Source: Acidocella aminolytica 101 = DSM 11237 (GTDB taxonomy: Bacteria; Pseudomonadota; Alphaproteobacteria; Acetobacterales; Acetobacteraceae). Taken from it: a stretch of DNA of 41,712 nucleotides. Positions 1 through 41,712 of this stretch are shown one piece after another. The DNA lies in contig NZ_FQVJ01000032.1 of assembly GCF_900129125.1 (NCBI RefSeq), positions 1-41,712 of the forward strand, read 5' to 3'. A model generated the notes under the pieces. That model had not been told where the DNA came from. It saw only the letters and a list, made by a program, of their open reading frames with translations, and ran no database searches. Both the position numbers and the translations under genes were made by a program. Numbering within the stretch: the stretch's first letter is position 1; each line of letters opens with the position of its first letter.

Positions 1-2
1 TG

Positions 3-314
3 GCTCAGCGGGGCAAAGACTGGATCGCCCCCATGCTGTTCGACACAAGCTGCACCCACCTGACCGTGACCGCATGGATCAAGGAAATGTTGCTGCCGGC
101 ACTCAGGCCGGAAAGCTTGGTGATCATGGATAATGCGCCTTTCCATAACAAGCCCAAAATAGCCGAAATTCTCGACCAACACGGGCACAAGCTATTGCCG
201 TTGCCCAGATACTCACCAGACTTCAATCCAATCGAGCAGGCTTTCGCGATCCTCAAACGGCAACGGAGCTTCTCAGGAAAATCCCTCGATGAATTAATAA
301 CGTCACACTCTTAA
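3..314 (+). pseudogene. IS630-family transposase, C-terminal fragment
   Basis: The reading frame is open from the window edge, so the N-terminal part lies outside. The visible part carries the second half of a DDE transposase of the IS630/Tc1 superfamily: an aspartate in the IMDNAPFH motif and the glutamate in YSPDFNPIEQAF, the usual D..E spacing of this family. The 3' end abuts a broken istA gene at about 329, next to a TA dinucleotide, which is what IS630 elements target. The frame may be intact upstream; only the window edge makes it partial here. Confidence 0.85.
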
Positions 315-1102
315 TGGGAATTACTATAGCCGACGCCCCGCTCATCCTTGCCTTTTGTCCGCGCCCGGTAGGGCGCACAGGCGCGCGGGGTAAAGCCCCA
401 ATAGCGCGCAAAGGCATGCAACCGGTCGTTGAAGCGCACCTCGCGCGTCGCCGCGTCATGGCGATCGACCAGCGCCCGTGCGTTATCAAACAGAAGTTCT
501 GCTGGTACCCCGCCGAACCGCAGGAAGGCGCCTTCCATCCCGGCAAACCAGTCAGCCTGACACTGCCGCAGCGACGGACGGATGTGCAACCGCCGAGAAT
601 AGCCCAATGTCGCCACGAACAGATACACCCGCACCCGTTCGTCGCCGATCCATACCCTGGTATCGCCAAAGTCGATCTGCAACTGCCGGCCAGGCGCGGT
701 CTCAAACCGTACCGTCGCCCGCCTCTGCGCCTTCAACTCGCGCCGCCATTGCCGGACCCGCAACTCGACCGAGCGCAGGCCAATGATAATGTCATGCTCA
801 CTCACCAGCTCCTGGCGGATCACATCCGCGTTGCCGTCGTGGCGGAAAAACCGTTCCCGTAGCCAATCCTCCAACCCGTCAAGGCTCCGCCGTCGTTCAG
901 GTTTGCGGTAGGCGACAGGCCCACCCGCCCGCAGATAACGGCGTACCGTATTCCGTGAGCAGCCAAATTCCTTCGATAAACGCTTGGCACCCCAGCCAAG
1001 CCCATGCAGCTGCACCATCGCAGCCACCTCCTCAGGCTGAAGCATCTTGTTCCCCTGCATCGTCATCGACAATGCAGAATTCTCTGAACCGACACTCGTC
1101 AT
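311..1102 (-). pseudogene. istA: IS21-family transposase IstA, 3'-truncated by IS630
   Basis: An N-terminal helix-turn-helix (about residues 22-60, LGWGAKRLSKEFGCSRNTV) is followed by the start of the integrase-like catalytic domain, with QLQIDFGDTRVWI holding the first aspartate and ELLFDNARALV the second. The family is normally about 500 residues; this frame stops after 263, just past KGKDERGVGY, where IS630 sequence begins at about 329. The glutamate-containing end of the catalytic domain and the partner gene istB are missing, so it should be inactive. The start is supported by a GAGAGGAGGG ribosome-binding site directly upstream on the minus strand. Confidence 0.88.
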
Positions 1103-1109
1103 CTGTCCC

Positions 1110-1178
1110 TCCTCTCAAAAAATGAGGGGGGTCAGTTCTACGATTCGTCAGGGGGTCAATTTCTCACTTCGCCCGACA
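1110..1178 (-). repeat. IS21 element terminus with internal GGGGGTCA repeats
   Basis: On the minus strand the element begins TGTCGGGCGAAGTGAG (1178 leftward) and contains two spaced copies of the TTGACCCCC/CTGACCCCCC type (plus-strand GGGGGTCA at about 1125 and 1151). Multiple short terminal repeats of this type are typical transposase-binding sites of IS21 elements. The junction with IS256 coding sequence falls at 1178/1179, so this is a precise insertion boundary. Confidence 0.65.
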
Positions 1179-2297
1179 GGCCAGGAAAATCAGCTTTGTC
1201 GCGGCATCCTCTGTTGGGAATGCCCCCTTGGTTTTGAGCGTTTTGCGCAATACCCGGTTCAGGGATTCCACGGCATTTGTCGTATAGATGATTTTTCTGA
1301 TCGCCGCGCTGAAGGCAAAAAACGGGATCACTTCCGCCCATGCCCGGCGCCAGGCTGGGGCGATGGACGGGTATTTCGTGCCCCAGATTGTCTCGAAGGC
1401 ATCGAGCTGGCGGGCAGCCTCCTCGGCGGAGGGGGCTTCGTAGATCGGGCGCAAATCGGCAGCCACAGCCTTTCGATCTTTCCAGCTGCAGAAATTCATC
1501 GAATGGCGGATCAGATGCACCACGCAGGTTTGAACCGTGGTCTGCGGGAACGCCGCGGTGATGGCTTCGGGGAACCCCTTCAATCCGTCCACCACCGCGA
1601 TCAGAATGTCTTGGACGCCCCGATTACGCAATTCATTCATCACCGAGAGCCAAAATTTGGCCCCCTCGTTGTCGGCGATCCAGAGGCCGAGAACCTCGCG
1701 ATCCCCCTCCCGGGTAACGCCCAGGGCGATGTAGACAGCCTTGTTCTTGACCATCCGGCTGTCGGCGTCACGGATCTTCACCCGTAGTGCGTCGAAAATG
1801 ACAATGGGATACATCCGCTCCAACGCCCGGTGCTGCCACTCACGAACCTCATCCAGCACCGCATCGGTGACACGGCTGATCAGGTCCGGGGAGACCCGCA
1901 GCCCGTAAAGCTCTTCCAAATGCGCCTGAATATCGCGCACAGACAGGCCAGCGGCGTAAAGCCCGATGATCTTGTCATCCACCCCGTCTATCCGGGTTTG
2001 ACCCTTCTTCACTAACTCAGGTTCAAAACTGCCATCACGATCCCGGGGGACGGCAAGCGGCACCTCGCCATCAGAGCCCTTCACCCGCTTCGTCGAAACG
2101 CCGTTGCGCCGGTTGGGCTGATCAGCCGGCGGTTCCGTACCAACCTCATAACCCAGATGCGCCGTCAATTCCGCGCCCAGCATCCGCTCCATCAAGCGGA
2201 TCTTCAGCTCCTTCATCAACTCGGCATCACCAAGTAGGTCCTCAGGACGCTTGCAGCCTTTCAGCAACTCGTCCAGCAACTCGTTCGAAATCGTCAT
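1164..2297 (-). pseudogene. IS256-family transposase, C-terminus cut by IS21
   Basis: A mutator-type (Transposase_mut) DDE enzyme, 377 residues as read. It shows the typical N-terminal region (RMLGAELTAHLGYE), the catalytic aspartate in YPIVIFDALRVKI, the second aspartate in LIAVVDGLKGFPEAI, the family block TCVVHLIRHSMNF, and the glutamate in IYTTNAVESLNR. After IFLA the sequence leaves the family: the second copy in this window continues IRNFEKGGRTVREW for about 30 more residues, whereas here IS21 terminal sequence supplies CRAK and a stop. Catalytic residues are present but the tail and the right inverted repeat are lost, so the element cannot move by itself. Confidence 0.9.
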
Positions 2298-2336
2298 CTT
2301 CCATGCCCCTCTCAGGAAGCATGGACCAATTCAGCC

Positions 2337-2360
2337 ATACACAGAAGGGCGGACACTCTC
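2337..2360. repeat. IS256 terminal inverted repeat (left end)
   Basis: Reading outward from the transposase start, ATACACAG, seven variable bases, then GACACTC. The same ATACACAG-N7-GACACTC layout occurs outward from the 3' end of the second IS256 copy at 40411-40432. The two therefore form the left and right ends of the same element type. Confidence 0.7.
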
Positions 2361-2361
2361 G

Positions 2362-3139
2362 CACGAGGGAGAGCAAGAGCCGACTGAACTTCCTCGACCT
2401 GCTGCGCGCCGGCTATGCCGACTATGTCGTCAACGACGCGGCGCTCGCCTATATGCGCGGACGCGCGCTCGCCGGCCCGGTGATCCGCACCCTCGCCGAC
2501 GCCACGGCGAAAGAGTTCGCCGATCATGGAGCCTGGCAGGCGCATCTGGACCAGCTCGGCATCAGCGCGCTCAAGGTCCATCCCGACCCGGTCTGGATTG
2601 CCACCGAAGGTGCGCTCTGGGGTGCCGTCCGGGCCCATGGGTTCCTCAACGACACCGTCATCGTCAGCGACGATGCCGGCCAGTTCGTGGTCGGCAGCCA
2701 CGCCCTGTGCTGGGTGCACGCCGAACGGCTGGTGCACAGGCTCGATACCTTCACCGACCGGCATCGGGTCGCGCAGGCGCATATCCGCAATCTGATCTGG
2801 TGGTTTTACGCCGATCTCAAGGCCTACCGCGCCGATCCCAGTCCGCGGCGACGAAGCGAGCTGCGCGTCCGCTTCGATCGCATCTTCCGAAGACGCACCG
2901 GCTTTGCCACTCGCGACCGCCTGCTTGCACGCCTGCACGTCACCAGGCGAAAGATCAGCGGCGGCACCCAGGTGACCCGCGGCCGCGACTGCCGCGACGC
3001 TTTCCTCGGCCTCATGCGCACCGCCACCAGGCTCGGCTTCTCATTCTGGGACTATCTCGGCGATCGCCTCCACATCCCTGACCACGCCGCCGTCCCCTAT
3101 CTCCCGGATCTGCTCAGGGCCCGCGCCCAACAGGCTTGA
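2362..3139 (+). pseudogene. IS66-like transposase remnant with internal deletion
   Basis: The open frame begins in the IS256 end (2303), but homology to a transposase starts only after the IS256 repeat, so the N-terminal half is missing. The remaining part shows VIVSDDAGQF (catalytic aspartate), ALCWVHAERLVHR as in IS66-type enzymes, and the end DCRDAFLGLMRTATRLGFSF. Between LLARLH and VTRRKISGGT (near 2938) about 28 residues that I recall from relatives, including the NGSEND segment with the last catalytic acidic residue, are absent in frame. The protein would be catalytically dead. Assignment to IS66 is by motif recall; it could be placed in a neighbouring unclassified family. Confidence 0.7.
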
Positions 3140-3166
3140 ACAAAATCGCCCGGGATTCTGCCCCGG

Positions 3167-3498
3167 TTACCAGTCGCGATTGTTACGGGCCAACCGCGAC
3201 GCGTCCAGGCTGATTACCAGTCCCGCTTTGTTCAAACCTACTTCTGCGATCAACCGCTGGAAAAAAGCGCTCATCACTCGAAGCGCCGGACTTGCCAAGG
3301 TCATCATCGATAACCTGCACGCGTTCTCGCGGCCAGCCAAGCAGGATGACCCGCTCGACAAGACGATACTGCAACTCAGTGCATCTCCTGATGCTGCCGG
3401 ACCTGCCCCGGGGACGATTGCCGTACATATATATAGGCCAGCTTGGCCCGGTGCGCGGTCGTGATCCGTTCTTCAATCGCCAGTGAGGTGCTTAACAT
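3167..3498 (-). pseudogene. Serine recombinase N-terminal fragment, twice frameshifted
   Basis: Translating all three minus-strand frames gives one broken protein: MLSTSLAIEERITTAH, then KLAYIYVRQSSPGQVRQHQE with the catalytic serine. A one-base insertion follows, then ELQYRLVERVILLGWP through KSGASSDER. A second shift follows, then FQRLIAEVGLNKAGLV and SRLARNNRDW ending in a stop. These are the resolvase-domain motifs of large serine recombinases. The recombinase and zinc-ribbon domains are absent. The start at 3498 lies inside the end of the small upstream gene, suggesting former translational coupling. Confidence 0.8.
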
Positions 3499-3697
3499 CA
3501 CGCCCCTCCTCGCACGGGCCGGCAGATAACCGCAGGCGCTGGATCAGTTGCGCCATCTGCTGCGCCAACTGTTGTTGTATCGCCGCTGGAAGTTGGCACC
3601 ACAACCGTGGCACCAGTTCCGGCGGCAGAATCGGTTCCGCTGCATGCTGAGGGTGCAGGCCATCGACCTGGCAGCGCTTCACCACCACAGTCTTCAT
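3473..3697 (-). CDS. Small protein encoded upstream of the serine recombinase
   Basis: A 74-residue frame beginning MKTVVVKRCQVDGLH, with a glutamine/leucine-rich middle (LPAAIQQQLAQQMAQLIQRL) that should form an amphipathic helix. It overlaps the start of the broken recombinase by about 26 bases on the same strand, which suggests both belonged to one mobile element. No catalytic motif is seen and I do not recognise a function. Because the partner is decayed, this gene is probably a leftover too, though its own frame is uninterrupted. Confidence 0.5.
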   Translation of the reverse strand: MKTVVVKRCQVDGLHPQHAAEPILPPELVPRLWCQLPAAIQQQLAQQMAQLIQRLRLSAGPCEEGRDVKHLTGD

Positions 3698-3979
3698 CCT
3701 GACACCGAAGCATAGCTCGGATGCGATTCGCCAACGGCAAAAGGCTCCGCATGGAAATTCGAGCTTGCGGACATATTCTTGAATGTAGAATCGGAGGATC
3801 TGCTAAGTCTGTTGCAGCGCGCGGAACAGATCGCTCCCGCCCATCGGTCAGAATGAGCACAACCATAGACGAGCCACGGCGAAAATGGCGCTCAGCCAGC
3901 CGTAAACGGGTCCCAAAAAGAGGGTGATGGGGGTCAACAACCGAGGCATGAGTGACTCGCCTATCGAGATCAAAGGCAT
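3698..3979. other. Non-coding mobile-element debris
   Basis: No frame here shows recognisable domains or good start signals. The stretch joins the recombinase remnant to an istB tail and probably contains unrecognised IS end sequence. For example, the run near 3905-3935 contains GGGTCC and GGGGGTCA motifs like those in the IS21 terminus at 1110-1178. Confidence 0.4.
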
Positions 3980-4108
3980 CATGAGGTATTCGGGGAGCCC
4001 ACCTACGCAGACGCCATCCTCGACCGCCTCGTCCACAACGCCCACCGCCTCAATCTCACCGGCGACAGCCTGCGCAAAACCCGATCAAAAGCCACCGATA
4101 AAAGTTGA
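3980..4108 (+). pseudogene. istB: IS21 IstB C-terminal tail
   Basis: The frame reads [18 protein letters not shown] followed by [15 protein letters not shown] and a stop at 4106-4108. This is the conserved C-terminal end of IstB, the AAA+ helper ATPase of IS21 elements. The ATP-binding part is absent. The fragment is on the opposite strand to the truncated istA at 311-1102, so it probably comes from a different IS21 copy or from a rearrangement. Confidence 0.8.
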
Positions 4109-4767
4109 CGCAGACACAGAGCCAATGCCAGAAAAAAATCCAGCCAGCGAGGCGTCAAACCATGGGCGAGTAAATCTCGGAATCGCTGGGCGACTTCGTC
4201 GGAATCCGCACGCATGCAGTAGCTGCCCCCCTGATCTGGATGACGGCGTGGTGAAGCGGGCGATCCAGCTGGGATGTCGCGACCACGGAATCACTAAAAA
4301 CGGCGCATATTCAACACAGAACCAGGGGGAGCGGTGACCCTAACCTCAGCCAGCGAGGATGGCATCACCCACTCCCATCCGAGCAAGTATGCCCCGAAAT
4401 CAGAGGGACGAGGATTTATCAGAAGCAATGGACACCTTGCTCGGAATCGGCACCAGTATCCTCTTCGGGGGGGGGACGGTCTTGTAAAGCCGGGGCAATT
4501 CAGTCTGACAATGTTGGTTTTATTTATGCGCTAATGTTGCAAACGTTCTGGCGACGCTTGGCTAAGCCCATTATGCCGAGAAAGATACACGGACCTGTTA
4601 CGGAGGAAGGAGCCACACAAGGAACGCTGATTAACCCCCGACTTGAATGTTTACGCCGCAACCGCGCACCTTTTCTTCGCCCGCCACATACGCAATCATG
4701 ATACCTTAATGTCGCTATCCTGATGCGTTTGTTGGGATAAATTATTAGAATGGATTGAGTTTTTGAA
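4109..4767. other. Intergenic stretch without a recognisable gene
   Basis: About 660 bases follow the istB tail. The first 230 are probably the right end of that IS21 element. From about 4500 the base composition shifts to the AT-rich character of the following membrane-protein gene, so the transferred segment may begin near there. No tRNA, convincing promoter or conserved coding frame is seen. Confidence 0.4.
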
Positions 4768-6465
4768 ATGATTTTTAGTGAAAGAGCAAAAGCGCTTAAA
4801 ATTGGACTTAAGCTAGAACCGTCAAATCTACTATCTCTAATTATTTATGCTATTTTATCATTATATTTTTTTGGATGGCATAGGGGGTGGACAAGCCACT
4901 GGCTTGGAAAAAGCCAAGACCCTGTTCAGTTCGCATGGTTTCTCAATTGGTGGCCATTTGCCATAGCTCATGGCTTGAACCCTTTCTTGTCGAGATTCGT
5001 ATGGTTTCCGGGCGGATTCAATCTTGCTTGGTGTACCTCTGTACCTTTTCTAAGTTTTATTAGCTTACCGATTACTTTGATTAGTGGACCAATATTGTCA
5101 CTAAATTTATTGACAATTATGGCTCCCGCTCTTTCGGCATGGACAGCATTCCTTTTGGCCCACTACATCAGTCGCGATTGGGCATCTGCATTAGTCGGAG
5201 GTTATCTGTTTGGATTCTCCTCCTATGAGCTTGGTCATATGCTTGCGCATTTAAACCTAATTTTCATTTGTTTGATACCGATCGTAATTCTTCTATGCCT
5301 TCAGCGTATTAATGATAAGCTAAGCCGTCAGAAATTCATTCTACTGCTTACGATCGTTCTTTTTTTGCAACTTGGCATTTCGAGCGAGATACTTGCCACT
5401 CTTTGCACGTTCGGAGCAATTTCTTGGGCCATATTTTTTGCGCTTGCGCCATCGTCTGATCGGCTTAAATTATCGCTTTTGGCGAGTGAAATTATTATCG
5501 CTGTCATATTCGTCTGTTTTCTATCAGCGCCATTTTTGTTTTATTTAATAAGTGGATTTGGCTTTTTCCCTCAAACAGGCAGTTCACCTCAGTTTTATTC
5601 TACTGATCTTATGAACTACATCATACCAACAAATGTGACCCATTTTGGAAAGACAATATACGCGCCTTTGGCTAACAAGTTTTCTGGGAATACCTTTGAA
5701 CAAGGTGCATATCTTGGCTTGCCGATTATTTTCATAATCCTGCTGTATTTTCGGGATAACATGTCTCGTCGCTATACGCAGGCGTTATTAATTGTGATCT
5801 CTGCACTTGTGATTTTTAGCCTCGGCCCATGGTTACATGTCGGCGGTTTAGAGACACACATTCCAATGCCCTGGATATTAGTTGACCGATTACCTTTGCT
5901 GCGCTCAGCCTTACCATCACGCTTTCCAATGTATGTTGCGTTATGCTCATCTATAGTCGTCACCTTATATTTAGCCGATGAGAATTGTGGACGATGGCGG
6001 ACATGGCGATTTGTACTCGCTGGACTTGCTTGTTTTTGTCTGATTCCAAATCGTGGAGCTTACCCTTGGCAGCCTTGGGAAAAACAACCATTCTTTACAC
6101 CAAATAATGTTCAACTCACGCTCGGCAAAAATCAGAACGTCCTCATCCTTCCCTATGCCTGGACCGGACCTGGTATGGCTTGGCAACTCGATGCAGGTAT
6201 GAATTTTACGCAATCGGGTGGGTATATAGGTTCAGTCCCACAACTTGAGCAAAAATGGAATAATATCCTTGCTGATCTTACGAATGGTACTGCTGGCCCT
6301 AATTTTGAACAAAACCTCGTAGAATTCTGTAGTTTTCACCATGTACACTATGTCTTAATCGGTCCTGGTACACCCAAGCCATTATTGGTCGCGATTAAAT
6401 CACTTAACTGGCCGGAACGCCTCAATCATGGGGTTATAATCGTAGATGTCCCGAAGCTTCTGTAG
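4768..6465 (+). CDS. AT-rich polytopic membrane protein, GT-C-like
   Basis: A 565-residue integral membrane protein with about eleven hydrophobic segments spread over the first 430 residues and a soluble, probably periplasmic, C-terminal part of about 130 residues. The first loop carries SQDPVQFAWFLNWWPFAI and later RFVWFPGGFNLAW. An acidic residue in the first external loop is a hallmark of GT-C glycosyltransferases that use lipid-linked sugars, so a role in cell-surface glycan or lipid glycosylation is possible but inferred. The gene is conspicuously AT-rich (ATT, TTA and AAT codons are common) compared with every core gene here, and it is hemmed in by IS remnants, pointing to horizontal transfer. 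No partner genes are adjacent. Alternative: a YfhO-type or uncharacterised membrane protein. Confidence 0.7.
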   Translation: MIFSERAKALKIGLKLEPSNLLSLIIYAILSLYFFGWHRGWTSHWLGKSQDPVQFAWFLNWWPFAIAHGLNPFLSRFVWFPGGFNLAWCTSVPFLSFISLPITLISGPILSLNLLTIMAPALSAWTAFLLAHYISRDWASALVGGYLFGFSSYELGHMLAHLNLIFICLIPIVILLCLQRINDKLSRQKFILLLTIVLFLQLGISSEILATLCTFGAISWAIFFALAPSSDRLKLSLLASEIIIAVIFVCFLSAPFLFYLISGFGFFPQTGSSPQFYSTDLMNYIIPTNVTHFGKTIYAPLANKFSGNTFEQGAYLGLPIIFIILLYFRDNMSRRYTQALLIVISALVIFSLGPWLHVGGLETHIPMPWILVDRLPLLRSALPSRFPMYVALCSSIVVTLYLADENCGRWRTWRFVLAGLACFCLIPNRGAYPWQPWEKQPFFTPNNVQLTLGKNQNVLILPYAWTGPGMAWQLDAGMNFTQSGGYIGSVPQLEQKWNNILADLTNGTAGPNFEQNLVEFCSFHHVHYVLIGPGTPKPLLVAIKSLNWPERLNHGVIIVDVPKLL

Positions 6466-6470
6466 AAACA

Positions 6471-7783
6471 TTATTTGAGTAATGTTAAAATTAACATATC
6501 AGGCCGCTGCACAACTCTTGCCCTAGCGGTGAGTTTGGCGAGGTTATGGGCAGTGCAGATCAATGCCCATTCTCTTTTTGCCTTATCGATACTGCGGAGG
6601 AGGAGTTGCCGGAAGCCTCTGGCCTGCTTGATGTGTCCAAACACGGGTTCGACGGTGTATTTTCGGATACGGTATCGGCTTTGATGTCCGCCTTTTCGGA
6701 GTCTGGCGCGCATGGCCTGAACCAGCTAGCCGCCTTTTTTGCCGCTGCTTGGCTTGCTTGCGCGCCCGGCCGCCACATAGCCGCGAACCGTGCACGCGTT
6801 GAGGTCCTCAAGATTGGCCTCCGAACAGAAGCCATTATCGGCGGAGACTTCGTTTGGCATCTCTCCAGCATTTGCCTCGACTGCATCGAGCAGCGCCAAC
6901 AGGGCGTCCTGATCAGAACCATTGTTGGTGAGGCGAAGCGCCACGATGATCTGGGCGCCAACATCGACAGCAACCTGTGCGTTGTACGCTTGGATGAAAC
7001 CATCGCGGCTTTTCATGATCCGGCTTTGCGGATCGGTGAAATTGCGCTGCGTCTTGGGCTTTGGTTTGCCTGGCTCGTGTTTTGGAGTTCTGCCTGGTTG
7101 TGGTTTAGGGCTGCCGTCAGGGGGGACGGCGGCCGCGGCCGGGCCGTTTCCGCAGCACGGGCTTCAGCTTCAAGCGCGGCCTTGGCGGCACGGATGCGCG
7201 CCAGCCGCGCCTGCTTGTCACGCATCCGGTCCGGTGGCTCGTCACCGCGGCGCGTACTGCCAAGGGTGGCATCTTCGGCCGCATCCTCGGTTGCCGCGCG
7301 CACCAGCCACGCGTCCACCTCGCGGGTGAGTTCAGCCTCGGCCTCCACCATGCGGGCGTAGCTCATCGCCTTATGCTTGTTGGAGGCGTTGGCTTTGATC
7401 TTGGTGCCGTCGACAGCGACATGCTCCAACCCAGCCAGGCCCGCCTTGCGGCAAAACGCCAGGACCTGCACGAACAGGCCAGCCAACGCATCAAGGTAGC
7501 GTCGGCGGAATTCGCTGATGGTCCGGAAGTCCGGCTGGTTGAGTGCCGTCACTGCCCGGAAGTCCAGACGCTCCTCGCAACCGCGCGCAATCCGGCGCGA
7601 CGAATAAACACCGCTGCGATAGGCGTAGAGCAGCAGCGCGACCATCATGGCCGGGTGATAAGGCGGATAGCCCTTCACCTCCGTATAGGCTCTCATGATC
7701 GCCGAAAGATCAAGCTCTTCACTGACCAGATCGCGGATCAGATGGGCCGGATGACCCGCAGGGACGAAACACTTTGCTCATGA
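6471..7783 (-). pseudogene. IS1182-family transposase, decayed
   Basis: The protein can be followed across minus-strand frames: MSKVFR at about 7783, then a deletion and shift, then FVPAGHPAHLIRDLVSEELD and YPPYHPAMMVALLLYAY. The catalytic region follows with HVAVDGTKIKANASNKHKAM. A frameshift lies near 7110, the frame resumes as RNFTDPQSRIMKSRDGF with YNAQVAVD, an in-frame TAG sits at 6726, and the tail has YTVEPVFGHIKQARGFRQ with the last glutamate. These are IS1182/IS5-like DDE motifs. One N-terminal deletion, one frameshift and one stop make it non-functional. It directly abuts the end of the AT-rich membrane gene (six bases apart). Confidence 0.85.
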
Positions 7784-7850
7784 AACCAGAAAACCATTCC
7801 GAACCGCGTCGCGTCGAGCCTGATTCAGCTGTTACAAGGACAAGCTCCTA

Positions 7851-7892
7851 GAGGGGGCCGGGGTATTGCTGGAGGGGGTCAGGGTATTGCTG
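7851..7892. repeat. Two 21-bp tandem repeats, IS21-end-like
   Basis: Two adjacent 21-base units (7851-7871 and 7872-7892) of the form GAGGGGG-NNN-GGGTATTGCTG differ only at the three central bases (CCG versus TCA). They resemble the repeated transposase-binding sequences at IS21 ends. No IS21 gene lies next to them, so this is probably an orphan element end. Confidence 0.55.
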
Positions 7893-8184
7893 CGTCGCAG
7901 CGTGATGTTGCGTACATGAAATTTATTTATTTTTTGAGAACGTTCAAAAAAATGTGCTTTCAACTGGAAAGTTATGCTTTTGTGGAGGTTTCTGTGGTGT
8001 TTTTGTCCCTATAAGAACAAACAATTATTTGAGGTAAATGTTAACAGCCCATAAAAATGTACGATTTTTAGTAAACAATTATAATTTTTGATTTGTCCGG
8101 TTTTGTAACAGAAGCTATACTGCGCTGCACGAGGATTGCGTTTTATAGGCTTTAAAAACGTTCTTCCTGCTACAGGAGGGCAAA
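7893..8184 (+). promoter_or_regulatory. AT-rich leader of the sigma-54 activator gene
   Basis: About 290 AT-rich bases with no coding frame. There is a self-complementary GAACGTTC at 7938-7945 flanked by T and A runs, which could be an operator or a small hairpin, and a TTTTGTAACA motif at about 8102. The latter shares the GTAACA half-site seen in the operon control region at 13274-13279. The leader ends in a strong AGGAGGG ribosome-binding site at 8174-8180 ahead of a GTG start. No clear -35/-10 pair stands out. Confidence 0.4.
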
Positions 8185-9285
8185 GTGGCACTGTATTCAG
8201 CCAGAAACCTTAAGGAAAATACTGAAGTTTTAGGAATTCAGAATTGCTTTCAAGGGGGAAGGCTTCCGAAGGTTGGTTCGGAAGAGCAAACTAGCAGAAT
8301 ACCACAAAATAATAAGACAGCATCCCAGGAATTTTTTGTAGGCGAATGCCCGGCAATGCAGGATGTGTTTGTGCGCATTCGGCGTTTTGGGCAAGTTGAC
8401 GCACCTGTCTTGATCTCTGGCGAGACAGGCACGGGCAAGGAACTTGCTGCCAGGGCTATTCATCAGCGTTCCGCGCGTGCTAACGGGCCGTTTGTAGCGA
8501 TTAATTGCGCCGCCTTGCCGCCGACTCTGATTGAATCTGAGCTGTTCGGCTATGAAAAAGGCGCGTTTACCGGCGCTGTTTCGCGGAAGCTCGGACTAAT
8601 AGAACGTGCCGATGGAGGTACGTTGTTTCTGGATGAAATTGGTGATCTGCCGCACGATCTTCAGGCGCATATGCTGCGTTTTTTGCAGGAAAGCCTGATT
8701 ACCAGGCTAGGCGGGCACAATGCCATCCATGTTAATACGCGCATTATCTCAGCCACGCATGTAAATCTTGAAGCGGCGATTGAAGCTGGCCGATTCAGGG
8801 ATGATCTTTATTACAGGTTGAATGTTCTGCAGCTGCGAATGCCCGCTTTACGAGAGCGAGGTGATGATCTTTTGCTTCTGGCCTCTTATTTCCTGCGCCG
8901 GATCAGCCAGGAATTAGGAATGGAAGGCGGTGAGTTTACGCCAGTTGCCCGGCAGGCCATTTGTTCTCATTGCTGGCCTGGTAATGTCAGGGAGTTGATT
9001 GCGGCCATACGCCGGGCTGTTGTGATGAATGCAGGCGGTCCCATCAATCCTGAGGATCTGGCGATTCAGGCGCGGCCAGCTATACGGCATCAAGTGGTGC
9101 AGAGTGTCCCCCATGGGTTTCGCCCAGGGTCTGATGAAGAATATGAAGCCTTCATGCAAGCGCTTACGCGTCACCATAATAACGTTACGCGTGCGGCAGC
9201 GGAGATGGGGGTTTCACGCGTGACGTTCTACCGTAAGCTGAAGCGCCACGGCGATAAACCTAATCGCGGAGGGCAGAGCGACTGA
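8185..9285 (+). CDS. Sigma-54-dependent activator (AAA+ plus Fis-type HTH)
   Basis: A 366-residue bacterial enhancer-binding protein that would remodel closed sigma-54 RNA polymerase complexes. Residues 1-50 are a short unstructured-looking segment; there is no receiver, GAF or PAS domain. The AAA+ domain has Walker A GETGTGKE (79-86), the sigma-54-contacting GAFTGA loop (126-131), Walker B LFLDE (147-151) and the arginine-finger region [18 protein letters not shown] Fis-type helix-turn-helix closes the protein ([20 protein letters not shown]). The GTG start at 8185 follows an AGGAGGG site. Lacking a sensory domain, its activity must be set by its level or by a partner, as with PspF. It is the only activator near the operon at 10265-13037, which has a consensus sigma-54 promoter, so it is the likely regulator (inference). 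Confidence 0.93.
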
Positions 9286-9348
9286 CTGTGTCCTAGAACC
9301 AATCGACATTCAGCTCTTCCGGTACGAGCAGCTTTTGTGATTCATAGA

Positions 9349-9375
9349 GCTCCAGACTCACGGTCTGGAGCTTTT
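9349..9375 (+). terminator. Rho-independent terminator after the activator gene
   Basis: GCTCCAGAC, loop TCACG, GTCTGGAGC, then TTTT: a perfect 9-bp stem with a short T run, 64 bases after the activator stop. It overlaps the start of the IS5 remnant, so it may instead be part of that element's end. Confidence 0.6.
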
Positions 9376-10103
9376 GATGGCGACGAAGTGTTATGAGTTA
9401 TCTGGGAAGCAGTGGGGTCGGATTAGCTCGTTGATTGCTGGGAAAGCCTCTGACCCCGGCGGGACCGGGGCTGATAATCAATTGTTCGTGAACGCGGTTC
9501 TTTGGGCAATCCGCTCCGGCGCGCATTGGCATGACCTGCTGGATCGATACGGAAAATACAAAACCGTACATAAACGCTTCGCCCGATGGGCCAAAGCTGG
9601 CGTCTGGGAACGGATTTTTGATGACCTAACAAGTGATCCTGAGAACCAGTACCTCATGCTCGACAGCACCGTGGTCCGCGCCCATCAATAGGCAGCGAAC
9701 GGAAAAAGGGGGCCAAGAACTCGGCTCTGGGGCGTTCCAGAGGAGGATTGACTACCAGAAACCATACCCTCTCCGACACAGAAGGCAGGCCACTGCGCTT
9801 TATCCTTACCGGCGGAGAAGCACATGACACCACAGCCGCCGCTGATCTCTTGGATGGCCAAACTGCCGGCGGTGTCACACAGATAAGGCTTATGATTGCA
9901 ATGAACTCCGCGAAATGATCGAGGAGGCCAATATAGAGGTTGTCATCCCCTCAAAGCAAAATAGAAAGATCCAAATCCCACACGATGTCAAAGCCTATAA
10001 GCTGAGAAATCGCATCGAAATGTTCTTCAATAAGCTCAAACACTTCCGCAGGGTAGCAACCCGTTACGACCGAAGAGCCGTGCATTTCCTAGCAACCGTT
10101 TAA
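9374..10103 (+). pseudogene. IS5-family transposase, decayed
   Basis: The first frame (to 9691) has the N-terminal part of an IS5 enzyme of the IS427 type: YELSGKQWGRISSLI, NAVLWAIRSGAHWHDL, and the catalytic aspartate in LMLDSTVVRAHQ followed by a TAG stop. Later pieces appear in shifted frames: LRFILTGGEAHDTTAA, then VVIPSKQNRKIQIPHD and RNRIEMFFNKLKHFRR, with the final glutamate of the family's R..E motif. At least one stop and two frameshifts inactivate it. It sits between the sigma-54 activator and the operon it probably controls, and may have been inserted after the cluster formed. Confidence 0.85.
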
Positions 10104-10240
10104 CTCGCCTCAAGTATGATTTGGATGCACTGAATGTCGATTCGACCTAATACGCGCAGTATGAAGCTGAAATGCGAAGCGCCACCCTCTTTACAGGACG
10201 GCGTTTTTTGTGCGCCTTAAAGAAAAACGCTACCAGAACT

Positions 10241-10263
10241 GAAAAAATCCGACCTCGGCGATT
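10241..10263 (-). terminator. Terminator of the secreted-protein operon
   Basis: On the minus strand, immediately after the stop of the last operon gene, AAT-CG-CCGA-GG-TCGG-ATT forms a small stem with a bulge, followed by TTTTTT. The position and T run fit the end of the 13037-to-10265 transcript. Confidence 0.6.
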
Positions 10264-10264
10264 T

Positions 10265-10612
10265 CTATTTGGCTGTTCCGTTAATGGTGATGGTGCTGAT
10301 ACCGCTTAGTTCATTTTGTGATTTGATTGGCGGCTTTAACTCATCCCACAAAGTAATGGTACGGCTTGTGCTCGACATATTGCCAAGCCCAGGCCCCTGA
10401 AACCCGCTGCCCTTAATTGTGGCGATTGCCTGTGTGGGCAGTGGAGTAAGTGTAAGGCTGGCAGTGTCGATAACCGCTGTATTGGCGTTTTGCGCAGCTG
10501 CGGGAAGAGGAGAGAAGGCAAGCAAAACGGCAAAAAGCCTAGCCCAACTAGACCGAAGAAATACTGCCGGACGGTGCATCTGATCCTGCTTTAAAAGCTT
10601 CCAATCAGCCAT
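10265..10612 (-). CDS. Small secreted protein with a G-S processing motif
   Basis: 115 residues. After a basic start (with internal Met12 as an alternative) comes a hydrophobic Sec signal, LFAVLLAFSPLPAAAQ, likely cleaved near residue 41. Residues 58-69 read LPTQAIATIKGS, matching the shared pattern [LI]P-x3-[LI]-x2-[LI][RK]G[GAS] of three operon proteins. The mature part is short (about 45 residues) and ends ISTITINGTAK; there is no cysteine. The start at 10612 has AAGGA seven bases upstream. It is the last gene of the operon. I do not recognise a named family. By context it is a minor fibre component, a chaperone-like FapA counterpart or a peptide product of the C39 peptidase. Confidence 0.75.
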   Translation of the reverse strand: MADWKLLKQDQMHRPAVFLRSSWARLFAVLLAFSPLPAAAQNANTAVIDTASLTLTPLPTQAIATIKGSGFQGPGLGNMSSTSRTITLWDELKPPIKSQNELSGISTITINGTAK

Positions 10613-10676
10613 TTTTCATCCTTGTCAGGCGGTTGCCGCCAATTCTTACGGATGCCAGCCTACAGCTTCGTGCCTT

Positions 10677-11294
10677 TTATTTGAAGGCACTGCTCGTATA
10701 ATACATCCCTGACTGCACATTTGCAAAAGATTGTTGCTGCGTGAGGAACTGACTCATGCCCGTAATGGCGATATCCATTGTCGCGGCAACGCTGATGGCA
10801 GTGTTATTGGCTTGATTCGTCGTCAGATTTGAAATGCCGTTCGAACCAAGTTGCGTGTTGATTACGGTTAGTCCATTATTGGCTTTTGTCGCCAGATTCA
10901 CGGCGCTGCCGGATGACGGGGTAATGGTCTTAGAAGCGCCAGTGGAATCCGTTACCACAACGGAAGGCGCGCTCGACGGTATGGTGACCAGGGGAGAGGA
11001 AGACGAAGAGGCTGCCGCAGCCGTTACGTTTGTTTGCGGAATCATGATGCTTTTCACGATGATGCCGTTTACGGCTTCGATCTGCTTAAAAGCAAAATTA
11101 ATGGATAGGTTGTTGCCGAGGCTGAAACCGCCTCTGATATTGCGCAACTCACCATTGGGAATTTGTTGGCCTGTCAGCCCGAGAGAGGCAATTTCCATGC
11201 CCGCCGGTGCCGGAGTGGCCCAGGCGGGGGTTGACAGCAACGGCAGCGCGGCGGCGCTAAACCACCCTAATGCTTTGATGCTGTGCCGGATCAT
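10677..11294 (-). CDS. Secreted RGGF-motif protein with double-glycine leader motif
   Basis: 205 residues from the preferred start MIRHSIKALG; the longer frame from 11348 would overlap the peptidase gene and lacks a good ribosome-binding site. A Sec signal ends at PAWA (about 26). Residues 45-56, IPNGELRNIRGG, fit the classical double-glycine leader consensus LSxxELxxIxGG almost perfectly, followed by FSLGNNLSINFAF. I recall a poorly characterised RGGF family next to C39 peptidases in other proteobacteria. The middle is a low-complexity A/S/T/P linker (about 90-140). The C-terminal part (NQANNTAISVAATMD) weakly echoes the Q-N repeat motif of the other fibre proteins. It lies 28 bases after the C39 gene and is its best candidate substrate. 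Confidence 0.8.
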   Translation of the reverse strand: MIRHSIKALGWFSAAALPLLSTPAWATPAPAGMEIASLGLTGQQIPNGELRNIRGGFSLGNNLSINFAFKQIEAVNGIIVKSIMIPQTNVTAAAASSSSSPLVTIPSSAPSVVVTDSTGASKTITPSSGSAVNLATKANNGLTVINTQLGSNGISNLTTNQANNTAISVAATMDIAITGMSQFLTQQQSFANVQSGMYYTSSAFK

Positions 11295-11322
11295 CTGTTT
11301 TTTCCCTTCAGGATAAGCAACC

Positions 11323-12030
11323 TTAGAAGCGTAAGGAGTTCGGCACACTGACTTGTTGCAGCGTGGCCAGATTAACCATGAAGCGGGTAAGATTTAGCGG
11401 TGCGCCAGGTTCTTCAGACCAATCCTGCCCGCTGTTAAACCCGGCCCGCGCAAGTTTGACATGATCGAGAATGATAAAGAAGATACCAGACCATTGCTTG
11501 CGAAAACTGGAAATTGTTACGGTGCGTAACCCGATGGCGGGGTCCGCCAGGAGAACATGCCCGTCTTGTATACCACGTAAAACAACAAAATGCTTATATC
11601 CATGCTCGTCTATCAGGACAATGGCGGGAATCTTAATTTCCGCCAGCTTATAAAGCGGCGCCCGAAAACCGTCTGAAGGGATGCCGCGCCGGCTAAGATA
11701 GTCTTTCATGTCGAGCAGAGAAAACCCGGACTCCTCAATGGTTTTCCGATCGCCGTTTAGAAACATATTGGTGAAGACCGAACTTTCGCTGGCTTTGATG
11801 TGATATGTGTAAAGCAGGAGCGTTGCCAGTGCGGCGGACCCGCAGGAAAAATCATATTTCTGCTGGATCGTAGTATTGAATTTTCGAGCCTGAAAACTTT
11901 GTACGTCAATATTGGCAGCGCCAGCGCCGATTGTCAGGCCGTTCAAGGCTATCTGCCCGGCTCGCGCGGAGACGGGAGCGAGAAACAGAAGTAGCGCAAA
12001 ACAGCGGGCGGCCGATATGGCAAGTTTCAT
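11323..12030 (-). CDS. Secreted C39-family cysteine peptidase, FapD-like
   Basis: 235 residues with a Sec signal (LLLFLAPVSARAG, cleavage near residue 24). The papain-like C39 fold is shown by the oxyanion glutamine and nucleophile in QKYDFSCGSAALATLL (Gln57, Cys63), the histidine in YKHFVVLRG (His147) and the aspartate in LLADPAIG (Asp163). C39 enzymes cut after GG, GA or GS in leader peptides. Usually they are fused to an ABC exporter; here the enzyme is free and exported, as is FapD of the Pseudomonas Fap amyloid system. The start follows AGGAG. Neighbours on the same strand encode secreted proteins bearing GG/GA/GS motifs, so a maturation role in the periplasm is inferred. The catalytic triad is complete. 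Confidence 0.9.
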   Translation of the reverse strand: MKLAISAARCFALLLFLAPVSARAGQIALNGLTIGAGAANIDVQSFQARKFNTTIQQKYDFSCGSAALATLLLYTYHIKASESSVFTNMFLNGDRKTIEESGFSLLDMKDYLSRRGIPSDGFRAPLYKLAEIKIPAIVLIDEHGYKHFVVLRGIQDGHVLLADPAIGLRTVTISSFRKQWSGIFFIILDHVKLARAGFNSGQDWSEEPGAPLNLTRFMVNLATLQQVSVPNSLRF

Positions 12031-12051
12031 TTTTAGCTCCTGGCAATGCTC

Positions 12052-12420
12052 CTAATGAACGGTGATATTCACCGTCATGCTGCTTTGTATTAGGGCATTG
12101 TTACCGGTGTTTTGAATGACCGTTGTCAATCCGACGTTATTATTTACAGATCTCGTATTCGAAATCGACCCGGTGATGCTGTTATCAGCGCTGTTTCCCG
12201 TATTGGTACCTATGTTAACGGCGCCAACAAAGCCGGATGCGCCACGAAGTTTTGAGAGCTGTGAGGTGGGGAGCGCATCGGTACCAAGGGCGGCAACCAG
12301 GGCGTTACTATCGTTTGCGCTGGGACCGTTAGTGGCGCCGGAAGCGAGGGCGGGATACGCAAGAAGAGACAGCACACCGCTTAACGTAAGCTGAAGCACC
12401 GCTGTTCGCCAGGTTTTCAT
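12052..12420 (-). CDS. Small secreted Fap-like fibre protein with G-A motif
   Basis: 122 residues from MKTWRTAVLQ; the longer frame to 12489 is rejected because ACAGGAGACG gives a ribosome-binding site just before 12420. A Sec signal ends near ALASG (27-28). Residues 50-61, LPTSQLSKLRGA, match the double-glycine-like pattern. The mature part is rich in N, S, T and G, and ends with GLTTVIQNTGNNALIQSS at 97-114, very like the Q-N repeat of FapB/FapC/FapE and of the neighbouring 12540-13037 product. The CxC motif of Pseudomonas Fap proteins is missing. It sits 22 bases before the C39 gene, so they are surely co-transcribed. Likely fibre subunit or nucleator (inference). Confidence 0.8.
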   Translation of the reverse strand: MKTWRTAVLQLTLSGVLSLLAYPALASGATNGPSANDSNALVAALGTDALPTSQLSKLRGASGFVGAVNIGTNTGNSADNSITGSISNTRSVNNNVGLTTVIQNTGNNALIQSSMTVNITVH

Positions 12421-12539
12421 GGACGTCTCCTGTCCTAGATAAGGGCATCTCCACGGCAGCATGACATAGTGTAACAGCGCGGCACCCACATGGCGGGTGG
12501 AAACGCCATGCAGGTTAACCGCGCTGCCTTCTGAGGCTA

Positions 12540-13037
12540 TTAGAAGCCGGAGAAGCCCGTGCCGCTACCGACATAAGAGCCGAGAGAGACGGAGTTCTGC
12601 TGCAGAGCGCCAATGCCGGTGTTCTGCTGAACGGTGTTGATACCGGAGGAACTAGCGTTTGCATAGCTCATTGAGGCGCTTCCAGTGGTAACCAGAGCAC
12701 CGGAGGACCTATGCCCGTCGCGATCGCCGTGGCTGCCTGCGCCAGTAAGGGTAAGACCACCTACTGAGCCGGAATTACCAGACTGAGCGAAGGTCACGTG
12801 CATGTGTGTGTTGGTCCTGGTATCGCTGAGGGCTACGTTGCCTACAGACAAAAGCATGCTGTCGTTAACGGCTGTGCTCCCGGTGGTCGCGGCATTGCCG
12901 CCATCTGTTGCAAGAGCGTTACCGGAAATAGGGATCGCGACGTTGGTGTTGGTTCCGCCGTCGCCACCGCCATAGGCCAATGCCATGCCGCCGCTCAGAA
13001 GAAATGCCGCTGTGGTCGCAAGGAATAGTGAGCGCAT
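12540..13037 (-). CDS. Secreted Gly/Ser/Thr/Asn-rich protein, putative major fibre subunit
   Basis: 165 residues, first gene of the operon. A Sec signal (MRSLFLATTAAFLLSGGMALA) is cleaved near residue 21. The mature protein is of low complexity, rich in G, S, T, A and N, with no cysteine and no tryptophan, and it includes a histidine/aspartate patch GSHGDRDGHR (101-110). Near the end GINTVQQNTGIGALQQNS (132-149) matches the QNTG..AL.Q.S motif of the 12052-12420 product and of Fap fibre proteins. The start is supported by GGAAAGGA. The promoter-proximal position behind the sigma-54 site suits the most abundant product, as FapC would be. No GG/GA/GS processing motif as clear as in the other three is present. 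Confidence 0.8.
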   Translation of the reverse strand: MRSLFLATTAAFLLSGGMALAYGGGDGGTNTNVAIPISGNALATDGGNAATTGSTAVNDSMLLSVGNVALSDTRTNTHMHVTFAQSGNSGSVGGLTLTGAGSHGDRDGHRSSGALVTTGSASMSYANASSSGINTVQQNTGIGALQQNSVSLGSYVGSGTGFSGF

Positions 13038-13123
13038 AGTCTTGTTCCTTTCCGTGTTGAAGTTTGGTTCACGATTTTATTTTTCTATGGCCCAAGCATC
13101 CTTGGCGGCCACGCAAGCATAGC

Positions 13124-13139
13124 AGCAAGTGGCGTGCCA
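13124..13139 (-). promoter_or_regulatory. Consensus sigma-54 promoter of the secreted-protein operon
   Basis: On the minus strand: TGGCACG, four bases CCAC, TTGCT, preceded by CTT. This matches the sigma-54 consensus TGGCACG-N4-TTGCW at every conserved position, with the GG (-24) and GC (-12) correctly spaced. It lies about 87 bases upstream of the start at 13037, leaving a leader of roughly 75 bases. Confidence 0.9.
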
Positions 13140-13239
13140 AAGTTTTTGAAGGTCTGTGGGTTTCTGTTTTATTCAATCTTAACAATGTATTGTTTGAATT
13201 TTTGGCTGCTTCGTGAAGGGCTAGGAATCTCTGTAAACT

Positions 13240-13279
13240 GTAAACCGTTTACGGAAACCTGTTACGAAAAATTGTAACA
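13240..13279. promoter_or_regulatory. Two inverted repeats, candidate activator-binding sites
   Basis: GTAAACCGTTTAC (13240-13252) is a perfect palindrome around one base. TGTTAC, eight bases, GTAACA (13260-13279) is a perfect 6+6 inverted repeat. They lie about 100-150 bases upstream of the sigma-54 promoter, the usual distance for enhancer-binding-protein sites. They are also upstream of the divergent barrel gene, so they could serve both. The rest of the 410-base intergenic region is AT-rich with nothing else recognised. Confidence 0.6.
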
Positions 13280-13449
13280 TATTCAAAATATCAGAGTTTT
13301 GATTTTTCTTTGGTACTGGATTGTTATGAGTATTTGCGTTAGAAAGAAGTTGCGTTAGACGGAATTTAGGCAGCCTTAAGTAGAAAACAAAATTGCTTCA
13401 ACGCAAAGTGCGAATTTGTCTTGTTGTGTATCCGTAATTTAAAAACACA

Positions 13450-14826
13450 ATGATACGGAGCAGTCTGGTGGAAAAAGCATGGCATTCGAGTAAAGCATTT
13501 CTTGAACGTTCAGCGGTTTTGCCTTTGCCGCTATTTCTTTGTCTGGCTGCCGGGCAGCAGGCAAAGGCGCAAACGTCGATGAGTGATCTAACGGCCTTGC
13601 AAAAATCTATCGCGGCGCAGCAAGCGAAATTACAAGAGCAGGAAGAGGATTTGGCGCGCCAGGTGCTGCAACTGCAAAAGCAACAGCAGCTTCTGAATTC
13701 AGAGATGGCAAAGATGCGCGGTATGGGAACGCCCGCCCCTGCTGCGCAACAAGTGGTTCAGGAAGGACCGGTTTCAACGTCCACCCCAGAAGATGCACCC
13801 GCGCCCACGGCCACCGCCGGTGCGGAGCAGAAGCAGGCCAAGACGCAGAACCAGGAGGACCAGACCAAGATCATTCTGCAATCGTCAACTGTTCTGTCCA
13901 ATACGGGTGGCGTTCTAACGCCGAAAGGCCAGTTGGTTATTGATCCGTCTGTGGAATATGATTACTGGACGCAAAATCAGCTCAACCTTAACGGGTTTAC
14001 AATTATTCCAGGTATTACTTTTGGGAATATTTTTATTTCCCGTGTTGATCAGCGTTACATCATGCCTGCTCTTACCTTGCGTTATGGCGTGACGAACCGG
14101 ATGGAAATCAATCTCAAGGTTCCGTTTGTACTTGGGTGGGGGAGCACGACTGCACAACAGGCCGGAGCGTCGGCGCTGCCGTTAACAGCCAGCGCCAATG
14201 CGGCTGATATTGGGGACATTCAGTTTGGCGCATCTTATCAGTTTAATTCTGGTGATAATGGCTGGCCGATTTTTGTCGGCAACCTGACGTTTAAGACGGC
14301 GACAGGGCAGAACCCGTATGAGGTGCCGATTTATAACGCCCAGAATACAAGCGACCAGCTTTTGTATGGCATTCCGAAAAAACTCCCCACCGGCACAGGG
14401 TTCTATGCGCTGGAGCCGAGTTTGACGGTGTTTTACGCCACGGCACCCGGCGTGTTGTTCGGCAACCTTCAATATATAAAAAATTTCAGCAACACGTTTA
14501 CCGTGCCCAACACGACTGGCGGGCCGGGCTCGCGGGTTGATCTTTCTCCGGGGCAGGCGCTGGCCGCGACATTTGGTCTCGGTTTCGCACTGAATGATAA
14601 AGCGTCAATGACGCTGAGTTATCAGGAGGAGCATGTTTTCCCCGCTTCTGCGAATGGAAGCCAGCTAGCAGGTTCGTCCTATGATTTTGGGACATTCAAT
14701 TTTGGGCTGGGTTATAACATCTCAAAGCGGACCAGCCTGAATATCGGGGTGGGGATCGGCGTGGGGCCGTATGCGCCGGCAGCGAAGATATTGGTTGAAG
14801 TGCCGATCCGCATGAACCTGTTCTGA
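13450..14826 (+). CDS. Outer-membrane FapF-like protein: coiled-coil plus beta-barrel
   Basis: 458 residues as read. A signal peptide (LPLPLFLCLAAGQQAKAQ, cleaved near 41) is followed by a heptad-rich coiled-coil (about 46-92, LQKSIAAQQAKLQEQEEDLA), then a Pro/Ala/Thr/Gln linker to about 145. From VLTPKGQLVIDPSVEYDY onward an amphipathic beta-barrel domain of about 310 residues ends in IRMNLF; the terminal phenylalanine is the usual outer-membrane assembly signal. FapF has exactly this architecture (trimerising coiled-coil, linker, barrel with a similar VLTP-KG entry) and exports the amyloid subunits. Start: ATG 13450 has a weak ribosome site; GTG 13468 (codon 7) follows CGGAG seven bases earlier and may be the true start. 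It is divergent from the secreted-protein operon. Confidence 0.82.
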   Translation: MIRSSLVEKAWHSSKAFLERSAVLPLPLFLCLAAGQQAKAQTSMSDLTALQKSIAAQQAKLQEQEEDLARQVLQLQKQQQLLNSEMAKMRGMGTPAPAAQQVVQEGPVSTSTPEDAPAPTATAGAEQKQAKTQNQEDQTKIILQSSTVLSNTGGVLTPKGQLVIDPSVEYDYWTQNQLNLNGFTIIPGITFGNIFISRVDQRYIMPALTLRYGVTNRMEINLKVPFVLGWGSTTAQQAGASALPLTASANAADIGDIQFGASYQFNSGDNGWPIFVGNLTFKTATGQNPYEVPIYNAQNTSDQLLYGIPKKLPTGTGFYALEPSLTVFYATAPGVLFGNLQYIKNFSNTFTVPNTTGGPGSRVDLSPGQALAATFGLGFALNDKASMTLSYQEEHVFPASANGSQLAGSSYDFGTFNFGLGYNISKRTSLNIGVGIGVGPYAPAAKILVEVPIRMNLF

Positions 14827-14827
14827 G

Positions 14828-14855
14828 GGCGCCGTGAAGCCACCTCCACGGCGCC
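14828..14855. terminator. Stem-loop between convergent genes
   Basis: GGCGCCGTG, ten-base loop, CACGGCGCC: a perfect 9-bp stem directly after the barrel-gene stop and before the convergent ohr stop. There is no T run, so it is a possible bidirectional transcription barrier rather than a classical terminator. Confidence 0.5.
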
Positions 14856-14862
14856 AGAGCGT

Positions 14863-15294
14863 TCAAGCGACGCTGAGTTTTACATCCACGCTTTTGTAGA
14901 TAGCGTTGGAATAAGGGCAAACGATGTGAGCTTTTTGAACTAGGTCCTCCAGCACGGCTTTCTCCACGCCGGGGGCAGTAATGGTCAAAGCGGCGGTAAT
15001 ACCAAAGCCGCCGCCATCCTCCCGCGGGCCGATGCCGATTTCGGCGGAGACCTTCGAGTCGTCGGGCAGCTTTACACCTTCCTTGCCCGCCGCGAACTTC
15101 AGTGCGCCCAAAAAGCAGGCGGAATAGCCAACGGAGAAAAGCTGTTCCGGGTTAGTGCCTGGCCCGTCATCGCCACCCATGCTCTTGGGCACGCTCAAGG
15201 TCACATCTACCTTGTTGTCGCTGGACGCCCCCCTACCGGCGCGGCCGCCGGTGGCGTGGCCGTGGGCGGTGTAAAGAACTTCTTTCACGCTCAT
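14863..15294 (-). CDS. ohr: Organic hydroperoxide resistance protein Ohr
   Basis: 143 residues from MSVKEVLYTAHG (ribosome site GGGAG). OsmC/Ohr-fold thiol peroxidase that reduces organic hydroperoxides in the cytoplasm. The redox-active cysteines are visible as Cys60 in VGYSACFLGAL and Cys126 in HIVCPYSNA, with the arginine loop near GRAGRG (17-22), all typical of Ohr rather than plain OsmC. Length is normal. It is usually regulated by OhrR (MarR type); no ohrR is adjacent and the only MarR-type gene in the window is 13 kb away and fused to GNAT. A longer frame from 15351 is possible but less well supported. Confidence 0.93.
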   Translation of the reverse strand: MSVKEVLYTAHGHATGGRAGRGASSDNKVDVTLSVPKSMGGDDGPGTNPEQLFSVGYSACFLGALKFAAGKEGVKLPDDSKVSAEIGIGPREDGGGFGITAALTITAPGVEKAVLEDLVQKAHIVCPYSNAIYKSVDVKLSVA

Positions 15295-15358
15295 CCTGGG
15301 TCTCCCTTTTTGCGGATACCCAGCATGTGGGCTCATGCGGCCCGCGCGCAAGGCCGGA

Positions 15359-16561
15359 TCAGGTGAGAGTTTGACAGAAAGCGGCGATGCGCTGGCAGGC
15401 TTCCTGAAGCCGGGGCAGGGCGGTGGCGGTGGATATGCGGATATGCGGGCTGAGCGCGAAGGCAGAGCCCTGGACCACGCCGACCAACCCGTCCTCCAGC
15501 AGCGCCATGGCGAAATCGTTGTCTGATCTGATCAGGCGGCCGTGCGGCGTGGTTTTGTCTAGGCATCCGGCGATGTTGGGAAAGACGTAGAAGGCGCCGT
15601 CCGGCTTGTGGCAGGCGACGCCGGGCACTTGGTTCAGCGCCGCCACAACCGTATTGCGCCGCTGCTCATAGGCGGCCACGCGTTCGGCCAGGAAGTCCTG
15701 CGGGCCGGTGAGGGCCGCCAGGGACGCCGCCTGCCCGATAGAGGACACGCCCGACGTGGCCGTGGCTTGCACCACCGTGGCGGCCTTGATCATCTCTGCC
15801 GGGGCGATGCACCAGCCAATGCGCCAGCCGGTCATGGCGTAGGTCTTGGAAACGCCCGAAAGCGTTATTACCCGGTCCTGCAAATCTGGCGCGACGCCCA
15901 GCAGCGTATGGTGCTGGGCGCCGCCAAAGAGCAGATGCTCGTAGATATCGTCGCTCAGCACCCAGACATGTGGATATTGCCGCAGCACATCGGCCAACGC
16001 GGCCAACGCGTCCCGGGAGATGGTGGCACCGGAGGGGTTGCTGGGGTAGTTGAGCAGCAGCAGTTTGGTACGCCCGGTAATGGCCTTCGCCAGGGCCTCT
16101 GGCTGCAACACAAAGCCCTGCTCCTGCGGGCAGGGCACAAAGACCGGCACGCCGCCCGCGAATTTTACGGTTTGTTCATAGCCAGCCCAGGCCGGGGCCG
16201 GGATAATAACCTCGTCCCCCGTGCCGATGAGGGACATTACCATATTAAAAATGCCCTGCTTGCCGCCATTGGTGATCAGCACCTCTTGCGGAGAGACAGG
16301 GACCCCATGCTCGCGGGTGAATTTTGCAGCCACGGCCGCACGCAGGGGCTCAATGCCGCCGAGCGGAGGGTATTTGGTTTCGCCGCGCTGGGCGGCCGCA
16401 TAGGCGGCATCAACCACATGCGTTGGGGTGGGGAAGTCGGGTTCGCCAAGGGAGAGGGAGATCACATCCTTGCCCTCGGCGCGCAACGCGCGGGCGCGCG
16501 CGGCCATGGCAAAGGTTGCGGCCAGCTCTGTGCGGCGAATGCGTGTGGCGAATTCTGTCAT
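15359..16561 (-). CDS. Class I PLP aminotransferase (aspartate aminotransferase type)
   Basis: 400 residues, full length for aspartate aminotransferase subgroup I-gamma. Fold type I landmarks: GGKQGIFN (99-106, phosphate region), NYPSNPSG (171-178), SDD (203-205, aspartate pairing with the pyridine nitrogen), SGVSKTYAMTGWRIGW with the Schiff-base lysine at 239, and the arginine in SPHIRIS near the end, which binds the substrate carboxylate. It would interconvert aspartate/2-oxoglutarate and oxaloacetate/glutamate in the cytosol; related members also act on aromatic amino acids or prephenate. It lies 64 bases upstream of ohr on the same strand, with no obvious functional tie. Confidence 0.9.
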   Translation of the reverse strand: MTEFATRIRRTELAATFAMAARARALRAEGKDVISLSLGEPDFPTPTHVVDAAYAAAQRGETKYPPLGGIEPLRAAVAAKFTREHGVPVSPQEVLITNGGKQGIFNMVMSLIGTGDEVIIPAPAWAGYEQTVKFAGGVPVFVPCPQEQGFVLQPEALAKAITGRTKLLLLNYPSNPSGATISRDALAALADVLRQYPHVWVLSDDIYEHLLFGGAQHHTLLGVAPDLQDRVITLSGVSKTYAMTGWRIGWCIAPAEMIKAATVVQATATSGVSSIGQAASLAALTGPQDFLAERVAAYEQRRNTVVAALNQVPGVACHKPDGAFYVFPNIAGCLDKTTPHGRLIRSDNDFAMALLEDGLVGVVQGSAFALSPHIRISTATALPRLQEACQRIAAFCQTLT

Positions 16562-16598
16562 GAGGGCGGTTTATGCGCCACCCGCTTAGTCGGCAAGC

Positions 16599-16841
16599 TC
16601 AGGCTTCGCGGGGCTTCAGCATGGGGAACCAGCGGCGCCGCTTGGGGGCGTTAGGCTCGTCCTCCACCAGAGGGGTCTGCGCGAGGGCCATCGCCAGCTT
16701 CGTCACGCGGTAAGCGGCGTCAGGGTTACGCTTGAAGTAGGCGCGGATGATAGCATCGGCTTCTACGTCCAACGGTTCCTGTGGGCCACCAAGTGCATGG
16801 TCCAGAAAGGCGAGAATCGTTTTGTGCTCTTGCAATGTCAC
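16599..16841 (-). CDS. Small DUF2076-like protein
   Basis: 80 residues: MTLQEHKTILAFLDHALGG, then DVEADAIIRAYFKRNPDAAY, resembling the conserved N-terminal part of DUF2076 proteins, which are about 200 residues or more elsewhere. Here only that helical segment is present, followed by a basic tail KRRRWFPMLKP. No signal peptide or catalytic motif. Function unknown. It lies 37 bases upstream of the aminotransferase and in the same orientation, so co-transcription is possible. Confidence 0.6.
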   Translation of the reverse strand: MTLQEHKTILAFLDHALGGPQEPLDVEADAIIRAYFKRNPDAAYRVTKLAMALAQTPLVEDEPNAPKRRRWFPMLKPREA

Positions 16842-16894
16842 GACAGAACTTAATCGACAAAAGATGTGTACTGAGCAAGAGGGGAATACGAGAA

Positions 16895-17431
16895 TTACGC
16901 CGAATTCACCCTGGGGGAACTTAGTTTAATGGATTGATAAACAATCATTAAATTCCCGTTTCGGTTGAATTCACGAACGCGTGACATGCCGATGGAACTG
17001 AGAACTTCCCGCGATCCGTAATTGTCTTCTCGCGCCACGGCGATCACTTCGGGTAAATGCGCGGTGTCGTGCGCGTAGATCAGCGCGGCAGATGCGGCCT
17101 CGCGGGCGAGCCCAAAGCCGCGGGCTTCGGGGTAGAAGGCAAAGCGCAGTGCTACGCCCAGCCCGTCGGCTCTGTTCATTAAAGCGGTGATGCCCAGGAA
17201 CTTGCCGCGCTTGGCCCGCACGGCCCACATGCCATAGCCATTTTTGCCCCAGCCTTGAATGTCTTGCGCGAGTTCCTCGGCAGTCTGCACGGGCGAACGC
17301 ACGCCCCCCAACATTAACGCGAAGGCGCGCGGGTCACTTTTCAGCTGGATGAGGTCCGGCAGGTCCCAATAGCCAACCGGCGTCATCCGCAGACGCGCCG
17401 TTTCAACCACCCAGGCCCAGGTCACGCTCAT
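16895..17431 (-). CDS. GNAT-family N-acetyltransferase (RimJ/RimL type)
   Basis: 178 residues. The N-terminal WVVETARLRMTPVGYWDL and middle GYGMWAVRAKRGKFLGITAL, then ALRFAFYPEARGFGLAREAA containing the acetyl-CoA pyrophosphate loop (RGFGLA), are typical of the Acetyltransf_3 group that acetylates protein N-termini, amines or antibiotics. The substrate cannot be told. It lies downstream of ettA, with a strong stem-loop between them. Confidence 0.85.
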   Translation of the reverse strand: MSVTWAWVVETARLRMTPVGYWDLPDLIQLKSDPRAFALMLGGVRSPVQTAEELAQDIQGWGKNGYGMWAVRAKRGKFLGITALMNRADGLGVALRFAFYPEARGFGLAREAASAALIYAHDTAHLPEVIAVAREDNYGSREVLSSIGMSRVREFNRNGNLMIVYQSIKLSSPRVNSA

Positions 17432-17455
17432 GTCGGTTCATGACCTTGTGAAGGG

Positions 17456-17484
17456 GCCAAAGGGGAGTTGTCTTCCCCTTTGGC
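17456..17484. terminator. Stem-loop downstream of ettA
   Basis: GCCAAAGGGGA, seven-base loop, TCCCCTTTGGC: a perfect 11-bp stem in the 82-base gap between the ettA stop and the GNAT start. There is no T run. It is probably a terminator or RNA-stabilising hairpin at the ettA 3' end. Confidence 0.6.
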
Positions 17485-17513
17485 GGGCTCCAATGCCAGC
17501 AAGCTGCCCAGTG

Positions 17514-19193
17514 TTACCGCGTCAGCGGCCGATATTTGATGCGGTGCGGCTCGGTGGCCTCCTGGCCCAGGCGGCGGCGCTTGTCTTCCTCGTATGCCTG
17601 GAAGTTGCCTTCGAACCATTCCACATGGCTGTCACCCTCAAAGGCCAGGATATGCGTGGCCAGACGGTCGAGAAACCAGCGGTCATGGGAGATGACCACG
17701 GCGCAGCCCGCAAATTCCATCAGAGCGTCTTCTAGGGCGCGGAGGGTATCGACGTCCAGATCGTTCGTCGGTTCGTCGAGCAGGATGACGTTGGCTTCGG
17801 ATTTCAGCATCTTGGCCAGATGCACGCGGTTGCGCTCACCGCCGGAGAGGATGCCGACCTTCTTCTGCTGGTCTGAGCCCTTGAAGTTAAACGCACCCAC
17901 ATAAGCGCGCGAGGCGATGGAGCGCTTGCCGAGATAGATGACATCTGTGCCGCCGGAAATTTCCTCCCAGACATTCTTATTGTCATCCAAGCTGTCTCGG
18001 CTCTGGTCCACATAGCCGAGCTTCACGGTCTCGCCGATCTTCAAGGAGCCGGAGTCCGGCTTCTCGGCGCCAGTGATCATTTTGAACAAGGTGGATTTAC
18101 CCGCCCCGTTGGGGCCGATCACCCCCACAATCCCGCCCGGCGGCAGTTTGAAGTTCAGGTTTTCGATCAGCTCGCGGTCGCCGAAGCCCTTGCAGAGATT
18201 TTCTGCCTCGATAACGGTGCCGCCCAGGCGCGGCCCGGGCGGAATGACGATTTCCGCGACTCCGCCTGCCAGTTCCTGGCTCTTCTGCAGCATTTCCTCA
18301 TAGCGCTGGATACGCGCACGGCTCTTGGTCTGGCGGGCTTTGGCGGAGGCGTTGATCCATTCCCGTTCCTCGGCCAAGGCGCGCTGGCGGGCGGATTCTT
18401 CCTTCTCTTCCTGGGCTAGGCGCTTCTGCTTCTGCTCCAGCCAGGAGGAGTAATTGCCCTCATATGGGTAGCCGCGCCCGCGCTCGATTTCCAGGATCCA
18501 GTTGGTGACGTTGTCCAGGAAGTAGCGATCATGGGTGATCAGGATGACGGTGCCTGCGTAATTTTCCAGCGTGCGCTCCAGCCAGGCCACAGACTCGGCG
18601 TCAAGATGGTTGGTCGGTTCGTCGAGCAGCAGAATATCGGGCTTTTCCAGCAGCAGACGGCACAAAGCCACGCGGCGGCGTTCACCGCCGGAGAGTGGGC
18701 CGACATCGGCCTCCGCCGGTGGGCAGCGCAGCGCGTCCAATGCGATTTCGATCTGCCGGTCGAGGTCCCAGCCATCCTTGGCGTCGATAAGCTCTTGCAG
18801 CTGCGCTTGCTCAGCCAGCAGATCGTTCATCTTATCGTCCTCCATCGGCTCCATGAAGGCTTCGGAGATCTCGTTAAAGCGCTTCAGCGCGGCGCGGACT
18901 TCCTGGAACGCTTCGGCTACGTTCTCACCGACATTCTTGGTGGGGTCCAACTGCGGTTCCTGGGCCAGATAGCCAACTTTCACGCCGTCGGCAGCCCAGG
19001 CCTCGCCGCCATATTCCTTCTCGATACCCGCCATAATTTTGAGCAGCGTGGATTTACCGGCGCCGTTTACACCCAGCACACCAATCTTCACGCCAGGGAG
19101 GAAGGAGAGGGTGATGCCCTTGAAGACCTCGCGCCCGCCTGGATAGGCTTTGGTGAGGTCTTTCATCACATACACATATTGATAAGCGGCCAT
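17514..19193 (-). CDS. ettA: Energy-dependent translational throttle protein EttA (ABC-F)
   Basis: 559 residues from the ATG at 19193 (AGGA six bases upstream); a TTG two codons earlier is less likely. It is a soluble ABC-F ATPase that binds the ribosomal E site and gates translation elongation by ATP level. Two ABC modules are visible: Walker A GVNGAGKSTLLK and GPNGAGKSTLFK, signatures LSGGERRRVALCR and LSGGERNRVHLAK, Walker B ILLLDEPTNHLD and VILLDEPTNDLD. They are joined by a charged linker (KRLAQEEKEESARQRALAEE), the P-site tRNA-interacting motif of this family. The EttA-specific opening YQYVYVMKDLTKAYPGG is present, separating it from Uup or YbiT. Length is normal. Confidence 0.97.
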   Translation of the reverse strand: MAAYQYVYVMKDLTKAYPGGREVFKGITLSFLPGVKIGVLGVNGAGKSTLLKIMAGIEKEYGGEAWAADGVKVGYLAQEPQLDPTKNVGENVAEAFQEVRAALKRFNEISEAFMEPMEDDKMNDLLAEQAQLQELIDAKDGWDLDRQIEIALDALRCPPAEADVGPLSGGERRRVALCRLLLEKPDILLLDEPTNHLDAESVAWLERTLENYAGTVILITHDRYFLDNVTNWILEIERGRGYPYEGNYSSWLEQKQKRLAQEEKEESARQRALAEEREWINASAKARQTKSRARIQRYEEMLQKSQELAGGVAEIVIPPGPRLGGTVIEAENLCKGFGDRELIENLNFKLPPGGIVGVIGPNGAGKSTLFKMITGAEKPDSGSLKIGETVKLGYVDQSRDSLDDNKNVWEEISGGTDVIYLGKRSIASRAYVGAFNFKGSDQQKKVGILSGGERNRVHLAKMLKSEANVILLDEPTNDLDVDTLRALEDALMEFAGCAVVISHDRWFLDRLATHILAFEGDSHVEWFEGNFQAYEEDKRRRLGQEATEPHRIKYRPLTR

Positions 19194-19269
19194 CGGCAAT
19201 CCTGCTAAACTCGTTTGCCCAGGGTATAGTTGCAGGCCGGGGCGGCTTCAACCTGCCGGGCCGGTGGGT

Positions 19270-19821
19270 TTAGCGCTTCATGGCGTGTGAGATCGCGATA
19301 TAGGCGATGCCGGTAGTCAGGAAGTTGATGCCCAGCAGCAGCCCGAGCGCAATGGCGGAAATGCCCGGCCAGCCGGAGACAATGATAATGGCCAGCAGAA
19401 TGGAGGCAAGGCCGGAGATCAGGATGCTGATCCAGCCTTTGGCCGGGCGGGTTTCCAGTGCGAATACCAGTTCTGATGCGCCCTGAAACATGAACATGAT
19501 GCCCAGGATCAAAGTCAGCGTGACGGCTCCGGTCATGGGGTTGAACAGCAGGAACACCCCCGCCGCGCCGGAAAGTAGCCCGAATAGATTGGCCGCGAAA
19601 AACGGCGCCGTGCCATGAATCCAGAACGAGCTTATGAAGATCAGCACCCCGGCGATGAGCAGAATCCAGCCCGTGAGCAGGGTGGCGGCCAGCGTGCTGA
19701 ATTCCGGAAAGGCGATAGCGGCGATGCCCAGCACCGTTAGCAGCAGTCCCAGCCAGAACAGCCTGGGCGAGATGGCGCGCAGCCTGTCGTGGAAATTGCC
19801 GGGTAAGGGGGGTGGGTTCAT
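19270..19821 (-). CDS. HdeD-like membrane protein (DUF308)
   Basis: 183 residues with six hydrophobic segments in two repeats of three, for example FWLGLLLTVLGIAAIAF and ILLAIIIVSGWPGISAIALG, and the DUF308 feature GWILLIAGVLIFI. HdeD supports acid resistance at high cell density in E. coli; the mechanism is not known. It would fit an acid-tolerant host. It is in line with ettA downstream but 76 bases away. Confidence 0.88.
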   Translation of the reverse strand: MNPPPLPGNFHDRLRAISPRLFWLGLLLTVLGIAAIAFPEFSTLAATLLTGWILLIAGVLIFISSFWIHGTAPFFAANLFGLLSGAAGVFLLFNPMTGAVTLTLILGIMFMFQGASELVFALETRPAKGWISILISGLASILLAIIIVSGWPGISAIALGLLLGINFLTTGIAYIAISHAMKR

Positions 19822-19903
19822 CTTTAGGCTCCTTTCGGATAATCCGCCTGCTTATGTTTGGAGGCGGAATATTGCGCTGGCAAGCCCTTATGGCGGCGGG
19901 CCT

Positions 19904-20503
19904 TTATTTCGCGGCTATAGCCACGGCCGCCCCCTCCATCATCCCCGCGCTGGAGCGGTTGGCGAGCCGCATGGCCTTGCGGTTTTTGAGTAGCCGCCAG
20001 ACGCGCACGGCAATAAAATTCCAGCCCATATCCGCCCCCGCCAGAATCATGAACAAGGCGCCGACCAGAATGCTCCAGCCGCTGAGCGTGACGCGGTTGA
20101 GGTCGATAATCCTGGGCAGAAGCGCGACATAAAAGACCATGATTTTCGGGTTGCCCAGCGTCACCATCAGCCCGCCGTCAAACAGGTACAGGGGGGCGCA
20201 GTTTCATCCTGCACCGCGACGGGGGCGTGCCACATGCGCCAAGCCAGAAACAGAAGATAGGCCGAGCCCGCATATTTGAGGATAATAAAGAAAGTGGCGA
20301 AGCTGCGTGCCAAGTGCGGAGAGGCCCAGAAAAGTCACGGTGAGCCAGATAGCCTCGGCAATCCACATCGCCGCCAGAAATGGGAACACATCGCGGAAGC
20401 CGTTGGTGAGAATACGCGCGACGAGAGCCGCCACGTTCGGCCCGGTGCTCCGGCCATCACGGCCAGGGCGGCGCAGAAGATCATCATTTCAGACAGGCTC
20501 ATG
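19904..20503 (-). pseudogene. LysE/RhtB-family exporter, frameshifted
   Basis: The start MSLSEMMIFCAALAVMAGAPG at 20503 is a typical LysE-family amino-terminal helix. The frame then shifts to ALVARILTNGFRDVFPFLAA with LTVTFLGLSALG, shifts again through a LKYAGSAYLLFLAWRMW region, and a third time into MVTLGNPKIMVFYVALLPRI, which is the diagnostic LysE motif, finishing near 19904. At least three frame changes in 600 bases mean no full exporter is made, unless the sequence itself has errors here. Intact relatives are about 200-residue amino-acid or homoserine-lactone exporters. Confidence 0.85.
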
Positions 20504-20517
20504 TCGCACACTCTCTC

Positions 20518-21366
20518 TTAAGACGCGGTGGCAGTGATGAGGTGAAGGGTGGCGGGCAAATGTACTCCGCCATCCGGCGTGGTTGTGGTATAGCTCGGCA
20601 GTGCGGCGCGTATGGCTTGGCGGGCGGCCTCGCGCTGTTCCGGGCTGGCTTGTTTTTCTTCCAGCAGTGCGCCGGAAGGGCCCATGAAACAGGCCACGCG
20701 GGCTTCCTCATCCAGCGAAACGCCATGCAGATTCACCTCAACGGCCCGTACGGTGCCGTTTTGCCATCCGGCTTCCCGCAGGAGGGTGCTTACATAATCC
20801 GGCTCGTCAAATGCCAAGGGGCCGGGGGCGTGCGGTATGCGCGGAGCGCCGGGGCCAACGAGCGTTTCTACCAGCTCCAGCGGCTTGCGCCAATGCTCGT
20901 TGGCGGAAAGCGGCGCCCAGGCGGTCAGCACCATTCGAGCCCCCGGGGCGGTACTACGGCGCAAATTGGCAAAAGCGGCGATGGGGTCCTCAAAGAACAT
21001 CACGCCGAAACGTGAGATCAACACGTTGGCGGGGGGAGAAAATTCGTCCGTTTGCGCGTCACCCAGGGTTAAGGTGAGGTTGGCGGTGTTCGCCTGCGTC
21101 CCTAAAGCACGTGCGGCCTCCAGCATGGTGTCGGAGATGTCCACGCCCAGAACGTGCCCATTGGGCCCCACGGCCTGGGCGGCGGCCAGGCTGGTGAGCC
21201 CCGCGCCGCAGCCAATATCCAAAACGGTTTCGCCGGGCTGCAAGGCGGCGTGTTGGATCAGCAGATCACTCACCGGGGCCAACCGCGCTTCCATGGCGCC
21301 GCCGAGGCCGACCCATTTCGGGCCGCCAACCTTGCTCCAATAGGTTTTCTGCTTTTCATTCGCCAT
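20518..21366 (-). CDS. Class I SAM-dependent methyltransferase
   Basis: 282 residues with a Rossmann methyltransferase fold: motif I VLDIGCGAGLTSLAAA (about 45-60), the acidic ribose-binding turn LGVDISDTMLE, and motif with FGVMFFEDPIAAFANLRR. UbiE/Methyltransf_11-like. The substrate is unknown; a small molecule or quinone is possible. Its start overlaps the end of the flavoprotein gene by 11 bases and AAGGAG precedes it, so the two are co-translated in an operon. Confidence 0.88.
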   Translation of the reverse strand: MANEKQKTYWSKVGGPKWVGLGGAMEARLAPVSDLLIQHAALQPGETVLDIGCGAGLTSLAAAQAVGPNGHVLGVDISDTMLEAARALGTQANTANLTLTLGDAQTDEFSPPANVLISRFGVMFFEDPIAAFANLRRSTAPGARMVLTAWAPLSANEHWRKPLELVETLVGPGAPRIPHAPGPLAFDEPDYVSTLLREAGWQNGTVRAVEVNLHGVSLDEEARVACFMGPSGALLEEKQASPEQREAARQAIRAALPSYTTTTPDGGVHLPATLHLITATAS

Positions 21367-22537
21367 CTTGTTGCGCTCCTTTTATTCCTTCGGCGGCGGC
21401 ATGGGCGCTGGCCCAGGCCCATTGGAAATTATAGCCGCCAAGCCAGCCCGTTACATCCACGGCTTCACCAATGAAATAGAGACCCGGGACGGTTTTACTA
21501 CCGCAATTTCGGGAATTGAGTCCCGCCGTATCCACGCCGCCTGCCGTGACCTCGGCCTTTGCGAAACCTTCCGTGCCGGTGGGGTGGAAGGCAAAACGGT
21601 TCAGTTGGGCGCCCAGCGCGCGCAGGCTTTTATCTGGCAGGTCCGCCAGATTGCCGGAATGTGCCTCGGCGAAATGCGCGGCGAGGCGCGCGGGGAGATG
21701 CTCCGCCAGCACGGATTTCAGCCCCGCTTTGGGCCGGGCGCGTTTGGCGGCGAGCAGGGCGTCCTCCAGCCGTGTGCCGGGGCGGAAATCCACGTTGAAC
21801 CCTTCTCCCGGCGCCAGATGAGAGGAGATTTGCAGCACGGCTGGGCCGGAAAGCCCGCGATGGGTGAACAGCAGGCTCTCCGCGAAGCGGGCTTTGCCGG
21901 CCTGGGCCGTAACCGGTGCGGAGACACCCGCCAACGCGCTGATCCATTCGGCCTCGAACGTCAACGGCACCAGGGCCGGGCGCGGTGGGATCACCTGATG
22001 CCCGAATTGCCGGGCCAGTCTGTATGCAAAATCCGTCGCGCCGATTTTGGGAATGGATAATCCGCCTGTCGCCACCACGAGGTTTTGGGCGCGGAAGGTG
22101 CCTTTGTCCGTCTCCAACCGGAAGTTGCCGTCATGTGCCACCGCTTGGATATTCACCCCGCAGCGGGGCGGCGTGGGCCCCATGCGGGCCAGCAGCAAGT
22201 CGACAATTTGCCGCGCCGAGCCGTCGCAGAATAATTGCCCTAGTGTTTTTTCATGCCAAGCGATCCCAGCTTCGCCCACCAGGGCCAGAAAGTCGAAAGG
22301 CGTAAAGCCCGCCAGCGCGGATTTACAGAAATGTGGATTCTGGCTAAGGAAATTTTTGGCACTGACCTCCAGATTAGTGAAGTTGCAGCGTCCACCGCCA
22401 GAAATGAGAATCTTCTGGCCCACTTCCGGCCCATGTTCCAGCACCGCCACGTGCTGCCCCGCCTGTGCCAGACTGCCCGCACAGAAAAGCCCGGCCGCGC
22501 CGCCGCCAATCACCAGCGCATCGTAAATCTCTCGCAT
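21356..22537 (-). CDS. HI0933/YhiN-family flavoprotein
   Basis: 393 residues. The FAD-binding Rossmann motif is at the N-terminus (ALVIGGGAAGLFCAGSLA, 7-24). The HI0933-family signature SGGGRCNFTN follows (about 46-55), then FCDGSARQIVDLLL, and VVATGGLSIPKIG with a second dinucleotide strand. The C-terminal GLYFIGEAVDVTGWLGGYNF is the usual FAD-contacting end. Members are predicted NAD(P)/FAD oxidoreductases of unknown physiological role (BaiN is a bile-acid-related relative). Operon with the downstream methyltransferase. Confidence 0.92.
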   Translation of the reverse strand: MREIYDALVIGGGAAGLFCAGSLAQAGQHVAVLEHGPEVGQKILISGGGRCNFTNLEVSAKNFLSQNPHFCKSALAGFTPFDFLALVGEAGIAWHEKTLGQLFCDGSARQIVDLLLARMGPTPPRCGVNIQAVAHDGNFRLETDKGTFRAQNLVVATGGLSIPKIGATDFAYRLARQFGHQVIPPRPALVPLTFEAEWISALAGVSAPVTAQAGKARFAESLLFTHRGLSGPAVLQISSHLAPGEGFNVDFRPGTRLEDALLAAKRARPKAGLKSVLAEHLPARLAAHFAEAHSGNLADLPDKSLRALGAQLNRFAFHPTGTEGFAKAEVTAGGVDTAGLNSRNCGSKTVPGLYFIGEAVDVTGWLGGYNFQWAWASAHAAAEGIKGAQQDGE

Positions 22538-22547
22538 AGCAGGCTCT

Positions 22548-23435
22548 CTAGCCCTTCGCCCTGGCCAGCGCCAGGAACTGCCGCACGACGGGTGAGGTCT
22601 CGGCCCGGCGGCTGGCCAGCATCAGTGATGAGTCCAGTGTGATGCCGTCAATCTGCCGCAGTACCACGCCGGGCAGGCCCAGGCTCTTCGCCGGTTCCGG
22701 GATCAACCCCAGCCCCAACCCCGCGCCGACGGCGGTGAGCACGGTGATGAAATCGCGCACCGGCGTTAAAAATTCCGGCACAAATCCGCCCGCTTGCCCC
22801 AAGGTCTGGAGCCGAGCGAGAAACCCGGCCTCCTCGCCAAAATGCGGCAGGATGAATTTCTGCCCCTTCAGCATATCCGGTGTGAGGGCAGGGGAGCGCG
22901 CCAGATGGCTGTGGGCGGGTAAGGCCAGCAGCAGGGCGTCGCGTTTGAGGGGGGTGACCCGCACTTCCACCGGATAATCCGCCCGCGCCCGCAGAAAGCC
23001 AAGATCCAGACGCCCAGCGGCGATTTCTTCCAACTGCCGGGGCGTTTCCATCTCGCGCAGATGAATTTCCACCTCCGGCGCGGTTTCATGATAACGTCGC
23101 ACCAGGGCGGAGGCCGTGCCATCCCATGCGGCAGAGGCCACGAAGCCGATTTCCAGCCGCCCCACCTCACCACGCGCGGCGCGTTTACCGAGGCTCTCTC
23201 CGCGTTCCGCCTGGCGCAGAATCGCCCGCGCCTCGGGTAGAAACAACGCCCCCGTTGTGGTTAGGCTCACTTGGCTGCGCTTGCCCCGGTTGAACAGCTT
23301 GCCGCCCAGATCCGTCTCCAGCCCCGCGATGAGACGCGACACGCCGGACTGCGCCAGCCCCAGCCGTTCCGCCGCTCGGGCGAAGTGCAATTCCTCGGCC
23401 AATACCTCGAAACAATGCAGTTCCCGCAGCTCCAT
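22548..23435 (-). CDS. LysR-family transcriptional regulator
   Basis: 295 residues. The N-terminal winged helix-turn-helix, MELRELHCFEVLAEELHF then ARAAERLGLAQSGVSRLI (19-36), is followed by a periplasmic-binding-protein-like effector domain (VGRLEIGFVASAAWDG onward). It is divergent from the glutaryl-CoA dehydrogenase/CoA-transferase pair, with 101 bases between the two start codons containing a good LysR box. It therefore probably controls gcdH in response to glutarate or glutaryl-CoA, as divergent LysR proteins often do (inference). Confidence 0.92.
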   Translation of the reverse strand: MELRELHCFEVLAEELHFARAAERLGLAQSGVSRLIAGLETDLGGKLFNRGKRSQVSLTTTGALFLPEARAILRQAERGESLGKRAARGEVGRLEIGFVASAAWDGTASALVRRYHETAPEVEIHLREMETPRQLEEIAAGRLDLGFLRARADYPVEVRVTPLKRDALLLALPAHSHLARSPALTPDMLKGQKFILPHFGEEAGFLARLQTLGQAGGFVPEFLTPVRDFITVLTAVGAGLGLGLIPEPAKSLGLPGVVLRQIDGITLDSSLMLASRRAETSPVVRQFLALARAKG

Positions 23436-23452
23436 AATTTAATCCGTTTTTA

Positions 23453-23476
23453 GCATTATAATTGCCTATTTAATGC
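23453..23476. promoter_or_regulatory. LysR-type operator between lysR and gcdH
   Basis: GCATTA, twelve bases, TAATGC: a perfect 6+6 inverted repeat containing the T-N11-A core of LysR boxes, centred about 30 bases upstream of the regulator start. The position allows both autoregulation and control of the divergent gcdH transcript. Confidence 0.65.
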
Positions 23477-23536
23477 GATTGTCAGGCGCCCGCCAGCGCG
23501 GCACAAATGGGCTACGCCAAGTGTAGGGAGAAAACC

Positions 23537-24718
23537 ATGACCAAGGGCAAGATGTCTTCTTTTGATTGGATGGATGCGCTGCGGCTGGATGCCGAACTGA
23601 CTGAGGAAGAGCGTGCCATCCGCGACACCGCCCATGCCTACGCTCAGGAAAAGCTGCAGCCGCGCGTGCTGAGTGCCTTCCGGGAAGAGCGGTTCGACCG
23701 TAAGATCATGAACGAACTGGGCGAACTGGGCCTGCTTGGCGCCACGCTTTCCACCCATGATTGCGCGGATGTCTCCTATGTTGCCTACGGCCTCATCGCC
23801 CGCGAGATTGAACGTGTGGATAGCGGCTACCGCTCCGCTTATTCCGTGCAATCCTCCCTGGTGATGTACCCCATCTACGCGTTTGGCTCTGACGCGCAGA
23901 AGGATAAATATTTGCCGAAACTCCGCACCGGTGAATGGGTGGGCTGCTTTGGCCTCACCGAGCCAGATGCGGGTTCTGACCCCGCCTCCATGCGCACCCA
24001 TGCCAAGAAGGTCGATGGCGGCTATCTCATTTCCGGCTCTAAAACCTGGATCAGCAATTCCCCCATCGCGGATGTGTGCGTAGTCTGGGCGAAGGACGAG
24101 GCGGGCGATATTCGCGGCTTCATTATCGAGCGCGGGGCTAAGGGCCTCACCACGCCGAAGATCGAGGGCAAGGTGTCGCTGCGCGCCTCCATCACCGGCA
24201 TGATCATGATGGATGAAGTGTTCGTGCCGGACGATGCGATGCTGCCCGCTGTGAAGGGGCTGCGCGGTCCGTTCTCCTGCCTTAACAATGCGCGCTACGG
24301 CATTGCCTGGGGGGCGTTGGGTGCGGCGGAGTTCTGCTGGCACACGGCGCGGGATTACACGCTGAACCGCAAGATGTTCGGTCGCCCGCTCGCCGCCACG
24401 CAGCTTATTCAGAAGAAGCTCGCGGATATGCAGACGGAAATCACCCTTGGCCTGCATACGGTGCTGCGCCTGGGAAGGCTGATGGATGCGGGCGAGGCTT
24501 CGCCGGAAATGATCTCCCTGCTCAAGCGCAATAATTGCGGCAAATCCCTGGATGTTGCCCGCCAAGCACGCGACATGCTGGGCGGCAACGGCATTGCCGA
24601 TGAGTATCATGTGATCCGCCACATGGTGAATCTGGAAACGGTGAACACTTATGAGGGCGCGCATGATGTACATGCCCTCATCCTCGGCCGTGCCCAGACC
24701 GGCATCGCCGCGTTCTGA
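23537..24718 (+). CDS. gcdH: Glutaryl-CoA dehydrogenase
   Basis: 393 residues from [11 protein letters not shown], preceded by AGGGAG; an in-frame ATG at 23507 is less likely. Acyl-CoA dehydrogenase fold: [15 protein letters not shown] contacts FAD and substrate, [16 protein letters not shown] is the middle beta domain, and the catalytic base is Glu373 in [20 protein letters not shown]. The [15 protein letters not shown] and [10 protein letters not shown] stretches distinguish glutaryl-CoA dehydrogenases, which oxidise and decarboxylate glutaryl-CoA to crotonyl-CoA in lysine, hydroxylysine and tryptophan breakdown. Electrons go to ETF. It overlaps the next gene by one base (TGATG), so the two are translationally coupled. 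Confidence 0.95.
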
Positions 24719-25899
24719 TGGGGCCGCTTTTCGGCTATAAGATTCTCGACCTCAGCCGTGTGCTGGCGGGACCCTGGGCGTCGCAGATCTTCGCGGATCT
24801 GGGCGCTGAGGTCATCAAGATCGAGCGTCCAGGCAAAGGAGATGACACCCGTTCCTGGGGGCCGCCTTTTGTCGAGGAAAACGGGCTCTCTGCTTATTTC
24901 TGCGCTACGAACCGTGGCAAGAAATCTGTCACCATCGATATGGGCAGGCCGGAGGGGCGGGTGCTCGTCAAGCGTTTGGCAGAAAAAGCCGATGTGGTGC
25001 TGGAGAATTTCAAATTCGGCGGCTTGGCGAAACTGGGCCTAGGGCCTGAGGATTTACTGAAGGTGAATCCTCGCCTTGTCTATTGCTCCATCACCGGCTT
25101 TGGCCAGACCGGGCCGTACCGGGCGCGGGCAGGATATGACTTTCTCATGCAAGGCATGGGCGGTCTGATGAGCGTGACGGGCGAACCTGAAGGTCAGCCG
25201 ATGAAGGCCGGCGTGGCGGTGGTGGATGTGTTCACCGGCCTCTATGCCTCTAACGCCGTGATGGCCGCGCTGTTGGAACGTGAACGTTCTGGCCAGGGGC
25301 AGCATATTGATCTGGCCTTGTTCGATGTGCAGATCGCCGCCATGGCCAATCAGGTTTCGTCTTACCTTGTCTCCGGTGAGCAGCCGCCGCGGCTGGGGAA
25401 TGCGCATCCCTCTATCGTGCCGTATCAGGTTTTCCCGACGAAGGACGGGCATATCATCCTTGCCATCGGCAACGACGATCAATTCGCGCGCTTTGTAACC
25501 TTGGCGGGCGCGCCTGAGCTTTCGCGGGATGAGCGCTTTGCCACCAATCCGGCGCGGGTGCAGCACCGCGATGTTCTGGTGCCGTTGCTGGAAACGCTGC
25601 TGGCGGCGCGCACCACCAAAGACTGGACGGAGACGCTGGAGGCTTTCGGGATTCCCGGTGGTCCGATCAATGAGTTCGCCGACATTGATGCCGATCCCCA
25701 GGTGCGGGCGCGCGGCATTTTTAAAGACCTCGCGCCGGGCTTGCGAGGTGTGGCGAACCCGATGAGGTTTTCACGTTCCGTGGTGCAGGATGACCGCCCG
25801 CCGCCGATGCTAGGAGCGGATACGTCGGAGGTTTTGGCGTCTGTTCTGGCGCTTTCCGCGGATGATCTGGCGACCTTGCGGCGTGACAAGGTGATCTGA
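24718..25899 (+). CDS. CaiB/BaiF-family (class III) CoA-transferase
   Basis: 393 residues, normal length. LDLSRVLAGPWASQIFADLG is the standard N-terminal motif; IERPGKGDDTRSWGPPF and GKKSVTIDMGRPEG bind CoA; the catalytic aspartate lies in AGVAVVDVFTGLYASNAV (about 162-179). Coupled to gcdH by a TGATG overlap, it most likely activates glutarate to glutaryl-CoA using succinyl-CoA or another donor, like the human SUGCT enzyme that is also linked to glutarate metabolism. The donor is inferred, not visible. Confidence 0.92.
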   Translation: MGPLFGYKILDLSRVLAGPWASQIFADLGAEVIKIERPGKGDDTRSWGPPFVEENGLSAYFCATNRGKKSVTIDMGRPEGRVLVKRLAEKADVVLENFKFGGLAKLGLGPEDLLKVNPRLVYCSITGFGQTGPYRARAGYDFLMQGMGGLMSVTGEPEGQPMKAGVAVVDVFTGLYASNAVMAALLERERSGQGQHIDLALFDVQIAAMANQVSSYLVSGEQPPRLGNAHPSIVPYQVFPTKDGHIILAIGNDDQFARFVTLAGAPELSRDERFATNPARVQHRDVLVPLLETLLAARTTKDWTETLEAFGIPGGPINEFADIDADPQVRARGIFKDLAPGLRGVANPMRFSRSVVQDDRPPPMLGADTSEVLASVLALSADDLATLRRDKVI

Positions 25900-25902
25900 G
25901 CC

Positions 25903-26406
25903 TTACCAAAGGCTGCAATATTCCTCGGAGCTTTCCAGGTTCCGGCCCGGTGTCATTGCCGGGCCGATTTCTTTTAGCCAGCCATTGGGAGCGTTATGGC
26001 GGGGGGTATCACCGCAATTTATATGCACCCAATCCATGCCCATCCGGCCTGATCTGGTCTGGTAGGTTTTGCCGCAGAGAGACAGCAGGTCGCCATGGCG
26101 CATGCCGGATAAAGGGGCGGGAACGCGCCCCGGCGCTGCATCATAGCCCGCAGCGAACACGTTATCTGCCCTGATATCGTAAATCTGCCCATCCGCCGCG
26201 CGCAGCAAAATCTTGGTGTGGGAGAGCGCCACGCCATGCCTGTATTCCCGTGCATGAACATAAAAAGGACCGTGGAGAATAACGCCGGTGAGATATGTGC
26301 CGTCTCGCGCTCGGCATTGCGCGGCCTCGTCCGCTTTGGCGGCGGTGGCGCCCAACAAGCATGCCAAGCTCAGAGACAAAATAAATCTCGTTATTGTACG
26401 GATCAT
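25903..26406 (-). CDS. Secreted protein of unknown function
   Basis: 167 residues with a clear Sec signal (FILSLSLACLLGATAAKA, cleaved near 25). The mature part has four cysteines (CRARDGTYLTG, LSLCGKTYQTR, INCGDT, EYCSLW) that could form two disulphides in the periplasm. Motifs such as DWVHINCGDTP and APNGWLKEIG are conserved-looking, but I do not recognise the family. Its start overlaps the end of the methylase gene (ATGA, 4 bases), so the two are coupled. It converges on the CoA-transferase gene with only three bases between the stops. Confidence 0.75.
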   Translation of the reverse strand: MIRTITRFILSLSLACLLGATAAKADEAAQCRARDGTYLTGVILHGPFYVHAREYRHGVALSHTKILLRAADGQIYDIRADNVFAAGYDAAPGRVPAPLSGMRHGDLLSLCGKTYQTRSGRMGMDWVHINCGDTPRHNAPNGWLKEIGPAMTPGRNLESSEEYCSLW

Positions 26407-27131
26407 GCTTCCAGCCCTTTCCCGTTACGCAAAAGCCGTTCTGCTTGCGGGGTGAGACCGGTTTCATCATGCAGCACCAATCCGGGCAACAGAACATTCG
26501 GTGCGCGGCTGGCTTTGCGGGCCTGAATGAGAATCATCTTGGCCTTTACCCCTTGGCGCGGCCAGAGCGGCAGCAGGGTGATGCCGCCACAGCACGGGCG
26601 CAGCAAGGCGGTGGCTTCCGTATAGGCAAAGGCGGGCAATGCGAGGGTGATGCTGCCTTTATCGCGCAGCACGCGCAGTAGTTCCCCTACCCAGCCGGCT
26701 AATGTGGAATCTGGCGCGTGGTGCGCCAGTGCCCGCGCTTGGTCCGGTGATGCGGTGTTATGCGTTCCAAACCAGGGCGGATTGGCCATGACGTGTTGGA
26801 ATGTCTGAGGCGCGAAGGGCAGGGTGGTGGCGTCCCCGTTCACCGCCGCGAGGCCGCTAAACCCGTTGGCTATGAAATTTTCCGTGGCCAGCCGAGCCAG
26901 TGCCGCGCCCCGCTCCACCCCTATGCCCCGCACGTCGGGCACGCGCGCGGCAAGGCACAGCAAAGCCGCCCCGGCGCCGGTTCCAGCCTCCAGCACAACA
27001 TCATTCGCGCGGGCGGGAACCATGGCGGCCATCAGCACCGGCTCGAACCCGCTGCGGTGCCCTTGCCGGAACTGCCGGTATGCCACCTGCCCGTCCAGCA
27101 AATGCCCTTCAGTTGTTTCGTTCTCCACCAC
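26403..27131 (-). CDS. TrmN6-like tRNA adenine-N6 methyltransferase
   Basis: 242 residues. SAM-binding motif VVLEAGTGAGAALLCLA (about 44-60) and the N6-adenine methylase signature NPPW in FQHVMANPPWFGTHN, as in the tRNA1(Val) A37 methylase family (YfiC/TrmN6). The opening DGQVAYRQFRQGHRSGFEPVLMA is the usual start of these enzymes. Acts on RNA in the cytoplasm; the exact tRNA cannot be read from sequence. It is divergent from the polyprenyl synthase gene, 46 bases away. Confidence 0.88.
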   Translation of the reverse strand: MVENETTEGHLLDGQVAYRQFRQGHRSGFEPVLMAAMVPARANDVVLEAGTGAGAALLCLAARVPDVRGIGVERGAALARLATENFIANGFSGLAAVNGDATTLPFAPQTFQHVMANPPWFGTHNTASPDQARALAHHAPDSTLAGWVGELLRVLRDKGSITLALPAFAYTEATALLRPCCGGITLLPLWPRQGVKAKMILIQARKASRAPNVLLPGLVLHDETGLTPQAERLLRNGKGLEA

Positions 27132-27177
27132 CGGCTTGACCCTTCCAGAATAGCGCCCGATATGGTGCTATCGTATT

Positions 27178-28206
27178 TTGCCAGGACAGGTTAGGGCGCA
27201 GATTTTGGACGTTGGAACGCCATCGACGATAGATGCTTTGGGGCGGCTCACGGGGTTGCTGGAAGCAGAGCTGAAAGCCACCAACGAGGCCATTGTTGCC
27301 CGGATGGATAGTCCTGTTGTGCTTATTCCCCAGCTTGCTGCGCATATTGTTGCGGCGGGCGGTAAGCGTATGCGCCCGCTGCTGACCTTGGCTACCGCCA
27401 AGCTGTGCGGCTATCAGGGCACGCGTCAGGTTAAGCTCGCCGCATGTGTTGAGTTTATCCACACCGCCACGCTGCTGCATGACGATGTGGTCGACGAGTC
27501 GATGCTCCGCCGGGGGTTTGCCTCCGCTAATGCGGTATTTGGCAACAAGGCCTCCGTGCTGGTGGGGGATTTCCTATTTTCCCGGGCCTTCGAGTTGATG
27601 GTGGAGGATGGCTCGCTAGAGGTGCTGCGGATTCTTTCCTCCGCCTCGGCAACGATTGCTGAAGGAGAGGTGCTGCAGCTTACCACGCAGAACGATATCT
27701 CGACCACCGAGGATAAATATTTCGACGTGATCCGGGGCAAAACTGCCGCCCTGTTCGCCGCCGCCGCCGAGGTGGGCGGGGTGATTGCCGGGGTTGGCGC
27801 GGAAGAGTGCGCCGCGCTGCAGGGCTTTGGCATGGATCTCGGAATGGCCTTCCAATTGGTTGATGACGCGTTGGATTACGCTGCCGATCAAACGCAGCTT
27901 GGCAAGACGGTTGGAGATGATTTCCGTGAAGGAAAATTGACCTACCCGGTGATTTTGGCATTGGCCGAAGCAAATGAGCAGGAGCGCGCCTTCTGGGTCC
28001 GCACCATTGAGCAAAGTGAACATACCGAGGAAGATCTCGCTACCGCGCTCAAGCTGATCCAAAAATATGACGTTACGGCGCGCACTATCGCCCGGGCGGA
28101 TCAGTTTATCGATAGTGCGGTGAATATACTCGCCCGCTTCCCGCAAAGTGACGTTCGTTCCGCCCTGGCGGATGTTGCGCGCTACACCACCGCCCGGCGC
28201 CACTAA
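27178..28206 (+). CDS. ispB: Long-chain polyprenyl diphosphate synthase (quinone side chain)
   Basis: 342 residues as read from a TTG; the true start may be a later TTG (near 27214), as no strong ribosome site is visible. Trans-prenyltransferase motifs: GGKRMRP (61-67), first aspartate-rich motif LLHDDVVDE (99-107), GKTA (188-191) and second motif QLVDDALDY (226-234). It elongates farnesyl or geranylgeranyl diphosphate with isopentenyl diphosphate for the ubiquinone tail. Small residues upstream of the first motif fit a long (C40-C50) product. The gene symbol is by family; the exact chain length is not readable. Confidence 0.9.
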   Translation: MPGQVRAQILDVGTPSTIDALGRLTGLLEAELKATNEAIVARMDSPVVLIPQLAAHIVAAGGKRMRPLLTLATAKLCGYQGTRQVKLAACVEFIHTATLLHDDVVDESMLRRGFASANAVFGNKASVLVGDFLFSRAFELMVEDGSLEVLRILSSASATIAEGEVLQLTTQNDISTTEDKYFDVIRGKTAALFAAAAEVGGVIAGVGAEECAALQGFGMDLGMAFQLVDDALDYAADQTQLGKTVGDDFREGKLTYPVILALAEANEQERAFWVRTIEQSEHTEEDLATALKLIQKYDVTARTIARADQFIDSAVNILARFPQSDVRSALADVARYTTARRH

Positions 28207-28239
28207 TATCTGAAATTTAGAAAAATACGCCACGTCCTG

Positions 28240-28283
28240 TTGTCGAGATAAATATATCCAATTATATGTGTTGTTATATAATT
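28240..28283 (+). promoter_or_regulatory. Promoter and palindromic operator of the MarR-GNAT gene
   Basis: TTGTCG (28240-28245), 17 bases, TATATG (28263-28268) gives a plausible -35/-10. Overlapping the -10 is AATTATAT, eight bases, ATATAATT (28260-28283), a perfect 8+8 inverted repeat of the size MarR dimers bind. This suggests autorepression. AAGGAG follows just before the start codon. Confidence 0.6.
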
Positions 28284-28294
28284 AAGGAGCGGAT

Positions 28295-29260
28295 ATGAGC
28301 GGCGATATTTTGAAGGAACGCCCTGTCTTGTTTCTGGGCAGCCGTCTCAAACGTCTTGCGGAGCGGATGCAGAGCGAGGTGGTGGAGATGGCCGCCACGG
28401 TTGGGCTGGATATTCAGCCCAGTCAATATTCACTGCTGGCTACGCTGGACCGTTATGGCCCCCAGACAATCGGTGCATTGACTCAGGCGATGCAACTCAG
28501 CCAACCCGCCATTACTCGCACGGTGGCCAAGCTGACGGACATGGGGCTGGTGGTGATCGACCGGCTGCATAAGGATCAGCGGCACAAAACCGTCTCCTTG
28601 ACCGAGGCCGGAACCGCCGCGTTGGCGCGGTCTAAAAGCTTTGTCTGGCCGCGCGTGGAGGCCGCTGTCAAAGAGGTTTTAGGCGGGCTAGAGGGGAATT
28701 TTCTTGCGCAGATTGACGCGATTGAGGCGCGCCTAGCGGAAAAACCGCTGGGGCTGCGCGCCCACCCGCAGGCGGGGCTGGTTATCTGGGACTTCACCCC
28801 GTCTCTGGCGCCTTTGTTCCGCAGCATCAATGCGCAATGGATCGAAGCCATGTACCAGCTGGAGCCAACGGATCTGGACGTGTTGGACAATCCCCAGGAG
28901 CGGATTATTGATAAAGGCGGGGATATTTTGTTCGTGGAAGCCGAGGGGCTGGGGGTGGTTGGTACCTGTGCCCTACAAAAAACCGGCCCGGACCAGTACG
29001 AGCTCACTAAAATGGGCGTGCTGGAAAGCGCGCGCGGGCGCAAGGCCGGTGAATTTTTGCTGAAGGCGATGCTGGCGCGGGCCGAGCAGAAGGGCGCGCG
29101 GCGGCTTTATCTTTTATCGAACAAAAAATCAGAAGCCGCGATTCATCTCTATGAGAAACTTGGCTTCTGCCATGATGCCGGGATCATGGCAGAGTTTGGG
29201 GCGCGTTATGCGCGATGCAACGTGGCGATGATCTACCCCTTGGCTCAGAACGGGGGCTAA
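28295..29260 (+). CDS. MarR-type regulator fused to a GNAT acetyltransferase
   Basis: 321 residues. Residues 1-150 form a MarR winged helix domain: SQYSLLATLDRYGPQTIGAL, LSQPAITRTVAKLTDMGLV as recognition helix, and the wing DRLHKDQRHKTVSLTEAG. Residues about 165-321 are a GNAT domain with ALQKTGPDQYELTKMGVLES, RGRKAGEFLLKAML (acetyl-CoA loop) and LYLLSNKKSEAAIHLYEKLG. Fused proteins of this kind are widespread; the acetylation target is unknown. An upstream palindrome suggests self-regulation. The gene stands alone in its transcription unit. Confidence 0.9.
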   Translation: MSGDILKERPVLFLGSRLKRLAERMQSEVVEMAATVGLDIQPSQYSLLATLDRYGPQTIGALTQAMQLSQPAITRTVAKLTDMGLVVIDRLHKDQRHKTVSLTEAGTAALARSKSFVWPRVEAAVKEVLGGLEGNFLAQIDAIEARLAEKPLGLRAHPQAGLVIWDFTPSLAPLFRSINAQWIEAMYQLEPTDLDVLDNPQERIIDKGGDILFVEAEGLGVVGTCALQKTGPDQYELTKMGVLESARGRKAGEFLLKAMLARAEQKGARRLYLLSNKKSEAAIHLYEKLGFCHDAGIMAEFGARYARCNVAMIYPLAQNGG

Positions 29261-29267
29261 GGCCCCC
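29252..29267. terminator. Stem-loop between convergent MarR-GNAT and yajC
   Basis: GGGGGC, loop TAAG, GCCCCC: a 6-bp G/C stem spanning the stop codon of the MarR-GNAT gene, 10 bases before the yajC stop. No T run on the plus strand. It may separate the converging transcripts. Confidence 0.45.
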
Positions 29268-29276
29268 GGCTCCGGT

Positions 29277-29621
29277 TTATTTCTTGTCAGCGGGCGCGGC
29301 GGTGAGCACCGTGGAGATGGTGGAGCGTACGACGCTGACCGTAACGTTAGGCGCGATCTCGACATCGATCTCGTTCGAATCGTCGGTGGTCTTTTTCACT
29401 AGCCCGACAATACCGCCCGCGGTCACCACCTTGTCGCCGCGCTTCAGCGCGCTCAGCCGTGCCTTGAGCTGCTTCTGCTGCTTCTGCTGCGGACGGATGA
29501 GCAGGAAGTAAAAGACAACGACGATAAGAACGAGCGGCGCATACTGAACGATGGCGGCCATGCCGGCAGAGCCGGAGGCCGCACCGGCGGCGGTTTGCGC
29601 GTAGGCGGCGGATATGAACAT
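29277..29621 (-). CDS. yajC: Preprotein translocase accessory subunit YajC
   Basis: 114 residues from MFISAAYAQTA (AGGAG five bases upstream). A single membrane span, QYAPLVLIVVVFYFLLI, is followed by the invariant RPQQKQQKQLKARLSALKRGDKV pattern and VVTAGGIVGLV, the hallmark of YajC. It associates with SecDF in the inner membrane and aids Sec-dependent export. secD and secF, which usually follow, are not downstream here; the next gene converges. Confidence 0.96.
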   Translation of the reverse strand: MFISAAYAQTAAGAASGSAGMAAIVQYAPLVLIVVVFYFLLIRPQQKQQKQLKARLSALKRGDKVVTAGGIVGLVKKTTDDSNEIDVEIAPNVTVSVVRSTISTVLTAAPADKK

Positions 29622-29695
29622 GGGATCTCCTGGTTGCCGTGAAGTTGCGCGGACCATAGGGTGCGCGCCGATGCAGTCAACAGGGAGAGTGCCAA

Positions 29696-30544
29696 ATGAA
29701 TGATGACCTTCTGCGCCGGATTGCCGAGGCGTTGGAACGCTTGGCGCCGCCGCCCGCGACTGTGCCGGATTTGAGCCTGGCGGACGCTTTTGTCTGGCTC
29801 CCGGAGCAAGGGCGGCTGGCGCCAGTCAGCAAGGTCTCCCGCGTGGCGCTGGCATTACTGAAGGGGGTGGAGAGCCAGAAAGCCCTGCTGCTGGAAAACA
29901 CGCTGCGCTTCGCCAAAGGGCTGCCCGCCAATAACGCGATGCTGTGGGGCGCGCGTGGCATGGGCAAATCCTCTCTGGTGAAGGCCGCCCATGCCGAGGC
30001 CAACCGCGAGCACCCCGGCGCGTTGGCGCTGATCGAGATCCACCGCGAGGATATCGGCACCCTGCCGGAGCTTTTGAACCTGCTGCGCGACGCACCCCGG
30101 CGGTCAGTAATTTTGTGCGACGACCTTTCCTTCGAGAAGGGCGATGGCGATTACAAGGCCCTGAAATCCGTGCTGGATGGTGGCATCGAGGGCCGGCCGG
30201 ACAATGTGCTGTTCTACGCCACCTCCAACCGTCGGCATTTGATGCCGCGCGATATGATCGACAATGAACGCTCCACCGCAATCAACCCTGGTGAGGCGGT
30301 GGAGGAAGCGGTTTCACTCTCCGACCGGTTTGGTCTCTGGATTGGCTTTCATAACAGCGATCAGCAGCAATTCTTCGCCATGATCGAGGGGTACGCGGCG
30401 GCCTACAGCTTGCCGATCACAACGGAGGAGTTGCGCGCGGCGGCGGTTGAATGGTCGATGACGCGCGGCAGCCGCTCTGGCCGGGTGGCTTGGCAGTTTA
30501 TTCAGGATATTGCGGGGCGTCTGGGGGTGCGCTTGACCGCGTGA
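29696..30544 (+). CDS. DUF815 AAA+ ATPase
   Basis: 282 residues. Walker A in NAMLWGARGMGKSSLVKA (about 80-96) and Walker B in SVILCDDLSFEKGDGDYKAL, followed by LFYATSNRRHLMPRDMIDNE (sensor region), all typical of the DUF815 family, common in alphaproteobacteria next to yajC or tRNA genes. The function is not established. It is divergent from yajC with 74 bases between the starts. Confidence 0.92.
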   Translation: MNDDLLRRIAEALERLAPPPATVPDLSLADAFVWLPEQGRLAPVSKVSRVALALLKGVESQKALLLENTLRFAKGLPANNAMLWGARGMGKSSLVKAAHAEANREHPGALALIEIHREDIGTLPELLNLLRDAPRRSVILCDDLSFEKGDGDYKALKSVLDGGIEGRPDNVLFYATSNRRHLMPRDMIDNERSTAINPGEAVEEAVSLSDRFGLWIGFHNSDQQQFFAMIEGYAAAYSLPITTEELRAAAVEWSMTRGSRSGRVAWQFIQDIAGRLGVRLTA

Positions 30545-30566
30545 GCCGGAAAGAGGAAAGAAGGGC

Positions 30567-30589
30567 CAGCCCCGGCGATTCCGGGGCTG
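30567..30589. terminator. Stem-loop between the DUF815 gene and tRNA-Ser
   Basis: CAGCCCCGG, loop CGATT, CCGGGGCTG: a perfect 9-bp G/C stem 22 bases after the ATPase stop and just before the tRNA. No T run; probably ends the ATPase transcript or aids tRNA 5' processing. Confidence 0.5.
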
Positions 30590-30594
30590 CGTAT

Positions 30595-30684
30595 GGAAGG
30601 GTGGCCGAGTGGTTTAAGGCAGCGGTCTTGAAAACCGCCGTGCGTGTAAGCGTACCGTGGGTTCGAATCCCACCTCTTCCGCCA
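30595..30684 (+). tRNA. tRNA-Ser (anticodon UGA)
   Basis: A 90-base gene with encoded CCA. Acceptor GGAAGGG pairs with CTCTTCC (one G-U). The D-arm begins GGCCGAGTGG. The anticodon loop CTTGAAA gives UGA, flanked by GCGGT/ACCGC. There is a long variable arm as in serine tRNAs, and a T-arm GTGGGTTCGAATCCCAC. The 3' 14 bases are also the left attachment site of the integrated element, and the gene remains complete. Confidence 0.97.
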
Positions 30685-30687
30685 GCG
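30671..30687 (+). repeat. attL: 17-bp direct repeat at the tRNA-Ser 3' end
   Basis: CACCTCTTCCGCCAGCG, of which the first 14 bases are the end of the tRNA gene including CCA. An identical copy occurs at 38672-38688. The bases on either side differ, which fixes the core length. Confidence 0.9.
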
Positions 30688-30933
30688 GTTTTGAATGTTC
30701 CTAGTAAAATAGAGCAACAATCCAAACCACAAAAAACTCTGGCTACACCTATTAGGCTACACCAAACATTCGGCTTAGGACGGATGGCAGCATACAGAGG
30801 CGTATATAAAGCCTATATAATAACTATAGTTATAAGTAAGTAATACTGACCTTTTTTTCTTGTTTTTCACGCGCGCGCATAGGCGCAGGGGCTTCCTGGC
30901 CTGGAATGAAAAACGGAAATTTGAGGACACCCC

Positions 30934-30960
30934 CCACCTAATCCGGCTAATTCACCTAAT
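30934..30960 (+). repeat. Three tandem 9-bp repeats, left candidate integrase arm sites
   Basis: CCACCTAAT, CCGGCTAAT, TCACCTAAT in direct succession, about 250 bases inside attL. The same 9-mer occurs three times in the opposite orientation near attR (38461-38487). Paired, inverted arrays near both ends of an element suggest arm-type binding sites for its tyrosine integrase. Confidence 0.65.
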
Positions 30961-30992
30961 CTTGCCCTCCCCCACTCTAATTGGAGACAAGC

Positions 30993-31598
30993 ATGCCCCG
31001 AATGATCAGAAGGCGACACTCAAAGAAATCCGACGCCAATGGACTTATGTTGTTGCTGGCGATGGGGGCTGTTGGGTGGGTAATAAGCTGGATTCAGCAC
31101 TTATCTGCTCAAGACTGGTTCGGTGTGGAGGTGGTGGTTTCCGTAACTGTCCTTGGGGCCTTAATTGCCATTGCGGTGAAGCTTTTAAGGTATCTGAAAA
31201 ACAGGAAGCGTTACCATCAAATGCTGCTTGATTTCAGGTGGCACCCCGGCATGACGCCTGTTGAGTTCGAGCGCTGCTGCGCCGACTACCTCTCTTTGAA
31301 AGGATGGAGCGCTAAGACGACCAAGGGGTCAGGGGATCAAGGAGTCGACGTTATTGCGCGGAAGGCAGGCCACACCATAGTTCTGCAATGTAAGCTGTAC
31401 TCGAAGCCGATAGGCAACAAGGCGGTCCAGGAAGCTTTTGCTGCTAAGGCGTATGCCAACGCTGATACGGCTGCGGTGATTAGCAACCAATCATATACAG
31501 CCGCCGCACAAGCATTAGCGGGAAAGACGGGGGTGTTATTATTGCATTTTACGGACTTACAAGACCTCGGTCGCCGACTTGGAGATACTGCTTTGTGA
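30993..31598 (+). CDS. Membrane-anchored Mrr-like restriction endonuclease
   Basis: 201 residues from the ATG at 30993, with GGAG six bases upstream; a TTG at 30981 is rejected. Two membrane helices (about 17-36 and 45-67) precede a cytosolic Mrr-type nuclease domain: PVEFERCCADYLSLKGW, then GSGDQGVDVIARKAGHTIVLQCK with Asp119 and Gln132-x-Lys134, the PD-(D/E)xK variant with glutamine typical of Mrr. Mrr enzymes cut modified DNA. It is the only plus-strand gene of the element and stands apart from the replication genes, as defence cargo does. The membrane anchor could place it where phage DNA enters (inference). Confidence 0.88.
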   Translation: MPRMIRRRHSKKSDANGLMLLLAMGAVGWVISWIQHLSAQDWFGVEVVVSVTVLGALIAIAVKLLRYLKNRKRYHQMLLDFRWHPGMTPVEFERCCADYLSLKGWSAKTTKGSGDQGVDVIARKAGHTIVLQCKLYSKPIGNKAVQEAFAAKAYANADTAAVISNQSYTAAAQALAGKTGVLLLHFTDLQDLGRRLGDTAL

Positions 31599-31664
31599 GT
31601 ATTGCAACGCGCAGTCTTCCTTCGGCTCCTCTGGCATAGGGGCGGCCATCATGGTGCAGCAGAC

Positions 31665-31690
31665 ACAAAAAACCCCGCCATAAGGCGGGG
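31665..31690 (-). terminator. Rho-independent terminator of the element's operon
   Basis: On the minus strand: CCCCGCC, loop TTAT, GGCGGGG, then TTTTTTGTG. It lies 93 bases beyond the stop of the last small gene and gives the minus-strand operon a clear end before the endonuclease gene. Confidence 0.85.
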
Positions 31691-31782
31691 GCAAGGCAGC
31701 CGTGGATGACCTTTCCGAACAATACGCGCGCCTACGCGTGCGCGCCCTCGCGTGCGTGCGGGCGAATTGCGCGGCGGGGAAG

Positions 31783-31971
31783 CTAGACCTTTGCCATCGC
31801 CTCACCCACAGCCAAGAGCAGCGCCTCTTTTTCCTCCCGAGTGCGCGCCTGTCGCATCCCGTCAGCAAGCGCCCTCATCAACACATCAAGTGCGGTGATT
31901 GCGTCATAGTGTTTTCGCCTGGCTTCGATCATCTGTTGGCGCAAGCTGGTGGCGCGTTGCTTCGCTGTCAT
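31783..31971 (-). CDS. Small helical protein, last gene of the element operon
   Basis: 62 residues, rich in charged residues and alanine, helical throughout (LRQQMIEARRKHYDAI, ADGMRQARTREEKEALLLAV). No motif I recognise. Its start overlaps the stop of the previous gene (4 bases), so it is translationally coupled. It could be a small DNA- or protein-binding accessory factor of the element; function unknown. Confidence 0.6.
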   Translation of the reverse strand: MTAKQRATSLRQQMIEARRKHYDAITALDVLMRALADGMRQARTREEKEALLLAVGEAMAKV

Positions 31972-32357
31972 TCGTCGCCCCCAAAACGATCAGGGAACGG
32001 GCGCCATTTAACCCATTTGGGGCCGCTCTTACCGCCCTCGGAAACCGCCATGCCCGCCATCCGATGCACGGATCTACCTATCAGCGCGAGCTTACCATCT
32101 CGATAAGCCCGCCAGGGGCCATCAGGCACGCCAGCCGCCATCAGGCCGCGACAAATCTCACAAATTGCCCCGGACTTGCTCTCTGCCTCATAGGTGATGC
32201 CGCCTACCTCGCACCGCGCGCGTTCAACTAGTGGCCCACCACCAGTTGGCGAGCGTAAAACCGGCGGGAGAAGTTCGATATAAACCGCCCATTCTCGCTC
32301 GCCGGTTTTTGCGCTGGCGGGGGTTTGGGCTTGAGCCGGAAAAGTGGAGCCATCCAT
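31968..32357 (-). CDS. Element protein of unknown function with CxxC
   Basis: 129 residues. After a Ala/Thr/Gln-rich start comes a compact domain: REWAVYIELLPPVLRSPTGG, then ARCEVGGITYEAESKSGAIC and EICRGLMAAG. The CEIC pair plus the earlier cysteine could bind a metal or form a redox centre. It ends in a basic, tryptophan-containing tail (SGPKWVKWRPFPDRF). I do not recognise the family. One-base overlap with the upstream gene, four with the downstream one. Confidence 0.6.
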   Translation of the reverse strand: MDGSTFPAQAQTPASAKTGEREWAVYIELLPPVLRSPTGGGPLVERARCEVGGITYEAESKSGAICEICRGLMAAGVPDGPWRAYRDGKLALIGRSVHRMAGMAVSEGGKSGPKWVKWRPFPDRFGGDE

Positions 32358-32689
32358 TATCCGTGTCCCCGTTTTCCGGGCAATTCGGCCAGGGCCTCGC
32401 GCGCCGCTTTGGCCGCAAACTCTCCGATTTCATTGAAACAGAGTTGTTGAAGCCGGTCGCGCGCCGGGTTGCTGCCTAGGCTGGCCGCCATCGCCAGATT
32501 GCCAACATACGCGATAACCTCGGCCTTTGCGGCCTGCTTTGCCTGCTTGTCGGCTGCCTGCCGTGCAAACAATTCGCTTGCCCGAATGATGCGGACGGCT
32601 TCATCGCTGCGAAACGTCGCGTCGGCCCTGGTCGCCCAGCGCATTACGCGCCAGGCTTGCAAGCGACGGATGATCGACGGGGCTATCAC
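32357..32689 (-). CDS. Small helical element protein
   Basis: 110 residues starting at a GTG that overlaps the previous stop (GTGA). Almost entirely helical, rich in alanine, arginine and lysine: RADATFRSDEAVRIIRASEL, then ARQAADKQAKQAAKAEVIAY. Possibly DNA-binding or a coiled-coil partner. No known family. Part of the overlapping operon. Confidence 0.6.
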   Translation of the reverse strand: MIAPSIIRRLQAWRVMRWATRADATFRSDEAVRIIRASELFARQAADKQAKQAAKAEVIAYVGNLAMAASLGSNPARDRLQQLCFNEIGEFAAKAAREALAELPGKRGHG

Positions 32690-32943
32690 TTTCCGCCTCC
32701 GCGCCGGGGGTTGTCGATGGTGAATTTTCGGCCCGGTAGCGTGAATTGCTGGAAGGTAGCAGCCGAATCGCCAATGTATCTGGTCACCTGATGGCCATTC
32801 TCAATCGTTTTGATCGGGTAAATCTGTCCGCAGTTAGCCAGCTTCTCCGCCTCGGCTCGAACTATCTGTTCGGCGTCCTGCGCCGCACGCTGCGTGCCTG
32901 CCAAAAACTCTTGCGCCTGCTTGTAGTTTTTGAGGCTCATCAT
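32686..32943 (-). CDS. Small element protein, unknown function
   Basis: 85 residues: an N-terminal helix (QAQEFLAGTQRAAQDAEQIV) and a probable beta-rich C-terminal half (QIYPIKTIENGHQVTRYIGD then FTLPGRKFTID). Coupled by ATGA to the gene upstream and by GTGA to the gene downstream. Not recognised. Confidence 0.6.
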   Translation of the reverse strand: MMSLKNYKQAQEFLAGTQRAAQDAEQIVRAEAEKLANCGQIYPIKTIENGHQVTRYIGDSAATFQQFTLPGRKFTIDNPRRGGGK

Positions 32944-33347
32944 TCGTCTCCATCGTCAGCAGCGCGGGACTGGGAGCCGTTCATTTCATCCGCAACTTGG
33001 GGCAGGTCAGGCAGGCGCTTCCAGCCGCCTGAGTAACCAGGCCGGGTCGCATGGGCCAGGAGCCAAGCTGAGCCATCACTTGCCAAGGCTGTTACGTCAG
33101 TTCGGCCGAACCGCTCGTCCTGGTAGCTGGATGAGCTAAGAGCGACAGCGCGCCGCTCGGGCAAATTCTCGGCGCGCTCGATAATTCCGCGCAACCTCGC
33201 AATTTCATCGGCTTGTAGGTCGATCATGCTGCGTAGCTGTTTGTTCAAATCACTGAAACCGCGCTCAGCGGACGTGGCGGCCCGCGATTCTTCCTCTTTG
33301 AACCGCTCGTCAAAAGCCGAATTGTTGGAATTAAAACGCTTATTCAT
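32940..33347 (-). CDS. Element protein with N-terminal coiled-coil
   Basis: 135 residues from MNKRFNSNNSAFDE (AAGGA six bases upstream; an in-frame TTG five codons earlier is rejected). The first half is a long charged helix with heptads (FSDLNKQLRSMIDLQADEIA then LRGIIERAEN). The second half, DVTALASDGSAWLLAHATRP with GGWKRLPDLPQ, looks like a small beta domain. The function is not recognised. Confidence 0.6.
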   Translation of the reverse strand: MNKRFNSNNSAFDERFKEEESRAATSAERGFSDLNKQLRSMIDLQADEIARLRGIIERAENLPERRAVALSSSSYQDERFGRTDVTALASDGSAWLLAHATRPGYSGGWKRLPDLPQVADEMNGSQSRAADDGDE

Positions 33348-33358
33348 GGTTAGTCCTT

Positions 33359-33592
33359 TCAAAGTTTGCTGTTTTTTAGTGAAGTTTTAAGAAGCCCGCG
33401 CACCATACGTTCGTGCGCTAGGTCTATGACGCGCCGTTCCTCGCTGCCCGGTGGTGGAAGTTGCGGCTCGTTTTGGATGGCGGCGCGCTCAGCCTGCTCC
33501 GTTTCGGCATCTAGGCGGCGCTCGCGGGCCTCGCCGACGGGTGGCTTTTTGCCAATGGCTGCCCAGGGGTCAAACCTTCGCGCGCCGCTCAC
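33359..33592 (-). CDS. Small charged element protein
   Basis: 77 residues from a GTG at 33592 (VSGARRFDPWAAIGKK) that overlaps the stop of the DUF3987 gene as GTGA. The longer frame to 33781 is rejected because it lies inside the DUF3987 gene. Charged, helical: EARERRLDAETEQAERAAI, then RRVIDLAHERMVRGLLKTSL. Function unknown. Confidence 0.55.
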   Translation of the reverse strand: MSGARRFDPWAAIGKKPPVGEARERRLDAETEQAERAAIQNEPQLPPPGSEERRVIDLAHERMVRGLLKTSLKNSKL

Positions 33593-35100
33593 GGCAACAA
33601 TTCCCAAGCATCCCTGCGCGGTTTGCCATCCAGCACCGTGCCGGGCGGCAAGCGTGTCACCCAGCCTGACTCTTCCAAAATGGTGATGATGCGCCGCGCC
33701 GTGCTGGCATCGGCAATCGCATTCAGGCCACGCTGGTAGATCTCCGCAAGGTGGCGCTTTGGTTTCCCGCTGGCTTGCCACCAGTCCACAAGCCGCCGCG
33801 CAAGTTTCAGATCGGGGGCAATACTCGCACCCTCTGAAAGTCTTTTCATTTCACAGGCATAGTATTCCGCCATCGCAATACCATTCGCCATTGAAGCGGC
33901 GCTGATTTCCTCTGCCTCGGGGGTGCCGTACAGTTCCAAAATTGCCGCGATGCGTCCGGCATGTTCTGCCATTTTTGAGCCAAATCCACGGATTGTGGAA
34001 TACACGCCTTCCGGTGCGAGTCCACGTTCTACGTCGTCGTGAAACGCGATCAACATGGCGCGGGCGTCATGGCTTAACACGATAGGTTGAGGGTCCAAGC
34101 CGCCAGAACCGTCAAGTATCCTCGGCTTTTTGTCGAGGAAGTGCGAGAGCTTGTCTTTATATTTTGCCAACACGACTGCCGCCTCTTTCGGCGCTTCCCG
34201 GTAAAACCGAGTTCCAGCGGTACTTTTGGGGGCTACAAGCAACACTCGCGCTAACAGGCCAATATCGGCAAACGCTGGGTCGCAGGTTAGGGTTTCTGCT
34301 ACCGCTGGCTGGGCCATTAGGTGCATGCTACAACGCCGCCCAGGAAGAAATGCCGTCCCCGTCAGAACGCGCCGCCTCCTGATTGGCGCACCATCCCATA
34401 ATGTGTTCAACAAGGCAGCGGTTCTGATTTTCGCGTCGTCGCTCATGGCGTGGCCCCCCAGCATCATGCCGCCTTCGGCACTAAACACGCCGGACCAGGG
34501 GCGGGATTCCGCAAGTTGCATGACGATGCCCTCCGACGTGGCATCGGCCATCAGCAACATTGGCGGCGCGGGCGGTTTCGGTTCAGGGCCAACTGCTTCA
34601 ATAGCGCTTCGTGCAGCAGCCCGGCCGTTTTTTGCAGACTTTTTGGCCTGTTCTACGGTGCTTTTCCACGCCGCATGATCGGCAGCGTAATAATTGGATT
34701 CAGCTTCGTAAGCTTCGCGTAGCGCGGCTTCCTTCGCGTAAATTGGCCCAAGAGCGAGATTGTCTACGCTGCTTTTGCGTTCCCCCGATTCCGCGATGGT
34801 CAAACACAGAAGCGTCAGCGGGGCGGGGCCGTTAAGAAGGTTTGCGTCGTGATGCGGCGCGATTGCGAAAGCGGCAGCCGCGAGAACACTTTGAGCGGCA
34901 ATTTCAATCGGTGCGCGCGTTCTGGTTTGGATAGCGTCCGCCACGTCCCGGAGCGCGCCCAGGGCTTCGATGGGAAATTCGGCAGGGGGCGCGCTCTCTC
35001 GGAACAAAGGCCGTTTTGCATCAGGCGGCGCTGTGGCGGCTGCAACCGCAGAGGCGGCGACGGCTGCCGGGTCAAACCTCAAGATTTTTCCATCACTCAT
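33589..35100 (-). CDS. DUF3987 helicase-like replication protein
   Basis: 503 residues. DUF3987 proteins are found beside primases in phages and satellites. The P-loop variant SGERKSS appears in LTLLCLTIAESGERKSSVDN (about 91-110), with a Walker-B-like region LLMADATSEGIVMQLAESRP and WSGVFSAEGGMMLGGHAMSD. The N-terminal ALRDVADAIQTRTRAPIEIA and the C-terminal winged-helix-like ADASTARRIITILEESGWV complete the family layout. Together with the upstream primase-polymerase (4-base overlap) it likely forms the replication initiation and unwinding unit of the excised element. Helicase activity is inferred. Confidence 0.85.
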   Translation of the reverse strand: MSDGKILRFDPAAVAASAVAAATAPPDAKRPLFRESAPPAEFPIEALGALRDVADAIQTRTRAPIEIAAQSVLAAAAFAIAPHHDANLLNGPAPLTLLCLTIAESGERKSSVDNLALGPIYAKEAALREAYEAESNYYAADHAAWKSTVEQAKKSAKNGRAAARSAIEAVGPEPKPPAPPMLLMADATSEGIVMQLAESRPWSGVFSAEGGMMLGGHAMSDDAKIRTAALLNTLWDGAPIRRRRVLTGTAFLPGRRCSMHLMAQPAVAETLTCDPAFADIGLLARVLLVAPKSTAGTRFYREAPKEAAVVLAKYKDKLSHFLDKKPRILDGSGGLDPQPIVLSHDARAMLIAFHDDVERGLAPEGVYSTIRGFGSKMAEHAGRIAAILELYGTPEAEEISAASMANGIAMAEYYACEMKRLSEGASIAPDLKLARRLVDWWQASGKPKRHLAEIYQRGLNAIADASTARRIITILEESGWVTRLPPGTVLDGKPRRDAWELLP

Positions 35101-35861
35101 TGCGCTGCGCCTCCCATCGCGCTCGCGATTGTTGCCTGCACTTCGCGGGCATCCAGACCGGCTGCAATTCCCGCGTGGGCCATTGCTTTTGCAATTTCTG
35201 CCGGTGACAGAGCGCCGTTTTGAATGAAACGTGCCAAGCCGTAGGTTTCCGCGTTCAAGTTGGCGTTCCTGCTTCCTGCGGCAGTACCGGCAACGCGCCT
35301 CACGGCATTATGCAGGGCAGCCTCCGCATAGCGGCGCTGCACGTCTGCGTTCACGGCATGAATCGGCTTCCAGGCGGGTGGAGGGGCCGGTTTCGGCGTT
35401 GGTGTAAGCCAGTCCGGCCAGTCTTCCGGCGGGGCGTCACAGAGCACCGGCAGACCGATTGCAGGCCAATAGATTATTGAGCCACCCTCGGCCCGGACGT
35501 CGATGCCGGGGGCTATCTTGGCGGTGGAGCACCGGAGCCCCGGCTGGTGCTTGAAAAACAGGTGAAGCCCACCGGAGCGGGTGCGGTGCGTCCGCGTTGC
35601 GGGCAGGCGGTTGCGGTTTGCCGCCCACCATTCAAGGCCGTTATGCTGCCTGTCAATGTCCAGCACGGCAACGTTGCTTGCGTCGCCTGTAGCGATGCCC
35701 ACCAACACAAAACCAAACTGAACAGCCATGCCTCTGATTTGGTCTGGGTCCGTGGTCGCGGATTTATGCCCGCGCGGGGTGCGGGGGATTTTGTCGGTAC
35801 CGACCGGGTACACAGCCCAGCCGCGCGCGGCGCACGCGAGCGCATGTTCCAGGGGCGTCAT
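35097..35861 (-). CDS. Bifunctional primase-polymerase (prim-pol) domain protein
   Basis: 254 residues. The N-terminal Prim-Pol domain (archaeo-eukaryotic primase superfamily) is shown by ALACAARGWAVYPVGTDKIP, the metal-binding DxD in NVAVLDIDRQHNG (about 69-71), RTRSGGLHLFFKH with the catalytic histidine, and APGIDVRAEGGSIIYWPA. It makes primers and may extend them for element replication. The C-terminal 80 residues resemble the primase C-terminal linker that normally joins a helicase; here the helicase-like part is the separate next gene. ATGA overlaps on both sides. Confidence 0.9.
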   Translation of the reverse strand: MTPLEHALACAARGWAVYPVGTDKIPRTPRGHKSATTDPDQIRGMAVQFGFVLVGIATGDASNVAVLDIDRQHNGLEWWAANRNRLPATRTHRTRSGGLHLFFKHQPGLRCSTAKIAPGIDVRAEGGSIIYWPAIGLPVLCDAPPEDWPDWLTPTPKPAPPPAWKPIHAVNADVQRRYAEAALHNAVRRVAGTAAGSRNANLNAETYGLARFIQNGALSPAEIAKAMAHAGIAAGLDAREVQATIASAMGGAAQ

Positions 35862-36043
35862 TTCGCGCCCCCCGGAGCAAGCTCTGACAAATCGGCAGCC
35901 AGTCGTTCACACTCCGCCGCAGCGGCCAGCAGCGCTGCGCGGCAAGCTGGGTCAGGCTCGCGGCGACGGCGTAACCACTCCGCGCGGCTAAGAAGATGCG
36001 CTACGGCCCGGCGAATTTTTTTTGGGGTAATTTTGCTATTCAT
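35858..36043 (-). CDS. Small basic protein upstream of prim-pol
   Basis: 61 residues, very basic and helical: KITPKKIRRAVAHLLSRAEW, RRRREPDPACRAALLAAAAE. Its last bases overlap the prim-pol start (ATGA). The basic first helix suggests nucleic-acid contact; function not recognised. It is the first gene of the replication operon. Confidence 0.55.
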   Translation of the reverse strand: MNSKITPKKIRRAVAHLLSRAEWLRRRREPDPACRAALLAAAAECERLAADLSELAPGGAK

Positions 36044-36161
36044 TCAGGCGATCCATGAAGATCGCGCTTGCATGTCAGCCGGGTGGAAATTATGATGCGG
36101 GTGTAGAGCCTGCATCTGATTCCTTTCCCAGCCCCGTGCCGCAAGCGCGGGGTTTGGTTTT

Positions 36162-36347
36162 TTAGGCGGCATCAGATTTCGGGAGGCTGGCGACAAAAGC
36201 TTTTAAACTTTCGTTGGTAACCAGAGTTGCCCGTCCGATTTTCCTCGTTTCAAACGAGCCGGACTTCACCAGTTCCCAAAATTTTGAATGTTTGATACCC
36301 AAGGCGTTTTGAACCTCGGCAGGCCGATGCAGTAACTTTTCGATCAT
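36162..36347 (-). CDS. AlpA-like DNA-binding protein (excisionase type)
   Basis: 61 residues from MIEKLLHRPAEVQ; GGAG six bases upstream supports this ATG over earlier ones. A MerR-like winged helix: PAEVQNALGIKHSKFWELVK, then GSFETRKIGRATLVTNESLK and AFVASLPKSD. This is the AlpA/HTH_17 type found in P4-like islands, where it promotes excision by acting as a recombination directionality factor or by activating int. It lies between the replication genes and the integrase, as expected. Confidence 0.85.
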   Translation of the reverse strand: MIEKLLHRPAEVQNALGIKHSKFWELVKSGSFETRKIGRATLVTNESLKAFVASLPKSDAA

Positions 36348-36416
36348 AGGTGGCTCCATCCAGTTTGTACGGAGCATTATGGATTTGCGTGTACGCGTCG
36401 CCTATCTGTGTGACTT

Positions 36417-37145
36417 TCACCGCCGCTGTGGGGCAAAAGTCACACTACAATGATGGGTTTTAGTGACGTGTCGGATTTGCTCGAACGTCACCCGCTGGCC
36501 GGTCAATGCGTTGGCTATGGCCGCCGATTGTTCGTAAAGGGGTTTTCCAAAAAGTGCGTTAAACATCGCGGAAACATCCGCGCCAGTTTGCAGTCCATCT
36601 TTGTTGTGGCGGTCATTTTCTAAGATCAACCGCCGTTCTCCGATCAGCCGTATCTTTTGCTCAAGCACGTCGGCCTTGGCCCTCATCCCGGAAGCGGCGC
36701 CGCGCCAGTCAATGCCGCCAGCCATCGGCGGCAACTTTTCGGTATCGTCGGCCTCTTCTCGCAGCATGCGGGCGCGGTTTTTCAACTGCTCAACTTCGCT
36801 TTGATAACTTGCCATCGTGGCCGCAGTTTGGGGAGCAATTGAAAAGTGCAGAAGCTGTTTAAAAAGCCATATAAGCGCGATGCCCTGCCGCTCGCTCTCG
36901 TCATCGGGGCATGTGCCGCAAATGGTCTCCAACGCCTTTTTGTTTGGTGCATAGACAAACCCTGTGCGCTTTTTTTTCTGCAATTCGTTCCAGAGCGTCC
37001 GCAGTTTTTCGTCAGATGCCAGCCGGTCGATCAAATCCCGGCCTCGGACATGCTCAGGGTGCGTTCTGTTTTCGTCAATCCAATTGGCCACCGCCAAAGG
37101 TAACCAGGGTGGAAAATCAGAATGGCTCGTGATATCGTCCGACAT
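36417..37145 (-). CDS. Element protein of unknown function with central coiled-coil
   Basis: 242 residues from MSDDITSHSDFPPWLP (GGA ten bases upstream; 37268 is an upstream alternative without a ribosome site). The N-terminal half is globular and helical (AVANWIDENRTHPEHVRGRD, YAPNKKALETICGTCPDDES). A coiled-coil spans about 115-180 (QSEVEQLKNRARMLREEADD, RAKADVLEQKIRLIGERRLI). It ends in FEQIRHVTKTHHCSVTFAPQ. I do not recognise it. Its place next to the integrase and AlpA suggests a regulatory or replication role. Confidence 0.65.
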   Translation of the reverse strand: MSDDITSHSDFPPWLPLAVANWIDENRTHPEHVRGRDLIDRLASDEKLRTLWNELQKKKRTGFVYAPNKKALETICGTCPDDESERQGIALIWLFKQLLHFSIAPQTAATMASYQSEVEQLKNRARMLREEADDTEKLPPMAGGIDWRGAASGMRAKADVLEQKIRLIGERRLILENDRHNKDGLQTGADVSAMFNALFGKPLYEQSAAIANALTGQRVTFEQIRHVTKTHHCSVTFAPQRR

Positions 37146-37210
37146 GATCTTTAATTCCATTTGCGGGGTTAAGATTTTGGCGCGGTGAGGGTCCAGCCTC
37201 CCGCGCCTTT

Positions 37211-38446
37211 TTATGCGCTGGCATGTAAGTGCCTTACGTTGCCGCCCGTGGCCGCTGGGCTGGTACAATGCCGCGCCCAGGCAGCCATGAGTTGGCGCCG
37301 CTTTTCAAAGTGATCGCCGCGCAAATATGCTGCCTCGACTTTGTTTTTATTCGTATGAGCCAACGCGGTTTCGGCAATTTCGCGAGGGTAGTTTGTGGTC
37401 TCCGCGCACCAATCGCGGAAAGAGCTACGGCAACCATGAACCGTGAAGCCCTCCGCCACGGCTGCTAGGGCTTTGCTTAGGGCCACGTCACTCATGGGCT
37501 TGCCGGGGGCGCCACCGGGGAAAATCAGGCCGTCCGGCTTGCTCTGTAGCGGTTGCATGACCTCAAGGATCGCTATCGCGTTATCGCTCAACGGAACGCG
37601 GTGTTCCTGCTTCGCCTTCATCCTGGCGGCGGGAACGGTCCAAACTTTGGCGGCAAGATCAATCTCATTCCACCGAGCCCCGCGCGCCTCGCCAGACCTC
37701 GCAGCGGTCAAAATGAGAAACCGCAGGCACAAGGCGCTGGTGCTGCTCGCGGCGGTCAGCTGCTCCCATACAGCAGGTATATCGGCCCAAGGCAGTGCTG
37801 CATGATGCACCACGGCGCTGACTTTCGTCTTTGCGGGTAGCACTTGATCGAGATACCCAGTCCAACGCGCGGGGTTGTCACCTTTGCGCCAGCCATGCAC
37901 CCCGGCGTAATCGAGCACTGCCTCTATTCTGCCACGCAGCCGGGAAGCGGTCTCCGGCTTCTCTTGCCATATCGGGCGCAGGATACGCAGCACCTCATCC
38001 AAGCCAACACTGCCTACGCTCATATTGCCGATAACCGGGCTGGCGTATGTTTTTAAGGTGCTGGCCCATTGTGCGGCGTGCTTCTCGTTCTTCCACCCCG
38101 CGCGATGCGCCTCAATATAAAGCCCGGCAACCGCGTCGAATGTCCGCCCATCCGCGTTCGTGGCCAAGGTTTGACGCTCTCGGCGTTGCTCAAGGGGGTT
38201 AATCCCGTCTCGGATTTGATTCCGAAGCTTCCGCGCTGCTTCCCGCGCCTCGGCCAGCGGTACATCACGCAGCGGACCAAGGCTCATCCAATTTGCTTTG
38301 TTTGCCAGCTTGTACCGGAAAAGCCAGGATTTCGAGCCATCGGGGCGCACGCGAAGGTAAAGATTGTCGCCATCGCCATATGTGCCGGGCTTTGTCAGGG
38401 CGTTTATGCCCAGCGCGGAAAGCCGCTTCGACGGTCCTTTGCCCAT
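37211..38446 (-). CDS. int: Tyrosine integrase of the tRNA-Ser element
   Basis: 411 residues from the ATG at 38446 (GGGAG upstream; an adjacent GTG is possible). The N-terminal DUF4102 arm-binding domain (ALTKPGTYGDGDNLYLRVRP, SKSWLFRYK) is followed by the core-binding domain and the P4-type catalytic domain. The catalytic domain has Arg in LTAARSGEARGARWNEID, HGCR as the HxxR box, ALAH, and the nucleophile in VEAAYLRGD. It catalyses integration at, and with a partner excision from, the tRNA-Ser site; attR is about 220 bases upstream of the start. Length is normal for P4-type integrases. Three 9-bp repeats directly in front of its ribosome site suggest autoregulation. Confidence 0.95.
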   Translation of the reverse strand: MGKGPSKRLSALGINALTKPGTYGDGDNLYLRVRPDGSKSWLFRYKLANKANWMSLGPLRDVPLAEAREAARKLRNQIRDGINPLEQRRERQTLATNADGRTFDAVAGLYIEAHRAGWKNEKHAAQWASTLKTYASPVIGNMSVGSVGLDEVLRILRPIWQEKPETASRLRGRIEAVLDYAGVHGWRKGDNPARWTGYLDQVLPAKTKVSAVVHHAALPWADIPAVWEQLTAASSTSALCLRFLILTAARSGEARGARWNEIDLAAKVWTVPAARMKAKQEHRVPLSDNAIAILEVMQPLQSKPDGLIFPGGAPGKPMSDVALSKALAAVAEGFTVHGCRSSFRDWCAETTNYPREIAETALAHTNKNKVEAAYLRGDHFEKRRQLMAAWARHCTSPAATGGNVRHLHASA

Positions 38447-38460
38447 CACCCGCGCTCCCG

Positions 38461-38487
38461 ATTAGGTGGATTAGGTGGATTAGGTGG
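38461..38487 (+). repeat. Three tandem ATTAGGTGG repeats, right candidate arm sites
   Basis: ATTAGGTGG three times without spacing, followed by a G run. This is the reverse complement of the left array at 30934-30960. It lies 15 bases upstream of the integrase start and 185 bases inside attR. Confidence 0.7.
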
Positions 38488-38488
38488 G

Positions 38489-38890
38489 GGGTAGGTCTGA
38501 AAATCCATTTTTAAGGGGTCCGGCACGGGGTGATGAAGCATGATGGCTACACCATAAAATCACATTGCCGCGTACGCAAGCAAATTAAGGCGGAAACAAA
38601 GCCAGTAAAAACAAGGGAAAATATGAAGTCTTTGAACGGCAATAAACGGCTATGGATACACGTTAGGCGGACACCTCTTCCGCCAGCGACCCCTGCAACT
38701 CTCATCACAGACAAGTAAAAAACTAAGGTTTTCCTTGGATTTTTGCGTCCGTTTTGCTTGAGCCTGCACCGAAATGCGGCAATATGTCGCTTGTATTTGT
38801 GGGATTAGTCGCGGATCAAGATTTGTGGGATATGCTCCGAACATTAGAAAAGCGTTCACTCGCCGAAGTGCGGAACACGAATAAGCCCGG
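38489..38890. other. Right end of the element and flank without a gene
   Basis: About 400 bases. The first 180 run from the integrase upstream region to attR and hold no convincing gene. Beyond attR (38689 on) the sequence is host flank or IS debris leading into a truncated transposase. It is moderately AT-rich and no coding frame is recognised. Confidence 0.4.
38672..38688 (+). repeat. attR: second copy of the 17-bp direct repeat
   Basis: CACCTCTTCCGCCAGCG identical to 30671-30687. No tRNA body precedes it (upstream is CGTTAGGCGGA), as expected when the intact tRNA gene is regenerated at the other end. Confidence 0.9.
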
Positions 38891-39867
38891 CATGTGTCGC
38901 CGCCAGGATTGCGACCGGCGAAGTCGTCCATATCGATGCGTCGTTGATCCGCGCGCATGTCAGTTGGGATGCACTTGCGGTCCGCCATGTCGAGGCTGTC
39001 GCGCAAGCCGATGACGAGATCCTTCACGAGAGCCAGCAAAGTGGAAAATCCAAGAAGATCTGCATAACGGATCCGGATGCCACAATGGCAACCAGCGGCC
39101 GCAATCGGCGGCTCGAACCTGCCTACAAGCAGCATACCGCCGTCGATGATGTCGCCGGCGTGGTGGTTGATGTCGAAGTGACGACGGGCCAGGAGAATGA
39201 GGGGATGGTGGTTGCCGAACGTCTCGACGCGGTCACGGCCGCAACGGGACGGCCGATCACCATCGCGACGATGGATGCCGGCTATGCCTACGCCAAAGTT
39301 TTCCGTGCGCTGGAGGATCGCAGCATCGAGGGCATTTTACCCGCCAAGGCTGAGCAGATGCCGGGCAAGGTTATTCCGACGCGGCGGTTCAAATTTGACT
39401 CCCACCATAATATTGCACGTTGTCCGAGAGGGAAAATCCTGCGCCCGAAGGGCAAGCTCCAGCGCAGCGCATTTCAGCATTTCTACGCCGACGTCAAGGA
39501 TTGTCGAAACTGTCCGCTACGCGCTCGCTGCGTCAGCCCTTCACGGCATGCCCGCGTTGTCGTATTCAACGTCAACCATCCCTCGTTGCTCAGGGCGCGT
39601 CGCAAGCGGCGCGCCTGGGGCAAACGGGAGAACCGGCTGTATCAGCGTCACCGGTGGCGGGTCGAGGGCGTTCATGGCGAAGCCAAGACGTGGCACGGTT
39701 TGGCCAGAGCCGTCCGGCGCGGACTCGACAATATGCGCATCCAGGTCTTCCTCACCGCCGCGGCAATCAATCTGAAGCGGCTTGCCGTCGCATTCTTCAC
39801 CTTGATTCTTTACCGTTTGATCGCGCCTGTCCCCGTAATCGATGCCAACCTGCCGCAACTCGCCTGA
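38890..39867 (+). pseudogene. IS1182-like transposase, N-terminally truncated
   Basis: The frame ATGEVVHIDASLIRAHVSWD carries the first catalytic aspartate and can be followed back to about 38890 before homology ends. It then shows DPDATMATSGRNRRLEPAY, ITIATMDAGYAYAKVF (second aspartate), a cysteine cluster DCRNCPLRARC, and RHRWRVEGVHGEAKTWHGLA with the final glutamate. It is a DDE enzyme of the IS1182 group with the N-terminal 100 or so residues missing. Unlike the other copy at 6471-7783 its remaining frame is unbroken, and it is a different subtype. Confidence 0.78.
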
Positions 39868-39937
39868 GAACCGTCTCGTCGCCGATCCATCGGCCGATGT
39901 CCTGCCAATATCGAAAAGCGGACTTCTTCAACGACCC

Positions 39938-40379
39938 CGTGGTGCATCTGATCCGCCATTCGATGAATTTCTGCAGCTGGAAAGATCGAAAGGCTGTGGC
40001 TGCGGATTTGCGCCCGATCTACGAAGCCCCCACCGTCGAGGAGGCTGCCCGCCAGCTCGATGCCTTCGAGACAATCTGGGGCACGAAATACCCGTCCATC
40101 GCCCCGGCCTGGCGCCGGGCATGGGCGGAAGTGATCCCGTTTTTTGCCTTCAGCGCGGCGATCAGAAAAATCATCTATACGACAAATGCCGTGGAATCCC
40201 TGAACCGGGTGTTGCGCAAAACGCTCAAAACCAAGGGGGCATTCCCAACCGAGGACGCCGCGACAAAGCTGATTTTTCTGGCCATCCGAAATTTCGAAAA
40301 AGGCGGGCGTACGGTGAGAGAATGGGTTGCGGCACGCAATCAACTGGCCATAATGTTTGAAGGGCGCTTCAACGCCTGA
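39938..40379 (+). pseudogene. IS256 transposase, C-terminal half
   Basis: Homology begins abruptly at VVHLIRHSMNFCSWKDRKAV and runs to the natural C-terminus [13 protein letters not shown]. It includes the final glutamate in YTTNAVESLNRVLRK. It is nearly identical to the other IS256 copy at 1164-2297 (for example EAPTVEEAARQ here versus EAPSAEEAARQ there), and keeps the tail that copy lost. The upstream frame is unrelated sequence. It is in the opposite orientation to the first copy. Confidence 0.9.
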
Positions 40380-40410
40380 AATTGTCTGATAACCACATGG
40401 GCCACATCGG

Positions 40411-40434
40411 ATACACAGTCTTTCAGACACTCCC
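40411..40434. repeat. IS256 terminal inverted repeat (right end)
   Basis: Outward from the transposase end: ATACACAG, seven bases, GACACTC, matching the left end at 2337-2360. The IS630 remnant starts immediately beyond. Confidence 0.7.
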
Positions 40435-40441
40435 CATTGCC

Positions 40442-40921
40442 CCCGTGCCGCACGGACACTGGAAAACCACGATCTTCACCGGCGTGCTGCGGCTGGACGG
40501 TATGACCGCGCCAATGCTGCTTGACGGCCCCATGGATCGTGAAATGTTCCAAGCCTACATTGAGCAGGTCCTCGTCCCCAGCCTGCGCCGCGGTGACATC
40601 GTCGTGATGGACAATCTCCCCGCCCATCGCCCGCCAGACGTCCGCGCCGCCATCGAAGCCGCAGGCGCCACCTTACTCTACCTGCCCCCTCCGCTGGCTT
40701 TCCACCAGCGCTTCGCACCGGCGAAACCTTGGCCAGCTTCGCCCTACTCGCCAGACCTCAACCCCATCGAAAACGCCTTCTCAAAGCTCAAGGCAATCCT
40801 GCGCAAACAAGCCGCAAGAACAATCCCCGCCCTGTGGCAGGCCATCGCCGATGCATTGCCAAGGTTCACACCAGAAGAAGCTCAAAACTTCTTCAAAGCA
40901 GCAGGATATGACCCAATCTGA
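40442..40921 (+). pseudogene. IS630-family transposase fragment with in-frame insertion
   Basis: Reads [20 protein letters not shown], the catalytic [16 protein letters not shown] and, after LLYLPP, an extra stretch of 18 residues (40691-40744) before [19 protein letters not shown] with the last glutamate. Relatives run directly from LPP into YSPDLNPIE. The N-terminal half is lost at the IS256 junction. The extra residues fall between the second aspartate and the glutamate and would disturb the active site. Confidence 0.82.
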
Positions 40922-41045
40922 ACGGATTCCGCTCTAGCGAGACCTGTGCGCGGGTTGTTGTAGGGCACTGAAACGTATTGTTTTTTTATTTTGCGGTGGC
41001 GATTGGCCTATGTCGCCACCGCCCTGGTCGGAGCGGTGGCTGCTT

Positions 41046-41712
41046 TCATACTTGGGCCGCGAGAATGTTCATGGCACGCTTGAGGTTGTAGGCGATGGCG
41101 GTGAGGTGGACTTGGACGGCGGCTTTGGCGAGACCTCGCCATCGCATGCGGCGCGGCCATAGCAGCGCTTCCATGTTCCGAATACCTTCTCGATCCGGCC
41201 TCGCACCCGATGGATCGGTTGGTTCCATTCTTTAAGCTTACGCAGCGTTTCCTTTTCATCGCGCCCCCACATGCCGGTAACGACGATCCGCGATATGCCG
41301 CCCTTTGCACGCACAGCATCACGGAAGTGATTACCGCGATAGGCGCTGTCGGCAAATACCTCGCCGGGATTGTCGGGCAGCGCTTCGGGGCCTGCTCTGC
41401 CATCATTGATATTAGCAGATGTGACCGACACTTCCTCGACCAATGCAGCATCGGCATCTGCCCCAACATACGCCTTGAAGCCATGAACGCTCGGTTTTCC
41501 CTTGTGTTTGACCCAGCGTGCATCGTCTTCGGCGGCGGAGGCAATGATCATAGCATCGACCAGCGTACCGGTCTTGACGGTCACTGCCTTTGATTTGAGC
41601 CTAATGGTCACACTGTCAAACAGCGGCCGATCACGCTTGTGCGTGACCATCAGCCTACGATATCTGACGAAGGCGGTAAGCTCCGGCGTCGCTTCATTGG
41701 AGGAAAACCCGC
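41046..41712 (-). pseudogene. IS5-family transposase, frameshifted, runs off the window
   Basis: Minus-strand frame with KTGTLVDAMIIASA (catalytic aspartate), KPSVHGFKAYVGADADAALV, then EVFADSAYRGNHFRDAV (second aspartate) and RVRGRIEKVFGTWKRCYGR (glutamate). The frame then shifts and the true end RWRGLAKAAVQVHLTAIAYN follows in another frame to 41046. The 5' part lies outside the window. Downstream, GAGACCTGTGCGCGGG near 40940 may be its terminal repeat. Confidence 0.85.

Follow-up and report, generated by a model that had tools for sequence, protein, structure and literature searches.

Organization of the locus

The window (the whole stretch of 41,712 bases analysed here) contains a locus of the Acidocella type, in which a FapD-like C39 peptidase and a FapF-like channel are encoded together with four exported proteins. 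The features referred to below are the following.

8185..9285, plus strand: sigma-54 activator with AAA+ and Fis-type HTH domains (Pfam PF00158, 1e-69; PF02954, 9.9e-11)
10265..10612, minus strand: protein C, exported, 115 aa; an LWDEL segment follows the motif
10406..10441, minus strand: motif LPTQAIATIKGS, protein C residues 58-69 (11.2 bits, all-family profile)
10677..11294, minus strand: protein A, exported, 205 aa, occupying the FapE position; a propeptide and the motif precede a beta-rich domain
11127..11162, minus strand: motif IPNGELRNIRGG, protein A residues 45-56 (positions -12 to -1)
11323..12030, minus strand: FapD-type free C39 peptidase, 235 aa, with a hydrophobic N-terminal signal sequence; Cys63, His147, Asp163, Gln57
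12052..12420, minus strand: protein B, 122 aa, exported, with a QNTGNN-type repeat at its C-terminus
12238..12273, minus strand: motif LPTSQLSKLRGA, protein B residues 50-61 (16.8 bits, all-family profile)
12540..13037, minus strand: FapB/C-like repeat protein, 165 aa, exported, without the motif
13124..13139, minus strand: sigma-54 -24/-12 promoter-like site TGGCACGCCACTTGCT, upstream of the operon
13450..14826, plus strand: FapF-like outer-membrane channel; signal, coiled-coil-like stretch, linker, beta-barrel
13690..13725, plus strand: motif LLNSEMAKMRGM, FapF-like protein residues 81-92, between coiled coil and barrel (21.4 bits)

The open reading frames (ORFs) of proteins A, B and C begin with ATG at these coordinates. 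The promoter-like site is the sole mismatch-free match within the window and, with the window counted, 9 of 11 Acidocella loci have it at the corresponding position; the sigma-54 activator is the likely regulator of the operon.

The peptidase carries the Gln, Cys, His and Asp of peptidase family C39, and all four residues are invariant among 43 aligned sequences (window included). No ABC domain was matched in its 235-aa ORF, and the solved structures nearest to its structure model are double-glycine peptidases. It scores 153.1 bits against the FapD equivalog model NF058616 (cut-off 330) and 110.1 bits against FilB (cut-off 475); on these scores, it is a FapD-type relative but no equivalog. The channel matches NCBIfam FapF (9.6e-46) with 156.4 bits against a cut-off of 700.

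A shared motif behind the signal peptides

The first-pass annotation had aligned a double-glycine-like motif in proteins A, B and C, and we recovered all three copies exactly at residues 45-56, 50-61 and 58-69. The list of three carriers proved too short, as the channel holds a further copy, LLNSEMAKMRGM. A hydrophobic signal sequence precedes the motif in each of these proteins; in A, B and C the motif starts approximately 17-23 residues past the likely signal-peptide site (judged by eye; signal peptides were called with a home-made rule). In the order A, B, C and channel, the hydrophobic residues are I/L/L/L at -12, L/L/I/M at -7 and I/L/I/M at -4. Positions -2 and -1 read GG in A, GA in B and GS in C, all of the double-glycine type (Gly at -2 followed by Gly, Ala or Ser), and GM in the channel, which is not. 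With a profile built on relatives of protein A, the protein B copy scores 9.8 bits and the protein C copy -6.8 bits. With the all-family profile, the best score in the FapB/C-like protein is -5.8 bits.

The first-pass pattern matches 3 of the 239 window ORFs of at least 60 aa, exactly proteins A, B and C, and none of 225 exported ORFs in control regions; shuffles of the three gave rates of 0, 5e-5 and 1e-4 over 20,000 rounds. These values flatter the pattern because it was built after the data had been seen, and its 'LP' at -12/-11 turned out to be a local feature and not a general rule.

The motif across C39 loci

The wider comparison uses 119 C39 loci, left from 130 after removal of 11 near-duplicates at 95% identity. 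They were sampled from part of the genome matches: 30 regions, plus 20 from a search that hit 102 of 397 genomes, often through ABC exporters. An unsupervised search of 517 exported same-strand neighbours in these loci returned the consensus L/V(-12)-S/D-x-x-E(-8)-L(-7)-x-x-L/M(-4)-R(-3)-G(-2)-G/R(-1)-F/Y, which sits in the register of classic double-glycine leaders. Its log-likelihood was 1612, compared to 376 and 364 in shuffles, while the same search of control regions yielded low-complexity sequence only (log-likelihood 306, from 202 sequences). Arg at -3 (73%) is about as conserved as Gly at -2 (79%, with Ala in another 14%).

Of 111 FapD-type loci, 99 contain a strict profile match, as against none of the 225 control exported ORFs. 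We place this count first because the per-locus count at a 9-bit threshold (111 of 119 loci) contains false matches. A looser count gives 109 of 111 loci with patterns whose addition carries a 4-7% chance rate, and a neighbour-gene test gives 111 of 111 against 32 of 111 shuffled, a weak comparison in which several overlapping ORFs are pooled. Across the 176 strict matches, which were selected with the same profile, hydrophobic residues occupy -12 in 89%, -7 in 99% and -4 in 59%.

Thirty-two strict matches fall outside the named families, and LWDE proteins occur among other families. About four of the 32 look unrelated (two in locus L068, one each in L114 and L193); the L193 match overlaps the signal-peptide end of a FapC-like protein. 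The motif is present three times in one Cupriavidus precursor (L124); several other precursors have it, by eye, some 100 residues or more past the likely signal peptide. Among 121 pattern matches in viral contigs, no relative of the window C39 was found.

Conservation within protein families

Among 37 aligned protein A sequences (of 71 family ORFs, hand-picked for moderate length), the sole invariant columns are L-7, R-3, G-2 and G-1 (L50, R54, G55 and G56, each 37/37) and one Asn. The motif is hence the most conserved part of this protein, as the first-pass reading required; the pattern is missing from 6 of the 71 ORFs. A low-confidence structure model (pLDDT 69) places a short helix at the motif (residues 47-50) and strands from residue 64.

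In the protein B family, 66 of 100 short ORFs matched by a post-motif profile contain the pattern, compared to 6.6% of shuffles. The protein A profile, built on relatives from genera other than Acidocella, recovers the motif from 44 of these 100 (0.1% of shuffles), although it is not fully independent because sites were located via the all-family profile and four ORFs belong to both families. All eight HMM-defined members of the protein C family, all from Acidocella, carry the pattern, and all eight score below 8 bits with the protein A profile. Pseudomonas-type FapE, a label assigned by the FapD model cut-off, contains the motif by pattern in 17 of 20 matches and with the protein A profile in 13 of 20 (0.0% of shuffles); in canonical FapE it directly follows the signal peptide. 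FapA was considered as a substrate and set aside: 3 of 13 sequences match by pattern against 28% of shuffles, no better than chance, and the best protein A profile score is -0.9 bits, even if individual sequences look convincing (such as PLGDADFARVSGGVG in L192).

A FapF-like gene is present in 113 of the 119 loci. By pattern, 38 of the 113 channels contain the motif and 75 do not; one scan gave 37 of 113, and at least two of these 37 are evidently spurious (L069, L131). Among the 11 Acidocella loci whose C39 gene is complete, 10 have the channel copy, the exception being L048. High profile scores in Pseudomonas FapF (L184, L192) stem from coiled-coil heptads without Gly at -2 and are removed by the strict filter.

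The -1 residue and peptidase clades

The first-pass annotation had limited -1 to Gly, Ala or Ser. This applies to A, B and C in the window, and Gly occupies -1 in 82 of 105 A/FapE-type proteins, but 18 of 105 have Arg or Lys, all in the canonical FapD clade, where FapE reads GR or GK; the remaining 5 of 105 have neither. Arg or Lys in canonical FapE and Met in the window channel are unlike the classic GG, GA and GS sites and weigh against a C39 cut. In three of these five (L130, L109 and L100) a true RGG lies in another register than the pattern. For the peptidase tree, these three and L090 were set by hand to 'small', doubtfully so for L090 (FGR); FilB and type-4 labels follow the kind of peptidase, not the motif. 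Many C39 residues covary with the -1 residue, yet we do not count this as evidence because the tree gives a single evolutionary split.

Other C39 clades adjoin variants of the motif. The strict filter finds 0 of 8 type-4 and L076 loci because their -3/-2 residues differ; an in-register motif is nevertheless present in 5 of 7 loci of this fourth clade (profile score of at least 10 bits and by eye). Behind the signal peptide, FilA-type proteins encoded next to FilB-like peptidases have the in-register sequence L-x-x-V/A-T-G-Q (8 proteins in 6 of 7 FilB-like loci, with a pattern made for the purpose), which is absent from L235 and from the non-Fil locus L237. The one FilA-type protein of the eight that was scanned matches DUF6160 and reaches 61 bits against the FilA cut-off of 220. 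The FilB-like peptidases all score below the FilB cut-off.

A probable periplasmic substrate signal

Taken together, we consider it probable that the motif is a double-glycine-type leader behind a Sec signal, read by the adjoining periplasmic FapD-type C39 peptidase and cut after -1. The evidence (motif, register, conservation, genomic linkage and intact catalytic residues) is sequence-based. Recognition by the peptidase is strongly supported: the first-pass proposal of a shared C39-type signal in Sec-exported neighbours extends to families without detectable homology and agrees with the LahT150/ComA register (PMC6363468, accessible text). Because of the shared motif, its conservation in protein A, the unrelated families and this register, the concrete substrate rule proposed for FapD holds as a strong inference. 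Cleavage after -1 would follow from homology together with the preserved catalytic residues and two results in the accessible part of PMC5557850, on a Cys mutant of FapD and on FapE by mass spectrometry; these FapD and FapE data agree with Sec export followed by C39 cleavage.

Under this model, Sec would export proteins A, B, C and the FapF-like channel, and signal peptidase would trim them. The peptidase would then bind a short amphipathic helix through hydrophobic -12, -7 and -4, with Gly at -2 fitting its narrow cleft, and cut after -1. The mature domains of A, B and C would be freed from propeptides of fewer than 10 to more than 100 residues, and a cut in the channel would part its coiled coil from the barrel; processing may thereby license or end amyloid secretion.

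An unlikely alternative is docking without cutting. In this view FapD would act on the motif as a receptor or chaperone, a role comparable to that of HlyB's inactive C39-like domain, and proteolysis would occur elsewhere. The helix register fits a binding groove approximately 20 Å from the active site (PMC6363468, accessible text), and Arg, Lys, Met or Thr at -1 would be unusual for a C39 cut site. However, the Cys, His and Asp residues do not vary among the 43 aligned peptidases, Cys38Ala in FapD abolishes secretion (PMC5557850, accessible text), and a docking helix would need neither the Gly nor the Ala that dominate -2.

We regard it as less probable still that another reader, for instance the coiled coil of FapF or a sorting factor for secretion, recognizes the motif and that its likeness to C39 leaders is convergent. 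Motif and coiled coil are both short amphipathic helices, and linkage alone cannot separate C39 and FapF as readers because 113 of 119 loci hold a FapF-like gene. Yet the channel itself bears the motif in 38 of 113 cases, four loci in which no FapF-like gene was found have motif-bearing exported neighbours (L066, L088, L128, L134; 6 kb reach, some contigs short), the motif keeps the C39-leader register, and the other C39 clades are accompanied by flavours of their own.

Common descent, with A, B, C and FapE as paralogues sharing a structural N-terminus, appears very improbable. Gene order is similar in many loci, and A and B align with an hhalign probability of 91%, confined to a 28-column C-terminal repeat; against this, post-motif homology among A, FapE and C is undetectable (0.3-0.6%), the channel bears the motif too, one protein has three copies, and the motif lies at a flexible place before a beta domain in the low-confidence protein A model. 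Paralogy would, moreover, be compatible with the proteins being substrates. Chance resemblance or a low-complexity artefact, conceivable for a pattern fitted to three sequences, is excluded by the control ORFs (0/225), shuffle rates of at most 1e-4 and de novo recovery beside 119 C39 loci.

Extending the leader-and-peptidase model, it is an evenly balanced proposition that free periplasmic C39 peptidases (canonical FapD, window type, FilB-like and the fourth clade) form one Sec-then-C39 maturation pathway with the flavours RGG, RG[RK], TGQ and [VA][GA]G. It would serve several unrelated surface-fibre families and, in some lineages, the channel itself; cleavage there would separate the gate from the barrel and switch secretion. 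A position-specific rule would permit single-residue tests of what FapD cuts in amyloid fibre making, and it predicts mature N-termini for several unnamed exported families in Pseudomonadota and Geobacteraceae-type genomes (L083, L084).

Comparison with known systems

In the Fil system (FilA/DUF6160, the C39 peptidase FilB, and FilC), the FilB and FilC models match the window C39 and barrel. It differs in Thr at -3, Gln at -1 and a separate group in the tree; the window peptidase lies under the FilB cut-off, and no FilA match was found in the window up to E = 1.

The Pseudomonas Fap system (FapA-F) has FapD and FapF homologous to the window proteins. Of the FapA, FapE and FapF that accompany FapD in a Fap operon, the window contains a FapF-like protein only; searched up to E = 1, the NCBIfam models for FapE and FapA hit none of A, B and C. 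Unlike Pseudomonas, the window has B and C as extra exported proteins and GG in place of GR/GK, and its FapD and FapF score under the equivalog cut-offs. According to the accessible text of PMC5557850, FapD is required for amyloid secretion with an unclear target, canonical C39 sequences are missing from the Fap proteins, and mass spectrometry gives no peptides from the N-terminus of FapE. That peptide-free part spans approximately 70 residues, more than cleavage at the motif would account for by itself, which counts against the model. Elsewhere, FapD is stated to modify FapC (PMC10638192, accessible text), and a December 2025 review describes it as only thought to process FapE and FapF (PMC12822426, accessible text). 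We did not find the substrate rule in print in the open-licence literature (most subscription papers lie outside this scope), and it would offer a testable answer to the question of FapD's target in bacterial amyloid fibres.

The closest parallel in the motif itself is with double-glycine leaders of bacteriocins and quorum peptides and the PCAT/AMS C39 domains that cut them (LahT150, ComA, PCAT1). The leaders are alike in L-12, E-8, L-7, a hydrophobic -4, Gly at -2 and a small -1, and the C39 fold and catalytic residues are shared with the window peptidase. The LahT150 groove takes L-12, L-7 and V-4 (PMC6363468, accessible text), and the same positions are hydrophobic here. The classic arrangement, a cytosolic leader cut by the C39 domain of an ABC exporter, is not that of the window: the peptidase is free and exported, without an ABC transporter, its substrates would pass Sec first as part of an amyloid-type system, and, unlike in bacteriocin leaders, Arg predominates at -3 and Arg, Lys or Gln occur at -1. 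On this reading, a leader code known from the cytosolic side of bacteriocin exporters would operate in the periplasm, behind Sec.

Locus layout and putative regulation

In the window, the gene for the free FapD-type C39 peptidase lies in a minus-strand run together with the genes for its exported neighbours, proteins A, B and C, and opposite a divergent FapF-like channel:

13037 to 10265, − strand: gene run that starts with a FapB/C-like repeat protein (165 aa) and continues with protein B (122 aa), the free C39 peptidase (235 aa), protein A (205 aa) and protein C (115 aa)
13139-13124, − strand: sigma-54 promoter-like site without mismatch, upstream of the probable operon; sole such site in the window
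13450-14826, divergent to the minus-strand run: FapF-like channel
13690-13725, + strand: motif copy in the FapF-like channel, between coiled coil and barrel
8185-9285: sigma-54 activator gene

Because the sigma-54 site is kept at the matching place across loci (9 of 11 Acidocella loci, the window counted; L051 and L052 lack it), the genes for the peptidase and the exported proteins probably form one operon. The site also occurs in 10 of 90 other loci, and none was found in control regions. Together, the promoter-like site and the activator gene suggest that regulation is probably sigma-54 dependent. Transposase-like ORFs flank the activator (7013-7696 and 9374-10103; DUF772, and DUF4096 with a sub-threshold DDE match).

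A leader-like motif in the exported neighbours of C39 peptidases

The first-pass annotation had read a motif shared by proteins A, B and C as a C39 leader behind a Sec signal peptide. All three copies lie exactly where it had placed them, and its pattern picks out 3 of the window's 239 ORFs and none of the 225 exported ORFs of 20 control regions; shuffled sequences match at a rate of at most 1e-4. For comparison, C39 loci were drawn from Acidocella relatives, the class, 80 named genome_contigs loci (the best 80 of at least 594 relatives, among at least 596 pattern matches listed) and the phylum, the last set taking in Pseudomonas-type Fap loci above the FapD cut-off. Removal of near-duplicates reduced 130 loci to 119. 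By a home-made signal-peptide rule, 798 ORFs within 4.5 kb were called exported, 530 of them encoded on the C39 strand; the control regions contributed a further 225.

Run on 517 exported ORFs of the C39 strand with a motif width of 14, a ZOOPS search that started from a randomly drawn seed (itself holding RGG) returned L/V-S-D-x-E-L-x-x-L-R-G-G/R-F/Y at 41% occupancy, with a log-likelihood of 1612 versus 376 and 364 on shuffles; 202 control sequences gave 306 and low-complexity sequence only. At 10 bits or more, the profile, trained partly on these data, matches 198 of the 530 exported ORFs on the C39 strand and 18 of the 268 on the other strand, against 1 of the 225 controls and 10 of 1590 shuffled sequences. 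A strict filter on profile matches, with positions counted back from the presumed cut after −1, required Gly at −2 plus R, K, H, S, T, N or Q at −3. It leaves matches at 99 of 111 FapD-type loci, in none of the 8 other loci and in none of the 225 controls. On the opposite strand the strict matches number 15, all of them FapF-like channels; the channel copy is present in 10 of 11 Acidocella loci, including the window. Strict and family-based pattern matches together cover 109 of the 111 FapD-type loci; L094 and L113 show no motif by either.

Occurrence across protein families

An alignment of 37 of the 71 protein A family ORFs has only five invariant columns: L50, R54, G55 and G56 (−7, −3, −2 and −1) and N160. 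A profile built from 53 of the 60 non-Acidocella relatives of protein A, chosen for having the motif at 8 bits, detects it in 44 of 100 B-family ORFs (shuffles 0.1%), 13 of 20 Pseudomonas-type FapE matches (shuffles 0.0%) and 0 of 8 protein C relatives. The test is not fully clean, since the all-family profile had served to locate the A sites and A and B have 4 ORFs in common. A simple pattern matches 65/71 A, 17/20 FapE, 66/100 B, 8/8 C and 38/113 FapF-like sequences, versus 4–7% of shuffles. No homology among A, E and C was found behind the motif; A and B have a 28-column C-terminal repeat in common. LWDE proteins resembling protein C occur in other families, with the motif mostly 20–30 residues upstream (weak in L061). 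A Cupriavidus precursor (L124, 6595-7881) holds three in-register copies (residues 82, 203 and 273), the first two preceding low-complexity stretches.

Other free C39 peptidases

Exported proteins adjoining FilB-like peptidases (283–310 bits, below the FilB cut-off of 475) carry in-register motifs such as SMDDAALSGVTGQDG behind the signal peptide (8 proteins, 6 of 7 loci); the one scanned matches DUF6160 and, below cut-off, FilA. Judged by profile score and visual inspection, exported neighbours of a fourth clade have LSDTQMDSVVGG-like motifs at 5 of 7 loci; the strict filter passes none. In a tree of 126 rows, with FilB and fourth-clade labels assigned by peptidase kind, canonical FapD (18 rows, 100/98) and the fourth group (7 rows, 100/93) are clades, support is weaker for the 7 FilB-like rows (92/79), and the remaining group holds the RGG type. 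In L076, a 146-aa exported glycine-rich bacteriocin-like protein with LTEEERKNITGA behind its signal peptide is encoded (6565-7005) immediately upstream of a free C39 gene in divergent orientation; it may be a Sec-exported peptide carrying a C39 leader.

Comparison with canonical Fap and double-glycine leaders

Pseudomonas-type FapE carries the motif directly behind the signal peptide, e.g. ELNDQELASLRGRYVMPG (the L184 protein matches NCBIfam FapE). At −1 it has R or K in every one of the 18 canonical-FapD-clade loci (among L058-L060 and L184-L201); over all 105 proteins compared, 82 have G there. The peptidases of these 18 loci have Ala at C39 position 65, where 80 of 82 other peptidases have Ser. 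In FapA the motif is not above chance, and the FapB-/FapC-type proteins of the window, L184, L192 (FapB only) and L194 all score below 8 bits. A 13.4-bit match in the L193 FapC-like protein, at the signal-peptide end, is probably spurious; that locus has two FapD-type C39 genes, and a FapE-type gene of its own follows each of them. This distribution agrees with PMC5557850, in which FapE is the one Fap protein found to lack N-terminal peptides, processing of the FapF linker is considered possible, and FapD Cys38Ala abolishes secretion.

These data strongly support a Sec-delivered double-glycine-type leader as the recognition rule for periplasmic C39 peptidases, with the motif most likely marking cleavage after −1. 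The first-pass reading holds in substance, and its rule needs correction: the −1 residue is broader, R at −3 has a role, LP is local, and the channel bears the motif too. In 176 strict matches, the share of hydrophobic residues is 89% at −12, 99% at −7 and 59% at −4; Glu occupies −8 in 35% of them and Ser −11 in 28%. Selection by the profile partly forces these values, although it played no part in finding the profile. The spacing of these hydrophobic positions is identical to that of classic double-glycine leaders as described in PMC6363468.
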